DNA from: Anaerolineaceae bacterium
GTDB taxonomy: Bacteria > Chloroflexota > Anaerolineae > Aggregatilineales > Phototrophicaceae
DNA: 64,000 bases
Assembly (NCBI GenBank): GCA_002699585.1
Contig: PABP01000038.1
Span: forward strand, 434,001-498,000
Reading direction: 5' to 3'
Made by a program: the position numbers and the translations under genes. This document shows positions 1 through 64,000 of the stretch, piece by piece. The notes under the pieces were generated by a model, which had not been told where the DNA came from, searched no databases, and saw nothing but the letters and a program-made list of their open reading frames with translations. The first letter of the stretch is position 1. Each line of letters begins with the position of its first letter.

Positions 1-528
1 CGACGAGAAGTCTTCTTCCGCGTCGATGATTTCTTCTTTGATATGCGGCGTAATCGGGCCGATGTTGGCTTCGTACAGGGCAAAAGCATTCAGCCGTGGC
101 GGCAGAATTTCAATCGCATGCAGGCGATCCGGTCGCCAGTTGCCGGCCTTTAGCTGTTCGACAGCTTCCTGCCCTTTGTCCGTATTCAAGAAATATAACG
201 CTTCCGGGCCAGTTTCCAATTCGGCCTTGGCATACAGCAGCGTGCCGCGTTGCAGTGCCTTCATGATGGTATCATCAAGGGCATCGTCCGGGTCTTGATC
301 CGGCAGGATGGCCGACAACATGCCCATCAGGTCGCCATTCTCGCGGAAGTCGCTGTAATGCAGGTAGCGATAAACGCCTTCCATCTGATGCAGGGCATGA
401 TAGCAATGCAGCGTCAGCTTCAACTCAGCCAGATCATCAATGGCAGGCAGCAGTTCCGTGAAGAACTGGGCATGCACACGGATGACGCTGTCTTTGCTGC
501 TATCGAACCCCTCGAATTTCTGGCTCAT
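1..528 (-). CDS. DnaD-like primosome protein, partial (C-terminus beyond left edge)
   Basis: The frame opens with ATG at 528, three bases after the dnaB stop, and stays open to the window edge, giving at least 176 residues. The N-terminus contains FFTELLPAIDDLAELKLTL followed by an HALHQMEG segment and an RGTLLYAKA segment. This is the pattern of the DnaD-domain proteins that Chloroflexota encode next to dnaB. DnaD-family proteins help load the replicative helicase at origins and at restart sites. The tight spacing suggests one transcript with dnaB and coupled translation. The family call comes from recalled sequence pattern and context; the C-terminal DnaD domain itself lies outside the window. 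Confidence 0.72.
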   Translation of the reverse strand, partial: MSQKFEGFDSSKDSVIRVHAQFFTELLPAIDDLAELKLTLHCYHALHQMEGVYRYLHYSDFRENGDLMGMLSAILPDQDPDDALDDTIMKALQRGTLLYAKAELETGPEALYFLNTDKGQEAVEQLKAGNWRPDRLHAIEILPPRLNAFALYEANIGPITPHIKEEIIDAEEDFSS

Positions 529-531
529 TGC

Positions 532-1890
532 TTATTCCAGATCACTCAAATCGACTTTGTGAACGCTGGCATCCATGAACTTGGTCAGGCGCTTTTCAAA
601 ATAGAGCTGGATGACACCAGTCGGGCCATTACGATGCTTCGACACGAGAATATCCGCCTGATTGGGGAACTCAGTCGCCTCATTATAGACCTCATCACGG
701 TAGAGGAACATCACAATATCGGAGTCCTGCTCGATAGAACCACTTTCACGCAGGTCACTGAGCACGGGCCGCTTGTCCTGGCGCTGCTCCACCGCACGCG
801 ATAGCTGCGCCGCACTAATGAGCGGCACATTGAACTCACGCGCGAGTTCCTTCAGGTTACGGCTGATGAAGCTGATTTCCTGCACGCGGTTATTCTCGTA
901 GCCTTTGCCCGCGTTCATCAACTGCATGTAATCAACCATAATCATATCCAGGCCGTGTTCATGGGCCAGGCGGCGGCATTTGGTACGCATCTCCAAGGGG
1001 GAAATCGCTGGGCTATCGTCAATAAAGATCGGGAAGTTGCTGATGCGCCCAACCGCTTCTGTAAAGCGCGAGGCTTCCTGCGCATTCAGTTGGGCTAAGC
1101 GCAACTTCTGAACATTGATGCCCGTCTCCATGGCGACCATACGCTGGACCATCTGCTCGACGCCCATTTCCATCGTGAAGATCGCCACCCGCGCCCCGAT
1201 GCGCGCGGCATTCATGGCGGTCGTCAATAGGAACGAGGTTTTGCCCATACCAGGACGACCTGCAAAAACAATCAAATCGGAGCGTTGGAAACCACCCAAA
1301 AGCTGGTCCAGATCCCGGAAGCCGCTGGGCACGCCAAGCGCTTTGCCCTGGTTTTGCAGCAATTCTTCAATGTGGTCGTAATAAGCACTGAGCGCTTCCC
1401 ACATCGGCACGAAATCGCGCTTGGTCTGGGTATCGCTAACGTTGAATAGCTGCGACTCCGCTTCCGAGATGACATCTTCGATGTTCTTCTCTTCATTCAG
1501 TGCCAGCAGCCGAATCTCATCAGACACCTGCATCAGGCGGCGGCGCACCGCTGTACGCTCGACAATGCGCCCATAAACCTCCGCATAAACCGAGGTGGGC
1601 GTGTTATTTGCTAGCTGGATGAGATAGGCTTGCCCGCCAATGGCATCCAGATGGTTGAAATTGTCCAGCTCTTCCGCGACGGTCAACTGGTCGATGGCCA
1701 TGCCACGCTCGTTCAAGCGAGCCATTGACGCCCAAATGTAATTGTGGCGCAGCAAGAAGAAGTCCTCCGGTTGGAGGAACGAAGACACGGTCACAAAGGC
1801 TTGCGGGTCCAGCAAGACCGCACCTATGACAGCTTCTTCCGCCTGTTGGCTAAATGGCGCACCGGGGTCCATCGTCGTGGGCATGCTCAT
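532..1890 (-). CDS. dnaB: replicative DNA helicase DnaB
   Basis: This is the hexameric 5'-3' replicative helicase that unwinds DNA ahead of the replisome and recruits primase. At 452 residues it has normal family length. The N-terminal DnaB domain (about residues 12-115) begins FSQQAEEAVIGAVLLDP. The RecA-like ATPase domain follows, with Walker A GRPGMGKTS at about 211-219 and Walker B LDMIMVDYMQLM at about 314-325, then the conserved ELAREFNVPLI and SDLRESGSIEQDSD segments. I see no intein and no frameshift. The gene is followed after three bases by a DnaD-like gene, so helicase and a probable loader or restart factor are co-expressed. No strong promoter was recognised in the 186 bases upstream. 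Confidence 0.97.
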   Translation of the reverse strand: MSMPTTMDPGAPFSQQAEEAVIGAVLLDPQAFVTVSSFLQPEDFFLLRHNYIWASMARLNERGMAIDQLTVAEELDNFNHLDAIGGQAYLIQLANNTPTSVYAEVYGRIVERTAVRRRLMQVSDEIRLLALNEEKNIEDVISEAESQLFNVSDTQTKRDFVPMWEALSAYYDHIEELLQNQGKALGVPSGFRDLDQLLGGFQRSDLIVFAGRPGMGKTSFLLTTAMNAARIGARVAIFTMEMGVEQMVQRMVAMETGINVQKLRLAQLNAQEASRFTEAVGRISNFPIFIDDSPAISPLEMRTKCRRLAHEHGLDMIMVDYMQLMNAGKGYENNRVQEISFISRNLKELAREFNVPLISAAQLSRAVEQRQDKRPVLSDLRESGSIEQDSDIVMFLYRDEVYNEATEFPNQADILVSKHRNGPTGVIQLYFEKRLTKFMDASVHKVDLSDLE

Positions 1891-2025
1891 ATGAAAAATG
1901 GCTTCCAGACTTTGCGAATAGAATACTAGGCTCTGGGTCGTTAATGTACAGTGGCTGCGCTTTTGGCATCACTTACATCAACCAACACATTGTCAAACCA
2001 AATTGTCGAACAGGGATAATGCAAA

Positions 2026-2048
2026 ACGGCGCAGGTGACACGCGCCGT
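2026..2048 (-). terminator. Rho-independent terminator after the BFN gene
   Basis: Seven-base GC-rich stem ACGGCGC/GCGCCGT with a nine-base loop. On the minus strand it is followed by TTTTGC. It lies just downstream of the bifunctional-nuclease-domain gene and upstream of dnaB, which separates the two transcripts. Confidence 0.6.
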
Positions 2049-2076
2049 CTTTCAGTTCATGGGCTAACGGAGCAGG

Positions 2077-2682
2077 CTACTGGTCTTCGTCGTCCAATTC
2101 GTCCAGATCGAGCGACGAATTCACGAAGTCCGCGAAAGCACTAAATTTGCTTTCATCGACATCTTCTGCTGGCTCTGCCGGTTCATCTTCGTCCATCTCG
2201 ACGTCATCTTCGGCTTCGCCCACAACAGGCAGGTCGAAATCGCCAAATTCATCTTCCTCTGGGTTATCCAGATCGATGTCTTCCGCCGGACGCTGAGCAG
2301 AGCGTTCCATGACCGCCTCAGCAACGAAGATAGGTGCCTTGGCACGGATCGCCAGATTGATGGCGTCACTGGGGCGTGCATCAACTTCGATCATACGACC
2401 ATCAATGTCGATGACGAGGCGCGCATAGTAAATCTCTTTGCGCACATCGTTCACGAGGATATGAACCAGTTTGCCGCCCATCTGCTCAATCGTCAGTTTG
2501 AGCAAGTCATGTGTCAACGGACGAGCTGTCTCTGTATTTTGTAATTCCAGGGTCAGCGCTTCCGCTTCGTATTGGCCTATCCAGATCGGCAAATAGCGAT
2601 CGTCGTTGATGTCTTTCAAGACCACCAGCCTCTGCTGGTTGGTTAAGCTCACACGGATGCTATCAACTTCAACTTCAATCAT
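2077..2682 (-). CDS. bifunctional nuclease (BFN/DUF151) domain protein
   Basis: A 201-residue protein whose first 130 residues match the BFN (DUF151) fold: VLKDINDDRYLPIWIGQYEA, then LTHDLLKLTIEQMGG and the hallmark VDARPSDAINLAIRAKAPI. Members have been linked to nuclease activity in plants and mycobacteria, but the bacterial role is poorly defined. Residues about 135-201 form a strongly acidic Asp/Glu-rich tail, a common extension in this family. Start is ATG at 2682. A promoter with a perfect TATAAT lies about 45 bases upstream. The gene is divergent from the lipoprotein gene at 2847. Confidence 0.88.
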   Translation of the reverse strand: MIEVEVDSIRVSLTNQQRLVVLKDINDDRYLPIWIGQYEAEALTLELQNTETARPLTHDLLKLTIEQMGGKLVHILVNDVRKEIYYARLVIDIDGRMIEVDARPSDAINLAIRAKAPIFVAEAVMERSAQRPAEDIDLDNPEEDEFGDFDLPVVGEAEDDVEMDEDEPAEPAEDVDESKFSAFADFVNSSLDLDELDDEDQ

Positions 2683-2727
2683 GAGATTTTACTTCGTCGT
2701 ATCAATGAGACATCGGGTTGTGTTACG

Positions 2728-2755
2728 ATTATACACTGGGTTATGGCCTAAGCAA
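2728..2755 (-). promoter_or_regulatory. sigma-70-type promoter for the BFN gene
   Basis: On the minus strand TTGCTT (2750-2755) is separated by 16 bases from a perfect TATAAT (2728-2733), about 45 bases before the ATG at 2682. The -35 is only a partial match. Confidence 0.45.
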
Positions 2756-2846
2756 CAGCGCAGCATTGATCTAACGGAACCTTAAATCAAACAACCCCGG
2801 CCTGACAGAACTCATGTAGGCAATTGCAAAAAGATAAACCAAATCC

Positions 2847-3511
2847 ATGCGCAAACAAACCCTGCTGATTACGGCTGTATTTATCCTCTTGATGGCGAGT
2901 GGCTGTGCCTCTTCGCTGACGACACGCGGCCCGTCGACAGAAATCACGGTCGGTGACATCTTGTTGCAAGACAATTTTTCATCCAATCGCGGTTGGGAAT
3001 CCAGAACGGCGGATTGGGCATACATGAACATCGTCAACGAAAGTTATCGCATGTGGCTGACGCGCAATGTGTATATCTATGGCCTCTATCAGGAAACATA
3101 CAGCGATACGATTATCCAGGCCGATGCCCTCTTGCTGACTGACAACCCGAAAACCCTGTATGGACTGCGCTGTCGGGCAAACGGTCCCAACAATGCCAAC
3201 GGCTATTATTTCTTACTGAGTGCTGATGGTGCCTTCTCGATTCGTTACGGCGCTAACAATGCCATCGACCCGCTGGTAGAGTGGCAAAATCACAATGCCA
3301 TCCATACCGATGGGCGTGTAAACACCATCAAAGCCATTTGCTCCAGTGATTATCTGGCGCTGTATGTCAACGACACCTTCGTCGCGGATGCCCGTGACAG
3401 CCGCTATGGTACGGGCTATATCGGGTTCGCATTGGGGCAACCGCAGGCCACACCATCGATAACCCGGCAGATGTCGCTTTCGACAATCTACGGGTGTGGC
3501 AAGCCCATTAA
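2847..3511 (+). CDS. lipoprotein with LamG-like sandwich domain, apparent frameshift near the 3' end
   Basis: The product begins MRKQTLLITAVFILLMASGC, a signal peptide with a lipobox (cysteine 20), so it should be anchored outside the membrane. The body (LLQDNFSSNRGWESR, YGLRCRANGPNNANGYYF, YGTGYIGFALG) resembles the concanavalin/LamG-like jelly-roll domains common in Chloroflexota lipoproteins. After GYIGFALG the continuous frame turns into an unrelated tail and runs to 3596, through a terminator and into the converging LysM gene. In the -1 frame the sequence reads DNPADVAFDNLRVWQAH and stops at 3511, the usual end of this domain. I therefore end the gene at 3511 and infer a one-base loss at the GGGG run near 3435. 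It could be a sequencing error or a real mutation. Confidence 0.75.
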
Positions 3512-3515
3512 CGCA

Positions 3516-3542
3516 AAAAGCCGAGGGCATGCCCCGGCTTTT
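3516..3542. terminator. bidirectional terminator between converging genes
   Basis: Stem AAAAGCCG/CGGCTTTT (3516-3523 with 3535-3542), continued by GGG/CCC after a one-base bulge, with loop CATG. The A and T tracts allow use in both directions, serving the lipoprotein (plus) and the LysM gene (minus). Its position only makes sense if the lipoprotein stops at 3511. Confidence 0.75.
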
Positions 3543-3560
3543 GTTTCATCTGCTGATTGG

Positions 3561-4475
3561 CTAACTCTGCGGAATGATGAGTTCCTGCCCCAATGACAGC
3601 GCATCGGGATTCGCCAGATCATTGGCCGCAACGATGTCCTCAATCGTGACGCCATAGGCCAGCGCAATACTATAGAGCGTCTCGCCAGATGACACAACAT
3701 GGACCGTGCTACCGGCTGGGGCACTGGATGTCGGTTGACCAGCGGGTTCCGAGATGGATGGCTGATTGACAGTATCTTCCCCACTTGGGACACAATTAGG
3801 AATAATCAATTCCTGACCGGGCTGGATAATCGCCGTTTCCGCTAGATCGTTGACACTGAGCAACTCTGCCAGTGTAAAGCGGTCGTCGTTTAGGGCAATG
3901 CGGAACAGGGTATCCCCTGATTGAATTACATACGTACAGGACGCATCGCCAACAGCATCAATGGCGGTTGGTGTCGCGCCCAGATCACTGGCGCCAGTTC
4001 TGCCAGTTGTTTCCCCAGGAGTACCCTCGGTCGCCGTTGGGAAGTCAATCTGTGACTGTTGTTCCGGCGTGATAATCGAAACCAGGGTCGCTGTCGGTAC
4101 TAACGAGTCATTCGATTGAACAGTATCACCCATTTGTGTGGGCGTGGTCAGGCCGTTTGAAGGTGGCTCAATGATGCGGATCGTCGCAGTAGCATTGGGC
4201 GCAGGCGTGGTTGGTACAGCCGAATCGAGCATCGCCACGGTGCTGGTCGGCTCGGAGAAAATCGCCGTCGCCGTCAGCTCCATATCGGTGATAACGGGGG
4301 TTTCGTCGCCAGCATCCGTATCAGCATCAGCATTCGGGTCAATGATAATGACATCCGAATTACTGGTTGGCTGCACGTTCTGGCTATCAATCGTCTCAAA
4401 ATCATCTTGTGCCTGTTGATAACAACCGGCGGCCAATAAGGCTATAGCTAAAAAACTAAATGCTCGCCTACGCAT
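3561..4475 (-). CDS. LysM-domain lipoprotein
   Basis: The 304-residue product has a lipoprotein signal (LLAAGC, cysteine 18), a long Thr/Pro/Ser-rich linker (about 25-178) and two LysM domains at about 182-226 (YVIQSGDTLFRIALND...GQELIIP) and 258-303 (HVVSSGETLYSIALAYG...GQELIIP). LysM modules bind the N-acetylglucosamine units of peptidoglycan, so the protein probably tethers the membrane to the wall. No catalytic domain is present. The start ATG at 4475 has an AGGAGAC Shine-Dalgarno. A plausible promoter lies at 4616-4644, which would leave a leader of roughly 130 bases. Confidence 0.9.
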   Translation of the reverse strand: MRRRAFSFLAIALLAAGCYQQAQDDFETIDSQNVQPTSNSDVIIIDPNADADTDAGDETPVITDMELTATAIFSEPTSTVAMLDSAVPTTPAPNATATIRIIEPPSNGLTTPTQMGDTVQSNDSLVPTATLVSIITPEQQSQIDFPTATEGTPGETTGRTGASDLGATPTAIDAVGDASCTYVIQSGDTLFRIALNDDRFTLAELLSVNDLAETAIIQPGQELIIPNCVPSGEDTVNQPSISEPAGQPTSSAPAGSTVHVVSSGETLYSIALAYGVTIEDIVAANDLANPDALSLGQELIIPQS

Positions 4476-4823
4476 TGTCTGCGTCTCCTAACAGCTAGCG
4501 AAGCCTGGAAAAAGCCCGTTAGCGATACTGTTTGACTAATCAATTGGTGCAAAGAGCGCGTCGGCTGTTTGCACACGCGCCAGATGGTAGCTGTGTCCGT
4601 TACGGTTCGCCCATCACTATACAATGACGGAGTCACAGCCTCAATATAAATTGTAGGCTTTTTGGGCGGCTGCGCAAACGAAAACCACCACCGAACAGGC
4701 TACGCAAAGCCTTACTCAAACGCCTGAGGCATGATTGGCGTTAGCCGACGCTGTACGCAGACGGTATAGTATGGGCCACATACGATGATGTATTCTGTCC
4801 ACACAAGAGCCAGGGACCCTAAA
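4476..4823. other. 348-base divergent intergenic region
   Basis: No convincing coding sequence is seen between the divergent LysM and amidohydrolase genes. It holds the candidate LysM promoter (minus) and, on the plus strand, a TATAGT at 4765-4770 with TTAGCC 18 bases upstream, which could drive the amidohydrolase. I see nothing else of note. Confidence 0.5.
4616..4644 (-). promoter_or_regulatory. candidate promoter for the LysM lipoprotein
   Basis: Minus-strand TTGAGG (4639-4644), 17-base spacer, TATAGT (4616-4621). The elements match four and five of six consensus bases. The distance to the ATG is long, about 140 bases. Confidence 0.45.
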
Positions 4824-6056
4824 ATGACCCTTTTTATAAAAAATGGCACGCTGATAGATGGAACGGGCGCAGACCCGATTGCCAATGCCACCATCCTGAT
4901 TGATGCTGGCATGATTACGCAAGTGGGCGATGTTCAACCACCGGACGATGCAACCATCATTGACGCCCAGGGCGGGACGATTTTGCCTGGGTTTATTGAT
5001 TCGCATGTCCATATGATGTTCGAGATCACAGCCCTACAAGAGCGCGTCAGCACGCCCTTTTCCATGAACTTCTACAAGGCGATCCATCACATGCTGCGCA
5101 CCTTGAATGCGGGTATTACCAGCGTGCGCGATGCGGGTGGCACCGACCTGGGTGTCAAACAGTCGATTGAAAGAGGGCTAGTCCCTGGCCCACGCATGCA
5201 GATTAGCATTTCTGTGCTGGGCATTACCGGCGGCCATACAGACGGATGGAATCCCTCCGGTATAAATACAAGCCTGTTCCCAGCCTACCCCGGCAACCCG
5301 GATGGCATCTGCGATGGCGTCGAGGAAGTTCGCAAAAAAGTCCGTGAAGTACTACGGGCTGGCGCGGACGTCATCAAAGTTTGCTCGACAGGTGGGGTCC
5401 TCAGCCCAACGGACCACCCCAACTTCACGCAATTCACAGAAGAAGAACTCGCTGTGATGGTACAAGAAGGGCAATTCCGCAACGGCATCAAAGTCATGGC
5501 CCATGCCCAGGGTGCGGAAGGCATCAAGAATGCCGTTCGTGCCGGGATTCACTCCATCGAGCATGGCATCTACCTGGATCAAGAAGCTATTGATCTGATG
5601 CTGGAACATGGCACATTCCTGGTGCCGACCCTGCTAGCCCCGGTCGCTGTGCTGGAAATTGGCGAATCAACGGGCGCCATGCCGCCTTACGGCATCGAGA
5701 AAAGCAAACAGGTCATAGACGTTCACCGCGAGAGCATCGCGCGGGCCTACGAAGCAGGCGTTAAAATCGCGATGGGCACGGACGCGGGCGTCATGCCACA
5801 TGGCACCAACCTGCGCGAGCTGGAACTCATGAAGCAAATCGGCATGTCCCCGATGGAAACTATTGTGGCAACAACCAAAACCGCCGCCGAATGCCTCGGC
5901 TGGGACGAAGACTTAGGCACCGTGGAACGCGGTAAACTGGCCGATCTGGTCATCAGCAAAGTTAACCCACTGGATGACCTCAAGGGCCTGCAAGATACGA
6001 ATAATATCTCTGTGGTACTCAAAGGTGGCGAAATCATCAAAGACATCCGCCAGTAG
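4824..6056 (+). CDS. metal-dependent amidohydrolase (imidazolonepropionase-like)
   Basis: A 410-residue amidohydrolase-superfamily enzyme of the imidazolonepropionase/Xaa-Pro dipeptidase-like branch that hydrolyses C-N bonds. The TIM-barrel metal site is visible: HVH at 61-63, the likely carboxylated lysine in VIKVCSTGG (K185), H227 in MAHAQG, H247 in SIEHGIY and D320 in MGTDAG. The short N-terminal sandwich domain (IKNGTLIDGTG...) is completed by the C-terminal GKLADLVISKVNPL segment. An upstream ATG at 4785 is open, but the family begins at MTLFIKNGTLIDG, so I start at 4824. It is monocistronic with no partner gene that would reveal the substrate. Family certain, substrate unknown. Confidence 0.9.
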   Translation: MTLFIKNGTLIDGTGADPIANATILIDAGMITQVGDVQPPDDATIIDAQGGTILPGFIDSHVHMMFEITALQERVSTPFSMNFYKAIHHMLRTLNAGITSVRDAGGTDLGVKQSIERGLVPGPRMQISISVLGITGGHTDGWNPSGINTSLFPAYPGNPDGICDGVEEVRKKVREVLRAGADVIKVCSTGGVLSPTDHPNFTQFTEEELAVMVQEGQFRNGIKVMAHAQGAEGIKNAVRAGIHSIEHGIYLDQEAIDLMLEHGTFLVPTLLAPVAVLEIGESTGAMPPYGIEKSKQVIDVHRESIARAYEAGVKIAMGTDAGVMPHGTNLRELELMKQIGMSPMETIVATTKTAAECLGWDEDLGTVERGKLADLVISKVNPLDDLKGLQDTNNISVVLKGGEIIKDIRQ

Positions 6057-6219
6057 CCATAAGAAACAGGATTCAAAGGCGGCTGTGCATGCCTGAGCAA
6101 CCGTCACAACTTATAAGAAACTGATATAGAATCACGACAGTCCGGCTGTTACGCCGTTTGTTTCATGTACACTTGTTATGGATGCGTCAGCATCTCCAAC
6201 CAGAAGGGTTATTGATCGC

Positions 6220-6672
6220 ATGAATCCGCTTACGATTCAGCCAATTGGCATCGTCAAAACCATCTCACCGGAGCCAGAAGGCGACGATTGGAGCAAAGTG
6301 CTCAGCGAATTGCACATTGATGAGGCATTCGCCAGCGGGCTGGAAGGCCTTGGAGATTGGTCACATATCGTCGTGATTTACTCCATGCACGGCTCGCAGT
6401 TCAGCCCGGAAGAGCACCTTGTCCGCTCTCCTGGCCTGGATTTGCCGGAAGTCGGCATTTTTGCGCAGCGTGCACGCTTCCATCCCAATACCATCGGCCT
6501 GACAGCGGTACGTCTGATGGAGATTAACGACACGGTCATCAAAGTAAAGGGCCTGGATGCCATCGACAAGACGCCGATTCTGGATATCAAACCTTATGCG
6601 CCTATTTACGATGGCGTGCAAGACCCGCTGGTTCCGGCCTGGTTCATTCAATTGATGCAAGGGAATGTCTAA
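6220..6672 (+). CDS. trmO: tRNA methyltransferase TrmO (TsaA/YaeB family)
   Basis: The protein of 150 residues matches the UPF0066/TrmO beta-barrel family, which uses S-adenosylmethionine to N6-methylate threonylcarbamoyladenosine at tRNA position 37. Key segments are IQPIGIVKTISPEP near the start, DWSHIVVIYSMH, the family motif region VGIFAQRARFHPNTIGLTAV, and the C-terminal VKGLDAIDKTPILDIKPY. The usual RPNPIG reads HPNTIG here, a mild deviation. I start at the ATG at 6220, preceded by AGAAGG, rather than at 6178, which would add 14 unrelated residues. Its stop overlaps the next start by one base (TAATG), so the two are translationally coupled. Confidence 0.88.
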   Translation: MNPLTIQPIGIVKTISPEPEGDDWSKVLSELHIDEAFASGLEGLGDWSHIVVIYSMHGSQFSPEEHLVRSPGLDLPEVGIFAQRARFHPNTIGLTAVRLMEINDTVIKVKGLDAIDKTPILDIKPYAPIYDGVQDPLVPAWFIQLMQGNV

Positions 6673-7205
6673 TGCGATACGGGTGGATGGTTTTATGTCT
6701 GTTGTTTATGCTCGCCCTGCCAATTGCGGCCCAGGACGCGCAAAGCACATCAATTCCACCCATTCGCGATGAATCCGGCGTGTTGCAAACCACGCTGGAA
6801 GCCAACGACACAGTCGAAACTAGCGACAGCGATAGCAGCGAAGCCCAACTCGAAGCAACTTTAGCTGCTAACACGCCGCCCGTCGATACGTCGACCATAG
6901 ATGACAACAGCGGCAATCTACAAGCAACGTTGCAGGCTAACGATGGCAATAAAAGCAACCAGATAGGCACAGGAGGCGATGAATCCGGCCATCTGAGTGC
7001 AACTCTGGAAGCCAACGATCCGACCCTGGTGCCCGATACGACCTCAAGAAATTTGACGCCCTATCTGCCCAGCAACATCCTTGAAGAGAACATCCACCAG
7101 ATATTGACGTTGGTGGCCCTGGCGATTGGTTTCTCCCTGGTGTGGAAACTGCGCCAGCGTACGTTCATCGATATGGACGACCGCAAGAAAAAGAAGAAAC
7201 GTTAG
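6672..7205 (+). CDS. small exported, single-membrane-span protein with four 14-residue repeats
   Basis: I do not recognise a family. The 177-residue product has a signal sequence (WMVLCLLFMLALPIAAQD, cleavage near 20), then a low-complexity exterior region with four copies of a 14-residue unit: DESGVLQTTLEAND (33-46), SSEAQLEATLAANT (55-68), DNSGNLQATLQAND (78-91) and DESGHLSATLEAND (103-116), about 22-25 residues apart. A membrane helix follows (about 143-159, ILTLVALAIGFSLVWKL), and a short basic cytoplasmic tail ends KKKKKR. Topology is therefore repeats outside, tail inside. It is translationally coupled to trmO, which need not mean related function. Confidence 0.8.
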   Translation: MRYGWMVLCLLFMLALPIAAQDAQSTSIPPIRDESGVLQTTLEANDTVETSDSDSSEAQLEATLAANTPPVDTSTIDDNSGNLQATLQANDGNKSNQIGTGGDESGHLSATLEANDPTLVPDTTSRNLTPYLPSNILEENIHQILTLVALAIGFSLVWKLRQRTFIDMDDRKKKKKR

Positions 7206-7295
7206 CCCTCTATTGGTGCTTGATGGTGCTAGCCGCGCCTCACGCACCCATGCTACGGTAAAATCTGTTCCCGATAAGACAAACGGATACAGACG

Positions 7296-8180
7296 ATGCC
7301 CCAACATACCTATCACCTGCTGGATGTCTTCACATCGACACCATTTGGTGGCAACCAATTGGCCGTCTTCCCAGATGCCGCCGCCATCCCGCCTGCCTTG
7401 ATGCAAACCATCGCCAATGAACTGAATCTATCGGAAACCGTCTTTCTGCTGCCGACAGACGCGCCAGGGTGCGACTATCGCATGCGTATCTTCACGCCGC
7501 GTATGGAACTGCCGATGGCAGGCCATCCCACCGTTGGCACAGGCTACTTGTTGGCTCACCTGGGCATGGTCGATGTCCAGGCGGAGGCGGTTACGCTGAC
7601 GATGGAGCAGAAAGTCGGACCGATTGGCATCACCATTTATCCTGAACAGCCCTGGCGGGTGGCCATGCACCAGCCACAGCCAGAATTTGGCGAAGTGCTC
7701 CACAATGAAGACCAAATTGCTGCTTTACTCGGACTAGACCCAGCCGAACTGGCTGATACACCCAAACAAGTCGTTTCTACAGGCGTGCCCTTTCTTTTCG
7801 TACCCCTGAAATCGCTAGATGCCGCCCATCGCATTCAGTTCAATGGCGATGTCTGGAAGCAGCATTTCAACGGGCGCCATATCTACACCTTCACGATGGA
7901 AACCGAATTAGCAGGCAGCACGGTCCACAGCCGCATGTTTGCCCCAGCAATGGGCATCGCAGAAGACCCGGCAACGGGTGCCGCCAGCGGACCACTGGGA
8001 GCTTATCTGTTGAAATATGGGCTGGTCAATGAGATGCCCATCGTCAATGAACAGGGCGTTGAAATGGGACGACAGAGTATCATCACCATTGCGCTAGAAG
8101 GCTCTGCCGATGCCATTACAGGCATCGAAATTAGCGGTAGCAGCGTTTATATGGGCCAGGGCACCATCGTCCTGCCATAA
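7296..8180 (+). CDS. PhzF family isomerase
   Basis: A 294-residue protein with the diaminopimelate-epimerase-like fold of PhzF/YddE proteins. Clear signatures are LLDVFTSTPFGGNQLAVF at the N-terminus, the catalytic glutamate in NELNLSETVFL (E47), MRIFTPRMELPMAGHPTVG, and the C-terminal phosphate-loop-like GIAEDPATGAASGPLGAYL. Most PhzF homologues outside phenazine clusters have unknown substrates, and no phenazine genes are present here, so phenazine synthesis should not be inferred. It is followed after 21 bases by a DJ-1/PfpI gene, probably in the same transcript. Confidence 0.93.
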   Translation: MPQHTYHLLDVFTSTPFGGNQLAVFPDAAAIPPALMQTIANELNLSETVFLLPTDAPGCDYRMRIFTPRMELPMAGHPTVGTGYLLAHLGMVDVQAEAVTLTMEQKVGPIGITIYPEQPWRVAMHQPQPEFGEVLHNEDQIAALLGLDPAELADTPKQVVSTGVPFLFVPLKSLDAAHRIQFNGDVWKQHFNGRHIYTFTMETELAGSTVHSRMFAPAMGIAEDPATGAASGPLGAYLLKYGLVNEMPIVNEQGVEMGRQSIITIALEGSADAITGIEISGSSVYMGQGTIVLP

Positions 8181-8201
8181 CCTACATCGGAGGATTACAT
8201 C

Positions 8202-8813
8202 ATGGTCAACAAACAAAATGTCGCCATCTTCATCTTTGAAAATGTCGAGGTGCTGGATTTCGCCGGACCGTTTGAGGTCTTTGCAGTCGCCAGGGATGCC
8301 GACGATCAGCGACTGTTCAACGTCTATACAGTCAGCATGGACGGCGAAACGCTCAATGCACGCAATGGCCTGAGCATCAACCCAACTTACAGCATCGAGA
8401 CCATGCCGCAGCCGGATATTCTGGTGGTGCCCGGTGGCCGGGGCACGCGCCCCTTGATTGGCAATGACGCTATCCGTTCATTCATTCAATCGCAGCAACC
8501 TAAACTCAACAAACTGCTTTCAGTTTGCACGGGGTCGTTGCTACTGGCGGATGCTGGCGTCCTGAACGGCCTCCAGGCGACCACCTACCACACCGAAATC
8601 GACCACCTAACGCAGATTGACGCCAGCATCACAACTCAGGCCGGTGAGCGCTGGGTCGATAACGGCCAGATTGTGACGTCCGCCGGCGTCTCGGCAGGCA
8701 TCGATATGTCGCTGTATGTGGTCAGCCAGCTATTTGACCAGGCTACCGCTGACCTCACTGCTCAGCATATGGAATACGAACATTGGCCAATTTCAAACCG
8801 CACGAACAATTAA
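8202..8813 (+). CDS. DJ-1/PfpI family protein (isonitrile-hydratase-like)
   Basis: The 203-residue glutamine-amidotransferase-like protein carries the nucleophile elbow SVCTGSLLLADAG with cysteine 109, and the VEVLDFAGPFEVFAVA helix typical of the isonitrile hydratase / AraC-sensor-domain branch of DJ-1/PfpI. The following histidine region is TTYHTEIDHL. No AraC helix-turn-helix is attached, so it is a stand-alone enzyme or stress protein. A strong Shine-Dalgarno (GGAGG) precedes the ATG, and it is likely co-transcribed with the PhzF gene. The actual reaction is not deducible. Confidence 0.9.
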   Translation: MVNKQNVAIFIFENVEVLDFAGPFEVFAVARDADDQRLFNVYTVSMDGETLNARNGLSINPTYSIETMPQPDILVVPGGRGTRPLIGNDAIRSFIQSQQPKLNKLLSVCTGSLLLADAGVLNGLQATTYHTEIDHLTQIDASITTQAGERWVDNGQIVTSAGVSAGIDMSLYVVSQLFDQATADLTAQHMEYEHWPISNRTNN

Positions 8814-8892
8814 GATAAAATATACGAATTTATCCTATACAATATAATCGCAACGCAATATCGATGAAGAAGCGGTTACTGGAGGCCACACC

Positions 8893-9180
8893 ATGCAGCG
8901 TTGGGATTATGCCTGCGTTCAGATTATTAAGTCATATGGCACAAAATATCGGTTTAATGGCAATAATGTCTCGGACTGGAATGATATTCCCCTTTTCCAG
9001 ATGTTGCAGAACATGGGCGAAAAAGGGTATGAAATGATTGGTATCGATGGCGAGAACTACATCTTCAAGCGTCCCGGTGCCGCCAGCCCGACCAATGCGG
9101 GACGCAGCCCATTCCGTGAAAGTCAGCCGCAAGACATCGTCGCCAGGAGCGGCCTGACAGCCCAACTCAAGAATCTCTAG
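8893..9180 (+). CDS. DUF4177-like small protein
   Basis: A 95-residue cytoplasmic protein. WDYACVQIIKSYG, LQNMGEKGYEMIGI and ENYIFKRP match the pattern of DUF4177 proteins (W-[EK]-Y...LN-LG-GWE-V...YIFKR), whose function is unknown. The last 30 residues look disordered. The ATG has a good GGAGG site. An A+T-rich leader with TATAAT at 8843-8848 but no clear -35 lies upstream, so it may have its own promoter. A terminator follows. Confidence 0.72.
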   Translation: MQRWDYACVQIIKSYGTKYRFNGNNVSDWNDIPLFQMLQNMGEKGYEMIGIDGENYIFKRPGAASPTNAGRSPFRESQPQDIVARSGLTAQLKNL

Positions 9181-9222
9181 ACGATTCCGAGCAGCAAACA
9201 CACATCACCATACACACAATTG

Positions 9223-9250
9223 ACGCGAGCCAATGGCTGCTCGCGTTTTT
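9223..9250 (+). terminator. Rho-independent terminator
   Basis: Eight-base stem ACGCGAGC/GCTCGCGT (9223-9230 with 9239-9246) followed by TTTTTGTTTG. It ends the DUF4177 transcript. Confidence 0.75.
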
Positions 9251-9370
9251 GTTTGCCCAAATCAAGCAGCTACAACCACAGTCCCATAACCATAATGCCA
9301 TTTGCGCTGCGGCAATGCTCATTGACACAGTATAATCTGGCGATCAGACAGTTAGCGATTGGGCAGCTCT

Positions 9371-10999
<1,629 letters not shown>

Positions 11000-11088
11000 C
11001 AGATTTTTGAGAGTCTGACGCAACATGGAGCCAGAATTTCGCGTAATATAAATAGAGTAAAAGTCATAAACTGAGGCAGATACGCACA

Positions 11089-11478
11089 ATGAGTATGTTT
11101 ACAAATATCATCGAGGCTTTCGAAGTCAGTGGCCCGATCCCGATTGCCATTTATGTAGTCATGGTCCTTTCCTGGTGGTTCATCTTTGAGAAAGCAGGGA
11201 AACCCGCCTGGTGGTCACTCATCCCGATCCTGAACTTCGTCGCATTTATAGACATCGCTGGCAAACCCTGGTGGTACATTCTGCTGCTGCTGATCCCAGT
11301 TGTTAACATCATTGTCTGGATTATGCTGATGATGTCATTCTCGGAATCATTCGGACAGGATGGCTGTTTGTTCGCTCTGGGCCTATCCTTTTTGCCGCCG
11401 CTGTTCCTGCTGTTTTTGGCCTTTGGCGACGCGGAGTATGTCGGATATGGCAAAGTCAAGCGTAAGAACGCCTTCTAG
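11089..11478 (+). CDS. DUF5684 membrane protein
   Basis: A 129-residue integral membrane protein with about four hydrophobic segments: an N-terminal helix around IPIAIYVVMVLSWWFIF, then the family hallmark KAGKPAWWSLIPILNFV followed by IAGKPWWYILLLLIPVVNI, and a C-terminal pair around LFALGLSFLPPLFLLFLAFG. The doubled GKP-WW motif with 'IPI-N' is typical of DUF5684, which often sits near signal peptidases or transporters. Function unknown. A strong terminator follows immediately. Confidence 0.82.
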   Translation: MSMFTNIIEAFEVSGPIPIAIYVVMVLSWWFIFEKAGKPAWWSLIPILNFVAFIDIAGKPWWYILLLLIPVVNIIVWIMLMMSFSESFGQDGCLFALGLSFLPPLFLLFLAFGDAEYVGYGKVKRKNAF

Positions 11479-11508
11479 GCTACAAGCTCGATAAGCGTTA
11501 CTAGTCGA

Positions 11509-11534
11509 GGGCATCGGTTGAACCGATGCCCTTT
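11509..11534 (+). terminator. strong Rho-independent terminator
   Basis: Eleven-base perfect stem GGGCATCGGTT/AACCGATGCCC (11509-11519 with 11521-11531) followed by TTTTGC. It ends the DUF5684 transcript. Confidence 0.82.
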
Positions 11535-11544
11535 TGCATCCGGT

Positions 11545-12504
11545 TTATTGATCGGCTACGGGCAAAGCATGTCCCCAGGTTCCCTGTACAGGATCGAGGC
11601 GAACAAAGCCATAAGTTTCTGTATCGAACCCGAAGGTTTCATAGCTTAATTTGTTGTTGTACATACGGACGAAGGGCAGCAATAAACCCTGTTCACCACC
11701 TGTCGCCCAACCGAGACCATTACGTACACGCCAGAAGTTCCCCCACACCTTGCCAAAACCAAAGCCCGGTTTAATCAATCCAGCAGGTGGCTGTTCCGTC
11801 ACAGGGTTATCAGGTCGTCCGGCATATTCCCAGACAGCGAAACGCTCGTACAGGCCAGTAGCTGCATTGAATACAAAAACGTCACCTGTACCCGCAATCC
11901 AGATCATGAAGCCATTTTCAAAGATTTGCATCGTGGTCGCTAAGGAACTGCCATTGGAAAATGGTGGCACGTAGCCCGTATCACGCGGGGTTGGTGACGG
12001 CGGAACAGGTGTCGGCGTTGGGCCAGAGTTGACATCGCCCGACCAGGTATCTTGATACGTGTTAATGGTGATTTCACCACCACTGGGCAGGCTCAGGTGT
12101 AGCTCCGCCAGATAGTTCCCCAGGCTGCGCACCTCGTTCATACGGATGACGTAGCCCGTTTCCCCGGAATAGGCCCACCCTAAAGCCGAACGTACGCTGT
12201 TATAATTTCCCCAGACTTTGCCGAAGCCGTTGGCAGGCTTCACACGGCCTGATGGTGGCGCATCGGAAACCGGATTATCCGGTCGATTGGCATAGACCGA
12301 CTGCGGATAGTACGTCGCCGTGCCACCATGTTCCAGCACCCAGATACCGCCTTCCGATGATTCCCAGATCATGAAGCCACCTTCAAAGGATTGAAAGGAC
12401 GCTGATGCGCTGGTCGTCGCGGCCTGGGCAGTATTCGCAAACGAGAACAACCCGAAAACTGTCATCGCCACGAATGCCCAAATAAACTGATTTCTGTATC
12501 GCAT
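11545..12504 (-). CDS. secreted protein with two homologous repeat domains
   Basis: The 319-residue product has a Sec signal peptide ending ANTAQA. It then carries two copies of an about 85-residue module joined by a Thr/Pro linker (PTPTPVPPSPTP). Each module begins with a FExGFMIW strand (FEGGFMIWESSEGG and FENGFMIWIAGTGD), contains an AxRPDNPV segment, and ends with G(F)GFGKVWGN followed by VR(N/S)xLGWA. I recognise this as a recurrent extracellular module of Chloroflexota proteins, loosely like LGFP repeats, but cannot name a function. The second copy is extended by an all-beta tail to residue 319. The start ATG at 12504 has an AGGAG site. No neighbour in the same operon. Confidence 0.8.
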   Translation of the reverse strand: MRYRNQFIWAFVAMTVFGLFSFANTAQAATTSASASFQSFEGGFMIWESSEGGIWVLEHGGTATYYPQSVYANRPDNPVSDAPPSGRVKPANGFGKVWGNYNSVRSALGWAYSGETGYVIRMNEVRSLGNYLAELHLSLPSGGEITINTYQDTWSGDVNSGPTPTPVPPSPTPRDTGYVPPFSNGSSLATTMQIFENGFMIWIAGTGDVFVFNAATGLYERFAVWEYAGRPDNPVTEQPPAGLIKPGFGFGKVWGNFWRVRNGLGWATGGEQGLLLPFVRMYNNKLSYETFGFDTETYGFVRLDPVQGTWGHALPVADQ

Positions 12505-12696
12505 GATTTGACTCCTAACTAAACTGTTTCACTGACACGATTCAACTGACAGCCCCCGCAGCCAGCTCATCATCCGTGCTGTTTCTATGTTGTTATATTG
12601 GACACGGCCATTGCACCATCAGTTCCGATCTGATGCCTATCCCATTGTGATATATAGGCCGTATTGGGGGCGTAGGGTAAGCGCGGCACAGGCGGT

Positions 12697-12726
12697 TTGT
12701 ACCTAGCTGCCCTAAGCTCCTATAAT
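12697..12726 (+). promoter_or_regulatory. candidate promoter for the sugar transferase operon
   Basis: A perfect TATAAT (12721-12726) lies 32 bases before the ATG at 12758, with TTGTAC (12697-12702) 18 bases upstream as a weak -35. Confidence 0.42.
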
Positions 12727-12757
12727 GGGATGAAGATTCACAAGGTAACGCAACACC

Positions 12758-13357
12758 ATGAAACGACTGTTTGATATAAGCATGGGTATAGGCTGCTTCG
12801 TTCTGCTGGCCCCTCTTATGCTGATGATCGCCCTGGCCATCGTACTGGAAAGCGGCTTGCCCGCTTTTTACGCGCCAGAGGTCATTGGCAAAGATGGCAA
12901 GCCGTTCCGGTTTTTACGCTTCCGCACCATGCGCCATCAGCCAGATTTGCCGCCTAATGCCCGCCTGACGCGCGTCGGGCGCTGGATACGCAACCTGTCG
13001 CTGGACCATCTGCCGAACATTTTTAATCTGGTTCGTGGCGATGTCAGCATCGTTGGGCCGCGCCCAACCGAGCCGGAACGCATCGACCTGAGCGACCCAA
13101 CCTGGACGCACATCCTGAGCGTGCGACCGGGCATTTTCAGCTATGCAATTTTGATGCTGGCGCGTGACTTCAACAAAAGCAGCCAGATCGAGCGCAATTT
13201 GCTAGAGGCCGAATATGTCGAGCGGCAATCGCTGGCATTTGATAGTTACATTTTGCTGGCCAGTCTGGTCAGTTGGATCAGCAGCAAAGGCAATATCAAA
13301 CGACATGGTCAGCGACGTGCTGCCATCAATCACCCCACCACAGAGGATCGTAGCTAG
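12758..13357 (+). CDS. bacterial sugar transferase (polyprenyl-phosphate phosphoglycosyltransferase)
   Basis: A 199-residue monotopic phosphoglycosyltransferase of the WcaJ/PglC type, which moves a sugar-1-phosphate from a nucleotide sugar to undecaprenyl phosphate at the start of glycan assembly. Evidence: N-terminal KRLFDISMGIGCFVLLAPLM membrane helix, PFRFLRFRTMR (usual F-KFRTM), TRVGRWIRNLSLDHLPNIFN (usual R-TGRFLR-SLDELPQL-N) and NLVRGDVSIVGPRP. It is the short catalytic-domain-only form. The stop is two bases before the next gene, a large surface lipoprotein, so the two are co-transcribed. No other glycosyltransferase lies nearby, which is odd for a glycan-initiating enzyme. Confidence 0.92.
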   Translation: MKRLFDISMGIGCFVLLAPLMLMIALAIVLESGLPAFYAPEVIGKDGKPFRFLRFRTMRHQPDLPPNARLTRVGRWIRNLSLDHLPNIFNLVRGDVSIVGPRPTEPERIDLSDPTWTHILSVRPGIFSYAILMLARDFNKSSQIERNLLEAEYVERQSLAFDSYILLASLVSWISSKGNIKRHGQRRAAINHPTTEDRS

Positions 13358-13359
13358 GC

Positions 13360-15666
13360 ATGAGCATCAGGCGTTTAAGTTGGGCCATTATTCTGCTAAC
13401 ACTCGCAGCTTGCAGCACAGGCGTGCCGGAAGTCACACCGACGCTGGCCCCAACCAGCACCCCCACACCCCAGGAAACACGCATTGCAGACCTGCCAACG
13501 CGGACGCCAATTATCGTCTTTACAGAAACGGCGACAGTCACCGCCACCATCACCGCCAGCCCCACATCAACCACGACAGCCACAGCCAGTCCGACGATTT
13601 CACCGACAGCGACGAATACTTTTACGGTCACGCCAGCCCCTACAGATACGCCGACTGTAACGGCAACGGCTTCAACAACGGCGACATCAACCAATCTGCC
13701 GACATCGACAAGTCTACCGCCAACATCAACGGCAACACCAACGGGCACAGCTACGCCGACGCCAACCATCACACTGACGTTTACGCCACAACCGACTTCA
13801 ACTGCCACCCAGACAGCGACCGAAGCCGCCAGTCCAACGCCCTTATTCCAGCCAACAGCGACGCCATCAGCAACGGAAACGGCTACCGCGACGACGACCT
13901 ATACGGCGACGCCCCAACCGAGCGTCACACCCAGTTTGACGATGACGCCGAGTGCCACCGCCACCCTCACACCGAATGTGGCAGCGACAGCGACACAACA
14001 GGCCATCCTGGTAGCAACCCAACAGGCTGAACTGACGCCATCGCCATTGCCAACGTGGACATCGGTCCCGCAGCCGACAGCGACCAATACGATTACGATT
14101 GTTGCGCCGACACTCGATGTCACGCCGACATTCATCACAGCGACACCGGGCAGCGACCTGGGCGTGCTGCCGACTGTCACGCCCATCGTCGGCACGGGCA
14201 TCCCGGAAACAGCCGCGCCGACCGCCACCATGACGCCCTTCACACCGACCGCACTACCGCCAGATCGAATCCCGCAGATTGTGACGCGCGTACCGCTGCC
14301 AAGCTTCGACACCGACTTCACAACTGTGAATACCGATGCCTTCCAATTCAGTGTGGGCGAAGGCGGGTTTATTTTTAACGGCCAGGGCCTGCCGGGTGGC
14401 GTGACGCTCTTCGCCACCAACCCGGTCGATGGCAACAGCTACGCCCGCACCGATGTCAACGGCATGCTGCTTTTACGGGGGCCGGGTGCAGGTGGCGAAG
14501 GCCAAATCGCAGGATCGCCCTTCTATGCCGACTTCAGGGCGGACTCCGCAGAGACGAATAAGAACTACGTCACACACCTGGCATGGTCGCCGGATGGCAG
14601 CCGTCTGGCGTATGTCATCCAGCCCCCAGGCGGGACCGACAATGCCAATGCTGGCGTGTGGCTATGGAACGCAGCGGACCCGGTCAACAGCATCGCCGTG
14701 ATGCACGATTGCCCGGAACAGGGCTACACGTCATGTAACCTGTCCACAGATCATTCATTCAGCAATTGGGTGACGGAAACAGTGTACTGGTCGCCGGATA
14801 GCACGCGCATGCTGCTGAATGTGTTCGTGCGCAGTGAAGGCCGCGGCGGTATCGCAGTGGTGAATTCAACGACAGACCCGAAGGCGGCCGACGAGTCACC
14901 GGGCATCTGGCTATATGACAGCGGCGTCTGGCTAAATAACGACCAGATTCTGGTCAGTGGCCGCCGCCCCAGCGATGGCCGTGTCATCCTGGGGACGGTC
15001 AATGGCAATATCGACCCACCAAGCGAGCGAATGATATTCGATGCCAGCGCCAACGGCCTGTGGATACAGGATGCCGTGCCCAGTGGCGGCAGCTATCTGG
15101 CATTGGGCAAACCAGGTGGCCCAGATGGTGCGTTGATGCTGTATCGCATCGCCAATGGTCAGGCGACCCCGATCAGTGCCCCGATTGGTGATGCTTACCC
15201 GCAGCAGATCATCTGGACGAACAACTTCGCCCAGGTGGTGGTCACGGTCAATGGCACACAGTATCTGGTCGATGCCAATGGCACGATCAGCGTACCGACC
15301 GTCAGCGGGACGATCCAGATTGGCGCAGGTGCAGGGTCCGGCACAGGATCGGATGGCATTGCGCCGATTGGAGTGCGTGAAGAACCCGGCAGTTCAGTCG
15401 GTGTTCCGGGTGGCGTCATTGAAGGCAGCCGCTACACACCGGGGCAACTTGTCCAATATGTAGGCGAAGGCGTCCGTAATTTACGCTCATCGCCCACCGT
15501 GAATGAAGCCAATTTTGTGGATGTTGTGACGCCATTTGAGTTCGTTTCTATCCTGGCTGGCCCGGTCGATGCTGATGGCTATATCTGGTGGCAGATTAGC
15601 AATGCCCGCAACTTCACGGGCTGGATCGCCGCAGAAACCAACGGCGAATCGCTATTTGTGCCCTAG
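13360..15666 (+). CDS. lipoprotein with Thr/Pro-rich stalk, beta-propeller-like region and C-terminal SH3 domain
   Basis: The 768-residue product starts with a lipoprotein signal (LTLAACSTG). Residues about 24-310 are a Thr/Pro/Ala/Ser-rich stalk, a likely cell-wall spacer and possible O-glycosylation target. The middle (about 400-620) has TolB/PD40-like blades: LAWSPDGSRLAYVI and VYWSPDSTRMLLNV. The last 75 residues are a bacterial SH3 domain (GEGVRNLRSSPTVNEANFV...WWQIS...GWIA). Such SH3 domains usually bind peptidoglycan or protein ligands. It sits two bases after the sugar transferase gene. The stalk's biased codons create long spurious frames on both strands. Confidence 0.87.
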   Translation: MSIRRLSWAIILLTLAACSTGVPEVTPTLAPTSTPTPQETRIADLPTRTPIIVFTETATVTATITASPTSTTTATASPTISPTATNTFTVTPAPTDTPTVTATASTTATSTNLPTSTSLPPTSTATPTGTATPTPTITLTFTPQPTSTATQTATEAASPTPLFQPTATPSATETATATTTYTATPQPSVTPSLTMTPSATATLTPNVAATATQQAILVATQQAELTPSPLPTWTSVPQPTATNTITIVAPTLDVTPTFITATPGSDLGVLPTVTPIVGTGIPETAAPTATMTPFTPTALPPDRIPQIVTRVPLPSFDTDFTTVNTDAFQFSVGEGGFIFNGQGLPGGVTLFATNPVDGNSYARTDVNGMLLLRGPGAGGEGQIAGSPFYADFRADSAETNKNYVTHLAWSPDGSRLAYVIQPPGGTDNANAGVWLWNAADPVNSIAVMHDCPEQGYTSCNLSTDHSFSNWVTETVYWSPDSTRMLLNVFVRSEGRGGIAVVNSTTDPKAADESPGIWLYDSGVWLNNDQILVSGRRPSDGRVILGTVNGNIDPPSERMIFDASANGLWIQDAVPSGGSYLALGKPGGPDGALMLYRIANGQATPISAPIGDAYPQQIIWTNNFAQVVVTVNGTQYLVDANGTISVPTVSGTIQIGAGAGSGTGSDGIAPIGVREEPGSSVGVPGGVIEGSRYTPGQLVQYVGEGVRNLRSSPTVNEANFVDVVTPFEFVSILAGPVDADGYIWWQISNARNFTGWIAAETNGESLFVP

Positions 15667-15788
15667 TTAGGCGCAAATCTCATGCCTAAGACGTTAAATT
15701 CTTGCATAAACTTTACTTATGGATGATGCCATTGCGGACAGCATCCGGTATACTCAGCCCATCTTTGTGGTTGACGAAAGCAAATAGA

Positions 15789-16016
15789 ATGACGAGCACA
15801 CGTCGACAATCAGTCAGTCGCTCGAAAACGGGCGCTATGCCACCTATTGAAGAAACCGAGCCGCAAGCACCGCGAGAGCCTCAGCTCCGGCGGACGCAGA
15901 GCTTGCCGCATATGCCCTTTGATCCCTCGCGCACGGGCATCATGCCCCTGATTACCGAATTCCCGGATGATGATGTGCGCGATAACGATACGCCTGACGC
16001 CCCCGACGGACAGTAG
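15789..16016 (+). CDS. hypothetical small polar protein
   Basis: A possible 75-residue product beginning MTSTRRQSVSRSKTGAMPP. It is basic at the N-terminus and acidic at the C-terminus (EFPDDDVRDNDTPD), with no predicted fold, no hydrophobic core and no family I recognise. The frame could be extended to 15702, but the extra residues look non-coding. It lies between the SH3 lipoprotein and the YbjN gene on the same strand and ends 92 bases before the latter. Codon use looks like its neighbours. Expression is uncertain. Confidence 0.4.
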   Translation: MTSTRRQSVSRSKTGAMPPIEETEPQAPREPQLRRTQSLPHMPFDPSRTGIMPLITEFPDDDVRDNDTPDAPDGQ

Positions 16017-16108
16017 CAACCGAGCAGCGGCCCCAAATCCAGTAACGGCCCATCCAGGGAAAGGGATCGGCAGCAGCGCACCCTGTAGCAAACCCAGCGG
16101 AGCACCTT

Positions 16109-16648
16109 ATGCGAATGGGCGAACAGCAAATCTTCAATCTCATGATCGAGTTCTTCGAAGAAGATGACTGGGACTTCCAGTGGTTGGACGGCATGTCGGT
16201 GCTGTCTATGGGCTTCAGTGGCAACAATGGCAACTGGACCTGCTACGCCCAAGCCAGGGAAAGCCAACACCAGTTCGTCTTCTACTCCGTGCTGCCCGTG
16301 AATGTACCAGACGAGAAACGACAAGCTATCAGCGAGTTTATCGCACGCGCCAACTACGGCATGATTATCGGCAACTTTGAGCTGGATTACGACGATGGCG
16401 AGGTTCGCTATAAGACCAGCATCGATGTTGAAGGCGCCAGTCTGTCGCATCCCTTGTTACGCCAAGTTGTCTATACCAATGTACTGGTCATGGATCGCTA
16501 TATGCCCGGTCTGATGAAAGTCATCTTCTCCGACCAGCCGCCTGCCAACGTCATCGACGAAATTGAAGCGCAAAACTCCGGGCAGGATGATGCCTACGAC
16601 GAAGATGATACGCGCCCACCCAGCCCCAATGGCAGCCATCCTCACTAA
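16109..16648 (+). CDS. YbjN domain-containing protein
   Basis: A 179-residue cytoplasmic protein resembling the YbjN/type III secretion chaperone-like fold: LMIEFFEEDDWDFQWLD, NGNWTCYAQARESQHQFVFYSVLP, then a helix and MIIGNFELDYDDGEVRYKTSIDVEG, and a C-terminal helix around MDRYMPGLMKVIF. YbjN-family proteins affect stress and motility phenotypes in enterobacteria and act as small protein-binding modules; no enzymatic site is known. The C-terminus is an acidic, disordered tail. A weak hairpin (CCTCGTTATGAGG then TTTTG) about 60 bases downstream may be its terminator. Confidence 0.83.
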   Translation: MRMGEQQIFNLMIEFFEEDDWDFQWLDGMSVLSMGFSGNNGNWTCYAQARESQHQFVFYSVLPVNVPDEKRQAISEFIARANYGMIIGNFELDYDDGEVRYKTSIDVEGASLSHPLLRQVVYTNVLVMDRYMPGLMKVIFSDQPPANVIDEIEAQNSGQDDAYDEDDTRPPSPNGSHPH

Positions 16649-16959
16649 CCTCCTCTTTTGGCATTTCGCGTACATCATCATATGGTCACAATTCTAACCT
16701 TGAGGGGCCTCGTTATGAGGTTTTGTTGCAGTAACCGCAGTATGATGCTGCATGCAACATAAAAATGTGATTTTGCGTTGAGTTTGGGTTAGAAATGTTT
16801 GAAAGTGAGTCTGACGATATACAGGTTTATGAGGTGCATCGGTACAGGCCATCATGGTAGCAGCATAGGACAGACGGTGCACAAAAGGCGTTCCAGATGG
16901 TTTTCATTTTGGTGCGATTTTGAGAAGCGTTATTGCAGCAGATGAACATGCTCAAGCGT

Positions 16960-16980
16960 GGGCAAGGCAATGCCTTGCCC
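16960..16980. repeat. palindromic REP-like element
   Basis: GGGCAAGGCA and TGCCTTGCCC form ten-base perfect arms around a single A, followed by CTAC. This matches, from memory, a widely dispersed palindromic repeat seen in intergenic regions of several filamentous bacteria. Only one copy lies in this window. Confidence 0.55.
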
Positions 16981-17060
16981 CTACGATAGATGCTGACTAA
17001 TCGTGGACTTGAATCCATCAGACGGCACCCAGCAGTAGAAGATCGCTATTTGCAAAACAA

Positions 17061-17093
17061 AAAACGGGCGACCGCTATAGGGTCGCCCGTTTT
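17061..17093. terminator. strong terminator downstream of PBP1A
   Basis: Thirteen-base perfect stem from AAAACGGGCGACC to GGTCGCCCGTTTT (17061-17073 with 17081-17093) and a seven-base loop. It ends the PBP1A transcript and can work in either direction. Confidence 0.85.
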
Positions 17094-17112
17094 GCGATTG
17101 TGGGATTCAGTA

Positions 17113-20100
17113 TTATTGCACGGTGAAAGTGCTCTCGTACTGTGAGGCAAAGCCGCCGTTGATGACGATGGCCAGCCGCAGCGTATAGGTCCCCGGCGGT
17201 AAAGGTGCCAGCCCTTCCAGACGACCATTGCTAACGGCATTGCCGTGGGCTGTCCCCAATGGCGTCCAGTCGGCGAACTGGCCACCGCGAATGTACAGGT
17301 GATAGAAATCGCCCTGACGCTCGTTGAACCAAGCTGTGCCGAGGATGTCGGTTGCGCCGCTGATGGTCGCACCATTGGCTGGCTGGGCAATAAAGGTCGT
17401 GATGACGCGATCCCCAACCTGATTATTCTGCTGATAGTTGAAGACCTCCGCCCAGCAGTCAATCGTGGGCAGGATAGCTAACCCAGCATTACGAGCATAA
17501 CGCTCAGCTTCCACACGGTCACCCTGGGAGGTGATGGGCGCACCAATGAAGAGCAATTCTTGCGCGCCGGACCCCAACGCCTGGGATTGCATCGACGAAG
17601 GTACATTGCAGTACTTGGGCGGCAGCGGCTGTTTATCCCCCGGTTGAAGCTGGAACTGAATGCTGGCGGCAACATTTTCAGGGATGGGGAAAACCAGCGA
17701 ACGGTAAACGCCAGGGCTGTATTCCGTCAGGGTGGTGTTGCCGGATGCCTGGATAACAGGCTGGTTCGGGTAGAACAGGTTGCCATCGGTATCGGGGATA
17801 CCGGGAGGGCCATCCAGCAGCCATTCGTTGATGGTGCCGCAGGATGTCGCCGGATCATTCAGGGTGCGGATATCACAGATGCGGGTCAGGGACATACCCT
17901 GGGGTGGATTGGGTTTGTCCTGTAAAAGCTGACCACCCACACGGAACACGTTGAGCACGCCCTGGTCGGCGTAGATGCTGTTCATCAGGGAGTTCCAGAT
18001 GGGGGCGGCACTGGTCAAGCCGCTGGAACGGCTGGACATAGGCGTACCGTCATTGTTACCGACCCAGATGCCAATGGCCACGTTCCGCGTAAAGCCAACA
18101 GTCCAGTTGTCTTTCCAATCGTCGGTGGTACCGGTCTTTGCCGATGACGCGATATCGGGCGTGTAGAGCGCGCTGTTGCTGCCCATAGCCGGGGTACGGG
18201 CGCTGTTATCGGACAAAATATCGGTGATGGTGAAGGCAATGCGCGGGTCCAACACCTGACGACCGAATCCGGTTGTGTCGACTGTGTTGGCTGTGAAGTT
18301 CCCGGCGTCCTGCGGACACCCATTTTCGTACTGGTAAACGATATTGTTGTCGCTATCGACCACACAGAGGATGGACGTCACAGGGACGTATGCGCCCTGA
18401 TTGGCGAACACGCTGTAGGCATTGGTCAGCTCGATGAGGGTGACTTCACCACCGCCAAGCGTCAATGACAGACCGTAGCGGCTGGCATCGGTGCCGAGGG
18501 ACTCGACGCCAAAGCGATTCATCAAGTCCAGCAGATAGTCGACACCGACCAGACGCAGCGTTTGTACGGCGGGCACGTTGTAGCTGTTGGCCAGGGCACG
18601 CCGCATGGTCAAGGGGCCATGATAAACGCGATCATAATTGACGGGCACGTAGGTATCCTGACCAGGAATGCCGATTTCCGTGCGTGTGTCCCAGATGACA
18701 TCAGCGGCGGTCAGGCCACGTTCCATTGCGGCACTGTAGGTGAAGGGCTTCATGGTACTACCGGGCTGGCGGAAAGCGGTCGCCACATTGACACGACCAT
18801 CAATCACGTTGCTGTTGTAGTCGATGCTGCCGACCATAGCGATGATTTCGCCCGTCAGCGGTTGGAGAATAACAGCCGCCGCGTTGCTTGCACCCAGGCT
18901 GCTAATATTGCTGATTTGGGTACGGATCGCCCCCAATGCCAGCGTGTTGATGTTCTGATCAATGGTGGTATAGACCGAGAAACCACCCCGCGCTAGTTCT
19001 TCTGGCGTGTAGCCGAGGTCAGTCATGAGGCGCTCGAACTCCGCCTGAGCATAGACTGTGAAGTGCGGCGCACGCAGCGAAGTCTCCGGTGTGATGAAGT
19101 TCAGGCCCTGGTTGAGTGCTTCCGTACGTTGGGCATCGGTAATGAAGCCTTCCTCGACCATTTCGCCGAGCACCAATCGCCAGCGGCTAATGACCGCATC
19201 CTGTACGACCGGATCGGGATTGAGCGGGTCGAGATTCGCCGGAGCTTGCGGCAACCCGGCCAATAAGGCAGCTTCGCCAATGGTCAAATCTTGTACGTCT
19301 TTGCCAAAGAATACAGTTGCGGCTGTTTGGGCACCATAGGCCAGATTGCCGTAGTAAATCTCGTTCAGGTAGAGTTCCAGAATTTCTTCTTTGGATTTAC
19401 GCTGGGTGAGCAGCATCGCCAGGATGATTTCCTCGACTTTACGCTGGACGCTGCGCTCGGCGCGTTTTTCAAAATCAAAGAGTACATTACGGACGACCTG
19501 CTGCGTAATCGTGCTACCACCGGGCGTCACTTCATCGGGTTCCGCACCAACAAACTGCAAGAAAGCTACTGTTGTTGCGCCAACATCAATGCCGGGATTG
19601 TCCCAGAAAGAGTCATCTTCAATAGCGATGGTGGCGTTGATGAGTGAATCCGGGAAGCGCTCGAAGGGCACGCTGGTACGACGCCCCTCACCAAAGGCCT
19701 CGAACAGCGAATTGCCGTAGCGATCCATGATGAAGGTGCTCTCGAAGGCCTGATAGTCATCGACGCGGGCTAGCTCAGCGTTCCACTGTTCTTCAATCTG
19801 CGGGATGAAAATCAAAGCAGCAGCGCCCGTCATAAGTGTGATACCCCCACAGAAGGTCACAATCAGCCCCAGCATGAGGTAGACGCAGCCCGGTCGCAAG
19901 CCCAGGATGCGGCGACGACGGCGACGGCGTGGCATCGGCTTGGGCGCTGGCTGCTGCGCAGGGGGACGATAGGCATTGGGGCGCGGGGCCGGATATGCAG
20001 CCTGAGGTGGCGTCGGAGGCCGTTGATAGTAGGCATCCTGCTGTGCGGGATTATTCTGCTGCACGGCTGGCATACGCGAGATGGTCGCCGCTGAGTTCTT

Positions 20101-20580
20101 TTGCTGTGGCATATCGGGGTTCGGGTCTAAGCCACCTGTACCGGGCAACGTTTCACGCGGGTCGGATGCACCTGGCTCATTGAACATGGGCATGGTGAGC
20201 ATCTTATGCGGGTCGTTGCGCTTAGAATGCGGACCGGGCTGGTCCTCTTTAGCGCGCGGCAGATGAAACGGCACATCGGCATCGTTGATGGTGTATTCGT
20301 CGGTATCGTCGTCAATCTCGACAGGCTCCGTAAAAGAGGCCGATTCATGCGGGGCCGTCATGGCGTTAAATTCGTCGATTTCTTCGATAGGCGCGACAGG
20401 CAACTCCACAGGGGGTGGCATATCTTCGGTGATGTCGAGCGAATCGGGATCGAAAGAATCGGGATCGATTTCTTCAAATTCGCCATCAATATAATCATCG
20501 CCAGGGCCGTTTATCGGCTCTTCCGGCGGAAAATCATCATGTTGTGATTCGTTTTCCGGCAAATCACGGTCATCGTGCAT
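17113..20580 (-). CDS. penicillin-binding protein 1A family transglycosylase/transpeptidase
   Basis: A bifunctional class A PBP that polymerises glycan strands and cross-links peptides. From ATG 20580 (Shine-Dalgarno GGAGAAC, preferred over TTG 20595) it has 1155 residues, longer than usual. Order: an acidic then Pro/Gln-rich cytoplasmic tail (1-217), a poly-Arg stop and membrane helix (about 230-260), the GT51 domain with catalytic glutamate in AIEDDSFWDNPG (about 320; the usual His reads Asn) and GGSTITQQVVRN, and the transpeptidase domain with STMK (S608), SYN (S666) and KTGT (K815). A C-terminal extension of about 300 residues follows, ending in an Ig-like fold (GLAPLPPGTYTLRLAIVING) as in PBP1C-type proteins. 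Confidence 0.95.
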   Translation of the reverse strand: MHDDRDLPENESQHDDFPPEEPINGPGDDYIDGEFEEIDPDSFDPDSLDITEDMPPPVELPVAPIEEIDEFNAMTAPHESASFTEPVEIDDDTDEYTINDADVPFHLPRAKEDQPGPHSKRNDPHKMLTMPMFNEPGASDPRETLPGTGGLDPNPDMPQQKNSAATISRMPAVQQNNPAQQDAYYQRPPTPPQAAYPAPRPNAYRPPAQQPAPKPMPRRRRRRRILGLRPGCVYLMLGLIVTFCGGITLMTGAAALIFIPQIEEQWNAELARVDDYQAFESTFIMDRYGNSLFEAFGEGRRTSVPFERFPDSLINATIAIEDDSFWDNPGIDVGATTVAFLQFVGAEPDEVTPGGSTITQQVVRNVLFDFEKRAERSVQRKVEEIILAMLLTQRKSKEEILELYLNEIYYGNLAYGAQTAATVFFGKDVQDLTIGEAALLAGLPQAPANLDPLNPDPVVQDAVISRWRLVLGEMVEEGFITDAQRTEALNQGLNFITPETSLRAPHFTVYAQAEFERLMTDLGYTPEELARGGFSVYTTIDQNINTLALGAIRTQISNISSLGASNAAAVILQPLTGEIIAMVGSIDYNSNVIDGRVNVATAFRQPGSTMKPFTYSAAMERGLTAADVIWDTRTEIGIPGQDTYVPVNYDRVYHGPLTMRRALANSYNVPAVQTLRLVGVDYLLDLMNRFGVESLGTDASRYGLSLTLGGGEVTLIELTNAYSVFANQGAYVPVTSILCVVDSDNNIVYQYENGCPQDAGNFTANTVDTTGFGRQVLDPRIAFTITDILSDNSARTPAMGSNSALYTPDIASSAKTGTTDDWKDNWTVGFTRNVAIGIWVGNNDGTPMSSRSSGLTSAAPIWNSLMNSIYADQGVLNVFRVGGQLLQDKPNPPQGMSLTRICDIRTLNDPATSCGTINEWLLDGPPGIPDTDGNLFYPNQPVIQASGNTTLTEYSPGVYRSLVFPIPENVAASIQFQLQPGDKQPLPPKYCNVPSSMQSQALGSGAQELLFIGAPITSQGDRVEAERYARNAGLAILPTIDCWAEVFNYQQNNQVGDRVITTFIAQPANGATISGATDILGTAWFNERQGDFYHLYIRGGQFADWTPLGTAHGNAVSNGRLEGLAPLPPGTYTLRLAIVINGGFASQYESTFTVQ

Positions 20581-20612
20581 AGGGTTGTTCTCCAAATGAT
20601 GGCGATCATCTT

Positions 20613-20640
20613 ATTCTATCAAGGTAACACAGGCGTACAA
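20613..20640 (-). promoter_or_regulatory. candidate promoter for PBP1A
   Basis: Minus-strand TTGTAC (20635-20640), 16-base spacer, TAGAAT (20613-20618), about 33 bases before the ATG. Moderate match. Confidence 0.4.
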
Positions 20641-20780
20641 TGGGCCACACGTTGTTTACCCCTTGCCTACCTGACGCAATCCCGTTGCTGACCAACGTGA
20701 TTTATTCAGTCGGCACTGCATCAAAATCATAGCACCATTTACACAGGTGGGAAGCATATTCAGTGGCAGGGTGCCAGGAC

Positions 20781-20808
20781 TTTGGTATGTGATTGGGTAC
20801 GTTATAAT
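20781..20808 (+). promoter_or_regulatory. candidate promoter for the uracil-DNA glycosylase gene
   Basis: A perfect TATAAT (20803-20808) 42 bases before the ATG, with a weak -35 (TTTGGT, 20781-20786) 16 bases upstream. Confidence 0.4.
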
Positions 20809-20850
20809 GGGATTCATTGGCATACAAAATGAAATAGAAAGATCCTTACG

Positions 20851-21456
20851 ATGACTGCAACGCCAGAAAAAACTGAAAAAATGCGCGCTATCAAGGATGA
20901 GGTTGTCAATTTGACCGAATCGCCCCTGTATGAATACCGTACGAGCAATAGTTACTTCCCGGTGATTGGCGAAGGCAGCCACGATGCCCGTATTATGTTC
21001 ATTGGGGAAGCACCGGGCGAAAATGAAGCCAAGACAGGGCGTCCGTTTTGTGGGGCCAGTGGCCGCGTACTTGATGAAATGCTGGCTAGCATCGACCTGG
21101 ATCGCAAATCAGTGTATGTCACCAATATCGTGAAAGATCGCCCGCCGAAAAATCGTGATCCTCAGCGTGATGAGATCGACCTCTATGCGCCCTTTTTGGA
21201 TCGCCAGATTGACATCATCCAGCCGGATGTTATCGCTACATTGGGCCGCTTTAGCATGGTGTGGATTTTAGACCGCTTTGGTTCTGAAAAATCCAAGCAA
21301 AAAATCAGCCAGCTACATGGCCAACTGATCCCGGTCACGGCTGGCTTCGGCGATGTGATGGTCATTCCGCTGTTCCATCCGGCGGCAGCCCTGTATCGTG
21401 CGGACCAGAAGCAAACGCTATTCGATGACTTCCAGGTCTTGAAAGAATTTGTTTGA
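20851..21456 (+). CDS. uracil-DNA glycosylase, family 4-like, without iron-sulfur cysteines
   Basis: A 201-residue uracil-DNA glycosylase that removes uracil from DNA in base-excision repair. Motif A reads IGEAPGENEAKTGRPFCGASG (split here: GEAPGENEA at 52-60, then GRPFCG), followed by VYVTNIVKDRPPKNRDP, and the catalytic HPAAALYRA at 176-184. Classical family 4 enzymes hold a [4Fe-4S] cluster by four cysteines in C-x2-C, CRPP and a later helix. Here these positions read SPLYEY, KDRPP and LYAP, and the only cysteine is C67 in the pocket loop. It therefore belongs to a cluster-free variant seen elsewhere in poorly characterised bacteria (recollection). Confidence 0.88.
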   Translation: MTATPEKTEKMRAIKDEVVNLTESPLYEYRTSNSYFPVIGEGSHDARIMFIGEAPGENEAKTGRPFCGASGRVLDEMLASIDLDRKSVYVTNIVKDRPPKNRDPQRDEIDLYAPFLDRQIDIIQPDVIATLGRFSMVWILDRFGSEKSKQKISQLHGQLIPVTAGFGDVMVIPLFHPAAALYRADQKQTLFDDFQVLKEFV

Positions 21457-21613
21457 TTGCGTCGGTTCGGCAAGCCTGAGCAGAGGGCTAAAAAGGCTGT
21501 AAAGATCAAAGCGGTTGCGTCCGTAGGCAGAGCAATGTTGCTGTATAATGGTGACAGCATATTCAATATGTTTTTCTTACGTTCATCGACTCAGTCTAAA
21601 GATAATTTGTGCA

Positions 21614-22207
21614 ATGCAACCAGATCATGAAAAGCCATATGTCCCTTATCCAAGCCCCTTCTGGCGGACAGTACTGCGTTTGCCGCTGCACCTGTATGCA
21701 CTTGGGTTGGGTAATCTCGTCGGGCTGATGCCCTTCCTGGTCTTGACCACCAAAGGCCAACGCAGCGGCCTACCACGCCATGCCGTGCTGGAATATCGGC
21801 GGCATGGCAGCAAATTTTATGTGCTGAGCGTGTGGGGATCACGCCCGTCATGGTACCAAAACCTGCTCGCCAACCCCAACGTGACGCTGCAATTGGGCGG
21901 CAGACAGATCGCTGCGAGGGCAACGCCCGTCACAGATGTACAGGAAATCGCACGGGCTGTTTACCGCTTCCGCAAAAATTCGCCATTTTATGCTGAATTA
22001 TTGGCGCGCATCAGCTCCGCTGAGGAAATCAACCTGGGGACGCTGGTCGATGTCTCCGGCGAATTTACAGTAGTGCGCTTCGACCCGCTCCAATCCGAGC
22101 CAGTCCTCAAGGGGATTGAAGCCTCGCGCTGGTGGGTCACATCCACTGCCATTATGGGCATCGCGCTGGCGAGCATCGGCTGGCTATGGAAACGTCGGCA
22201 CCGCTAA
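21614..22207 (+). CDS. deazaflavin (F420)-dependent nitroreductase-family oxidoreductase
   Basis: A 197-residue split-barrel protein of the Ddn/FDOR-A family (PF04075-like), which uses F420 or flavin to reduce quinones and nitro compounds. Signatures are FLVLTTKGQRSGLPRHAVLEY, FYVLSVWGSRPSWYQNLLANPNV and LQLGGRQIAARA. A C-terminal membrane anchor follows (about 172-190, WWVTSTAIMGIALASIGWLW) with a basic tail. I start at ATG 21614: the in-frame ATG at 21548 overlaps a perfect TATAAT (21544-21549), more likely the -10 element. F420 versus flavin use cannot be told from sequence alone. Confidence 0.87.
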   Translation: MQPDHEKPYVPYPSPFWRTVLRLPLHLYALGLGNLVGLMPFLVLTTKGQRSGLPRHAVLEYRRHGSKFYVLSVWGSRPSWYQNLLANPNVTLQLGGRQIAARATPVTDVQEIARAVYRFRKNSPFYAELLARISSAEEINLGTLVDVSGEFTVVRFDPLQSEPVLKGIEASRWWVTSTAIMGIALASIGWLWKRRHR

Positions 22208-22282
22208 ACTAGCGTGATTTTGTCGATACATGACTCTCTATCTACATTGACCTTCAGTGTGCTTTGACCAGAAAAGGCCGCT

Positions 22283-23209
22283 ATGCAAGACTTACAAGAG
22301 CAGGTCCGCCTGCTGCGAGAAATTCGCCTCGCCCTGCAAGAGAACGATTTTGCAAGGGCCATCGGCTATCTGGAGCGCATCGTAGAGATTGCCAAAGAGC
22401 GTGGCGATCTGAGTGCGGCGGCGCGGCATTTGGGGAACCTGGCACTCACCTATTATCGCGCTGGCCAGCCGGACCCGGCCCTGGCCAACTTTGAAGAAGC
22501 GCTGGTGTGCGCGCGGGAAGAAAACGACCGCCTGACAGAAAATGGCCTGCTGGGCAATATGGGCAATATTCTGCGGGAATTGGGTCGTTATGATGAAGCC
22601 ATGCGCTATCTGAACGAAGCACTCTTGATTGCGCAGGAAGTCGGTGACAAGCGCGGACGCGGCATCTGGCTGACAAACCTCGGCCTGGTGCATGATGACC
22701 TCGAACAGCCAGGGGTTGCATTTGATATGCACCAGCAAGCGGCAGACATCGCGCGGCAGTTGTTCGACCAGCCCAATGTGGCGCTGCGGCTAGGCCATAT
22801 GGGCAACAGCAAAGTCGCGCTTGGCCACTACGATGCGTCTTTGCAATATTTTTCCGAGGCGGCTGATATTTATGAACAACTGGGCCGCGATCAAGATCTG
22901 GCACTGCGGTTGGGGATTATCGGCAATTTGCACGCCCATATTGGGCGGCAAGAAACCGATCCAAATGCAGCCCGTGAGCACTTTCGGGCAGCATTGAACT
23001 ATTACGAGCGCACCCTCGGCCTAGCACGAGATATGGGTGACCCGATGAGCGAAGCTGAACTGCTGCGCAGCATCGGCCATGTGCTAATTGATGTGGGCTA
23101 TCATCAGGAAGCTGTCGGCTTTTTGGAAAATGCAGCCCATATTTTTGAGCAGATCGGAGACAAACAAAAAGCGAACCAGATTCGTTCGCTTTTGAGTCGT
23201 CTTAGTTAG
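22283..23209 (+). CDS. tetratricopeptide repeat protein
   Basis: A 308-residue all-helical protein made of about six or seven TPR units, for example the ones starting RHLGNLALTYYRAGQPDPAL, GLLGNMGNILRELGRYDEAM, LGHMGNSKVALGHYDASLQY and LRSIGHVLIDVGYHQEAV. The spacing and G-N/Y-A-L pattern match the LGN-type TPR subgroup, which binds peptide partners. There is no signal peptide and no fused effector domain, so this is a cytoplasmic scaffold of unknown partner. It ends 17 bases from the converging M50-like gene, with no clear terminator between. Confidence 0.9.
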   Translation: MQDLQEQVRLLREIRLALQENDFARAIGYLERIVEIAKERGDLSAAARHLGNLALTYYRAGQPDPALANFEEALVCAREENDRLTENGLLGNMGNILRELGRYDEAMRYLNEALLIAQEVGDKRGRGIWLTNLGLVHDDLEQPGVAFDMHQQAADIARQLFDQPNVALRLGHMGNSKVALGHYDASLQYFSEAADIYEQLGRDQDLALRLGIIGNLHAHIGRQETDPNAAREHFRAALNYYERTLGLARDMGDPMSEAELLRSIGHVLIDVGYHQEAVGFLENAAHIFEQIGDKQKANQIRSLLSRLS

Positions 23210-23226
23210 CAGCCGTTAGCTAGATA

Positions 23227-24015
23227 TTAATCACCGAGGGCATTGCGCCGCCGACCACTTACCGAAGCATAGGCGTGGTCAATCTCCTGGCGCAGTGGCT
23301 TATAAGCGCCATACCAGAGTGCAAACGCAAACATCATGACGGCCACCCCGGCCCAGGTAAACGCCACCAAATTCGGCGACATGCCGAAATTATTGGCGAA
23401 GGCAGCGGCATCGTTGGTAATCATGCCGCGTGATGCATCAGTGTTTTGAGTGAGGTAGAGCAAGTCGAACAGTGCTTCTAGCGCAGCTGAAATCGCCAGC
23501 ACATTGAGCAGGAGCATGTTCAGCAAAGTGGGGCCTTTGAGGCCAATGAAGCCGAGAATCGCCCCAAAAACGGTGCCAACGATGATAGCGACAGGCGCGC
23601 CGGTTTCATCTGGACGGGCGAAGAGCACGGTAAAGACCAGGATAAAGATGCCTAAAAAGAGCGCGATGCTGCGTGCATAACGGGCGAATCGGTTGCTGAA
23701 GAAAAACAGGGTTGAACCAAAAAGGGCCGCGCCCAGATAACCTGCTGGCAAGATCAAGGCACTATTGCCACCGACAGTGCGCGCTAAACCACTGCCGTTG
23801 GCAGATACTACAAACGATTGGACACTGCCTCCGGTGACAATCGCCGCCAGCGCATGCCCTGCTTCGTGGATATAGGTCACGAACAAATTAATCGGATACA
23901 GGATGACGCTGAGTTCCGGTATATTCCACAAAAAATAGACCAAGATCATCGCCACAACACTAATAAGCAATGCACGTCGACGGAAATTTTTGGGCTTTTC
24001 AACGATCAAGCTCAT
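23227..24015 (-). CDS. M50-like membrane metallopeptidase
   Basis: A 262-residue polytopic protein with the zinc motif HEAGH (H50, E51, H54) inside NLFVTYIHEAGHALAAIVTGG, next to a second hydrophobic segment, as in the peptidase M50B-like family. I count about seven hydrophobic segments. These proteins resemble site-2 proteases but the usual third ligand motif (LDG-type) is not obvious, so activity may differ. The C-terminus is basic. No operon partner. The start region is divergent from the USP-DUF389 gene, with a 262-base shared upstream region. Confidence 0.85.
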   Translation of the reverse strand: MSLIVEKPKNFRRRALLISVVAMILVYFLWNIPELSVILYPINLFVTYIHEAGHALAAIVTGGSVQSFVVSANGSGLARTVGGNSALILPAGYLGAALFGSTLFFFSNRFARYARSIALFLGIFILVFTVLFARPDETGAPVAIIVGTVFGAILGFIGLKGPTLLNMLLLNVLAISAALEALFDLLYLTQNTDASRGMITNDAAAFANNFGMSPNLVAFTWAGVAVMMFAFALWYGAYKPLRQEIDHAYASVSGRRRNALGD

Positions 24016-24195
24016 GGATGCTACGACCTCAATTTATGCGCTTGTTTTAGTATACGTTATACGCTCCCCCTACGTTACGCCCATATTGTAAAACGCACGT
24101 AAATTCCCCATGACGAAAAACCGCCATCATTACTTTATGTAACGACATACGTTGAACATTGATGTTACATTGTAGTTTTCGTGCAGTTCGTACAT

Positions 24196-24209
24196 GGGAC
24201 AATTGTCCC
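24196..24209. promoter_or_regulatory. perfect 14-base palindrome upstream of the USP-DUF389 gene
   Basis: GGGACAATTGTCCC is a perfect inverted repeat 69 bases before the start at 24278. It is a plausible operator for a dimeric regulator. No regulator gene is adjacent. Confidence 0.45.
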
Positions 24210-24277
24210 GTTGTGCTTGCTGGTAAAACTGGTTAGCATCGGAAGCTGCTGTAAGACTTTTCGAAAGAATTTGATTG

Positions 24278-26143
24278 ATGGTCACTTACGCACCTAAAGT
24301 CAATACACAAGTCAATAGCGTTGATGCAATCTCGGCATTAGCTAATACACAGCGGATTCTGATCCCAGTCGCCAGCCCGGATACGGCCCCGGCGTTGGCT
24401 TCACTTGCCCAGCGAATCATGTTCGATACAGGTGGCACGATCATTCTGTTACATGTCATCGCGGTAACGGATGATTCCGGGCCGCTCATTGTTCCGGCTT
24501 TTAACACGGTGCTGGATTATCTGAATCGCAGCGGTGGCAAAGTCACTACGGAATTCCTCACGCGGCGAGCGGATAGCATCGCTGAAGGCATCCTGGAAGT
24601 TGCCACAGAACTGCAAATCGGCATGATCTTGCTCGGCCTGAGCTACTCCGTACGCGGCCAGGTGGAATTGGGTTCCGTGGCGGAGACTGTCGCCAGACGC
24701 GCGCCCTGCGATGTGATGGTCTCGCGCAGCCCGATAAATGCCAGCATTGAGCGCATTGTGGTCCCTGTGGGTGGCTCGATTGCCTCGCAGGTCATCTTGC
24801 AGATGGGCGTCCGCCTATCCCAGGGCATGAAGCGCCCAATGGACGCGGTCCATATCTACAGCACGTCCAATGAGGATGATGCCAAGCTACACGTCAAGAA
24901 GCTGCTGCATACCATCCCCCACAGTGAGGATGTCAACGTCAAGGCTGTGCGCGGCATCAACATTGCCGATGCGGTGCTCGAAGAAACGGCTGAAACCGAC
25001 CTGATGATCGTCGGGTTTTCCGAACGCAATCCGATTGAACGCTGGCTGTATGGCAACACCCCGCAACGCATCCTTGACCGCGCTTTGGGCCCGGTGCTGA
25101 TGGTGTCACGGGCGATTGATAACCCCAACATTCAGTCAAGGGCGCAACGACGCATCAACTGGTCACGACCCGAATTGACGGAGAGTGAGCAAGATCAAAT
25201 TGTGTGGCTGGCAAAGGATACAGTGCTGCCCACGATCGACTATGTGGTCCTGCTACTGGTCGCTGCCGTGTTGGCGTCTTTGGGCCTGTTGATGAGCAGT
25301 TCCGCCGTTATTATCGGTGCGATGCTGGTCGCCCCATTGATGCAGCCGATTATCTCCCTGGCGGTGGGGCTGTGTACAGCACGGCTGGGCCTAATGCGGC
25401 AAGCGCTGGTCACGATCTCTTTAAGCGCCTTCTCGGTCATCCTGGTGGGCGTGTTCGCTGGCATTGTTGTGCAGCAAGGCAGCGTAACGGCGGAAATGCT
25501 GGCGCGGGCCTATCCGTCGCTGCTGGATGCAGGTGTCGCGCTAGCGGCGGGGTTCATCGGGGCTTATGCGACGGCGCGAAAGGACATCCCGGCAGCCCTG
25601 GCAGGCGTGGCTATTGCCGCTGCGTTGGTACCGCCGATCTGTACAGTAGGTTTGGCAATCTCGCTCGGTGAAATGCGCGTGGCGATGGGTGCAGGCTTGC
25701 TGTTCATCACCAACCTAGTCTCTATCACGATCATCGGCGCGGTGGTGTTCTACTGGCTAGGCTTACGCCCAACCCGCATCGAAGATCGCTCACGCCGTAT
25801 GCGTTACGCGGTCATCCTGGCGGGCATCGCCGCCACGTTCATCGGCATTGGTGCCCTGCTCAACGTCACCCATCAACCGGGGCTGGAAAAACTCTCAGTT
25901 GATCGGCTGGATACGATATTTGAACCTGCCGAAGTGATTAACCTGAACATCCGGCAGCAGACAGATTCGACACTGGTGGTGGCAACTGTCCGTACCGCCG
26001 GGGAAATCTCGCAAGAAACGGTTAAGATGGCACAACTGATGGTCAGCGAAGAATTAGGCGACAACGCCCGCCTGCGCATCATCATCCAACGTGTAATCGA
26101 AGGCGTCACAGATAACACGTCTGAGCCGCAACAATTCCGTTAA
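24278..26143 (+). CDS. tandem universal-stress-domain / DUF389 membrane protein
   Basis: A 621-residue fusion. Residues about 15-150 and 155-290 are two UspA-like domains (RILIPVASPDTA...GMILLGLSYSVRG; IERIVVPVGGSIASQ...DLMIVGFSERN). The C-terminal half is the DUF389/TIGR00341 membrane domain with about seven helices and the hallmarks SSSAVIIGAMLVAPLMQPI and ATARKDIPAALAGVAIAAALVPP. A soluble tail of about 90 residues closes it. The cytoplasmic USP pair probably senses a nucleotide or stress signal and gates the membrane part, whose substrate is unknown. I start at ATG 24278, since TTG 24275 immediately before it is less likely. Confidence 0.9.
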   Translation: MVTYAPKVNTQVNSVDAISALANTQRILIPVASPDTAPALASLAQRIMFDTGGTIILLHVIAVTDDSGPLIVPAFNTVLDYLNRSGGKVTTEFLTRRADSIAEGILEVATELQIGMILLGLSYSVRGQVELGSVAETVARRAPCDVMVSRSPINASIERIVVPVGGSIASQVILQMGVRLSQGMKRPMDAVHIYSTSNEDDAKLHVKKLLHTIPHSEDVNVKAVRGINIADAVLEETAETDLMIVGFSERNPIERWLYGNTPQRILDRALGPVLMVSRAIDNPNIQSRAQRRINWSRPELTESEQDQIVWLAKDTVLPTIDYVVLLLVAAVLASLGLLMSSSAVIIGAMLVAPLMQPIISLAVGLCTARLGLMRQALVTISLSAFSVILVGVFAGIVVQQGSVTAEMLARAYPSLLDAGVALAAGFIGAYATARKDIPAALAGVAIAAALVPPICTVGLAISLGEMRVAMGAGLLFITNLVSITIIGAVVFYWLGLRPTRIEDRSRRMRYAVILAGIAATFIGIGALLNVTHQPGLEKLSVDRLDTIFEPAEVINLNIRQQTDSTLVVATVRTAGEISQETVKMAQLMVSEELGDNARLRIIIQRVIEGVTDNTSEPQQFR

Positions 26144-26160
26144 GGTCAACGTAGCAAACG

Positions 26161-26197
26161 AAAAACGCCAGTCACTCGCATGAGGGCTGGCGTTTTT
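26161..26197. terminator. bidirectional terminator
   Basis: Eleven-base perfect stem AAAAACGCCAG/CTGGCGTTTTT (26161-26171 with 26187-26197). It serves the USP-DUF389 gene on the plus strand and the metal ABC operon on the minus strand. Confidence 0.82.
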
Positions 26198-26213
26198 AAT
26201 TCAGGCTGTTGGT

Positions 26214-27707
26214 CTATACTATATGTTCCGACAAATTATTCTGGCGGAAGTGCTGCACGCTCTCCTCACCACGCTGCGTCAACCTGACGATATTATTGGC
26301 AATTTCGATCAAATGGGAGGTACGCAAGCGGCGCAAAACGCGGGCCATCTTCTGCTGGGACCAGAGGAAATGCTGGTACAGGTCATCGGCTTGCAGCTCC
26401 ATAATCTCGGATTCGTCATGCTGATGATTAAAAATATGGCCGAGCACCACCTGATCGTCGAAGATACGGCGCTGGTTGGCGCGACGGGCGGCAACAGAGA
26501 TCAGCCCATATTTGGGTGAGAGCACCCAGGCGATGATGAAGAAGATGAAGATCATCAGAACCATCGACGCTGAAATAGATGAATCCCATTGTTCCAGCAA
26601 TTGCAGGCCGAACACACGGTTGATAAGCGCTAACACACTATCCATTTCAATGATGCCAAGGAAGTGCCCACGGGCTAAGTCGTATCCGAAGAAGGCCCCC
26701 AGGCTGCCAATCACGGCGCTGATGACAAGCATCACGGACAATCTGTCTGTCAGCAGGTAGGCGGCTGCGGGGGGAATGATGAAGAAGGCCACTACCAAAA
26801 TCGAACCTACGGCATCAAACGCACCGACTGCGACCAGGCTAACCAAGACCATCAAGGCATAGTGCAGCACACCCGGTCGCAAACCCAGTGCTTTGGCCAG
26901 AGCATCATCAAAGGAGGCTAGCTTGAGTTCCTTGTAAAACAGCACGACGAAGCCAACAGTGAGCAACATCATGATGGCGGTGACGGTGATCGACCGCGGC
27001 CAGAATACGAGAATGGGTTCAGTCTCAAGCAGGCCTGCGCTCCATGCCTGGGCCGGAGAATAGGTACCGCAATTGCCGCAGTACTCCTCAAAAACTGCGC
27101 CCTCATCACGGGGATAAATATTCTCTGCGGTGCAGTTCACACAGCGACGAGCGGTGATGGCGCGCTCGTCGTCGGGGGTAATGGTCACAGTCTCACAGTT
27201 CGATAGACAGTGGCTATTGGTATCCGCCCAGGCAACGCCAATTTCACCGACCATGACAGCATCTTCGTCCAGATGAACATCATCAACGAAGCGCGAAATG
27301 AGGATGATCGCTACAGCAAATAACAGCGGGAAAGCCAGACCCAGGGCTGCGTCTTGCTTGACAAGGCCGGATCGAAAGATCAATTCGGTGAGCACAACCG
27401 TCGCGACACCAGCAGCAGCAGCCCCGATAATCAACCAGGGTGACGACAGGTCCGGCTCCAGATTGAGCAGCGAGGTCATTACGATAAAGGCGACGACGAT
27501 ACCCAACAGCACGGTATGGCTGATGGCATCGCTGGTAAGCGACATGCCGCGCAGCAGCAGGAAGGTCCCCAGCAGCGCGCCGGAGATCGCAATCAGGCTG
27601 CCGATGATGGTGGCCGTCACCTGCGGGTCACGCAGGAAGGTGTTAATCTCTTCCCGACTGAAAAAGTTCAATAACAGGTCAATGACGACCATTTCGATAC
27701 CAAACAT
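26214..27707 (-). CDS. metal ABC transporter permease with Cys-rich insertion and C-terminal winged helix
   Basis: A 497-residue permease of the MntB/ZnuB/TroD family, forming the membrane channel for zinc or manganese. Core signatures are LLRGMSLTSDAISHTVLLGI, SGLVKQDAALGLAFPLLF and ELKLASFDDALAKALGLRPG. Two parts are unusual. Between helices, residues about 160-225 hold six cysteines in three pairs (C167/C171, C189/C192, C210/C213), like a small metal-binding ribbon. Residues about 405-497 form a winged-helix-like domain (QADDLYQHFLWSQQKMARVLRRL...LTQRGEE). The start overlaps the upstream permease stop (TGATG), so translation is coupled. Last gene of the operon. Confidence 0.9.
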   Translation of the reverse strand: MFGIEMVVIDLLLNFFSREEINTFLRDPQVTATIIGSLIAISGALLGTFLLLRGMSLTSDAISHTVLLGIVVAFIVMTSLLNLEPDLSSPWLIIGAAAAGVATVVLTELIFRSGLVKQDAALGLAFPLLFAVAIILISRFVDDVHLDEDAVMVGEIGVAWADTNSHCLSNCETVTITPDDERAITARRCVNCTAENIYPRDEGAVFEEYCGNCGTYSPAQAWSAGLLETEPILVFWPRSITVTAIMMLLTVGFVVLFYKELKLASFDDALAKALGLRPGVLHYALMVLVSLVAVGAFDAVGSILVVAFFIIPPAAAYLLTDRLSVMLVISAVIGSLGAFFGYDLARGHFLGIIEMDSVLALINRVFGLQLLEQWDSSISASMVLMIFIFFIIAWVLSPKYGLISVAARRANQRRIFDDQVVLGHIFNHQHDESEIMELQADDLYQHFLWSQQKMARVLRRLRTSHLIEIANNIVRLTQRGEESVQHFRQNNLSEHIV

Positions 27708-29026
27708 CAGCTTGTTTGTCCTTTCAGCAGCGTTTCCAGCTTGGTGACAGCGGGTACAGTCAACACATCCCCAATAGCACGCTGGCGATCTTCATTGACG
27801 GTAGGCAGGCCAAGTTCATCACCATAGGCGCGGTAGAGGTCCCATAGGCGCTGATTGTGTACATCTCTGGCGGCAGCCTCGGCACCTGTCGCAGTCAACA
27901 CCCAGGCCGCTCCGTCGCGCTCGATGTACCCCTGTCGCTGCAACTGAGCCAGGCCGACATCGACACTGGCACCACCAATACCAGCCATAAAGCTCGCCGG
28001 AACGGGATGGGTCGCGCCACCATGCGATGTCGCATACTTATACAGGTCACGTAAGGTGGTCAGAGCGGCAAAACGGCGGCGATCCTGGGATTGTTGCAGG
28101 AAGGTCCATGCCAAGCCGCGACCGGGTGCAAACAGAATCGAGATGGTCACGATCAAGAAGGCGACAACGATAATCATGGGGCCGGTGGGCACGTCGGCGT
28201 CAATGGCGCTGAGGGCGGCACCGATGCCCCCAGCAAAAGCGCCAAACATGGCTGATAAAATCACCATCTGGTCGAGCTTTTGCGTCCACTGGCGAGCCGC
28301 AATGCCAGGGGCGATCAGCAAGCCGACCATCAGGATGACACCTGCAAGCTGCAAACCGAGCACAATGGCAATCACGATCAGAGTCGAAAGCAGGGTATTG
28401 AAGAACGTCACTCTAAAGCCATTGGCCCCGGCGAATTCAGGGTCAAAGGTGACGAGCTTAAACTCTTTCCAGAAGACGATGATGACGATAAAGACGACCG
28501 TACTTACGGCTGCGATCAAGCGCACGTCACTTTCCACAATGGCGGCGGCCTGACCAAAGATGAAGGTATCCAGCCCCGCTTGGCTGGCATCCGGTACGGC
28601 CTGAATATAAGCTAGCAAAGCGATACCCGCCGCGAACCAGGCCGCCAGGGTGATGCCCATGGCTGTATCTTGTTTGATGCGGGTTGTACTCAACAGGCTA
28701 CGGATGAACATCACACCTAACCAGCTTGATATACCTGCACCGATGAGCAGTGCGCCCAGTTCACGGCCAGCCAACAAAAATGCAATACCGACGCCAGGGA
28801 GAGCCGCATGCGATAAGGCATCACCCATGAGGCTCTCGCGGCGGAGTACGGCAAAGCAGCCCAGAACGCCACTAATGATCCCCAGAATCGACGAGCCTAA
28901 GACAACGGTTCTGAGGGTATAGTCGTATTCGATATCCAGCCAAATCTGGCTTATTGGAATGAACACAGCCCCCAGGACAGCAATTGCAGCAATGAGCAGC
29001 CATACACGACGATCATCAACCGACAT
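27707..29026 (-). CDS. metal ABC transporter permease fused to a DtxR-like domain
   Basis: A 439-residue permease of the TroC/MntC family. Residues 1-305 are the membrane channel (RRESLMGDALSHAALPGVG, TTRIKQDTAMGITLAAWF, EFKLVTFDPEFAGANGF). Residues about 315-382 form a winged helix (LTTLRDLYKYA...VGLAQLQRQGYIERDGAAWVL) and 383-433 resemble the DtxR/MntR dimerisation helices (NQRLWDLYRAYGDELGLP). The arrangement recalls chlamydial YtgCR, where the fused repressor is cleaved off. Several classical metal ligands of DtxR appear replaced (His to Gln, His to Asn), so metal sensing by that domain is doubtful. Two bases separate it from the ATPase gene. Confidence 0.9.
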   Translation of the reverse strand: MSVDDRRVWLLIAAIAVLGAVFIPISQIWLDIEYDYTLRTVVLGSSILGIISGVLGCFAVLRRESLMGDALSHAALPGVGIAFLLAGRELGALLIGAGISSWLGVMFIRSLLSTTRIKQDTAMGITLAAWFAAGIALLAYIQAVPDASQAGLDTFIFGQAAAIVESDVRLIAAVSTVVFIVIIVFWKEFKLVTFDPEFAGANGFRVTFFNTLLSTLIVIAIVLGLQLAGVILMVGLLIAPGIAARQWTQKLDQMVILSAMFGAFAGGIGAALSAIDADVPTGPMIIVVAFLIVTISILFAPGRGLAWTFLQQSQDRRRFAALTTLRDLYKYATSHGGATHPVPASFMAGIGGASVDVGLAQLQRQGYIERDGAAWVLTATGAEAAARDVHNQRLWDLYRAYGDELGLPTVNEDRQRAIGDVLTVPAVTKLETLLKGQTS

Positions 29027-29028
29027 CG

Positions 29029-29814
29029 CTAATCCCCCGCCATATTTACAGGTGCACCGCCGTCGAGGAAGGCCACGCGCCCCCCATAGGTCTTGCGAAG
29101 ATTTTCCGAGGTGAAGGTAGCTTCAGTAGGGCCACTGGCGATGACCTCGACATTGAGCAGCGTCACCCAGTCGAAGTAGTCTTTTACGGTTTGCAAGTCA
29201 TGATGTACGACGAGGACCGTTTTGCCGCGTTCGCGCAGTTCGCGCAGGATGTTTACAATGGCGCGCTCGGTGACGGCATCGACGGCAGCGAAGGGTTCAT
29301 CCATGAAGTAAATCTGGGCATCCTGGACCAGAGCACGCGCCAGAAAGGTCCGCTGCTGTTGACCACCGGATAATTGGCTGATCTGACGATTGGCGAAGTC
29401 GGCCATGCTGACTTGATCGAGCGCATGCAGTGCCAACTCGCGCTCCTGGCGACCGGGTCGGCGGAACCAACCGAGTTTGCCATACAAGCCCATCGTAACG
29501 ACATCCAGCACGGACGTCGGGAAATCCCAATCGACGCTGCCACGCTGGGGCACATAACCCACAAGCGAACGAGCCTGTTCATAGGCCTGACCATAGAACA
29601 GCGCAGTCCCAGCAGCGCGGGGAATCAGATTGAGTACGGCTTTGATGAAGGTACTCTTGCCCGCCCCATTGGGGCCGACGATGGCCATCAGTACCCCTTC
29701 GGGCACGTTCAGGTCGATGTCCCAGATGGCGGGTTTGCTGTTGTAGGCGACGGTCAGGTCATCCACCAGTAAGGCTGGCGGCTTTTTATCAGTCGAATCA
29801 AGCTGTTTGGACAT
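29029..29814 (-). CDS. metal ABC transporter ATP-binding protein
   Basis: A 261-residue ABC ATPase of the ZnuC/MntB/TroB type that energises the two permeases encoded downstream. All motifs are intact: Walker A GPNGAGKST (about 50-58), Q-loop in LVGYVPQRGSVDWDFPTSV (the FPTSV/VDWDFP segment is typical of this family), signature LSGGQQQR, Walker B QIYFMDEPFAAVDA and the switch histidine in VLVVHHDL. A GGGAG Shine-Dalgarno precedes ATG 29814. It lies 44 bases after the binding-protein gene and two bases before the first permease gene. Confidence 0.95.
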   Translation of the reverse strand: MSKQLDSTDKKPPALLVDDLTVAYNSKPAIWDIDLNVPEGVLMAIVGPNGAGKSTFIKAVLNLIPRAAGTALFYGQAYEQARSLVGYVPQRGSVDWDFPTSVLDVVTMGLYGKLGWFRRPGRQERELALHALDQVSMADFANRQISQLSGGQQQRTFLARALVQDAQIYFMDEPFAAVDAVTERAIVNILRELRERGKTVLVVHHDLQTVKDYFDWVTLLNVEVIASGPTEATFTSENLRKTYGGRVAFLDGGAPVNMAGD

Positions 29815-29858
29815 GGTATCTCCCTTATTCAGAATGCTTATTTGGGGGTTGTGCGGTG

Positions 29859-30896
29859 TCAGGCATCACAGTTTACGTTGAGCAGGTCTTGAGGCGGTGT
29901 GATGTCGATGTCGTCGGGCCAGGAGGGAATAGTCAGGTCCACGCCTGCGCACTGATAAGATTGCAGAATCGTGTAGACATTTTCCGCAATCATGCCAATG
30001 TAAGTGCCACCAAACTTTCCTGGCTCGCCCATCGCATCGGAATACAGCTCGCGGACACCAATGCGCAAGGTCGCGCCTTCGTCTTCCACAGCGGCGATAA
30101 CCGCTTCGACCGTATCCGGCGGCAAGCTACTTTCGACAAAAACGACCGGAATGTCATTGTCGATGATGAAATTGACCACTTCTTGAATGTCACCGACACC
30201 CGCTTCATCCTGCGTGCTCAAGCCCTGGACGGAGACCATCTCCCAGCCGAACGCGCCACCAAAATACTGGAAGGCATCATGCGATGTGACCAGATAGCGC
30301 TGGCCTTCTGGAACCGTGCGCATGGCCTCGTTCGCCCATTCAAAGATGGCTTCAAGCTGTTGGGCATAGGCGGCGGCATTAGCCTGATAAAGATCAGCAT
30401 GGTCGGGGTCAAGGTCGGTCAGACGTTCTGCCAGATGCGTCACGGAAAGCTCCCAGTTGCGCGGATCAAACCAGAAATGCGGGTCATCGACGTTTTGCAG
30501 TTCTTCTGAGAGATCAAATCCGCCGATGACATAGCCCATATTCTTGACAGGCTGGCTGACCGCCACGATAACAAGACCCTGCTCCCCTAGCGCCTCAAAG
30601 ACCGTATCAAACTGCCCTTCCAGATGCAGGCCGCTGTACACGACCATATCGGCATGGCCCATTGCAGCGATGTCAGACTCGGTCGGTTGGTACAGATGGG
30701 GATCAACACCCGCACCCATCAAAGGTGTGACGACGACATGGTCAGCCCCCTGCGTCAGGAGCCTAGCAGCATCGCTGGCCTGCGTCGTCGTAGCAACGAT
30801 ATACAGCGAGTCACTCTGGGTTTCATCCTGAGCCAACGATAAACCCGTCATGCAGAACAAGAATGGTATAAGCAACAATAGCCTATGCAGTCGCAT
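29859..30896 (-). CDS. zinc/manganese ABC transporter substrate-binding protein (TroA/ZnuA family)
   Basis: A 345-residue cluster A-I metal-binding protein with signal peptide (LLLLIPFLFCMTGLSLAQ). Candidate metal ligands are H67 (VDPHLYQPTESD), H140 (DDPHFWFDP), H206 (TSHDAFQYF) and D287 (LYSDAMG). Three histidines plus one aspartate is the TroA/ZnuA pattern; manganese-specific PsaA-type proteins have glutamate at the third position. Zinc is therefore the first guess, with manganese possible. The long His-rich loop of many ZnuA proteins is missing. I start at ATG 30896, where the signal peptide begins, not at 30959, which would place the start upstream of it. First gene of the operon. Confidence 0.93.
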   Translation of the reverse strand: MRLHRLLLLIPFLFCMTGLSLAQDETQSDSLYIVATTTQASDAARLLTQGADHVVVTPLMGAGVDPHLYQPTESDIAAMGHADMVVYSGLHLEGQFDTVFEALGEQGLVIVAVSQPVKNMGYVIGGFDLSEELQNVDDPHFWFDPRNWELSVTHLAERLTDLDPDHADLYQANAAAYAQQLEAIFEWANEAMRTVPEGQRYLVTSHDAFQYFGGAFGWEMVSVQGLSTQDEAGVGDIQEVVNFIIDNDIPVVFVESSLPPDTVEAVIAAVEDEGATLRIGVRELYSDAMGEPGKFGGTYIGMIAENVYTILQSYQCAGVDLTIPSWPDDIDITPPQDLLNVNCDA

Positions 30897-30972
30897 AGAG
30901 GCTGTCCCCTCTTTAGTTAGAGTCATTGCAGTGAAAGATGCAAAAAGTCCAACGGCCAACGTATTGCCCTTA

Positions 30973-31001
30973 TTTTTAGCCTAGCCTAAGTTTTTTGTCA
31001 A
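30973..31001 (-). promoter_or_regulatory. promoter with overlapping DtxR/MntR-like operator
   Basis: On the minus strand a perfect TTGACA (30996-31001) is followed after 17 bases by TAAAAA (30973-30978). Overlapping the -10 and spacer is TTAGGCTAGGCTAA (30976-30989), palindromic at 12 of 14 positions and matching 13 of 19 bases of the DtxR consensus when extended. It lies about 80 bases upstream of the metal-binding protein start. A repressor bound here would block RNA polymerase when metal is sufficient. Confidence 0.6.
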
Positions 31002-31052
31002 GAGGATCAAAGTTAGAGTTCAAATAGCGTTTGACGGAAAATGGGAATAATC

Positions 31053-31083
31053 AAAAAAAAAAGCCCCATAAAGGGCCATTTTT
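31053..31083 (-). terminator. terminator of the orphan gene
   Basis: Stem GCCC/GGGC (31063-31066 with 31073-31076) flanked by A10 on the plus strand, giving a ten-base U tract for minus-strand transcripts. Also usable in the plus direction through ATTTTTATTT. Confidence 0.6.
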
Positions 31084-31089
31084 ATTTAT

Positions 31090-31190
31090 GTCGTCAGACT
31101 CTTTTGAACAAAGGGATGGGGAGAAAAGCGGCATTTTAAGCGTAATTGATTCTTTAGTCTGCCTTATTTTGCTGCCCAATTTGGTTTGAC
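31090..31190. repeat. direct repeat copy A flanking the orphan gene
   Basis: About 101 bases, from GTCGTCAGACTC to TGGTTTGAC. It shares the core CATTTTAAGCGTAATTGAT and CCTTATTTTGCTG with copy B at 31695-31800, in the same orientation. By eye the copies differ by about eight substitutions and a few short gaps. Confidence 0.9.
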
Positions 31191-31218
31191 GCCAAACACT
31201 ATGGACTCCGACTGAACG

Positions 31219-31611
31219 TTAATCATTCCGCATAATTTCCTTTGCGACTCCTATCCAATCATGATCAGTATCCTCAATAAACTGAATCAACTCAACTATT
31301 GATCCCTCTTTAACTAACTCGGCACTTTTATTTTTGATAAGTATATAGGTGTCATCAAAGCTCTGGAGCGTATCTGATACAATAACGATTGTGGGATAAG
31401 CTCCGCCGAATTTACCATAAGCCTTAATAACGTCAAATTCCATATCATTGACTATATGTCCTAAGTCTTCACGCAATCGCGAAATGACCCAATACATCAC
31501 TATAACTTCTATCTCACTGGTGTGTTTTAGGTCTCTACTTCGACGTTGTAAGTCTGTCTGAATCCCAACCACATCAAGGGTTACCTTATTTTTGCTCATT
31601 TTTCCCTTCAT
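31219..31611 (-). CDS. orphan A+T-rich gene of unknown function
   Basis: I do not recognise this 130-residue protein. It is soluble and alpha/beta in character: a helical segment VMYWVISRLREDLGHIVND, a strand pair around AYPTIVIVSDTLQSF, then acidic helices to the end (IQFIEDTDHDWIGVAKEIM). No catalytic motif stands out. Base composition is visibly more A+T-rich than neighbours, with Ile/Lys-rich coding, and the gene sits between two direct repeats of about 100 bases, so recent transfer is likely. ATG 31611 lacks a Shine-Dalgarno; ATG 31599 is close behind AAGGGA and may be the real start. A perfect minus-strand TATAAT lies at 31679-31684. Confidence 0.65.
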   Translation of the reverse strand: MKGKMSKNKVTLDVVGIQTDLQRRSRDLKHTSEIEVIVMYWVISRLREDLGHIVNDMEFDVIKAYGKFGGAYPTIVIVSDTLQSFDDTYILIKNKSAELVKEGSIVELIQFIEDTDHDWIGVAKEIMRND

Positions 31612-31678
31612 CTTTTCAGATCACTCTTACCTAGGCTAATCTCTCCAAGGAGAAATCCAATCCTCTTCAATACCTTAG

Positions 31679-31684
31679 ATTATA
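31679..31684 (-). promoter_or_regulatory. -10 element for the orphan gene
   Basis: Perfect TATAAT on the minus strand, about 68 bases before the start and 11 bases from repeat copy B. No good -35 at the right spacing is visible. Confidence 0.35.
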
Positions 31685-31694
31685 CTCAACGTAC

Positions 31695-31800
31695 GTTGTC
31701 AGACTCTTTTGGACGCAAAAAGGCATGGGAAGAAAAGCGACATTTTAAGCGTAATTGATCTCTTTAGTCCGCCTTATTTTGCTGTCCAATCTGGTTTGAC
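31695..31800. repeat. direct repeat copy B flanking the orphan gene
   Basis: About 106 bases, the same orientation as copy A, starting 605 bases further on. It begins GTTGTCAGACTC and ends TGGTTTGAC. Bases just outside the two copies do not match each other. Confidence 0.9.
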
Positions 31801-31833
31801 GACGTACAGCGAATTTAAGTGAAAGTGATCAGA

Positions 31834-34035
31834 TTAGAGCAAGCGAGCCGTGAGGGTCGCAATGGCGTAGAGGACAATCGCTACTATAAAAACGGTACTA
31901 AAACCAAAGCTGACAGCCAGGGTCAGGCTGGCGACCGACCCGACTACTGAAAATACGCCATTCACACTCCAGGCCAGTGCGACGAGGCGTGCATCCCGAT
32001 GGCCAGCAACGGTCAATCCAGCGGCGAAGGGCACGCCCATCGCAAGGCCTAGAGGCAAAAGCAGCAGAATCGTGGCCAGCGCACGAACAACAGGCGCGGC
32101 ACCGATCAGGGCGGGATTGACGAGCGGCCACACAATTTGCCAAGCAATCAGCACCAAAACAACCAGTCCAGCAGGCCATAAGCTAAGGCGCTCCAATGTA
32201 GGCGCTAAGCGACGGTAGAGCATGCTTCCCAGTCCGCCGCCCACCAGCAGCGTGGCAATCACCAGCGTGACGGAAAACGTCGGATGGCCGATGAGCAAGC
32301 GAATTTTCTGGATGAGGGCGACTTCAATCATCATGAAGCCAGCACCCAAAGCGGCGAAGTATAGCGTACTAGCTGCCAACCGAGGCAAGCGTGCTTTCCA
32401 CTGGAATGAGACAAGGAGCAAGAGCAAAGCGATGACAATCACGCCCAGGGCCACAGCGAGGTTAGCTAAATCCTGCGGAAGGCCGCGCTCGAACTGGTAG
32501 AAGAAAGGGCGATCATCGGTTGGTGGCGAGAGGTCCACCGGGGAAATGTCGATGACATCAGCATAGGTATTGACGCCGGACACGACCGCATCCAGCGGCG
32601 GATCAGCCTGGATACCGGGCAAGAATAGAGTCGCAAAGCCGATGCGCTGGGCAGTACGGCCAATAGCGATGACTTCTTCCTCAGTGAAGGGCGCGTTTTT
32701 GACGAGCAACAAAGGCGTTGGCGGTGATGTTGACGGTGCCAGCAAGGCAATCACATGGTCGAGCGCTTCGGCATCGGATAGGTTTTGCTGAGATTTGAGG
32801 GCTTCAATGGCCAGCGACAACGTGCGCGACATGGTCATTTCGTCGTAGAGCTTGATGCCCAGGTAGCCATCGTCACTCAAATGCGATAGGTATTCTTCAA
32901 AGGCCTCTTGAGTGAAAACGGCATTTTCCGTCATGGCATATCCGGCGCGTTCGGCGGTCAAAGTCACGACCTGGGCCAGATAAATCATGTCGTAGGTGGT
33001 ATCTTCCCGGCGCAGCACACTGCGACCCTCATCGACGACCACGCGCACGCCGGGTTGATTGTAAATATCGCCGCTGTACTCAGCATTGTCATTAACCAGC
33101 GCCACCGCCTGCGGATTGACCTCGACCGCTGTCACGGATTCCGCGCCCGCTTGCAGCGCAAACCATACATCGAGGCCGCCACCGGAGCCAATGGTAAAGA
33201 CGTTTTGCGGCTGGGCGGTCACGAAGGCGAAAAGGCCGATGTCCTGAATGAGATGTTCGTTATCTTGTGCCGGGGGAATGATGGATGCAGCCCCCCCATC
33301 GACATAAATGCGCCATGACCCCTCAGCGGGTTCGACAAGATCGGTACGGGCAAATGAATCCCAGCGCGTTTCCAGAATTTGGCCGCCATCGGCTAAAGGC
33401 TCGGTAATGGTCTTGAAGGACGAACTGAGTGCCGCCATATCGACAGTCAGCCAATTTGCCGTCAGGTTGCCACCCCAGACAAGGATTCCCAACAGCAGGC
33501 CGACCACTGCCAGCCCTATAGGACGGTAGACCATTGCAGCCAACATGAACAGCATCACACAGAAAAGAATGGCGTTGAGCGCGCCCATCGCGTCCAGCAG
33601 TGGGATGATGAGTATGGTTGCGATACCAGCACCGATTAAATCGGCAGCGTATAGGGTGCGGCTGTCATCGGACAGGGCGCTAAACAGAGTCGACAGCGAG
33701 AGGCCAATGAATATATAGGGCAATGCCAGGAAAATAGCGGCCAACCACAGCGGCACCTGGGTTGAGGCAGTCCACACACTGGCGACACCCACGAACAAGG
33801 CGCTGATCCCGGTCAGGACGATGTAAAGGGATACGCGACTACTCTGGCGTAAAGCCGACCACGCCGCAGCCAATCCAGCGCCAATGCCCATGCCGAGCAC
33901 CGCCAGCGACAGCACCGCAAACACAATCGGCGGCGCATACAGGGCGGAAAGCAAGCGCGTCAGGGTGATCTCGAAGAGCATGCCTGCCGCAGACAGAGCG
34001 GCAATGGTCAGGGAATAGCGGCGCAATTGGGTCAT
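31834..34035 (-). CDS. fused polytopic membrane / spermidine-synthase-like methyltransferase-fold protein
   Basis: A 733-residue protein with an N-terminal set of about six membrane helices (to about 190), a soluble Rossmann domain (about 215-470) and a C-terminal set of about six helices. The soluble part has a nucleotide-binding site like spermidine synthase: VFTIGSGGGLDVWFALQAGA and VTAVEVNPQAV. The aspartate-rich active-site motif of true spermidine synthases (YD-I--D--DP) is replaced by YDMIYLAQVVTLT, so polyamine synthesis is unlikely. Such fusions are common and uncharacterised. It starts 28 bases after the DppC-like gene on the same strand and may be co-transcribed. Confidence 0.85.
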   Translation of the reverse strand: MTQLRRYSLTIAALSAAGMLFEITLTRLLSALYAPPIVFAVLSLAVLGMGIGAGLAAAWSALRQSSRVSLYIVLTGISALFVGVASVWTASTQVPLWLAAIFLALPYIFIGLSLSTLFSALSDDSRTLYAADLIGAGIATILIIPLLDAMGALNAILFCVMLFMLAAMVYRPIGLAVVGLLLGILVWGGNLTANWLTVDMAALSSSFKTITEPLADGGQILETRWDSFARTDLVEPAEGSWRIYVDGGAASIIPPAQDNEHLIQDIGLFAFVTAQPQNVFTIGSGGGLDVWFALQAGAESVTAVEVNPQAVALVNDNAEYSGDIYNQPGVRVVVDEGRSVLRREDTTYDMIYLAQVVTLTAERAGYAMTENAVFTQEAFEEYLSHLSDDGYLGIKLYDEMTMSRTLSLAIEALKSQQNLSDAEALDHVIALLAPSTSPPTPLLLVKNAPFTEEEVIAIGRTAQRIGFATLFLPGIQADPPLDAVVSGVNTYADVIDISPVDLSPPTDDRPFFYQFERGLPQDLANLAVALGVIVIALLLLLVSFQWKARLPRLAASTLYFAALGAGFMMIEVALIQKIRLLIGHPTFSVTLVIATLLVGGGLGSMLYRRLAPTLERLSLWPAGLVVLVLIAWQIVWPLVNPALIGAAPVVRALATILLLLPLGLAMGVPFAAGLTVAGHRDARLVALAWSVNGVFSVVGSVASLTLAVSFGFSTVFIVAIVLYAIATLTARLL

Positions 34036-34062
34036 GGTCGAGCGATCTATGCTGTTGGCTAA

Positions 34063-34953
34063 TTAGCGATTTTGCTTGGGATCAAGGGAGTCACGCAGGC
34101 CATCGCCCAGGAAATTGAAGCCCATGACGGTGAACATGATCGCCAAACCAGGGAAGATACCCATCCAGGCGGACTGGTTGATATAGGCGCGGCCTTCCGA
34201 GAGCATCCGTCCCCAACTGGGGTCCGGCGGCTGCGTGCCCAGGTTAAAAAAGCTGAGGGCAGCTTCCGCAAGGATGGCGAATGAGAGGCTCAGGGAAATT
34301 TCTACGATGATGGGCGCGAGAATGTTCGGCAGAATATGGCGCCAGAGGATGGCGGCATCACTGGCCCCAAGTGCACGGGCGGCTTCTACGAATTCCTCGT
34401 TTTTGACGGTCAACACTTCCCCACGGGCAATGCGCGCGAAAATAGGAATATAGACCACACCAATGGCAATCATGGCATTGGTCACACCGCGTCCCAAGAT
34501 GGCCATGACAGCAATCGCCAACAGAATCGTCGGGAAAGCAAAGAGCACGTCCATCGAACGCATGATGACTTCATCGACGATTCTGTTGCCATAACCGGCG
34601 ATCATGCCCAGAGTCGTGCCAATGAGGGTCGCCAGCGTCACGGAAATCACACCCACCTGGAGCGACACACGCGCACCGTGCAAAATACGGCTGAACTGAT
34701 CGCGGCCCAGTTCATCGAGGCCAAAGGGATGTTCCAATGTGGGTGGCGCAAAGCGGGCATCAAAAGCGACCATCGCAGTGGGGTTATAGGGCGCAATGAT
34801 CGGGCCAAATACGGCAGCGATCACCAGGATCGTAATGAAGACCAGACCGACCATACCGACCGGATTGCGAACAAAACGGCGGACGACGCCTTCCAACAAG
34901 CCAATTGGGCGCGTTTCTTCGGTTTCTAGAGTTGCGGTGTTGGATTTAGCCAT
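34063..34953 (-). CDS. oligopeptide/nickel-type ABC transporter permease, DppC-like
   Basis: A 296-residue permease of the BPD_transp_1 superfamily, OppC/DppC subfamily. An N-terminal OppC_N segment (RRFVRNPVGMVGLVFITILV) and PFGLDELGRDQFSRILHGAR are diagnostic, as is the EAA loop EFVEAARALGASDAAILWRHILPN. The product ends LGDGLRDSLDPKQNR. It pairs with the DppB-like permease encoded 16 bases upstream. The ATP-binding subunits usually following are absent; the next gene is the spermidine-synthase-like fusion. Confidence 0.95.
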   Translation of the reverse strand: MAKSNTATLETEETRPIGLLEGVVRRFVRNPVGMVGLVFITILVIAAVFGPIIAPYNPTAMVAFDARFAPPTLEHPFGLDELGRDQFSRILHGARVSLQVGVISVTLATLIGTTLGMIAGYGNRIVDEVIMRSMDVLFAFPTILLAIAVMAILGRGVTNAMIAIGVVYIPIFARIARGEVLTVKNEEFVEAARALGASDAAILWRHILPNILAPIIVEISLSLSFAILAEAALSFFNLGTQPPDPSWGRMLSEGRAYINQSAWMGIFPGLAIMFTVMGFNFLGDGLRDSLDPKQNR

Positions 34954-34969
34954 AATGATTCACCTTGCT

Positions 34970-35917
34970 CTAGGCGTATTCGATGCGTGGGTCGAGGAAG
35001 AAATAGATGATGTCCACCAGCAAATTGATGAATGTTACGATAACAGCCAGCGTCAGAACGGTGCCTTGCAGCAACGGGTAGTCGCGGTCGAGCACGGCCT
35101 CTAGCGAGAGATCGCCCAGACCGGGCCAGGTAAACACGATTTCCACGACGACGACCGCGCTGAAAAGGGCTGTCATCTGCAAGCCGATGATGGTCACGAT
35201 GGTAATCATGGCGTTGCGCAGCGCGTGGCGGCTGATGACCACATTACGGGAGAGGCCCTTGGCGTAGGCTGTCCGAATATAACTCTCGCCTAACACTTCC
35301 AGCATGGCGCTACGGATAAAGCGCGTCTGGATTGAGCCGCTAATGAGGCCAGCGGTCATCGCAGGGAGAATGATGTGCGCTAACCAATCGCCAAAATCCT
35401 CATTGATGGGCGTGTAGCCGCTGGGTGGCAACCAGCCTAGTGACAGCGAGAAGAGCAAAATCAGCAAGATGCCCATCCAGAAGTCAGGAATCGACACCCC
35501 AATCTGGCTAATGAGAGATGCGAATAAATCAATCGGACTTCGGGGGTACATCGCGGAAATAATGCCCAGCGGGAAGGCAATCGCCAGCCCAATGAACAGA
35601 GAGGCAAAGGCCAATTGCAGCGTTGCGGGCAGCCGCGCCGCAATCTGGTCGGATACGGATTGGGAAGTAATCAGACTGGTGCCGAAATCACCGCGAACAA
35701 CCCCACCCAACCAGGAGAAATACTGCTCAAAGAAGGGGCGATTGAGGCCCATGCGCTCGTGCATGGCAGCGACGTTCTCTTCGTTGGCCTGCACGCCTAA
35801 GATAACGCGGGCAGGATCACCGGGAACGAGCTGAACTATGGAAAAAACGGCAAATGTGACGCCGAGCACGACGACAACCGCCAAAATCAACCGCTGAAGA
35901 ATGTATTGATAATTCAT
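34970..35917 (-). CDS. oligopeptide/nickel-type ABC transporter permease, DppB-like
   Basis: A 315-residue permease of the OppB/DppB subfamily. It begins YILQRLILAVVVVLGVTFAVFSI with VQLVPGDPARVILG, the family start, and has the EAA loop SYIRTAYAKGLSRNVVISRHALRNA. About six membrane helices. It follows the binding-protein gene after 114 bases that contain a hairpin (35983-36002), which probably lowers permease expression relative to the binding protein. Confidence 0.95.
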   Translation of the reverse strand: MNYQYILQRLILAVVVVLGVTFAVFSIVQLVPGDPARVILGVQANEENVAAMHERMGLNRPFFEQYFSWLGGVVRGDFGTSLITSQSVSDQIAARLPATLQLAFASLFIGLAIAFPLGIISAMYPRSPIDLFASLISQIGVSIPDFWMGILLILLFSLSLGWLPPSGYTPINEDFGDWLAHIILPAMTAGLISGSIQTRFIRSAMLEVLGESYIRTAYAKGLSRNVVISRHALRNAMITIVTIIGLQMTALFSAVVVVEIVFTWPGLGDLSLEAVLDRDYPLLQGTVLTLAVIVTFINLLVDIIYFFLDPRIEYA

Positions 35918-35982
35918 ATGAGGCTCACGCCGCTAAGTCTGCCAAACCTTGTAAGAAGCAAAAAAGTATTTTTTGAACCAGG

Positions 35983-36002
35983 CCCAGGTGATATCACCCA
36001 GG
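35983..36002 (-). promoter_or_regulatory. intercistronic hairpin between binding protein and permease genes
   Basis: Minus strand CCTGGGTGAT/ATCACCTGGG, ten base pairs with two G-U wobbles, inside the binding-protein to DppB-like gap. There is no immediate U tract, so it is more likely a 3'-end stabiliser or attenuator than a full terminator. Confidence 0.5.
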
Positions 36003-36031
36003 CCCGGCATATTACTTATATCGCGGGAACG

Positions 36032-37555
36032 TTACTCGCTGAGCCAGACAGTCCAGAAGTTATTGGCCTGGTCCGGGCGAACGACGAAACCATTGACACC
36101 GGTATCGTAAGCGCGGATTTCCAGCTTGTTGTACATGAAGATGTACGGCGCTTCGTCAACCAGAATCTCGTTGGCCTGCTGGTAGATGTCATAGCGGCTT
36201 TCAAAGTCGCTGACAGTACGGCCTTCGTCAACCAGTTCATCGAATTCAGGATTGCTGAAACCGGTGAAGTTGAAGACCAAGCCAGTACGATGTTGCAGGT
36301 AGTAGTACTGGTCAGCATCTTTCAGACCGTTCCAGCTACAGATGTAGGCGTCATACATGAAGTTACCTTCAAGTTCCAGCCATTCCGCCCATTCCGGCGC
36401 GTTGATGGTGGACTGGATGCCAATCTGCTGCATCTGAGCCTGAATCACCTGAGCAGCGCGAACTGTTTCGCCATAAGCTGAGGTCGGCAGCCATTCCATC
36501 TCAAAGCCATCGGGATAACCGGCTTCTGCCAATAGTTCACGGGCTTTGTCGAGGTCAGGCGCGTCAGCGTAAGGGGTATAGTCAAACTGCCAGGGGCTAC
36601 CAGAACCTACCGGGCCACCCGTGAGGGTGTCACAAAGGCCGAAGTAAGCTGCTTGACAAATCTGTTCACGGTCCATCGCGTAGGAGATCGCTTGACGCAC
36701 GCGGACGTCGTCAAATGGCTCGCGGGTCAGGTTGAGACCGACGTAGTCGTAGGAAAGCTGCGGTGCAGTTTCAACGATAATTTCTTCGTTGGCATCGAGC
36801 GCTTCAAAGCTCTGGGGAGCAATCGCGAGTACCCAATCAACTTCGCCACCGAGCAGCGACGTTTCGCGGACGGTGTCGTCAGGAATCGGAATGATTTCGA
36901 CGGCATCCAGGTAAGGCAGGCCTTCTTGCCAGTAGTTGGGGTTGCGTTCCAACAGAATGCGGCTGGTGCCTTCAACTTCTGAAATCATGAAGGGGCCAGT
37001 ACCAATCGGGGTGATGATCGAACCATCTTCTTCCACGCTATCCGGGTGGATGATACCGGTTGCTTTGTTCAGGCCGAGCAGAATCGGCGCGATGGCAACA
37101 GCTTCTGGCGTGGTGATGGTCACAGTGTAGTCATCAACAGCTTCTACCACGGTGCCTTCCGGGCCGATGTTTTCTTTACTACCGGAGAAGCCACCTTCAG
37201 GATCGAGGAAGCGCATATAGGTGAAGACCACATCGTCAGCGGTCAATTCTTCACCATTGGAGAACATCACACCTTCACGCAGGTTGAATGTCCATGTCAA
37301 ACCATCTTCGGACTGTTCCCAAGACTCAGCCAAACCAGGGGCGAGTTCCAGGTTGTCATCGAAGGTAGTCAATGTTTCGAGCACGTTGTTGAGGATCTGG
37401 AGGCTGGAGTATGAACTCGTCACCTGGGGATCGAGGCTTTCCCAATCGTTCTGGAATGCAGCACGCAGCGTGCCACCGGATTCCTGAGCGAAAGCCCCGC
37501 CGACGCTGACAGCAGCAATCGCCACAATCAACATGAGCACAAACAGTCTTTTCAT
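36032..37555 (-). CDS. ABC transporter substrate-binding protein family 5 (peptide/nickel/opine type)
   Basis: A 507-residue extracellular solute-binding protein (SBP_bac_5) that captures ligand for the DppBC-like permeases. It has a signal peptide (KRLFVLMLIVAIAAVSVGGAFA) and the family signature LAESWEQSEDGLTWTFNLREGVMFSNGEEL (shown in part), followed by TADDVVFTYMRFLDP, then GTGPFMISEV and VRQAISYAMDREQI. Family 5 proteins bind peptides, amino-acid amides, opines, nickel or glycosides. The amidase and IclR regulator upstream point to an amide or peptide-like compound, which is inference. It starts 97 bases downstream of iclR. Confidence 0.94.
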   Translation of the reverse strand: MKRLFVLMLIVAIAAVSVGGAFAQESGGTLRAAFQNDWESLDPQVTSSYSSLQILNNVLETLTTFDDNLELAPGLAESWEQSEDGLTWTFNLREGVMFSNGEELTADDVVFTYMRFLDPEGGFSGSKENIGPEGTVVEAVDDYTVTITTPEAVAIAPILLGLNKATGIIHPDSVEEDGSIITPIGTGPFMISEVEGTSRILLERNPNYWQEGLPYLDAVEIIPIPDDTVRETSLLGGEVDWVLAIAPQSFEALDANEEIIVETAPQLSYDYVGLNLTREPFDDVRVRQAISYAMDREQICQAAYFGLCDTLTGGPVGSGSPWQFDYTPYADAPDLDKARELLAEAGYPDGFEMEWLPTSAYGETVRAAQVIQAQMQQIGIQSTINAPEWAEWLELEGNFMYDAYICSWNGLKDADQYYYLQHRTGLVFNFTGFSNPEFDELVDEGRTVSDFESRYDIYQQANEILVDEAPYIFMYNKLEIRAYDTGVNGFVVRPDQANNFWTVWLSE

Positions 37556-37652
37556 GTGTATTTCCTTTCACACTTATAACTTGTGAACCATAATTCGCAT
37601 GATAGACAGGCTATTTACTATTGCATTGAACCAACCTACCAGACGCCATACC

Positions 37653-38396
37653 CTATGCTAGTTGCTGCCGGATCGTTTCCGCTTCTGTCAGCAGCAAATC
37701 CAAATAGTCGGCCATGATGTCATCCGTCATACGGAAGCTTGGCCCTTCTACGCTGAGCGCAGCCAGTATTTTGCCTTTGCCATCAAACAACGGGACCGCA
37801 ATCGCGCGGCCACCATCGTCGATTTCACCATCGGATGTGGCATAGCCTTGTTCCCGTGTTTGGCGTAGCTGCTTTTTGTATTCATCAACGTTGATTATCG
37901 TATTTTCTGTGATGGATTGCAGAGGAACCTGCAAATAGCTATCCCATTCGTTTTCGTCTAACCAAGCCAACAAGACTTTGGAAGAAGCCCCCGTGTGCAG
38001 CGGCTGCAAACGCCCCTGCTCGATGATGACGCGGACCACATGCCGACCTTCAATGCTTTCGATGCAGATGGCATATTTGTTGAACAGGCGCATGAGCGAG
38101 ACCGTTTCTATGATCTGGTCAGCGATGCGCTTCATACTCGGCAAGGCAATCAGGCGTAAATCGCGGTTGCTGCCACCTGCCACCCGGTTGAGTTCCACAA
38201 AACGCAAACCCAATCGGTAGGATTTGGTCCCCGATTTTTCTAAAAATCCCTTATCACTCAATACGCGGATGTAACGATAGACCGTACTGATGGGTATCTG
38301 CGACTGTTGACTGATTTCATCCACCGTCAGCTCTGGCTGGGACGTATTGAACAACAAGAGTATGTCCAGAACTTTGTGGGCTGAGGTGGACTCCAT
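37653..38396 (-). CDS. IclR family transcriptional regulator
   Basis: A 247-residue regulator with N-terminal winged helix (HKVLDILLLFN...LTVDEISQQSQIPISTVYRYIRVLSDKGFLEK) and C-terminal IclR effector-binding domain (SMKRIADQIIETVSLMRLF, LHTGASSKVLLAWLDE, DGEIDDGGRAIAVPLFDGKGKILAALSVEGP). IclR proteins sense small carboxylates or aromatic/sugar catabolites and repress or activate nearby operons. It lies between amidase and transporter genes and probably controls both. An imperfect A+T-rich inverted repeat upstream (38433-38454) may be its own operator. Confidence 0.94.
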   Translation of the reverse strand: MESTSAHKVLDILLLFNTSQPELTVDEISQQSQIPISTVYRYIRVLSDKGFLEKSGTKSYRLGLRFVELNRVAGGSNRDLRLIALPSMKRIADQIIETVSLMRLFNKYAICIESIEGRHVVRVIIEQGRLQPLHTGASSKVLLAWLDENEWDSYLQVPLQSITENTIINVDEYKKQLRQTREQGYATSDGEIDDGGRAIAVPLFDGKGKILAALSVEGPSFRMTDDIMADYLDLLLTEAETIRQQLA

Positions 38397-38432
38397 ATGA
38401 AAATCAATCTAATTATCACGACGGGATTCTTA

Positions 38433-38454
38433 TATGGTGAGAATTATATCCATA
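38433..38454. promoter_or_regulatory. candidate IclR operator
   Basis: TATGG ... CCATA arms enclosing a 12-base A+T-rich centre, 37 bases upstream of the iclR start. It is plausible for autoregulation and otherwise unsupported. Confidence 0.3.
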
Positions 38455-38523
38455 TCATGAGAACATTGCAAAAATTCGTTGCGAATATATTTTACAGATG
38501 ACTAGAAACCCGCAACCGCTGAC

Positions 38524-40194
38524 CTAAGTCAGCGGCACGGTAGGATAGCGTTTATGCCAATCGGTCGCGTCCTGATAGGCTTTGGCAACGGCAAGCGTTT
38601 CGGCTTCTTTGTATAGGCCACCTATAAAGGAAATGCTCTGGGGCGTGTTGCGCCGAGTGAAGCCATCGGGCACGACAACCGTCGGGTGGCCGGTGTAGTT
38701 GGTGATTTGTAGGGCGTTGGCTTCAAAACTTGGGACGATAAAGACATCGATGGATTGCATCACCTGGGCCATGTCGCGCATGAGCTGGGTACGGATGCGG
38801 TTGGCGTTGATGTACTCCACAGCAGGGATAAAACGCGCCGCACGGAAGCTATTGGGCCAAGCATTGTCTTCCTGCCATTGCATGGTGTCGTCGCTGTGGT
38901 TGCGGGTGATTTCATCGAAGGCCGCAGCTGCTTCCGCAAGCAGGATGACGTACAGCGCATTCATGTCGGTATTGGGCAGCTCAATCGGAACAAGGTCAAA
39001 GCCCTGGTCACGCATGACATCGAGCACGGCGGCATTGGTCGCGTAGTAGTGCCGCGTGTCTTCTATGTCGATTTCGGTGCCATCGGGCCGCTGGGTGACG
39101 GGTTCGGCAGGCATTTCAAAGGCTTGGGGGATGTAGCCGATGCGTAAGCTATGCGGGTCCAGGGCCGGATTCCAGTTAAAGGGCTGCGGCGTGATGGTCA
39201 GGTCTTGGCCATCGGGGCCATAAATCGCACTGAATACCAGGGCGCAATCTTCCACGCTGCGGCACATCGGGCCGATTTTGTCCATGCTCCAGCAGAGGGC
39301 CATCGCCCCATTCCGACTGACGCGACCAAAGGTCGGGCGCAGGCCGGAGATCCCGCAGCGCGTCGAGGGCGAGACAATCGACCCCATTGTTTCCGTGCCG
39401 ATGGAAAAGCCCACCAGTCCGGCGGCTGTCGCGGAGCCAGGTCCGGCTGATGACCCACTACTACCCTCATTGATGTCCCAGGGGTTTTTAGTCGTGCCAC
39501 CAAACCAGATGTCACCATAGGCCAATGCGCCCATGGTCAGCTTGGCGATGAGCACCGCCCCAGCCGCTTCTAAGCGCTGCACGACGGTGGCATCCATGTC
39601 GATGGACTGGTCTCTGTAGGGCATCGCACCCCATGTGGTTTTGTAGCCTTTGGTTGCCAGCAAGTCTTTAGCGCCCCACGGGATGCCATGCAGCGGCCCA
39701 CGATAGTAACCCTGGGCGATTTCTGCGTCGGCGCGGCGGGCCTGTTCCATAGCCAGATCATCGGTGAAGGAGACAACGCATTGCAGCACTTCGTTATAAC
39801 GATGCAGGCGATCCAGGTACATTTCAGTCAGTTCAACGGATGTCACCTGCTGCGTGCGGATGAGTTCGGCCAATTGGGTGACGGTGTAGAAAGCCACATC
39901 TTCCAGGTTATCCGGGCGCGTGACTGGCGGCTGGGCGCTCATGGGATACGCACGCGGCACGTCGGCGGGCTGAGGATCATCGACGGCCACACTGAACTGG
40001 AGGGCCATCGGAATGCTATTGTCGAGGGGGGTATTGCGGATTGCCTCGTACTGTCCGAGGCGATTGGCGAGCGTCTCTAGCATCTGCTGACGCTCGGCAG
40101 GTGTGAATTCAATGCCTAAGAGGGCCTCAGCATTTTCAACGTGATCGGGCGTAATCGGGTTCGTCTTTTCTTCGGGCGTATTTGCTTCAGTCAT
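38524..40194 (-). CDS. amidase (amidase-signature family)
   Basis: A 556-residue amidase-signature hydrolase cleaving an amide to acid and ammonia. The catalytic triad is visible: K176 in WGAKDLLATKG, cis-serine S248 in GSSAGPGSATAAG and nucleophile S272 in GTETMGSIVSPSTRCG. About 95 extra N-terminal residues (EALLGIEFTPAERQQMLETL...) form the helical extension found in one amidase subgroup. I start at ATG 40194 with an AGGAAG site; the longer frame to 40377 adds 61 residues with no family match. It is the first gene of the amidase-iclR-transporter array. Confidence 0.93.
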   Translation of the reverse strand: MTEANTPEEKTNPITPDHVENAEALLGIEFTPAERQQMLETLANRLGQYEAIRNTPLDNSIPMALQFSVAVDDPQPADVPRAYPMSAQPPVTRPDNLEDVAFYTVTQLAELIRTQQVTSVELTEMYLDRLHRYNEVLQCVVSFTDDLAMEQARRADAEIAQGYYRGPLHGIPWGAKDLLATKGYKTTWGAMPYRDQSIDMDATVVQRLEAAGAVLIAKLTMGALAYGDIWFGGTTKNPWDINEGSSGSSAGPGSATAAGLVGFSIGTETMGSIVSPSTRCGISGLRPTFGRVSRNGAMALCWSMDKIGPMCRSVEDCALVFSAIYGPDGQDLTITPQPFNWNPALDPHSLRIGYIPQAFEMPAEPVTQRPDGTEIDIEDTRHYYATNAAVLDVMRDQGFDLVPIELPNTDMNALYVILLAEAAAAFDEITRNHSDDTMQWQEDNAWPNSFRAARFIPAVEYINANRIRTQLMRDMAQVMQSIDVFIVPSFEANALQITNYTGHPTVVVPDGFTRRNTPQSISFIGGLYKEAETLAVAKAYQDATDWHKRYPTVPLT

Positions 40195-40339
40195 GATGTA
40201 CTTCCTGGGCAGGCCAACAATGGCCGTATCATAACCAAGAGCACCGCGCCCTGACAAAAGTTGGTCTGCCTTGAGCCGAAGAATATCTCTGTGACTATGT
40301 TCATGTCTGGGGTATGTAGATATACGTGGTTTCTTGTAG

Positions 40340-40353
40340 AAATCTATAGATTT
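40340..40353. promoter_or_regulatory. perfect 14-base palindrome in the amidase/YwiC-like divergent region
   Basis: AAATCTATAGATTT is a perfect inverted repeat, 80 bases before the YwiC-like start and 146 bases from the amidase start. It is a possible operator for either gene. Confidence 0.35.
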
Positions 40354-40432
40354 AGCGAGTGACACATCCCTGTTCAAGCGTTTGCTGCTAGACTATGCGA
40401 CAAGACAGTCAATGGATTACAGAGGTCAACAA

Positions 40433-41254
40433 ATGGCTGCCAGTATCAACAAGCCCAGTCAGAGAACCAACAGCAAGTCACCCAATATCCGGTCGATTGC
40501 GCTGCCGACTGAACACGGCGCATGGGGCTTCTTGTTGGAGCCAATGCTGTTAGGGCTGCTGCTGGCTCCTACTCTAGCAGGCCTGCTGCTGGCGTGTGCC
40601 ATGTTCGCTGCCTTTCTGATCCATCAGCCGTTGAAGATCGCTACCAAAGCGACAGTCAAAGGCCGCGGTACACCCCGCAGCCGGATCGCATGGCGTTTTG
40701 CCATCGGCTACGGACTGACGGCGTTGGTTTTGTTGGCAATTGTCTTTTTGACGAATCCGCTGGATTTTGCGGTGCCGCTGGCATTGGCGCTGCCACTGGT
40801 GATCGTCCAGCAGGTATTTGATGCCCGCAACAAGAGCCGTTCGCTGCTGCCGGAACTGGCCGGATCGCTGGCGCTGGGCGCGATTGCCCCAGCCATTGCT
40901 ATATTAGGCGGATGGGCGATTGGCGCGGCGCTGGTGCTATGGGCACTGCTGGCGCTGCGCACGGTGACCTCGATCTTGTTCGTGCGTGGGAAGCTGCGGC
41001 TAGAACACGGCAAGGATTTTTCTAAGCAAGCGATTATCATTGTGCATCTGGTGGCGATTGGCATTGCCGTTGTTGTGGCTCTCGCCCTGCAAACGGCATG
41101 GTTGGCGGTCATCGGCATGCTGATTTTGACAGCACGAGCGTACCTGGGCCTGCGTCAGCCTGAACAAATCAAGCCTAAGGTCGTCGGCTTCAGAGAGATG
41201 GGCTACGGCATTCTCTATACTGTATTGATCGCCGTTGGCTACTTGCTACTGTGA
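40433..41254 (+). CDS. YwiC-like membrane protein
   Basis: A 273-residue polytopic protein of about eight helices. After a polar N-terminus it has IALPTEHGAWGFLLEPMLLGLLLAP, the YwiC hallmark (LPKEHGAW), then IHQPLKIATK and RTVTSILFVRGKLRLEHG. In Bacillus ywiC lies in the nitrate-respiration/fnr region; the function is unproven. I start at ATG 40433 with AGAGG seven bases upstream; the frame also opens at TTG 40382 and ATG 40412. It is followed after 13 bases by a lipo-cytochrome c, which supports a respiratory link. Confidence 0.87.
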   Translation: MAASINKPSQRTNSKSPNIRSIALPTEHGAWGFLLEPMLLGLLLAPTLAGLLLACAMFAAFLIHQPLKIATKATVKGRGTPRSRIAWRFAIGYGLTALVLLAIVFLTNPLDFAVPLALALPLVIVQQVFDARNKSRSLLPELAGSLALGAIAPAIAILGGWAIGAALVLWALLALRTVTSILFVRGKLRLEHGKDFSKQAIIIVHLVAIGIAVVVALALQTAWLAVIGMLILTARAYLGLRQPEQIKPKVVGFREMGYGILYTVLIAVGYLLL

Positions 41255-41267
41255 AACAGGTCTGATC

Positions 41268-41705
41268 ATGATGGCATCCCGATATACCCTATTGCTGGCA
41301 CTGGTGGTTTTCACTGGCCTACTCACAGCCTGCGGCAACCTGGCAAGTGAACCGGAAATCGTCAGCACACAGGTTCCGATTATGGACCTGCCCCAAAATC
41401 AAAACCTGACAGATCGCCAGCAAGCCGGGTTGCAGATTTTTCTGTCGCATTGTGCGAGCTGCCACGGTGAGGCGGGCTATGGGGATGGCGTTGTCGCAGC
41501 GGAAGCCAATATCGATCCGGCTAATTTTCATGATCCGGCTGTTAGTGCAGGCATCAGCCTGGAAGCATGGACGCAGGCCATCCGCGAGGGGCGCGTTGAT
41601 AATATGATGCCAACCTGGCAGGGAGCGCTCAGCGAAGACGATATTGTCGCCGTCGCGGACTACACGTATTCGCTCTCCCAACCCTCTACAGACGCAACCG
41701 ACTAA
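41268..41705 (+). CDS. membrane-anchored (lipoprotein) cytochrome c
   Basis: A 145-residue protein with lipoprotein signal (FTGLLTACGN, cysteine 22) and one class I cytochrome c domain: heme site CASCH (62-66) in GLQIFLSHCASCHGEAGYGDG and the probable axial methionine in RVDNMMPTWQGALSEDD. It is an electron carrier attached to the outer face of the membrane. I start at ATG 41268; TTG 41235 overlaps the upstream gene and adds non-signal residues. It follows the YwiC-like gene by 13 bases. The electron donor and acceptor are not identifiable here. Confidence 0.93.
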   Translation: MMASRYTLLLALVVFTGLLTACGNLASEPEIVSTQVPIMDLPQNQNLTDRQQAGLQIFLSHCASCHGEAGYGDGVVAAEANIDPANFHDPAVSAGISLEAWTQAIREGRVDNMMPTWQGALSEDDIVAVADYTYSLSQPSTDATD

Positions 41706-41732
41706 ACAGCACCCTGTTTCTGTGCCCCAGTA

Positions 41733-41782
41733 TGACAAATGTCATGTCAAATGCTGACAAATGTCACATATGGCAAATTTCA
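41733..41782. promoter_or_regulatory. tandem inverted-repeat operator cluster
   Basis: TGACAAATGTCA occurs twice, at 41733-41744 and 41755-41766, exactly 22 bases apart (two helical turns). A third copy with two mismatches (TGGCAAATTTCA) lies at 41771-41782. Each unit is an inverted repeat TGACA-AA-TGTCA. The cluster precedes the DUF2892 gene by 75-124 bases. Confidence 0.6.
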
Positions 41783-41856
41783 TGTAACCAAATGGCGGCA
41801 ATTGCATCTAAAGGTCAAATCAAGTAACGAAACTAACGCTCACAGGAGATGACCTA

Positions 41857-42051
41857 ATGAAGACCAATGAAGGTAATACCGACCGCATTATCCGCATTGC
41901 GCTAGCAGTTGTGATTTTTGGTCTGGGCCTAGCCGCCCAATCCTGGCTCGGCCTGATCGGTTTCATTCCGCTTTTGACTGGCCTGGTGGGTTGGTGCCCG
42001 CTGTACAGCATCTTCGGCCTTTCCACCTGCCCCGCCAAGTCCAACTCTTAG
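41857..42051 (+). CDS. DUF2892 (YgaP-type) small membrane protein
   Basis: A 64-residue protein with two membrane helices: NTDRIIRIALAVVIFGLGL and WLGLIGFIPLLTGLVG, followed by the family WCPLYSIFGLSTCP motif with two conserved cysteines facing one side. DUF2892 domains form the membrane part of YgaP sulfurtransferases and often accompany thiosulfate/sulfide or redox genes. Shine-Dalgarno AGGAG is present. It has its own upstream operator cluster and a downstream terminator, so it is a separate transcription unit. Confidence 0.88.
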   Translation: MKTNEGNTDRIIRIALAVVIFGLGLAAQSWLGLIGFIPLLTGLVGWCPLYSIFGLSTCPAKSNS

Positions 42052-42069
42052 CTGCTAACTGGCTTACTC

Positions 42070-42099
42070 AAAACCGCCGACATGCCGCGGCGGTTTTTT
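42070..42099 (+). terminator. Rho-independent terminator
   Basis: Ten-base perfect stem AAAACCGCCG/CGGCGGTTTT (42070-42079 with 42088-42097), followed by TTG TTTTG. It ends the DUF2892 gene. Confidence 0.82.
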
Positions 42100-42224
42100 G
42101 TTTTGTAGAAGTTGTTTTTAAGCCCAAGATTCGCTATATACGTCAGTCAGTGAAGCCTATCATCCAAAATCAGCGTTTTCGTCGTTAGAGGCATAAACAC
42201 TGATTTACGGGTAAGGTCATAATC

Positions 42225-42797
42225 GTGACAGACCAAGCACAATTGATTCTGCGGCTTAAGCAACGCGAGCCAGATGCCCTTACGGAAGTTTTTGAGGCCC
42301 ATTCAGATAAAATCTATCGGCTGGCGGTCGGCATTTTGCAGGATGACCAGCAGGCCGATGGTGTGGTACAGGATACGTTCATCAAGCTGATTGAAGCTAT
42401 CGATGGCTTTGAAGGCCGTGCCAGCATCAGCACATGGTTGTATCGTGTGGCATATAATGAATGTAAAGGTAGACAGCGGCGAGCGAAGCCCAGCGTCAGT
42501 GTGGATGATATGCTGGAAGATGACTTCATGCCCGATAATTTTGTCAGTTGGCAGGATGTGCCGGATACGATCCTAAACAATGAGGAAGCGATGGGCGAGA
42601 TGGCCCAGGCTATCGACAGCCTGCCGGAAGCGCTGGCAACCGTTTTCCGGCTGCGGGATATAGAAGGATTTTCCACGGCAGAGACAGCCAAAATCCTAAA
42701 CATCAGCGAATCCGCGACCAAAGTACGTTTGCATCGCGCACGGCTTATGCTTCGAGAAAAGCTAGCCGCTTATTTCCAGGAGTGGACGCGCACATGA
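42225..42797 (+). CDS. ECF-type RNA polymerase sigma factor
   Basis: A 190-residue sigma-70 family factor of the ECF (RpoE-like) type with region 2 (LTEVFEAHSDKIYRLAVGIL...VVQDTFIKLIEAIDGFEG, STWLYRVAYNECKGRQRR) and region 4 (IDSLPEALATVFRLRDIEGFSTAETAKILNISESATKVRLHRAR, given here as landmarks). It starts with GTG 42225, preceded by GGTAAGG. The stop overlaps the anti-sigma start (ATGA), the standard arrangement for a sigma/anti-sigma pair that responds to an envelope or redox signal. Confidence 0.94.
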   Translation: MTDQAQLILRLKQREPDALTEVFEAHSDKIYRLAVGILQDDQQADGVVQDTFIKLIEAIDGFEGRASISTWLYRVAYNECKGRQRRAKPSVSVDDMLEDDFMPDNFVSWQDVPDTILNNEEAMGEMAQAIDSLPEALATVFRLRDIEGFSTAETAKILNISESATKVRLHRARLMLREKLAAYFQEWTRT

Positions 42798-43051
42798 CAC
42801 TCACATGCGAAGACCTCTTACAGCACTTATCGGCATATCTTGATGGCGAGTTGGATGACACGCTCTCCCAGGCGGCCCAAGAGCATCTGGCGACATGCGA
42901 AAACTGCCGGGTTATGCTGGACTCGACACAAAAGACAATCTTGCTGTATAAGCAGCAGGGGCAAGTTGTTACCATACCTTCGGGACGGAAGAACGCGCTT
43001 TACGATCAGATTGCAGCGGCTTTCGCCAAGAGCAAAACGAAGTCTGAGTAG
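42794..43051 (+). CDS. zinc-finger (ZAS) anti-sigma factor
   Basis: An 85-residue soluble anti-sigma factor with the zinc-binding signature H-x3-C-x2-C (QEHLATCENC) and an N-terminal LTCEDLLQHLSAYLDGEL helix that normally wraps the sigma factor. There is no membrane helix, so it is a cytoplasmic ZAS protein; in relatives such as RsrA, thiol oxidation releases zinc and frees the sigma factor. Translation is coupled to the sigma gene by ATGA overlap. Redox control here is inference from the family. Confidence 0.9.
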   Translation: MTLTCEDLLQHLSAYLDGELDDTLSQAAQEHLATCENCRVMLDSTQKTILLYKQQGQVVTIPSGRKNALYDQIAAAFAKSKTKSE

Positions 43052-43062
43052 GTTATCTTCGA

Positions 43063-43719
43063 TCAGGCTTTTTCAAATGCTGCCAGAATATCCGCTAGCG
43101 TAACGCCCTCAAAGCCATCCAGCAGGCGTAAATCGGCATGCTCCACTTGCTGGGAGCGACCAATCCCCACCGTATGACAGCCCGCACGTCGCGCCGCATC
43201 GACCCCAGCCTGGGCGTCTTCAAACACAACCACTTCATGCATACGCACCTGCAAACCACCTGCCACCCAAACAAAAGGGTCCGGCGCAGGTTTACCATTG
43301 GCGATAGTCAGGGCATCGGCCACCACCGGGAAGTAGGATGTCAGTTGCAGGCGTTCCAGGACGATACGCACATTACGGCTCGCAGAAGCCACTCCCAGAC
43401 GCAAACGCAAATCATAGGCTGAATCCAGAAATTCGGTCAGTCCTGGGGCGCGATTATCAGAGGAGAAGCTATTCAGATAGGTCATGAAATAGTCATTCTT
43501 GCGCTTCATGTAATCCTGGGCCTGGGCTTCTGTGACGGGTTTGCCTTTCAGCAAGCGGTTGAGGCTTTCCCGACGGGAGACACCGCGCAGCGCTTCATTA
43601 TCTTTGCGATTGAAGGGCAAGCCCTCTTCATCGGCCACACGCTTCCATGACTGATAGTGGTATTCCTCGGTATCGGTGATGACGCCGTCCAGATCGAAGA
43701 TGAATGCGCGTATGGTCAT
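43063..43719 (-). CDS. pgmB: beta-phosphoglucomutase-like HAD phosphatase
   Basis: A 218-residue HAD subfamily IA enzyme. Motif I FDLDGVITDTEEYHY carries the nucleophile and general acid aspartates. The cap segment NEALRGVSRRESLNRLL is diagnostic of beta-phosphoglucomutases, followed by motif II LGVASASRN, motif III NGKPAPDPF and motif IV VFEDAQAGVDAA. It converts beta-glucose 1-phosphate to glucose 6-phosphate, as after disaccharide phosphorolysis. It lies downstream of the GH2 gene on the same strand, 98 bases away across a hairpin. No phosphorylase is visible in the window. Confidence 0.88.
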   Translation of the reverse strand: MTIRAFIFDLDGVITDTEEYHYQSWKRVADEEGLPFNRKDNEALRGVSRRESLNRLLKGKPVTEAQAQDYMKRKNDYFMTYLNSFSSDNRAPGLTEFLDSAYDLRLRLGVASASRNVRIVLERLQLTSYFPVVADALTIANGKPAPDPFVWVAGGLQVRMHEVVVFEDAQAGVDAARRAGCHTVGIGRSQQVEHADLRLLDGFEGVTLADILAAFEKA

Positions 43720-43746
43720 GCTGGCTCCTGATGCTCGTTGTCTAGC

Positions 43747-43783
43747 AAACTGGCACAGGTCGATAAGCTAACCGTGCCAGTTT
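43747..43783 (-). terminator. hairpin between GH2 and pgmB genes
   Basis: Ten-base perfect stem AAACTGGCAC/GTGCCAGTTT (43747-43756 with 43774-43783). The minus-strand U tract is short, so it may be partial termination. Confidence 0.45.
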
Positions 43784-43817
43784 TGTTTATCTCGTGTTGA
43801 CTGGTCGCTTGTCCTGA

Positions 43818-45650
43818 CTAGTCTTCGTTATAAGCTTTCTCGATAGCGGCAGGACGGATTTGGGCGGCACGGATGCGTTCAATATCGAATTTGCCACCGC
43901 GATCATATTTGTAGATACCATTTTGTTCCTGGTAGATGTCGGTTAGCTGAGTGTAGCAATAGCCAAACATGTTGACATCGTCCAGCAGGACACCGCAGAG
44001 GCGTTCAAAGCGATCATAGAATTCGTCCAGCGTCTTGGGACGCTCACCGTAACCCCAGGAATCTTCACCTTCTTTAGCGTCCGGGTTCCACCAGATGCCG
44101 CCGAACTCACTAACGAAGTAAGGTTGGCCCGCATAGGGTATCGACCATTGAATGCGGCCCACCAGATTTTCTGACAGACCCCAACCACTGGCGTCATTTA
44201 GATATGGGTCATCATTGGCAAGGCCAGCGTGATTCTCAGCGAATTTATCGGGATCCTGGGTGTAGTCGTGGCTGTCATAGACATCTGCTGCAACAACACG
44301 GTGCGAATAACCGGAAGTATCCAGCACAGGCCGGGTGGTATCCATTGCTTTGGTGGCCAGGTACATGCCGAGCGTGACATCATCCAGCATGGTGAAACGA
44401 TCCAGTAAGGTTTGCCAGGTTTCGTTCAATGGGCACCAGCCAACAATGCTGGGATGCGAATAATCGCGTTCCAGGCATTCCAGCCATTGGGTGATGTAGG
44501 TCGCGCCAGGAGCCTGATGTTCAGCATCAATCGGCCCAGAGTGGCTACAGCCCCAATCACCGAACTCGCCCCAGACGATATAGCCCATGCGATCCGCATG
44601 ATAGATGAAGCGTTCCTCGAAGACCTTCTGGTGCAGACGGGCACCATTGAAACCCGCTTCCATGCTCAGCTTGATGTCATCAATGAGAGCTTGTTCACTG
44701 GGAGCGGTCATCAGGCCATCAGGATAATAGCCCTGGTCCAGCACCAAACGCTGGAAAACGGCCTTACCATTGATCTTGATCGCTTTGCCGTCGATGGTCA
44801 CGCTACGGAGACCGGCATAACTGCTGGCCTCATCAACGATAGTGCCATCAGCATCCAGCAATTGAATTTGCAAATCGTAGAGATGCGGGTCTTCGATGGA
44901 CCACAGGCGCAGACGGTCGTCAGAAATCGGCAGGTCGATACGCGGGGTCAGGTCGGCATCAGCCGGACGCGACACACTAACGACCTCGCCCTGTTCATCA
45001 GAAAGAGTGGCTTTGAGAGTCATGCCTGCGGCGTTGCCTGTTAGCTGCTGCTCCAGGCGGATGACCTGATTGGCAACATCGGGCGTGATGCGCGGGCGCT
45101 TGAGAGCTACTTCCGGCACGGGTTCCAGCCAGACCGTCTGCCAGATACCTGTCGTGCGTACATAGATGGCCCCATGGGGTCCATAGGTACGAGCTTGCTT
45201 GCCACGCGGTTTGGGTGATTGGCTATCATCACGGGCGCGGACGACGATGGTCACGGTTTCGCCAGCCTGGGCCACACCGGACAGATCGCAGCTAAAGGGC
45301 GAAAAGCCACCGCGATGACGCCCAACTTCCGTGCCATTTACCCAAACAGTGGCATCATAATCAACAGCCTGGAAGTTCAGTAGAACGCGCTTGCCAGCCC
45401 ATTCAGCCGGGATCGTCACGTCGCGCCGATACCAGACCACTTCCAGAAAATCCAGATTTTCCACACCAGATAGTTTGGACTCCGGACAGAAAGGAACCTG
45501 AATGGTATCTGTTAGGTCACGTTCCAGCAGGCCACGTTCCAGGCCACTGTTGCCCTGGTCGATTTCAAACTGCCATTCTCCATTTAAGCAAAGCCATTCA
45601 TCGCGCACGAACTGCGGACGCGGGTATTCACTACGGGGGATATCTACCAT
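43818..45650 (-). CDS. glycoside hydrolase family 2 enzyme
   Basis: A 610-residue GH2 enzyme (beta-galactosidase, beta-glucuronidase or related). The sugar-binding domain starts the protein (LNGEWQFEIDQ, VWYRRDVTIP, WVNGTEVGRHRGGFSPFSCD), followed by the Ig-like domain and a TIM barrel with acid/base E410 in WCPLNE and nucleophile E515 in YFVSEFGG. No signal peptide, so it acts inside the cell on imported oligosaccharides. The short length (no C-terminal domains) resembles the compact GH2 subgroup. Good Shine-Dalgarno GGAG. Substrate is not certain; context suggests plant-wall glycans. Confidence 0.92.
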   Translation of the reverse strand: MVDIPRSEYPRPQFVRDEWLCLNGEWQFEIDQGNSGLERGLLERDLTDTIQVPFCPESKLSGVENLDFLEVVWYRRDVTIPAEWAGKRVLLNFQAVDYDATVWVNGTEVGRHRGGFSPFSCDLSGVAQAGETVTIVVRARDDSQSPKPRGKQARTYGPHGAIYVRTTGIWQTVWLEPVPEVALKRPRITPDVANQVIRLEQQLTGNAAGMTLKATLSDEQGEVVSVSRPADADLTPRIDLPISDDRLRLWSIEDPHLYDLQIQLLDADGTIVDEASSYAGLRSVTIDGKAIKINGKAVFQRLVLDQGYYPDGLMTAPSEQALIDDIKLSMEAGFNGARLHQKVFEERFIYHADRMGYIVWGEFGDWGCSHSGPIDAEHQAPGATYITQWLECLERDYSHPSIVGWCPLNETWQTLLDRFTMLDDVTLGMYLATKAMDTTRPVLDTSGYSHRVVAADVYDSHDYTQDPDKFAENHAGLANDDPYLNDASGWGLSENLVGRIQWSIPYAGQPYFVSEFGGIWWNPDAKEGEDSWGYGERPKTLDEFYDRFERLCGVLLDDVNMFGYCYTQLTDIYQEQNGIYKYDRGGKFDIERIRAAQIRPAAIEKAYNED

Positions 45651-45921
45651 TTAATTCTCCTGCTGAAAGATAATTTGAACTTTTCTAAGCCATTGATTGT
45701 ATTACAAACTGTTCACTAAAACATGCCACAAATACACCTCAACTTTAACGTATTTCCCGAAATCTGTTGGGATACAGCCCACGCATTGGACATAAGCAAT
45801 TAAGTACAACATGAGTGACCTCGTGGGCCATTCTGACAGAGGTCTGATCCTCAAATCAGCCGCCTATGAACTCTGTGATTCATAATAATGGCATCTTGTC
45901 CAAACAATATAGGAGATCATC

Positions 45922-46428
45922 ATGGTTACTAAAGAAAAAGCGATGATGCCTGACCTTGGTTTAAAAGAAAATGCGATGACAGGCGCAGTCGAAATCCTGA
46001 GCAAGATGTTGGCTGATGAATTCCTGCTGCGTGTGAAATTGCGTAAGTATCACTGGAACGTCACTGGGCCACAGTTCCATGCCCTGCATGAGATGTTCGA
46101 AGAACAGTATGAAGCGCTCGCGACGCTGATTGACGAAACGGCTGAGCGCATCCGTGCCTATGGTGCTATGTCACCGGGTACGATGGAAGAATTCCTTGAC
46201 CTGACCCGTCTGAGTGAAAATCCGGGCAACATCCCGAATGCGGCTGGTATGGTCGAAAATCTCGTCAGCGACCACGAAGCAATGGTTCGTAATCTGCGAG
46301 AGGACATCAAGACGGCTGAAGACAACTACGAAGATGTAGGCTTGGCCGACTTCTTAACAGGCTATTTACAGGAACATCAGGAAATGGCCTGGATGCTGCG
46401 CTCATTCGTTGAGACCGCTGGCATATAA
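45922..46428 (+). CDS. dps: Dps-family ferritin-like DNA-protection protein
   Basis: A 168-residue Dps protein that forms a 12-mer shell, oxidises ferrous iron with peroxide and protects DNA. The ferroxidase helices are clear: KYHWNVTGPQFHALHEMFEEQYEALATLIDETAERIRAYG (landmarks HWNVTG, H, and E/D-x-D) and the later LVSDHEAMVRNLRED. A short polar N-terminus may bind DNA. Strong Shine-Dalgarno (AGGAG). It has its own terminator and is not in an operon. No OxyR or Fur box was recognised in the 271 bases upstream. Confidence 0.95.
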   Translation: MVTKEKAMMPDLGLKENAMTGAVEILSKMLADEFLLRVKLRKYHWNVTGPQFHALHEMFEEQYEALATLIDETAERIRAYGAMSPGTMEEFLDLTRLSENPGNIPNAAGMVENLVSDHEAMVRNLREDIKTAEDNYEDVGLADFLTGYLQEHQEMAWMLRSFVETAGI

Positions 46429-46465
46429 CCCAAACTTTGCAATTATGTTTCTCCCCCCCATGCCA

Positions 46466-46497
46466 TACCTGCTCTGAATCAGAGCAGGTATTTTTTT
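46466..46497 (+). terminator. Rho-independent terminator of dps
   Basis: Ten-base perfect stem TACCTGCTCT/AGAGCAGGTA (46466-46475 with 46481-46490), then TTTTTTT. Confidence 0.85.
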
Positions 46498-46620
46498 ATT
46501 TATAACAACTCATCTAACGCTCAGATAGACATACACAAGAATTATTTTAAGCCGCCTTGAGCTTAAAGTAGCTATTGCACAATAACAGCATCAGATACGA
46601 AATAACTTAGGAGGCATCAC

Positions 46621-46785
46621 ATGTTACGCTGGGCTGTTATACTATTCGTAATTGCTATTTTCGCCGCTGTTCTTGGTTTTGGTGGCGCCGCCGGACTGTT
46701 TGCCGAAGGTGCAGAAATTCTGTTCATCGGCTTCATCATCCTGGCTGTACTGGGTCTGATCTTTGGTCGCCGCTTCTTTGCCTAG
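46621..46785 (+). CDS. DUF1328 small membrane protein
   Basis: A 54-residue, two-helix membrane protein: MLRWAVILFVIAIFAAVLGF, GGAAGLFAEGAEILF and a second helix ending GRRFFA. This matches DUF1328 (YtjA-type) proteins, which are stress-induced in several bacteria. Too short for ordinary gene cut-offs, but the AGGAGG Shine-Dalgarno five bases upstream, the family match and a terminator 30 bases after the stop make it convincing. It lies 192 bases after dps, which suggests a shared stress theme but separate transcripts. Confidence 0.9.
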   Translation: MLRWAVILFVIAIFAAVLGFGGAAGLFAEGAEILFIGFIILAVLGLIFGRRFFA

Positions 46786-46816
46786 TGACTGAAATCAGCA
46801 ACAAGCAACAAAAACG

Positions 46817-46850
46817 AAAACAGGCTCCCCAAAGGGTCTGTTTTGCTTTT
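46817..46850 (+). terminator. Rho-independent terminator of the DUF1328 gene
   Basis: Stem AAAACAGGCTC/GGGTCTGTTTT (46817-46827 with 46834-46844, two G-U pairs), then GCTTTT. Confidence 0.7.
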
Positions 46851-46957
46851 AATGTACGACCAAGGAGGGAAATCTGCACACCATTTGAACAAGTTCGGCC
46901 TGGGATGTGCGTATCGTTCTCACATAAGCAATAAATAGGTGACCCTTTTTTGTTGCG

Positions 46958-47485
46958 TTAGGCTTGGTGAATCAGATCGTGCAACCGGGCAGCAATGGAT
47001 TCTGCAGGTTGGTGCGTGTTGTCCATTTTGACATCGTAGTTGGTGAGGTGTGATTGCTGATCGTAAAGCAACCTGGCTTCAGCGTTGGTGACGCTTGACG
47101 GGCGTGCTTGCAAACGTGCCAGGGTTTCTTCCCAGGTTGGCAACAATAGGACAATACGAAGATCATTATCTAGAAGCAGGTCACGATAACGCTGTGCGTG
47201 ACGATCCCCAACCACATCGCAAATGATGACTTCACAGTGCTCTGCGAGGAATGACTTTGCCAACATACAGGCATGTTTGATGCCCAGTCGATGCTGACCT
47301 TGTGCGAGAGCATCCGTTGAATCGTTAGGCCAGGGAGCCAAATGCGGGTTGCGCAGCATCCAACGCAGCACGTCAGTGTCGATGACCGCACAGCGCGGAC
47401 TGTAGCGCGTCGCATAGATATGTGCGATGGTATTCTTACCGCAGGCGGCAGGGCCAGTGAGGAGGGTAATGGGCAGCTTGTCCAT
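46958..47485 (-). CDS. P-loop kinase-like nucleotide-binding protein
   Basis: A 175-residue single-domain P-loop protein with Walker A GPAACGKNT (11-19), a DxD-like motif in VIDTDVLRWML, a hydrophobic Walker B strand EVIICDVVGDR and an arginine-rich lid (LARLQARPSS). It resembles small AAA_17/adenylate- or gluconate-kinase-like proteins that phosphorylate small molecules. The substrate cannot be read. It lies 43 bases from the end of the aldo/keto reductase gene, on the same strand, at the end of the sugar cluster. Confidence 0.8.
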   Translation of the reverse strand: MDKLPITLLTGPAACGKNTIAHIYATRYSPRCAVIDTDVLRWMLRNPHLAPWPNDSTDALAQGQHRLGIKHACMLAKSFLAEHCEVIICDVVGDRHAQRYRDLLLDNDLRIVLLLPTWEETLARLQARPSSVTNAEARLLYDQQSHLTNYDVKMDNTHQPAESIAARLHDLIHQA

Positions 47486-47528
47486 AGATTATCGCTCCAG
47501 AATAAGCTGCCCTATTTTATATCACAGT

Positions 47529-48470
47529 CTAGTTGGTTCCGGCGGTGTTAAGCCGTTGCATTTGCTCGGCACTGAGTTCGACATCCAGCGCACCGATGTT
47601 TTCCGCAAGTTGTTCTTCTGTACTGGCAGCAATTAACGGGATGACATCGCGGTCGAGCATCCACTTAAGGACGATCTGGTTAACGGTCGCGCCGGTTTCG
47701 TCGGCAATGGTTTTGAGCGTTTCCAGGCGTTTGTCGTTATCAGACATTTGCAACTCCGCACGGAAACCACGATCCGGGCGGGTGTATGCCCCGGATTGCA
47801 GCACACTGTAGGCCAGCAGCGTCATGTCCCGGTTGGCGATATAGTCAAGCAAATCATCATTGACCATTTTCTGCGGCTCAACATCCATGCCGGGGCGCAG
47901 CTTGAGGTAGGTATAGTGCTGCTGCACACAGCAGAATTGTGCCCAGTCATTTTCCTGGCTGACCCAGCGGGCTTGTTCCAGACGCCAAGCGAGGTAGTTA
48001 CTGGCACCGATGAAGCGCACCTTCCCGGCTTTCACCAGCCGATCAAAGGCTTCCAGTGTTTCTTCGAGCGGGGTTTCGCGGTCATCGACGTGACCATAAT
48101 ACAGGTCGATGGTGTCCACGTTCAGGCGCTTAAGGCTTTTGTTGCACTCGTTTTCGATGTCACTAGCGCGCAAGCGCTTGGGAATATCCCCATAGCCAAA
48201 GCCAACTTTTGAAGCGAGGAAAACCTTATCGCGGTTACCGCGCTCTTGCATCCACTCACTGAGGAGTGTTTCGCTTTCGCCGCCGACGCTGCCTTCGATC
48301 CAATGTGAATAGATATTGGCCGTATCCAAAAAAGAGCCACCCGCATCGACGTATTGATCCAAAATGCGGTAGGACGTCTGCTTATCATTTTTAGAGCCAA
48401 AATACATGGTTCCCAAGCAAAGGCTACTGACATCAACGCCAGTATGACCGAGTTGTTGTGTTTTCATCAT
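47529..48470 (-). CDS. aldo/keto reductase
   Basis: A 313-residue NADPH-dependent aldo/keto reductase with catalytic tetrad D49, Y54 (FLDTANIYSHW), K88 (LASKVGFGYGD) and H129 (DLYYGHVDD), the VRFIGASNYLAWRLEQAR strand and the C-terminal NADP site around VIPLIAASTEEQLAENI. It probably reduces a sugar or aldehyde arising from the imported glycan. The second ATG (48467) has better spacing to AGAGGAC and may be the true start. It lies in the sugar ABC transporter direction, after a hairpin. Confidence 0.92.
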   Translation of the reverse strand: MMKTQQLGHTGVDVSSLCLGTMYFGSKNDKQTSYRILDQYVDAGGSFLDTANIYSHWIEGSVGGESETLLSEWMQERGNRDKVFLASKVGFGYGDIPKRLRASDIENECNKSLKRLNVDTIDLYYGHVDDRETPLEETLEAFDRLVKAGKVRFIGASNYLAWRLEQARWVSQENDWAQFCCVQQHYTYLKLRPGMDVEPQKMVNDDLLDYIANRDMTLLAYSVLQSGAYTRPDRGFRAELQMSDNDKRLETLKTIADETGATVNQIVLKWMLDRDVIPLIAASTEEQLAENIGALDVELSAEQMQRLNTAGTN

Positions 48471-48498
48471 GTCCTCTGAATCTATGTGGTTTAAATCA

Positions 48499-48528
48499 GT
48501 GACGCACGAGCCATATGTCGTGCGTCAC
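48499..48528 (-). promoter_or_regulatory. intercistronic hairpin
   Basis: Eleven-base perfect stem GTGACGCACGA/TCGTGCGTCAC (48499-48509 with 48518-48528), between the MalG-like permease and aldo/keto reductase genes. No U tract follows on the minus strand, so it fits a stabilising or partial-stop structure. Confidence 0.55.
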
Positions 48529-48552
48529 CTATAAGTAATTACTTGGGGAATT

Positions 48553-49437
48553 TTACCCCTTAAGGCCCGTCATCACAACACCCTGGATGAAGTAGCGCTG
48601 GGCAAAGAAGAAGAGAATGATGACAGGGACCGTCACAGCCGCGGATGCAGCTAGCTGCAAATCCCAACTGATGTCTGTCTGGCTGCGGAAGGACGCCAAA
48701 CCCACAGCGATGGTAAAGTTCTCTGGGGAGCGCAGATAGGTCAAGGGGCCAATCAGATCGTTCCAGGCGAAGAGGAAAGTGAAGATCCCAATCGTAATGA
48801 GTGCAGGCTTGGACAGCGGCAGCATGATTCGCCAGTAGACGCCCAATTCACTACATCCGTCGATGCGGGCGGCATCGGCGATTTCCTCGGGAATCGTCCT
48901 GAAGAACTGGCGCATCAAAAAGATATTAAAGGCCCCACCACCAAAGAACTGTGGCACAACCAGCGGCAAAAATGTATCAATCCAACCCAAGCGTGTGAAG
49001 ATGATGAAGCTCGGCACAAGTAAAATCGCATAGGGAAGGAACAAGGTCGCCATCACGATGCCGAACCAAAAATCGCGGCCTGGGAAGCGAATCCGTGCAA
49101 AGCCATAGGCACAGAACGATGCCGACAGCACCACCGCAATGACGTTCATCCCGGCGACGAAAAGCGTATTGGCGAAGTACTGGCCAAACGGTTTATACGT
49201 CAGCGCGTTGATGTAGTTCTCCGGCACCATCGGGTTAGGGATGAAGTCCGGTGGGTACTGGAAGATCGCGTTTTGCGTCTTGAGCGAACTGGAAACCAAC
49301 CAGAGAAATGGCAAAATCATCACAATGGCAAAAAACCAAAGCAAGAAAATATTCAAGTATTTGAAGAACACATCCGTCCTAGACTTAGGGGCTGTTCTTT
49401 CGACATATTGTCCAGCAGGGGCATCAACAAAACCCAT
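48553..49437 (-). CDS. carbohydrate ABC transporter permease, MalG/LacG-like
   Basis: A 294-residue permease of the CUT1 sugar family. Six helices are visible. The N-terminal [22 protein letters not shown] and the EAA loop [33 protein letters not shown] (landmark) are typical of MalG/UgpE-type subunits, as is the C-terminal [22 protein letters not shown]. The AAGGAGG Shine-Dalgarno is strong. It follows the MalF-like gene by 12 bases. Confidence 0.95.
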
Positions 49438-49449
49438 CGTAAGCCTCCT

Positions 49450-50397
49450 TTAGTCACCCGGATTTTCGTAGTAAACACGCGAGCCAATATAACGGAACAC
49501 CAGCAGCGACATGCCCATCAAGATGAAGAACAGTAACCAGGACAGCACGGCAGCGTAGCCCATCTTGCCGCTCTGGAAAGCCGTACGATAAATATAGAGC
49601 ACGAGGAACAAAGTCGAGTTCTGTGGGCCACCATTGGTAATAAGCAACGCGCTCACAAAAATCTGGAATGAGTTGATGAAGCCAATCACCAAATTGAAGA
49701 AAATCACAGGCGACATGACAGGTAATGTCACATACCAGAGCTTGGCCCAACGGCCCGCTCCGTCAATTTCAGCCGCCTCATAGTAAATTTCTGGAATGCC
49801 TTGCAACCCGGCCAGGAAAATAATCATGGAGTTGCCAACGCCCCAAATGGTCAAGATGACGAAGGCAAATAAAACCCAGTCAGGATCCTGTAACCAGGCA
49901 ATTTTCGGCCCACCCAATGCCCGAATAAAGAAGTTAATCAGGCCAAATTCCGTATTAAACAACCAGGCCCACAGGATGGCATTGGCAACAGCCGGTACGA
50001 TGCTCGGCAAAAAGTAAATGGTACGGAAAATGGCAATACCACGTACTTTGCTGTTAATCAATGAGGCGAGGAAAAAAGCAAATACCAGGCCTAATGGCAC
50101 CGATATGGCCGAGAATAAAAAGGTCGCCTTAAGGGACTGGCCCAATATGGGATCGGAGACAAGCGTTTCAAAGTTTTCAAATCCGACGTAACGGGCAGGC
50201 GTGATCAGATTCCATTTTTGGAGCGTCAGATTGGCCGCAACGAGTGCCGGAATGAGGAACCAAAATAGGAAGCCCAGGATAAAGGGCATGATGAACATGT
50301 AGCCCAGTATCGTACGCCGACGCTTAAGAGGCAGTCCGTTATACCAGCGAAAGAAAGGTGTGGATTCAAGAAATGTTTGTTGGCGCTGTACAGTCAT
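49450..50397 (-). CDS. sugar ABC transporter permease, MalF/LacF-like
   Basis: A 315-residue CUT1 permease. Signatures are RRRTILGYMFIMPFILGFLFWFLIP, FRTIYFLPSIVPAVANAILWAWLF, and the EAA loop IYYEAAEIDGAGRWAKLWYVTLPVMSPV with TLFLVLYIYRTAFQSGKMGYA. It forms the channel together with the MalG-like subunit. It is separated from the binding-protein gene by 177 bases that contain a 12-base-pair hairpin. The ATPase subunit is absent; CUT1 systems often share an MsmK/UgpC-type ATPase encoded elsewhere. Confidence 0.95.
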   Translation of the reverse strand: MTVQRQQTFLESTPFFRWYNGLPLKRRRTILGYMFIMPFILGFLFWFLIPALVAANLTLQKWNLITPARYVGFENFETLVSDPILGQSLKATFLFSAISVPLGLVFAFFLASLINSKVRGIAIFRTIYFLPSIVPAVANAILWAWLFNTEFGLINFFIRALGGPKIAWLQDPDWVLFAFVILTIWGVGNSMIIFLAGLQGIPEIYYEAAEIDGAGRWAKLWYVTLPVMSPVIFFNLVIGFINSFQIFVSALLITNGGPQNSTLFLVLYIYRTAFQSGKMGYAAVLSWLLFFILMGMSLLVFRYIGSRVYYENPGD

Positions 50398-50463
50398 AGT
50401 TAATAACCTGGCTCGCTATTATTTAGCAGGCGTTCAAGTCATGCGATACATATCATGAAACAC

Positions 50464-50503
50464 GCTTTGAGGAGGACATATTATGCATACGCCTCCTCAA
50501 AGC
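50464..50503 (-). promoter_or_regulatory. intercistronic hairpin between sugar binding-protein and permease genes
   Basis: Twelve-base perfect stem GCTTTGAGGAGG/CCTCCTCAAAGC (50464-50475 with 50492-50503) with a 16-base loop. As in malE-malF type operons it probably keeps binding-protein mRNA more abundant than permease mRNA. Confidence 0.65.
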
Positions 50504-50574
50504 AAGACTAACTTTTGAGTTCACATGTCGGTGCAGCCAAATCACTGGCACCGAACACGAAAAAACCGCCCTAA

Positions 50575-51954
50575 TTACATGAAGGCTTCCATTGTCGCCG
50601 AGATAACTTCGTTAGCCGAGGCTACTGCATCCGGCAGAACGCTTTCTGCGGGTTCACCGATTGCAATGGCTTGATAGGCTGGGCCAAGATAATCATTGGT
50701 TGCTTCAATGAAGCCAGGCGGCAAGGAAACAGCCACACCGTGCTTCGGCAGATAGTCAGCCGCAAACTGCGCGTAGTTATCTGGGTGGATACCTTCAGTG
50801 ATCCAACCTTCGAGACCTTCTGGGGTCAGCATAGCAGACTGGTTCGGGATCCAGAGGCCGATTTTTGCGAAGTGCTGCTGATAGAACGGTGTGGCCAGGA
50901 AACGTACCCACTGCCAGGCGGCTTCAGGATTCTGGGTTGAAGCCAGTGCAGCATGGAAGTGTGCTTGCATGACACAAGCTGGCTGGGTCATCTTTGGCAG
51001 TGCGCCGGTACCCATTGCGACATTCATCAGTGAGGGGTTGGTCCAGGACAATGCCCACGAGCCATCAATGGCCATACCAAGACGGTTGTTGTCGATCATT
51101 TGGGTATTGGTCATACCCAGGCTTTCCATCGAGCTAGCCAATGGGGCCACATGATGGACATGGGTCAGGTCGCTCAGGCGTTGGAAGGCTTCAATCGCTT
51201 CCGGGCTGTCAAATGCGCACAGGCCATCTTCGTTGAACATCTGACCACCATTAGAGTAAACGGCAGATGCTACCGGTTGCCACCAGTCGTTCGGCCAGGA
51301 AACACCCCACTGAACGATATTTTCAGGATCGAAACCGGAGTCATCCGGGTGACGTCCGTTGGAATCGACGGTCAGTGCTTTTGCCACTTCTACGAAGGTA
51401 TCCCAGTCATAAATTTCGTCATCGCCGAACCCTGGCGGGGTCAGGCCAGCGGCATCGAACAGTTCCGCATTGTAGTAAATGTGGTGGGCAACCCAGGTCG
51501 AGCCGATACCGTACCAGCGACCATTGACCATACTACGATTGGATTCTTGCGGTTGGATAAAGTAATCTGGCTGGCTAAAGAGCGGATCGCTCTCGATATA
51601 GTCGGTCAGATCAAGCAAGATGCCACTGAGGGCATAGGTTTCGTATGCATCTGAAATGATGAAGGAGGCATCCGGCGCTGTACCCGCAGCAACGTTTGTC
51701 TGGAGAATACGATCATATTCACCAGCATCAGGGGTGTGCTGCCATTCAACAGTGATATTCGGGTTTTCTTCCATGAAGACCTGAATGGCTTCTTGCACGC
51801 CTTCATCTTCTGCGACACCGCCCCAACCACCGAATGTGATCGTGACGCCATCCTGAGCTTTAGTAATACTGACTTCTCCGAGGCGTGACATTAACGCCAT
51901 AGCGGCGGCTGATGAACCAGCCATCTTCAAAAAATCGCGACGTGACAATTTCAT
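50575..51954 (-). CDS. sugar ABC transporter substrate-binding protein (family 1, Tat signal)
   Basis: A 459-residue SBP_bac_1 protein. The N-terminus MKLSRRDFLKMAGSSAAAMA is a twin-arginine (Tat) signal (RR at 5-6), so it is exported folded. The body has TITFGGWGGVAEDEGVQEAI, WQHTPDAGEYDRILQTNVAAG and PEAAWQWVRFLATPFYQQHF, typical of CUT1 binding proteins. It serves the MalFG-like permeases downstream and, with GH127 upstream in the same direction, probably binds arabinofuranose-containing oligosaccharides (inference). AAGGAG Shine-Dalgarno. Confidence 0.94.
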   Translation of the reverse strand: MKLSRRDFLKMAGSSAAAMALMSRLGEVSITKAQDGVTITFGGWGGVAEDEGVQEAIQVFMEENPNITVEWQHTPDAGEYDRILQTNVAAGTAPDASFIISDAYETYALSGILLDLTDYIESDPLFSQPDYFIQPQESNRSMVNGRWYGIGSTWVAHHIYYNAELFDAAGLTPPGFGDDEIYDWDTFVEVAKALTVDSNGRHPDDSGFDPENIVQWGVSWPNDWWQPVASAVYSNGGQMFNEDGLCAFDSPEAIEAFQRLSDLTHVHHVAPLASSMESLGMTNTQMIDNNRLGMAIDGSWALSWTNPSLMNVAMGTGALPKMTQPACVMQAHFHAALASTQNPEAAWQWVRFLATPFYQQHFAKIGLWIPNQSAMLTPEGLEGWITEGIHPDNYAQFAADYLPKHGVAVSLPPGFIEATNDYLGPAYQAIAIGEPAESVLPDAVASANEVISATMEAFM

Positions 51955-52038
51955 AACGATCTCCTTAAATAAAAACTATCGAAGTGTAGATTTCAAAAAT
52001 AACGCAGAGCGTGAAACACGCTCTACGGAAACCCCTAA

Positions 52039-53991
52039 CTAACCATCCGACCGAATCCAGACGCGCATTTCGCCCGGTTCGCGGTTGGCCCAGAGGAAAT
52101 ACGGTATCGCTCTAAATGTAAACGATTCGCTCTTCAGCTTGACTTCACTCTGGAAGACGTAAAGGTCAGGGCGCTCGGTATCCGGTTCGACACGCAGCGC
52201 CTGCCCGGTGATGACAGTGACACCATCGAATAAATCGGATTCAAAGTGCGATTCCAACTGGGCATCACTGGGGATGACGACATTGGCTAAACGTGGGCCG
52301 TTATCAACTTCTTCAAGACAGTAGATAATCGGACCGCACTGCAATGCAATCTGGCCAGCATCCTGGCGAATTTCCCGATGCGGAAGGACACGCTCAACAG
52401 GCATCGCAAGCTTCAGTCTAACAATATCACCTGCTTGCCAGCTACGAGAAATGACAACGTAGCCATTTTCTGGTTGCAATGACTGTGCCTGTCCATTGAC
52501 TTCCAGCTCGAATGAGCGGCACCAGCCCGGTATGCGCAGGGCAAGGTCAAATGTCACAGGGGCGTCGCTCTGGATAGTGAGGGCGACGTTCTCGTCCCAG
52601 GGATAGGCCGTCTTCTGTTCAATCTGAACGGCCTGACCACCAAGTTCAAGTGAAACGATATTATTATGATACAGGTGGACATAAACACGATCATCTGTCT
52701 GGGAATAGGTATATTCACCGATGCTACCGATTAAACGCGAAATGTTAGGCGGGCAGCACGGGCAGTAGAACCATTCCTGGCGACGATAGTAATTGTTGGT
52801 GTTGATGCCACTCCACTTACTTTGAGGATCGACGTTTGGATATGACGCCAGCGGATTGACGTAGAAGAATTCATTGCCTTCGTAGGAAATGCCAGAAAGC
52901 GATCCGTTATAGATGGCACGTTCCATGACGTCGATATATTCACCGCGCTGATCCAGATGGAACATGCGGTGTGCCCAGAATGCCAAAGAGATCGAAGCAC
53001 ACGTCTCTGAATAGGCCGACTCGTTCGGGAAGTCATAGCCGAAAGTGAAGCCTTCATTGGAGTGTGCCGGACCTAACCCGCCTGTGATGTACATCTGATG
53101 CTGGGTAAGGTCTTCCCAAATGCGACGCGAGACTTCGAAAAGCTCTTTGTCGCCTGTTTCCAGGGCGACATCGGCAATGCCTGCGTACAAGTAGCACGCC
53201 CGCACGGCATGGCCGGTGGCTTCGGTCTGCTCGCGGATGGGAACATGGGCCTGACAGTAGCGATAGGACTGTGCCCAGAAGTCTTCGCGGCGTTCGCCAC
53301 GTTCGGCAGCTTCAATATCGAAGTACAGTGGTTCCTGACCACGTTCGTTAACGAAGTAGGTAGCGAGGTTTAGATAACGCTCTTCACCTGTCTCGCGGTA
53401 CAGTTTGACGAGCGCCATTTCCAGCTCAGGATGGCCTGGATAGCCATGACGTTTACCGTCTTCACTACCGAATTTCTCGTCAATATGGTCGGCAAAACGT
53501 GCCAGGACATCAAGTACCTTTTTCTTACCCGTCGCCCGATAGTAAGCAATGGCGCCTTCAATGAGGTGACCGGCATTGTACATCTCATGCCAATCACGCA
53601 GATTGGCCCATTTCATGTCGGGTTCAAGGACGGGGAAATAGGTATTCAGGTAACCATCAGACTGCTGGGCCTGCTCCATCAAGTCAATGATGGCATCGGC
53701 CTGAGCTTCCAGGTCAGGATCTGGATTAGAGCAGAGGCTATAGCCGACGGACTCCAACCATTTACCCGTGTCGGAATCCCAGAACATGTGAACAACAGAT
53801 CGTTTTTCCCGTACCCCTTGATCAGGATCCAACTTCCAGGCATCAATACGGCCCGTTTCTTCGAGCTTGCTATGAATCGCCGGAATTGTCGTCTCGGCAT
53901 TGGTACGCTGACGCGATTCCCAAAAACCGCTGGGAATTTTGACGTGATCCAATGTTACGGGGTGAGGAGATGATTTTACTTGGGTGCTCAC
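52039..53991 (-). CDS. glycoside hydrolase family 127 (beta-L-arabinofuranosidase)
   Basis: A 650-residue GH127 enzyme that releases beta-L-arabinofuranose from arabino-oligosaccharides, as from hydroxyproline-linked plant glycans. Comparison with Bifidobacterium HypBA1 from memory places the acid/base at E313 (SNEGFTFGYDF), the zinc site at E329 and C331 (SETCAS), and cysteines C412 (nucleophile) and C413 in FYCPCCPPN. All are present with a constant offset of nine residues. There is no signal peptide, so it works inside the cell. The start is GTG 53991 with AGGAG. It is the first gene of the sugar operon, divergent from an AraC regulator. Confidence 0.93.
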   Translation of the reverse strand: MSTQVKSSPHPVTLDHVKIPSGFWESRQRTNAETTIPAIHSKLEETGRIDAWKLDPDQGVREKRSVVHMFWDSDTGKWLESVGYSLCSNPDPDLEAQADAIIDLMEQAQQSDGYLNTYFPVLEPDMKWANLRDWHEMYNAGHLIEGAIAYYRATGKKKVLDVLARFADHIDEKFGSEDGKRHGYPGHPELEMALVKLYRETGEERYLNLATYFVNERGQEPLYFDIEAAERGERREDFWAQSYRYCQAHVPIREQTEATGHAVRACYLYAGIADVALETGDKELFEVSRRIWEDLTQHQMYITGGLGPAHSNEGFTFGYDFPNESAYSETCASISLAFWAHRMFHLDQRGEYIDVMERAIYNGSLSGISYEGNEFFYVNPLASYPNVDPQSKWSGINTNNYYRRQEWFYCPCCPPNISRLIGSIGEYTYSQTDDRVYVHLYHNNIVSLELGGQAVQIEQKTAYPWDENVALTIQSDAPVTFDLALRIPGWCRSFELEVNGQAQSLQPENGYVVISRSWQAGDIVRLKLAMPVERVLPHREIRQDAGQIALQCGPIIYCLEEVDNGPRLANVVIPSDAQLESHFESDLFDGVTVITGQALRVEPDTERPDLYVFQSEVKLKSESFTFRAIPYFLWANREPGEMRVWIRSDG

Positions 53992-54103
53992 AAAAATCTC
54001 CTAGCAAGAAATATTTATACACAAGACTATATCTCACTCGCTTATTGCTGAAAACGCCTCAAGATTGTACAATTTCAGGACAATTCCGACTTTTGGGACA
54101 CTT

Positions 54104-54946
54104 ATGATTTCTCAAAATACACTTACCATAGATCTCAATCACCCTATCAAATCACAAAATGCGGGCTTATTCATCTCGCGTGGACAGGGTACTCATCCGA
54201 CGCGAGTGATCGAATCACACGAATTAATTCTGGTGAAAGAAGGTACGCTCAACCTGTGGGAAGAAGACCAGACCTTTTCATTAGAGGCAGGGCAAACTCT
54301 GCATCTATTCCCCTCCAGATGGCATGGTGGATTGGGCGAACTTCCAAAAAACCTACAATTTTATTGGATTCACTTCGATGTTTTAGGAGAAATTGTCGCT
54401 AAAAGAAAGAATAAGCGCACCATGCTGGAGGTACCCCAGGTCAAGCGTTTGCACCGTCCAGAGAAGCTGGAAACGCTTTTTCGTTACTTCCTGGACAGCC
54501 AGGAAGCGGGTGATCTGGGACAAGATTCGGCCAATCTGCTGGTATCCTTGATGCTAACCGAGGTCGCCAAGTATGCCGAACCAGAAACGGGCGATTCCGA
54601 CAAAGTAAGTTCACTTGCAATGATGGTCCATAACTACATCCAGATGAACTATGACAGCACGATTTCATCGGGCAAAATTGCCCGCGAATTGGGCTACAAC
54701 TCAGACTATATCGGGCGAATTTTCCGGCAAATTTATGGGTATACCATCACGGAAGCCATCCACCGCCGCCGCGTCCATCGCGCCTGCCGGATGCTGCTGG
54801 ATGGCGACATGACCATTGAGGAAATCGCACGCGCCTGTGGTTTTTCCGATGCGGATTATTTCCGGCGCATTTTCCGGCGTTATAAACACATTACACCCGT
54901 GGCCTTCCGCAAGGTCAACACACGGGTATATGTGAATACGCACTAA
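54104..54946 (+). CDS. AraC family transcriptional regulator
   Basis: A 280-residue AraC/XylS-type regulator. Its N-terminal cupin senses the sugar (ESHELILVKEGTLNLWEEDQTFSLEAGQTLHLFPS) and its C-terminal 100 residues hold two helix-turn-helix motifs (SGKIARELGYNSDYIGRIFRQIYG; TIEEIARACGFSDADYFRRIFRRYKHITP). Divergent from the GH127 gene across 112 bases, it probably activates the arabinofuranoside operon when sugar is bound. I start at ATG 54104; TTG 54065 is open but lacks a Shine-Dalgarno. Confidence 0.94.
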   Translation: MISQNTLTIDLNHPIKSQNAGLFISRGQGTHPTRVIESHELILVKEGTLNLWEEDQTFSLEAGQTLHLFPSRWHGGLGELPKNLQFYWIHFDVLGEIVAKRKNKRTMLEVPQVKRLHRPEKLETLFRYFLDSQEAGDLGQDSANLLVSLMLTEVAKYAEPETGDSDKVSSLAMMVHNYIQMNYDSTISSGKIARELGYNSDYIGRIFRQIYGYTITEAIHRRRVHRACRMLLDGDMTIEEIARACGFSDADYFRRIFRRYKHITPVAFRKVNTRVYVNTH

Positions 54947-54976
54947 GTTGTCGTCAGTCTGGATTTTGTCGTCAGT

Positions 54977-55933
54977 CTAAGCGCAGACCTCGGCATCCCC
55001 CGACCAGCGATGGGATTTTTCAAACACATCCTGGGCCTGCAACCATGTTTCTGTTTGCTGCCATAATGCCCTCCAAGCCGCGCGATCGACGGTGACACTA
55101 GCCGGATTGCTGCGACTGCGAGCGATAAAGCTAGGGAACTCATCGCGCCCGGTAGGTTGGCCAACCGGCTGATAGCGCAAATCGAAGCTCCAGCGGATGC
55201 CATCACTCTTGTTCTCCAGCGAAGAATGTTGCAATTGGCGATGCATCAACAACACGCCACCACGCTTTACTGGAATCGCTCTAACGGCCTGCTGCTCAAT
55301 GAGCGCTTCGGGAATGGTGACGCCGTTGGTCGTGCAGTGGGTCGTCAGGGCGTGATGGCTGCGTGGGACCACACATAAGCAGCCATTTTCTTCAGTCGCA
55401 TCGGTTATGGCGACCCAGGCCGTAATCATGTCGGTATCGTCAGCAACGGAACGAGCCACACCTAAATCTTGATGCCAACCCGTCGATTTCATCAGGCCGC
55501 TGGGTTTGGCTGATTTCAGTCCGGCTTGCGGCGGTTTGATGCGCACATGATGGATCGGATTGACCAGGATTTCGCCACCGATGAGCACCTCAATGCAATC
55601 CAGCAAACTGGGGTTCACCAGCAGGTCGAACACCGCCGCGCTAAAGTTCGGGAGCTGGCCCATAGGCTTTTTGGCCTGGGGGAAGGCAATATCAAACCAA
55701 CGGAATTCCTCGCTGTTCAGATGGCTGATAATCTGCCCTGCTCGTTGGTGTAATGGCAAGTCGGCAAAGGCATCAGGAATGTGGCCATCAGCCAACCAGC
55801 GCGGCACATGCTTATCGAGCAACTGGCTATAGTCGGTTTCCAGGGCTGCGATAACATCCGGGCTGAGGACATCCTCGACAACCACATAGCCCTGGTCGTC
55901 AAACTGCTCTTTGAGATGTAGCAAATCTGGCAT
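54977..55933 (-). CDS. phytanoyl-CoA dioxygenase (PhyH) family protein
   Basis: A 318-residue Fe(II)/2-oxoglutarate dioxygenase of the PhyH family. The start QFDDQGYVVVEDVLSPDVI is typical. The iron ligands read H154 and D156 in GWHQDLGVA and H236 in LQHSSLE, with the 2-oxoglutarate arginine probably in RWSFDLRYQP. The bacterial members hydroxylate diverse small molecules. I start at ATG 55933 (AGGAAG upstream) and not 56017, which adds 28 unrelated residues. It ends 30 bases from the end of the AraC gene and is divergent from the GH63-like gene. Confidence 0.9.
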   Translation of the reverse strand: MPDLLHLKEQFDDQGYVVVEDVLSPDVIAALETDYSQLLDKHVPRWLADGHIPDAFADLPLHQRAGQIISHLNSEEFRWFDIAFPQAKKPMGQLPNFSAAVFDLLVNPSLLDCIEVLIGGEILVNPIHHVRIKPPQAGLKSAKPSGLMKSTGWHQDLGVARSVADDTDMITAWVAITDATEENGCLCVVPRSHHALTTHCTTNGVTIPEALIEQQAVRAIPVKRGGVLLMHRQLQHSSLENKSDGIRWSFDLRYQPVGQPTGRDEFPSFIARSRSNPASVTVDRAAWRALWQQTETWLQAQDVFEKSHRWSGDAEVCA

Positions 55934-56140
55934 AAGTGAGCTTCCTAAAACAAGCATCTTCAAAAAACAAACCTCGGTCGATTTTTCCATTTTGGCATTG
56001 GGCATGCCATCTGTCAAAATTAATGGTCCCTATAAGCATTCGATATGCCTACGATTGGATTGGACTGATACAACCTCATAAGTTCGGCATAAATTCGTGG
56101 TATAAATGCACTGCATGAGTCGTCACTGGGGGTGATTCGT

Positions 56141-57481
56141 ATGAATGCAACACATGGGTTGCAAGCGCATATCCAAAATTGGGACCGTTGGCGGGCTGAG
56201 TGCGCGCGCGTCCTGTATGGCAATCTGCTCGATTGGGATGTGCAGAAGCACCTGCGCTATCGTTATACGGCCCCGGCAAAAGAAAAAGGTAAATATCTGC
56301 CGCAGTGGTTATGGGATTCCTGCTTCCATGCGATTGCCTATCGTTGGTTTGATACAGCGATGGCCTGGGAAGAATTGCTGTCGCTGTTGGTGCACCAAGT
56401 ACCGGATGGCGAACGCGATGCGGGTATGATCCCGCATATGCAGCACATGGATGTGGTCAATGACAAAGCCGCCCAGGGCTTATTTCGTCAGTCGCAGCGC
56501 AGTACGATCACGCAGCCACCGCTAATCGCAGTCGCCGCCTGGGAAGTTTTCTCGAAAGCCCCCGATACTGAAAAACTACAACAGATTTATGCAGCCAATA
56601 TGCGCTACCATGCCTGGTTTGATGAGCGGCGAGCGGATAGTGACGGACTGGTCGTTAGCATCCACCCCTGGGAAACAGGTTGGGATGCGTCACAGCGCTG
56701 GGATGCCCTGCTCGGCGTTGAAGATGTGCTCAAGCAGGACAAAGCATTCAGCGAAGCCCTCAAAAATATTCGCTGGCGGCAGATGACCCTATTAGAAGAA
56801 GTCGATTATGACTGGCATCGGCTGCTGGAGCGCGATGCCTTCTGTGTGAAGCCAATTGACTGGAATGCGATCCGGGTAGCGGATTTACGAGCGATGGGTC
56901 AGATCGCGGAGGTACTGGGTCATACTCAGGATGCGGCTGATTGGCGCAGCAAAGCCGACCAAATCGCAGCGACCATCGCCGAGAAGTTGTGCCAGCAAAA
57001 CGGCGAGCGTATCGTCGGCTATGACCTCATCTGGGAAGATGGCCAGGAAAAGCTGAGCGAAGTCGATACAGCGGCGAAGTTCGTACTGCTGTTCGGGCAA
57101 TGCGTTGACGCAGAAGCGGCCCAGGCGCTGGTCGCGGAACTGACCAATGAGCACAGTCCATATCATACGCCCTACTGGCTGACGACGACGCCCACCAACA
57201 ATCCTTCGTTCGATGGCAAGGAATACTGGCGTGGCAATGTGTGGATGTCCTTGAACTGGCTCGTTTATACGGGTCTGCGGCACTATGGCTTTGCAGATGT
57301 CGCCAGCGAATTGACAGAAAGAAGCCTCGCATTGGTGGATCACAGTGGGTTCTGTGAATTCTTCGACCCGATCACGGGCGCGCGCGGAGAATCTGTCGGG
57401 GTGCCGTGCCCACAAAATCAGAGTTGGACAGCGGTCATCCTGGATATGTTGGCTACCGAAATACAGCAGGAGTCGTCTTGA
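56141..57481 (+). CDS. GH63-like glucosidase (alpha/alpha-toroid)
   Basis: A 446-residue single-domain (alpha/alpha)6-toroid glycosidase related to GH63/mannosylglycerate and glucosylglycerate hydrolases. Recognition segments are LPQWLWDSCFHAIAYRW, SIHPWETGWDASQRWD (the HPWE-SG-D-SPRWD family motif) and EYWRGNVWMSLNWLVYTGL. The two catalytic acids are expected in GWDASQRWD and a C-terminal glutamate. No signal peptide. The start is ATG 56141 with GGGGG nine bases upstream; the GTG at 56132 is less likely. The substrate is probably an alpha-glucosyl or glyceryl glycoside. It lies 44 bases before the FtsX gene. Confidence 0.85.
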   Translation: MNATHGLQAHIQNWDRWRAECARVLYGNLLDWDVQKHLRYRYTAPAKEKGKYLPQWLWDSCFHAIAYRWFDTAMAWEELLSLLVHQVPDGERDAGMIPHMQHMDVVNDKAAQGLFRQSQRSTITQPPLIAVAAWEVFSKAPDTEKLQQIYAANMRYHAWFDERRADSDGLVVSIHPWETGWDASQRWDALLGVEDVLKQDKAFSEALKNIRWRQMTLLEEVDYDWHRLLERDAFCVKPIDWNAIRVADLRAMGQIAEVLGHTQDAADWRSKADQIAATIAEKLCQQNGERIVGYDLIWEDGQEKLSEVDTAAKFVLLFGQCVDAEAAQALVAELTNEHSPYHTPYWLTTTPTNNPSFDGKEYWRGNVWMSLNWLVYTGLRHYGFADVASELTERSLALVDHSGFCEFFDPITGARGESVGVPCPQNQSWTAVILDMLATEIQQESS

Positions 57482-57525
57482 TGGTCCCATCATCGCTCAC
57501 ATCGTACAGGAGCCAATGTTAGCCC

Positions 57526-60500
57526 ATGCCCTGGCCTCTCAAATACGCCCTAAGACGACTGTTCGCCAAATGGCAATCCCTGGCCACGATGATCGTGGGG
57601 GTGCTGCTGGCCGCTATTGTCGGGGCCAACGCCCCACTATATACGAGTGCCATTGCCCAGGTCGGCTGGCAACAAGCCCTACCCGACCAAGACCCGGCTG
57701 ATCTACAGATTTATATCCGCACGGGCATCGCCCCAGATGATGTCGAAGAGTTCGGGGCGGCATGGTCCGAGGTGGACGACGTCGTTACGGCAGAAGCTGA
57801 AGCCACATTTTCGCCATTCGGTGATGGCTTCGGCGGCTGGATCAGTTGGGCGGAAATGGCCGACCATGCGATTATCGAAGGCTTATCTGGGCCGCGTTCG
57901 CCAGAAATCCGGCTGGCGTATTACGATGATCTGCGCGAACAGGTGGACATCAGCGCCGGGGAATGGGTCGAAGATAGCAATGGTGCACCTATCGAAGTGC
58001 TGCTCTCCCAGGCCAACGCCGATTTCCTGAACATCAGCGTGGGAGATATGCTGACGCTGCAACAACCCGGTTGGGATACCAGCCAGCCATTTGATGTGCA
58101 GGTGGTCGGCCTCATTACACCCAAAGACGCTGACAGTCCTTACTGGTTTGCTCCCAACCCATTGGGCACGACCAGCGACCCCATTTTGCTGACGACAGCC
58201 AACAATCTGGTGGCGGCGACGCAATACACGCCGACGCCAACTGTGCAATTCGGCTGGCGCAGCTTGTTTTTACATGCACTTTTGCCCTATACAGCCCTGC
58301 CTGAGCTGCAAAACGTCATGGGGCACTTTGAACCGGACTTGCGGCGCACCCTGGAAGATGTGCCGCAGCCTGTCGGCCCGCCAGTTATTACGACTGGTCT
58401 CAGCCCGATTATTGAGAGCTATATTGTCGAGGTGGACCTGCTGAACATTCCGTTCGGGCTGTTGCTGTTGCAATTGAGCGTGCTGGTGATCTTCTTCCTA
58501 TTTATCATCACAGCACTGGCACGGCGTGCTGCTCGGCGAGAGGTCGCCCTACTACAAAGCCGAGGCGCACAAAATCAGCAAGTGCTGCGGCTGCATGCGC
58601 TGGAAGCTTTCATTATTTGTGTGCTGGCGGCGCTGGCGGCACCTTTCATCACACGGGCCATATTGGCCGTGTTGATCCCACTGCTGACAGGCATCACAGC
58701 TATTCCGCTGGACATCACGCCGACCGTATTCGCTTATTCAGTGGGCACGTCGATCATTGCGTGGATTGTGCTGATGCTGACGCTCTTGCCCGTACTGCAA
58801 CTGCCTCTGATCGCCGCCGGGGGCACAGCATCGCGCAGCCGCACGCGGTCATGGTGGCAGCGCTATTATCTCGATTGGGTGCTGCTGGCGATTGGGCTTG
58901 TCGCGCTTTTCCAGTTGACGCAATCGCAGTCGCTGACGACAGGTGATAGCACTCAGTCCGACCCCTTGCTGTTGATCGCTCCGGCGCTGTTGTTCGTCGC
59001 CTTTAGCAGTGTGCTATTGCGGCTGTTCCCCTATCTGGTGCGCATTATCAGCGGCTATGCTCAACGTCGACGCGGGGCTGTGGGCGTACTGGCATCATGG
59101 CAGGTCAGCCGGGAGCCACTGCAATATGGACAGATTACGTTTTTGCTGGCGCTGGCGATTGGCATCGGCTGGTTTGCGATCAGCTATCAAGCCACGTTGA
59201 CCAATAATCAGCGGGAACAGGCCATGTACCAGACGGGCGGTGATCTGCGTATTGAGGTCGCTCCCAGGGCAGATGGCATCGAGATGCTGCGAAGCCTGAA
59301 TGAGAATACGCACGTCAACGGCATTGCTGAAGTCACGCGCATGACATTGCCGAATGTGTCAATCAATCGCAGTACAGGTCGCAGCGGTCGCGCCTCCGGG
59401 GAACTGCTGGCTGTGGATCGTGCGGCGCTGGCCAACGCTCAAACGTGGTATACGTCCACGGATTGGATGCCGCCTGCACTGGACGATGATAGCGAATACG
59501 GCAAAGTTCTCCCGTCGGGTACAGTGTCGGTCGGGGTGTGGCTGCGGATTGATATACCGCAGTATATCAACTTCGGTCAATATACCGATGAAAACTATCC
59601 TGAGCCATACATACTGACTGACCTGGCGACCATCACGCTCAAAGTACGTGACGTTGGCGGCAGGCTCATCAACCTGCCTATGGTCGCTGATACCGAAGCG
59701 TGGGATGCTTTCCGAGAAGAGATAATGGCCAACCAGGACGAGGAGGAAGGTGAAGAAGTTACAGTCGCGCCACCCCAGAATCCTGATGAGTTTGAGCCGC
59801 GCATCGTGGACTATCCCGACGATGGCTGGATCTATTTTGAAGCCGACCTGCCGGAGAGCGATGATTGGCGCATCGCCGCGCTGGCCATCGACCTGCGTAA
59901 CCAGTTGCGGTTTGGCATTTCGGAAACGTTAATTGGGGGCTGGCAAGCTATCGACGACCAGGGGCAGGCGACGCTGCTGGATATATACGATGGCTGGAGC
60001 CTGGGAAATATGGCCACAGCGATGGCACCGGGCATCTATGCCAGCGAGGAAACGCCACCGACTATTGCATCATCCGCTATGGCCTACCAGTGGACTGTAC
60101 CCGACAATTCGCCGCTTGTCAGTAACATTCTATGGGCCGATTACCCCGATATTGGCACGGTGGAATATGGAAGCTCAACAACAGTGCTGGACGAAGATGA
60201 GATTTTTGGGGTACCTGTTACTGTGGGGCAATCGTTCGCTGAGCTAAATGAACTAGACGTGGGCCAACGCTTCCGGCTGCCGCTGGGACCGTTCTCCATG
60301 TGGCTGGAAGTCCATAGCATCGTAGACCTGTTCCCGACACTCTACCCGGAAACACCGTATATCATCATGGACCGCGATTCGCTGATTTATCAGTTCGAGC
60401 GTGTGGGCTACAACGATACATCCCAGCAAGAACTTTGGTTATCGCTGACAGATCCATCACAGGCTGAGGATGTGATCGCTTCGCTACCTTCTGAAGCTAT

Positions 60501-60987
60501 CGCAGGGGTGACCACCATCGCCAGCGTGCAATCGGAATTCGACGCGGACATTACGTCATTAGGCGTGATTGGTCTGCTGTATCTGTCGTTCCTGATTGGC
60601 GTGACGCTCAGCCTCATCAGCCTGATTACGTATTTGAACCTGTCCGCGCAAGCGCGACTGCCCCAATTCCGGGTGCTGTTGGCGCTAGGCATGCCCAGCT
60701 CACAAATCACGCTCATGCTGATATTGGAGCAAGTGCTGGTCTTCGTCACGGCGGTGATATTGGGCGCGTTCATTGGCCAATTCATGGTGGCGCAGGTATT
60801 ACCACCGCTGGCGATCAGTGCCGCAGGCGGTAGTGCTGTGCCGCCCTTCCGTGTGCAGACCGACCTAGCCCTGCTGGGACAGTATTTGCTGGTGCTGGTC
60901 ATCGGGATTGGGCTGGTGCTGATTTTGCAGGCGATCTGGCTGCGACGGCTGTCTGTCGGAAGCAATCAACGCTATGAAGAGGAGTAG
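57526..60987 (+). CDS. very large FtsX-like ABC permease
   Basis: An 1153-residue protein with an N-terminal membrane helix (MIVGVLLAAIVGANAPLYTS), a large extracellular domain (about 50-290), a four-helix core (about 300-530) including LALGIGWFAISYQ, a second extracellular domain (about 570-1000) and a C-terminal FtsX unit (about 1010-1145, IGVTLSLISLITYLNLSAQARLPQFRVLLALGMPSSQI). The doubled architecture resembles MacB/LolC-like FtsX permeases of the lipoprotein or antibiotic export type. No ATPase is fused, and none is seen beside it in the window. The next gene begins three bases after its stop. Confidence 0.85.
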   Translation: MPWPLKYALRRLFAKWQSLATMIVGVLLAAIVGANAPLYTSAIAQVGWQQALPDQDPADLQIYIRTGIAPDDVEEFGAAWSEVDDVVTAEAEATFSPFGDGFGGWISWAEMADHAIIEGLSGPRSPEIRLAYYDDLREQVDISAGEWVEDSNGAPIEVLLSQANADFLNISVGDMLTLQQPGWDTSQPFDVQVVGLITPKDADSPYWFAPNPLGTTSDPILLTTANNLVAATQYTPTPTVQFGWRSLFLHALLPYTALPELQNVMGHFEPDLRRTLEDVPQPVGPPVITTGLSPIIESYIVEVDLLNIPFGLLLLQLSVLVIFFLFIITALARRAARREVALLQSRGAQNQQVLRLHALEAFIICVLAALAAPFITRAILAVLIPLLTGITAIPLDITPTVFAYSVGTSIIAWIVLMLTLLPVLQLPLIAAGGTASRSRTRSWWQRYYLDWVLLAIGLVALFQLTQSQSLTTGDSTQSDPLLLIAPALLFVAFSSVLLRLFPYLVRIISGYAQRRRGAVGVLASWQVSREPLQYGQITFLLALAIGIGWFAISYQATLTNNQREQAMYQTGGDLRIEVAPRADGIEMLRSLNENTHVNGIAEVTRMTLPNVSINRSTGRSGRASGELLAVDRAALANAQTWYTSTDWMPPALDDDSEYGKVLPSGTVSVGVWLRIDIPQYINFGQYTDENYPEPYILTDLATITLKVRDVGGRLINLPMVADTEAWDAFREEIMANQDEEEGEEVTVAPPQNPDEFEPRIVDYPDDGWIYFEADLPESDDWRIAALAIDLRNQLRFGISETLIGGWQAIDDQGQATLLDIYDGWSLGNMATAMAPGIYASEETPPTIASSAMAYQWTVPDNSPLVSNILWADYPDIGTVEYGSSTTVLDEDEIFGVPVTVGQSFAELNELDVGQRFRLPLGPFSMWLEVHSIVDLFPTLYPETPYIIMDRDSLIYQFERVGYNDTSQQELWLSLTDPSQAEDVIASLPSEAIAGVTTIASVQSEFDADITSLGVIGLLYLSFLIGVTLSLISLITYLNLSAQARLPQFRVLLALGMPSSQITLMLILEQVLVFVTAVILGAFIGQFMVAQVLPPLAISAAGGSAVPPFRVQTDLALLGQYLLVLVIGIGLVLILQAIWLRRLSVGSNQRYEEE

Positions 60988-60990
60988 ATT

Positions 60991-63900
60991 GTGTTCCGAT
61001 TGACATTGAAACGCATTCTAAAAGATTGGCGGCTGGTCGGGGTGCTGCTGCTGACCATGTCACTTGCAGCAGGATTTTTGGCATTCGGGCCGATGTATGT
61101 GCGTATGATCGCCGCTGCCAGCTTGCAACAGCGCGTCTCGACCGAGATTGAGCGCACGTTCCAGCTTACGCTGCGCAACCAGACCGTGCTCGACCGCGAT
61201 TTTGTCGATAACACAGTCGATACGACATTGGGCGCTTATGCTGGCGAGATGCGTCAGTTTTACGCCGCCCAACCCTGGATTTGCGCTTCGCCACGCGGCT
61301 GCTATCGACCGTATGCTTTCAGTGAGTTTGACAGCCTGTTTGCACTCAAAGAGGGTCGTTTGCCGAGTAACACGCCGCAAAATGGCATCGATGTGGAAGC
61401 AGTGGTTCTGCCGCGCATGACTGAAATGGACCGCGCCTATATCGGGCAGCAATTCATCCTGGGTGAGGACAGCGATACCGCCATTACTGTCGAGGTCGTG
61501 GGGATTGTGGACGCCCTATTGCCAGAAACAGCCCCCTATTGGGAAGGCATGACGATCTTCGATGTGGTGAACACGCCAGTCGGCGATAACACGCGCCCGG
61601 ATGTCAGCTTCATCGTCAGCGAAGATGCCTATCTGGAGCACGTCACAGTCGCCGTGACGGACATCGACCGAATTGTGATGTGGCGCGTCATGCTGAACCG
61701 GGAGTGGTTCACAGCGGCGCGGGCTGATGATTTCCTGATGGCGTATCACGATTTTTCCCAGGCAATGCGCCTGGAAGCACCGAATATCAACCTGAACACA
61801 GGCGTGGTTGACCTGCTGGAATCGTTCCAGCGCAGCGTTGAAGAAGCCCAAGCCCCGGTGATTTTGCTGTCATTCCTAATATTCGCGCTGATGCTGTACA
61901 ACTGCATCACCATTGCCGCCCTGCTAATGGAACAGCGCCAGGAAGAATGGATCATGTTTAGCAGCCGGGGCAGCAGCACGCTGCAACTGGTCCAGATGCA
62001 GGTCATCATCAACCTGCTTTTAGCGATTGCGGCGCTAGTCGGCGGGCTAGTGATTGCCTGGTTAACGCTGCTGATCCTGGCAACTGTGGGTCCACAAGCA
62101 GATGTGCTTGGCATGCCAGAAATCAGCTTGATCCAGATGGATACATTTGCACTGCTAGCGATTGCCCTGGTGCTGATCGTCATTGGCCTGACGATACCGA
62201 CCTATGTCGCAGCAACACGCAGCCTAGCCGTTCTCAAGCAAGCGATGGCCCGTCCGCCGCAGACACCGATCTGGGCACGCTTTGGCCTGGACTTTGGCTT
62301 GATTGCCCTCGGCCTGATTTTCGTCGTGCGGCTGGTTTCCCAGGTGGCGAATGTGCCCTTAGAAACGATCATCAGCCAGCCGGAGCAACTGCTGGACGTG
62401 CTGACATCCCAGGATTTTGGGGCACAACTCAACGACCCGTTCACGTTGGCGGCCCCGGCCCTGCTCATCATGGGCAGCGCCCTGTTATGGATGCGCCTAT
62501 TTCCGCTGATCGTCAGTGGCATTGGGCGATTAACTGAGGTGCGCAACGGGCTGACAAGTCGATTGGCGTTCTGGAATGTGGCGCGTGATCCGGCGCATTA
62601 TGCGCAGTTGGTGCTGCTGCTGATCATCACGCTATCGTTGGGAACCGCTTCTATTTTGCTAGATGCTGCCCGCCAGGAAAACAGCCGTTCGGTGGCTGTG
62701 GCGCAGGTCGGGGCGGATGCGGCTATCGATGTCATCCCTGCGGAATATGACGACAGCTTCGACCCGATGACGCTGCCCGGTGTTGAGGCCGCTAGCGATA
62801 TGATGGTTGTTCCGGTCAATGCGGCGCGTGAGATCACGCTGTTGGGGGTTGATCCCGCCGAGCTGGACGCCTTCCCGGATTTAGCCACGCCCTTAAACGT
62901 ACTGCATGATATCGCCGCGCCGGACCTGGGTGGCTTACAGGTCTCAGAAGAAGCACAGACGATTGCGCTGGACATCATGAGCCTACCGGATGAAAGCGCC
63001 GAAACATCGACGACTATCGCTGCCTTTGTTGATCTGATTGATACACGCGGGCTGTTTCTCAGCATGGAACTGGTACCACAGAGCCGTACATCACCCGGCA
63101 CATTCAGCACATACCAGACCAACCCCCTGCCCTGTGTCGGGCCGTGGACGCTGCTGGGCATCCGGCTAACGGCAGAGCAAGCGGGTAACGATGATTTTGT
63201 TCATACGGTAATCATGGATGCGTTAGTTGCAGGTGGCACATCGCAGCAATTGGCTAGTTTCGATGCCGATACCCTGGATGATTGGCGTTGGGAACGCGGT
63301 AGCGATCAGATGATCGAAAACGCCTCACTGATACCGGAAACGGAACGCTATACTCAAGGCGATGGCGCGCTGCTGGTCCGCTACAGCGTAGAAACCTACG
63401 GCCCACGTATGACACAACCGGCCCTGGTCTATCGCCCGGTGGTTGAGCAACCCATGCCAGTGCTGATTTCCCCGGCCTTTGCGGAAGCCTATGGTACACG
63501 CAGCAGCTTACGGCGTCCGCTGGATGTGGGGGATACGATCACGACCGAATTGATTATCCAGGAAGGGTTCCAGACGGCCTACATCAGCAATCGCTCGATT
63601 CCGTCGCGGACATTGAACATGCGCTATACGGTCGCGGGCATCATTCCAGAGATGCCCATGTTTGAGCCTGATGCGCTGTATCTGGTGACGACAACGGAGT
63701 GGTTGCAACTGACGCTCAACCAGGATGCGAGCCTGGGAGAGTTCCATGAGCCGAACCGCACACTGCTCAAACTCAACGGCGAAAGGCCATCAAGCGACTT
63801 CTATACTGCGACAGAGACCATCCCTGGCTTGCTGAAGGCGACTGCCGCCTGGGACATCTACCAGCAACTATTGCGTGACCCGCTGACGAATGCCATCACG

Positions 63901-64000
63901 GGCGTGCTACTGGTCGGTTTCTGGATTTCGCTGATCCTGGGCATTATCGACTTTGCCTTCTACATGATTGTTACCATCCGGCGGCGGGCGATGTCGTTGG
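60991..64000 (+). CDS. second large FtsX-like ABC permease, partial (runs off right edge)
   Basis: The frame begins at GTG 60991 after GAGGAG, and stays open to the window end, at least 1003 residues. It starts RLTLKRILKDWRLVGVLLLTMSLAAGFLAFGP, like the N-terminus of the upstream gene. It contains an FtsX unit at about 285-420 (SFLIFALMLYNCITIAALLMEQRQEEW, FSSRGSSTLQLVQMQ, landmarks) and a second extracellular domain beginning near 570. The window ends in what looks like a second FtsX unit (LVGFWISLILGIIDFAFYMIVTIRRRAMS). It is probably a paralogue and partner of the preceding permease. Confidence 0.82.
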   Translation, partial: MFRLTLKRILKDWRLVGVLLLTMSLAAGFLAFGPMYVRMIAAASLQQRVSTEIERTFQLTLRNQTVLDRDFVDNTVDTTLGAYAGEMRQFYAAQPWICASPRGCYRPYAFSEFDSLFALKEGRLPSNTPQNGIDVEAVVLPRMTEMDRAYIGQQFILGEDSDTAITVEVVGIVDALLPETAPYWEGMTIFDVVNTPVGDNTRPDVSFIVSEDAYLEHVTVAVTDIDRIVMWRVMLNREWFTAARADDFLMAYHDFSQAMRLEAPNINLNTGVVDLLESFQRSVEEAQAPVILLSFLIFALMLYNCITIAALLMEQRQEEWIMFSSRGSSTLQLVQMQVIINLLLAIAALVGGLVIAWLTLLILATVGPQADVLGMPEISLIQMDTFALLAIALVLIVIGLTIPTYVAATRSLAVLKQAMARPPQTPIWARFGLDFGLIALGLIFVVRLVSQVANVPLETIISQPEQLLDVLTSQDFGAQLNDPFTLAAPALLIMGSALLWMRLFPLIVSGIGRLTEVRNGLTSRLAFWNVARDPAHYAQLVLLLIITLSLGTASILLDAARQENSRSVAVAQVGADAAIDVIPAEYDDSFDPMTLPGVEAASDMMVVPVNAAREITLLGVDPAELDAFPDLATPLNVLHDIAAPDLGGLQVSEEAQTIALDIMSLPDESAETSTTIAAFVDLIDTRGLFLSMELVPQSRTSPGTFSTYQTNPLPCVGPWTLLGIRLTAEQAGNDDFVHTVIMDALVAGGTSQQLASFDADTLDDWRWERGSDQMIENASLIPETERYTQGDGALLVRYSVETYGPRMTQPALVYRPVVEQPMPVLISPAFAEAYGTRSSLRRPLDVGDTITTELIIQEGFQTAYISNRSIPSRTLNMRYTVAGIIPEMPMFEPDALYLVTTTEWLQLTLNQDASLGEFHEPNRTLLKLNGERPSSDFYTATETIPGLLKATAAWDIYQQLLRDPLTNAITGVLLVGFWISLILGIIDFAFYMIVTIRRRAMSL

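Follow-up and report, generated by a model that had tools for sequence, protein, structure and literature searches.

The locus lies within a 64-kb stretch of DNA (the whole of the sequence analysed, henceforth the window). On the minus strand, a spermidine-synthase-like gene (31834-34035) is followed after 30 nt, counted from its stop codon, by one copy of a repeat (copy 2) and, 83 nt later, by a short passenger gene; 25 nt past the stop codon of the latter begins the other copy (copy 1), which is followed by a terminator-like hairpin (31077-31062) and a znuA-type metal-binding gene (Pfam ZnuA, E 4.5e-70). The spermidine-synthase-like gene encodes a 733-aa protein with a weak spermidine-synthase-like/methyltransferase domain and, at 57.3% GC, has the composition of the host. 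The features of the interval are as follows (terminal inverted repeats are abbreviated as TIRs).

31062..31077, minus strand: intrinsic-terminator-like hairpin with a T tract, just past copy 1 (terminator scan)
31090..31193, no strand assigned: copy 1, a 104-bp diverged direct repeat and eroded palindrome with ends GTCGTCAGAC ... GTTTGACGCC (alignment)
31219..31611, minus strand: A+T-rich passenger gene of 130 aa (open reading frame; homologues in 3/150 relatives)
31691..31694, no strand assigned: GTAC immediately left of copy 2, may be a 4-bp target-site duplication (sequence)
31695..31803, no strand assigned: copy 2, a 109-bp imperfect palindrome with TIRs GTTGTCAGAC ... GTTTGACGAC (alignment and fold)
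31804..31807, no strand assigned: GTAC, right flank of copy 2 (sequence)

A preliminary description of the window had proposed direct repeats of about 100 bp in a single orientation, and local alignment bore this out: copy 1 (31087-31191) and copy 2 (31692-31801) align in the same orientation with 87% identity over 110 columns, differing by 9 substitutions in 105 aligned columns, a 4-nt gap and a 1-nt gap, and the longest exact run common to both is 19 nt. When the boundaries are set by the TIRs, the copies span 31090-31193 (104 bp) and 31695-31803 (109 bp), close to where the repeats had been placed before; they lie 605 bp apart and the whole unit measures 714 bp. The pair is the top self-match of the window (self-BLAST, E 1.4e-30; runner-up E 0.023) and was recovered by BLAST in the whole genome (E 1.4e-31), and is thus not a chance resemblance. 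Given that the copies are merely 87% identical, we also ruled out an assembly artefact or duplication.

The preliminary description overlooked that the repeat is palindromic and ends in terminal inverted repeats of ~10 bp. Read inward, the four ends (GTTGTCAGAC and GTCGTCAAAC in copy 2, GTCGTCAGAC and GGCGTCAAAC in copy 1) each differ by at most one mismatch from a single consensus (GTCGTCARAC, ~10 bp), and the paired TIRs are alike at 8 of 10 positions in either copy. Compared with its own reverse complement, copy 2 scores 74 (maximum of 200 shuffles: 50), which makes it the most palindromic 130-mer among 6388 windows, with the next separate stretch scoring 58; its DNA fold has a z-score of -3.8, and 0/200 shuffles were as good. 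Copy 1, taken alone, is no better a palindrome than shuffled sequence: its self-complementarity score of 30 is below the shuffle 95th percentile of 36, and its fold (z -0.4) was equalled by 67/200 shuffles. The stretch starting at 31011, in which the terminator hairpin is joined by a portion of copy 1, reaches a score of 54. Specifically, copy 1 keeps 30 of the 38 pairs of copy 2 (4 of them altered on one side) and has lost 8, five by deletion and three by substitution, with none changed on both sides.

This pattern of loss bears on the possibility that the palindromes are a functional 3′ RNA element, i.e., hairpins that stabilise or end transcripts after the two neighbouring minus-strand genes. 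The similar spacing past both stop codons (30 and 25 nt) would suit such a role, as would the predicted RNA fold of copy 2 (-41.9 kcal/mol on the plus strand and -32.5 kcal/mol on the minus strand, both without a shuffle control). Yet pairing in copy 1 was lost with no two-sided changes, no T tract follows either copy, a separate terminator-like hairpin comes after copy 1, no Rfam family scored above its gathering score and the repeat was not found in relatives, so that we regard an RNA role as improbable. Six Rfam matches in 30800-31900 (E 1.4-4.4) all fell far below their gathering scores and were rejected as evidence of a riboswitch or other known RNA. Terminator-like sites number 3 in 30700-32000, compared with 1.1 expected from shuffles, and the hairpin at 31062..31077 may end the passenger-gene transcript.

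The flanking sequences, read directly, are GTAC/GTAC for copy 2, TTAT/AAAC for copy 1 and TTAT/GTAC for the whole unit; neither copy 1 nor the 714-bp unit is accordingly flanked by a target-site duplication, which in the case of the unit may have eroded. As GTAC is self-complementary, its presence on both sides of copy 2 may merely extend the palindrome instead of marking a target duplication. The similarity of the copies continues for 3 nt beyond their left ends (TAC vs TAT), which is a point in favour of a history without any cassette, whereby a single intergenic palindrome was copied to the far side when a foreign gene was inserted or repaired in, through illegitimate or template-switch recombination at the hairpin. 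Long hairpins are known sites of breakage and slippage, and such an event would also yield what is seen here, namely two copies only, in the same orientation and at a single locus. Duplication in place nonetheless explains the GTAC flanks of copy 2 and the composition of the gene less simply than import does, and we consider it unlikely, albeit deserving of serious attention.

We then turn to the gene between the repeats, for which the preliminary description had claimed 130 residues and a differing base composition. Both are confirmed: the passenger gene has 37.7% GC (GC3 36.6%) in a window of 53.9% GC, and its three neighbours have a GC3 of 62-67%. The adjoining noncoding DNA is likewise A+T-rich, meaning that the dip in composition is partly unspecific to the gene. 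Its earlier label of orphan holds in the sense that the protein had no match in Pfam, NCBIfam, PHROG or PADLOC, but it is not a strict orphan since 3/150 relatives, all three in the same family, carry distant homologues (E 1.7e-9 to 2.1e-4). A profile search found the gene in the same genomes as before (i.e., 4/98 family genomes, own included), leaving it absent from 94/98 family genomes and from the same-genus genome G001. In a sample of the class, a homologue was present in 1/396 genomes, namely the own genome only, although this sample may not contain the three homologue-bearing genomes. Searches of genome contigs and viral contigs for relatives of the protein returned none.

Within the aligned domain of the homologues the W, YP and DW positions are invariant, which supports a real protein, and the four homologous genes are all A+T-rich for their loci (39-44% vs 47-56% GC). 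Single-sequence structure prediction of the passenger protein gave a mean pLDDT of 41, and a profile search of solved structures gave a single match with E 0.1. One of the homologous loci (L004, 215-1950) holds two homologues in tandem, with an extra C-terminal region and beside a protein-kinase-like ORF (both judged by eye); neither has a Pfam family, and the one at 215-1009 had weak matches to two PHROGs without an assigned function (E 0.0085 and 0.023). Another homologue had one PHROG match, with E 0.4.

To establish the distribution of the repeat, we searched the genome and its relatives, as the preliminary description had recommended. BLAST of the own genome (6.7 Mb, 42 contigs, 96% complete) found two copies only, at one locus; relaxing the threshold up to E 10 added six further matches (E 1.5-5.2) of 15-26 bases each. 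Searching with a covariance model built from both copies returned the copies themselves and copy 2 on its reverse strand (E 5.5), and nothing else. The repeat was found in none of the 150 relatives, the own genome alone matching among 151, both by BLAST and by the covariance model with stricter filters. A pattern describing the TIR pair matched both copies and one place each in three relatives (G059, G062 and G066); a reversed-pattern control also gave three matches, and we dismissed the three places as equal to that control, with palindrome scores of 28-46 (by eye, the one in G059 coincides in part with a hairpin of the ordinary kind that has a T tract). The 19-base core of the repeat had no exact match in species genomes or in viral contigs (a search from which own-genome records may be left out), and two further repeat patterns had no match in viral contigs. 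Matches to plasmid DNA (three records) and phage DNA (two records) were short and had E-values no better than 0.02; we attribute these to chance, along with two matches to phage proteins at E 0.8. No protein from the region matched the plasmid collection.

The narrow distribution makes it improbable that two members of a family of miniature inverted-repeat transposable elements (MITEs) inserted independently at the two flanks of a resident gene unrelated to them. The MITE-like anatomy and the A+T-rich intergenic setting, which is the usual habitat of MITEs according to passages of PMC10969869 and PMC5444012, are what such insertions would produce. Against this, the copies lie 605 bp apart in one orientation and no other copy was found in 6.7 Mb, and we place little weight on this explanation.

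The three loci carrying homologues of the gene (2.8-3.3 kb each) showed no comparable palindrome, their best scores being 52, 52 and 54 where the background of the window goes up to 58, and they contained no gapless inverted repeats of 24 nt or longer. Of these tests, palindrome scoring is the better one because the gapless tool, when run with a 16-nt limit, also missed copy 2. The palindrome bracket is therefore not a constant companion of the gene. Homologues of znuA were present in 28/61 genomes (own included), and 0/28 znuA loci, from 27 relatives, had a match to the spermidine-synthase-like protein (tblastn at 1e-3, up to 1.5 kb either side); in G001, the znuA gene and the best match to that protein are ~2.2 Mb apart by their coordinates. 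Since no relative shares the same junction, no empty site can be read in the compared genomes. The preliminary description had named two outcomes that would count against a mobile cassette. One was the same gene at the same locus in relatives without repeats, which was not seen, as none of the 28 loci had the neighbouring gene. The other was a repeat occurring nowhere else and fixed in all strains, of which the first half is what the searches used here found.

No transposase, integrase or recombinase family was detected in 40 ORFs of the window (Pfam, E 1e-4; one set at E 1), in agreement with the earlier statement that the window holds no recombinase. Four of these 40 ORFs, the passenger gene among them, matched no family. 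Outside the scan were small or overlapping ORFs, two permease-like ORFs (34063 and 34970), the ATPase ORF at 29029 and the open ORF at 60991. Nor did the searches made here identify an autonomous partner. Movement by homologous recombination between the repeats, which had also been proposed, is unlikely because the copies share an exact match of at most 19 nt.

Because the locus is laid out like an integron cassette, we tested whether the palindromes could be attC-like sites of a remnant cassette array, with the gene as the cassette and the integrase since lost (a CALIN). AAC and GTT are the near-invariant letters of the attC core. In the passages describing them, attC sites measure 57-141 bp and carry an RYYYAAC/GTTRRRY core with crossover between G and TT (PMC3053210, PMC3518468), integrase-less clusters count as CALIN from two attC sites up (PMC9024848) and integrons have been detected in Chloroflexota (PMC9668308); a literature search combining integron, attC, CALIN and Chloroflexi found no paper. 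In size and direct orientation the two copies fit such sites, with copy 2 palindromic and copy 1 eroded, and each follows a stop codon by 25-30 nt with a small, foreign-looking gene in between. Copy 2 moreover shows an outer box of 7 bp, a spacer that is unpaired and an inner helix of 12 pairs in which one base is bulged, and its plus-strand crossover core, GTTTGAC, matches GTTRRRY at 6/7 positions with GTT intact.

The core itself argues against attC. The outer boxes read GTCAGAC/GTTTGAC on the plus strand and GTCAAAC/GTCTGAC on the minus strand, so that in either orientation, and in both copies, one triplet is wrong (AAC of RYYYAAC or GTT of GTTRRRY, depending on orientation), and the RYYYAAC ... 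GTTRRRY core is complete in neither. The orientation with GTT intact (plus) is opposite to the passenger gene; in copy 1 the inner helix is missing from the plus strand (3 pairs) and has 8 pairs on the minus strand; and the preceding gene, at 2.2 kb and 57.3% GC with host composition, is unlike a cassette. Scans for attC picked up neither copy, which is the same test over again because they demanded the triplets. Our home-made attC scanner gave 17 matches in the 64-kb window, presumed to be chance; it presupposes AAC/GTT, and the reference-integron sites that it lists are no independent measure of core conservation.

The search for integron integrases matched 4/151 genomes, of which two passed the curated cut-off, one in the same class (G147) and one in the same order (G123), which lends a remnant array some plausibility. 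In the own genome no integron integrase was found at 1e-20 (13/21 candidates scored), although a CALIN does not require one, and a simple scan found no attC beside the relatives' integrases (L078/L079; 12 kb in G147). Taken together, we think it rather improbable that the locus is a remnant integron array. A variant, which we rate as more doubtful still and close to speculation, is that the palindromes are sites of an undescribed cassette system with an attC-shaped copy 2 and a GTCAGAC/GTTTGAC core, whose recombinase would once have stacked single genes behind host genes in the lineage of this bacterium. As a separate observation, the two integrase matches above the cut-off in the same-class relative (G147:C44; L078 138-1079 and 9457-10038) comprise one with an in-frame stop and another that is partial.

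What the locus contains, then, is two diverged direct repeats with shared inverted termini of ~10 bp, a gene of odd composition between them and GTAC on both sides of copy 2. The explanation that we prefer, with confidence somewhat short of even, is that a laterally acquired accessory gene was bracketed by two MITE-like elements in the same orientation, forming a composite, non-autonomous cassette of the TIME or mobile-insertion-cassette kind (see below) that has since decayed. Under this explanation, a transposase supplied in trans, here or more likely in an earlier host, would have acted on the TIRs and moved the element; two copies flanking the gene would have let the whole segment travel as a unit, which would have come to rest with the spermidine-synthase-like gene on one side and the metal-uptake operon on the other and then decayed in place. 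We thus infer that the repeats were once transposable, that the gene is foreign, that gene and repeats came as one unit and that this unit is immobile today. That no further copy was found suggests a joint arrival of the two rather than hopping within the genome. Import is supported by the unusual composition of the gene, by its absence from G001 and 94/98 family genomes, and by homologues that are A+T-rich too.

A MITE origin of the repeats is consistent with their length, A+T-richness, short TIRs and intergenic place, which fit the descriptions of prokaryotic MITEs in passages of PMC10969869 and PMC5444012. The former gives these elements as <500 bp and A+T-rich, with TIRs of about 4-30 bp and direct repeats that fade with age, and reports one MITE at 1 to 22 copies. 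Both copies here are non-coding and lie within these size and TIR ranges. Dispersed copies in the genome or in relatives, which also characterise MITEs, were not found (two copies at one locus; 0/150 relatives), nor was the duplication around the unit that a composite transposon would have (TTAT left of 31090, GTAC right of 31803). Several observations run counter to the imported cassette: a transposing element usually leaves more copies than the two found, although the assembly may lack 4% of the genome; target-site duplications are wanting at copy 1 and around the 714-bp unit, and copy 1 is a poor palindrome; the loci of the homologues showed no comparable palindrome; and both copies lie 25-30 nt 3′ of a stop codon, a spacing not predicted by transposition. 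The repeat-bounded cassette of the preliminary description remains the best reading and is strengthened by the palindrome and TIRs, but its present mobility is unsupported given that the searches found no further copies and no partner enzyme and that neither copy 1 nor the unit has a duplication.

Several known systems resemble parts of this arrangement. ERIC and similar elements are imperfect, intergenic palindromes of roughly 100 bp. ERIC is given at 30 to 711 copies per genome in a passage of PMC10969869, as opposed to the two copies seen here. Also close in organisation are the TIMEs (Tn3-derived inverted-repeat miniature elements), for which it is demonstrated that MITE pairs carry DNA between them (PMC4133298): as at this locus, a pair of transposase-less miniature elements encloses other DNA. 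They differ in having 38-bp Tn3-type ends, target duplications of 5 or 6 bp and demonstrated transposition (same source), whereas this locus has unassigned ends of ~10 bp and a possible 4-bp duplication at one copy only, and is known from its sequence. Mobile insertion cassettes, as described in part of PMC5444012, are likewise non-autonomous and hold a passenger gene between inverted ends, and the MITE of the pAC3 cassette (75-bp core, 17-bp TIRs, 4-bp direct repeats; same source) is about the size of copy 2; by contrast, the gene studied here is bracketed by two whole palindromes in direct orientation. An Aeromonas C3 plasmid of the size of pAC3 is in the plasmid collection and is not among the three records that matched the region.

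The MITE-flanked class 1 integrons of Acinetobacter, covered in passages of PMC10969869, also have two MITE copies flanking a transported segment; those MITEs are described as identical and occur in several strains, while the present copies are 87% identical and were found at one locus. Integron cassettes and CALIN, as far as the cited passages of PMC3053210, PMC3518468 and PMC9024848 describe them, share with this locus a small, foreign-looking gene between same-orientation sites that are as long as attC and come after stop codons. They are unlike it in that both copies here have a wrong core triplet and the genome gave no integron integrase in the search.

The structure is probably the fossil of an already known kind of non-autonomous mobile cassette. 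If the cassette reading is true, the locus is a further, decayed case in which pairs of palindromes transported a small gene, involving a repeat that these searches found nowhere else, and it connects lateral transfer with a protein family of narrow distribution. A two-copy, single-locus and apparently immobile structure leaves the general picture unchanged; a second genome with the same palindromes around another gene would raise its significance sharply.

The neighbouring metal-uptake genes yielded some side observations. The ABC-3 metal permease at 27707-29026 has a C-terminal extension that resembles a fused DtxR-type winged-helix domain (by eye, no Pfam match), and a second ABC-3 permease at 26214-27707 has an insert with repeated Cys-x-x-Cys that is zinc-ribbon-like (by eye), together with a C-terminal extension. 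Upstream of the znuA-type gene, at 30976-30989, lies the palindrome-like TTAGGCTAGGCTAA, which we take to resemble an operator of the DtxR/MntR family. A similar stretch, AGTTAGCCTAAAAATAAG, is found in the same-genus genome upstream of its own znuA (L008, around 1402-1420).
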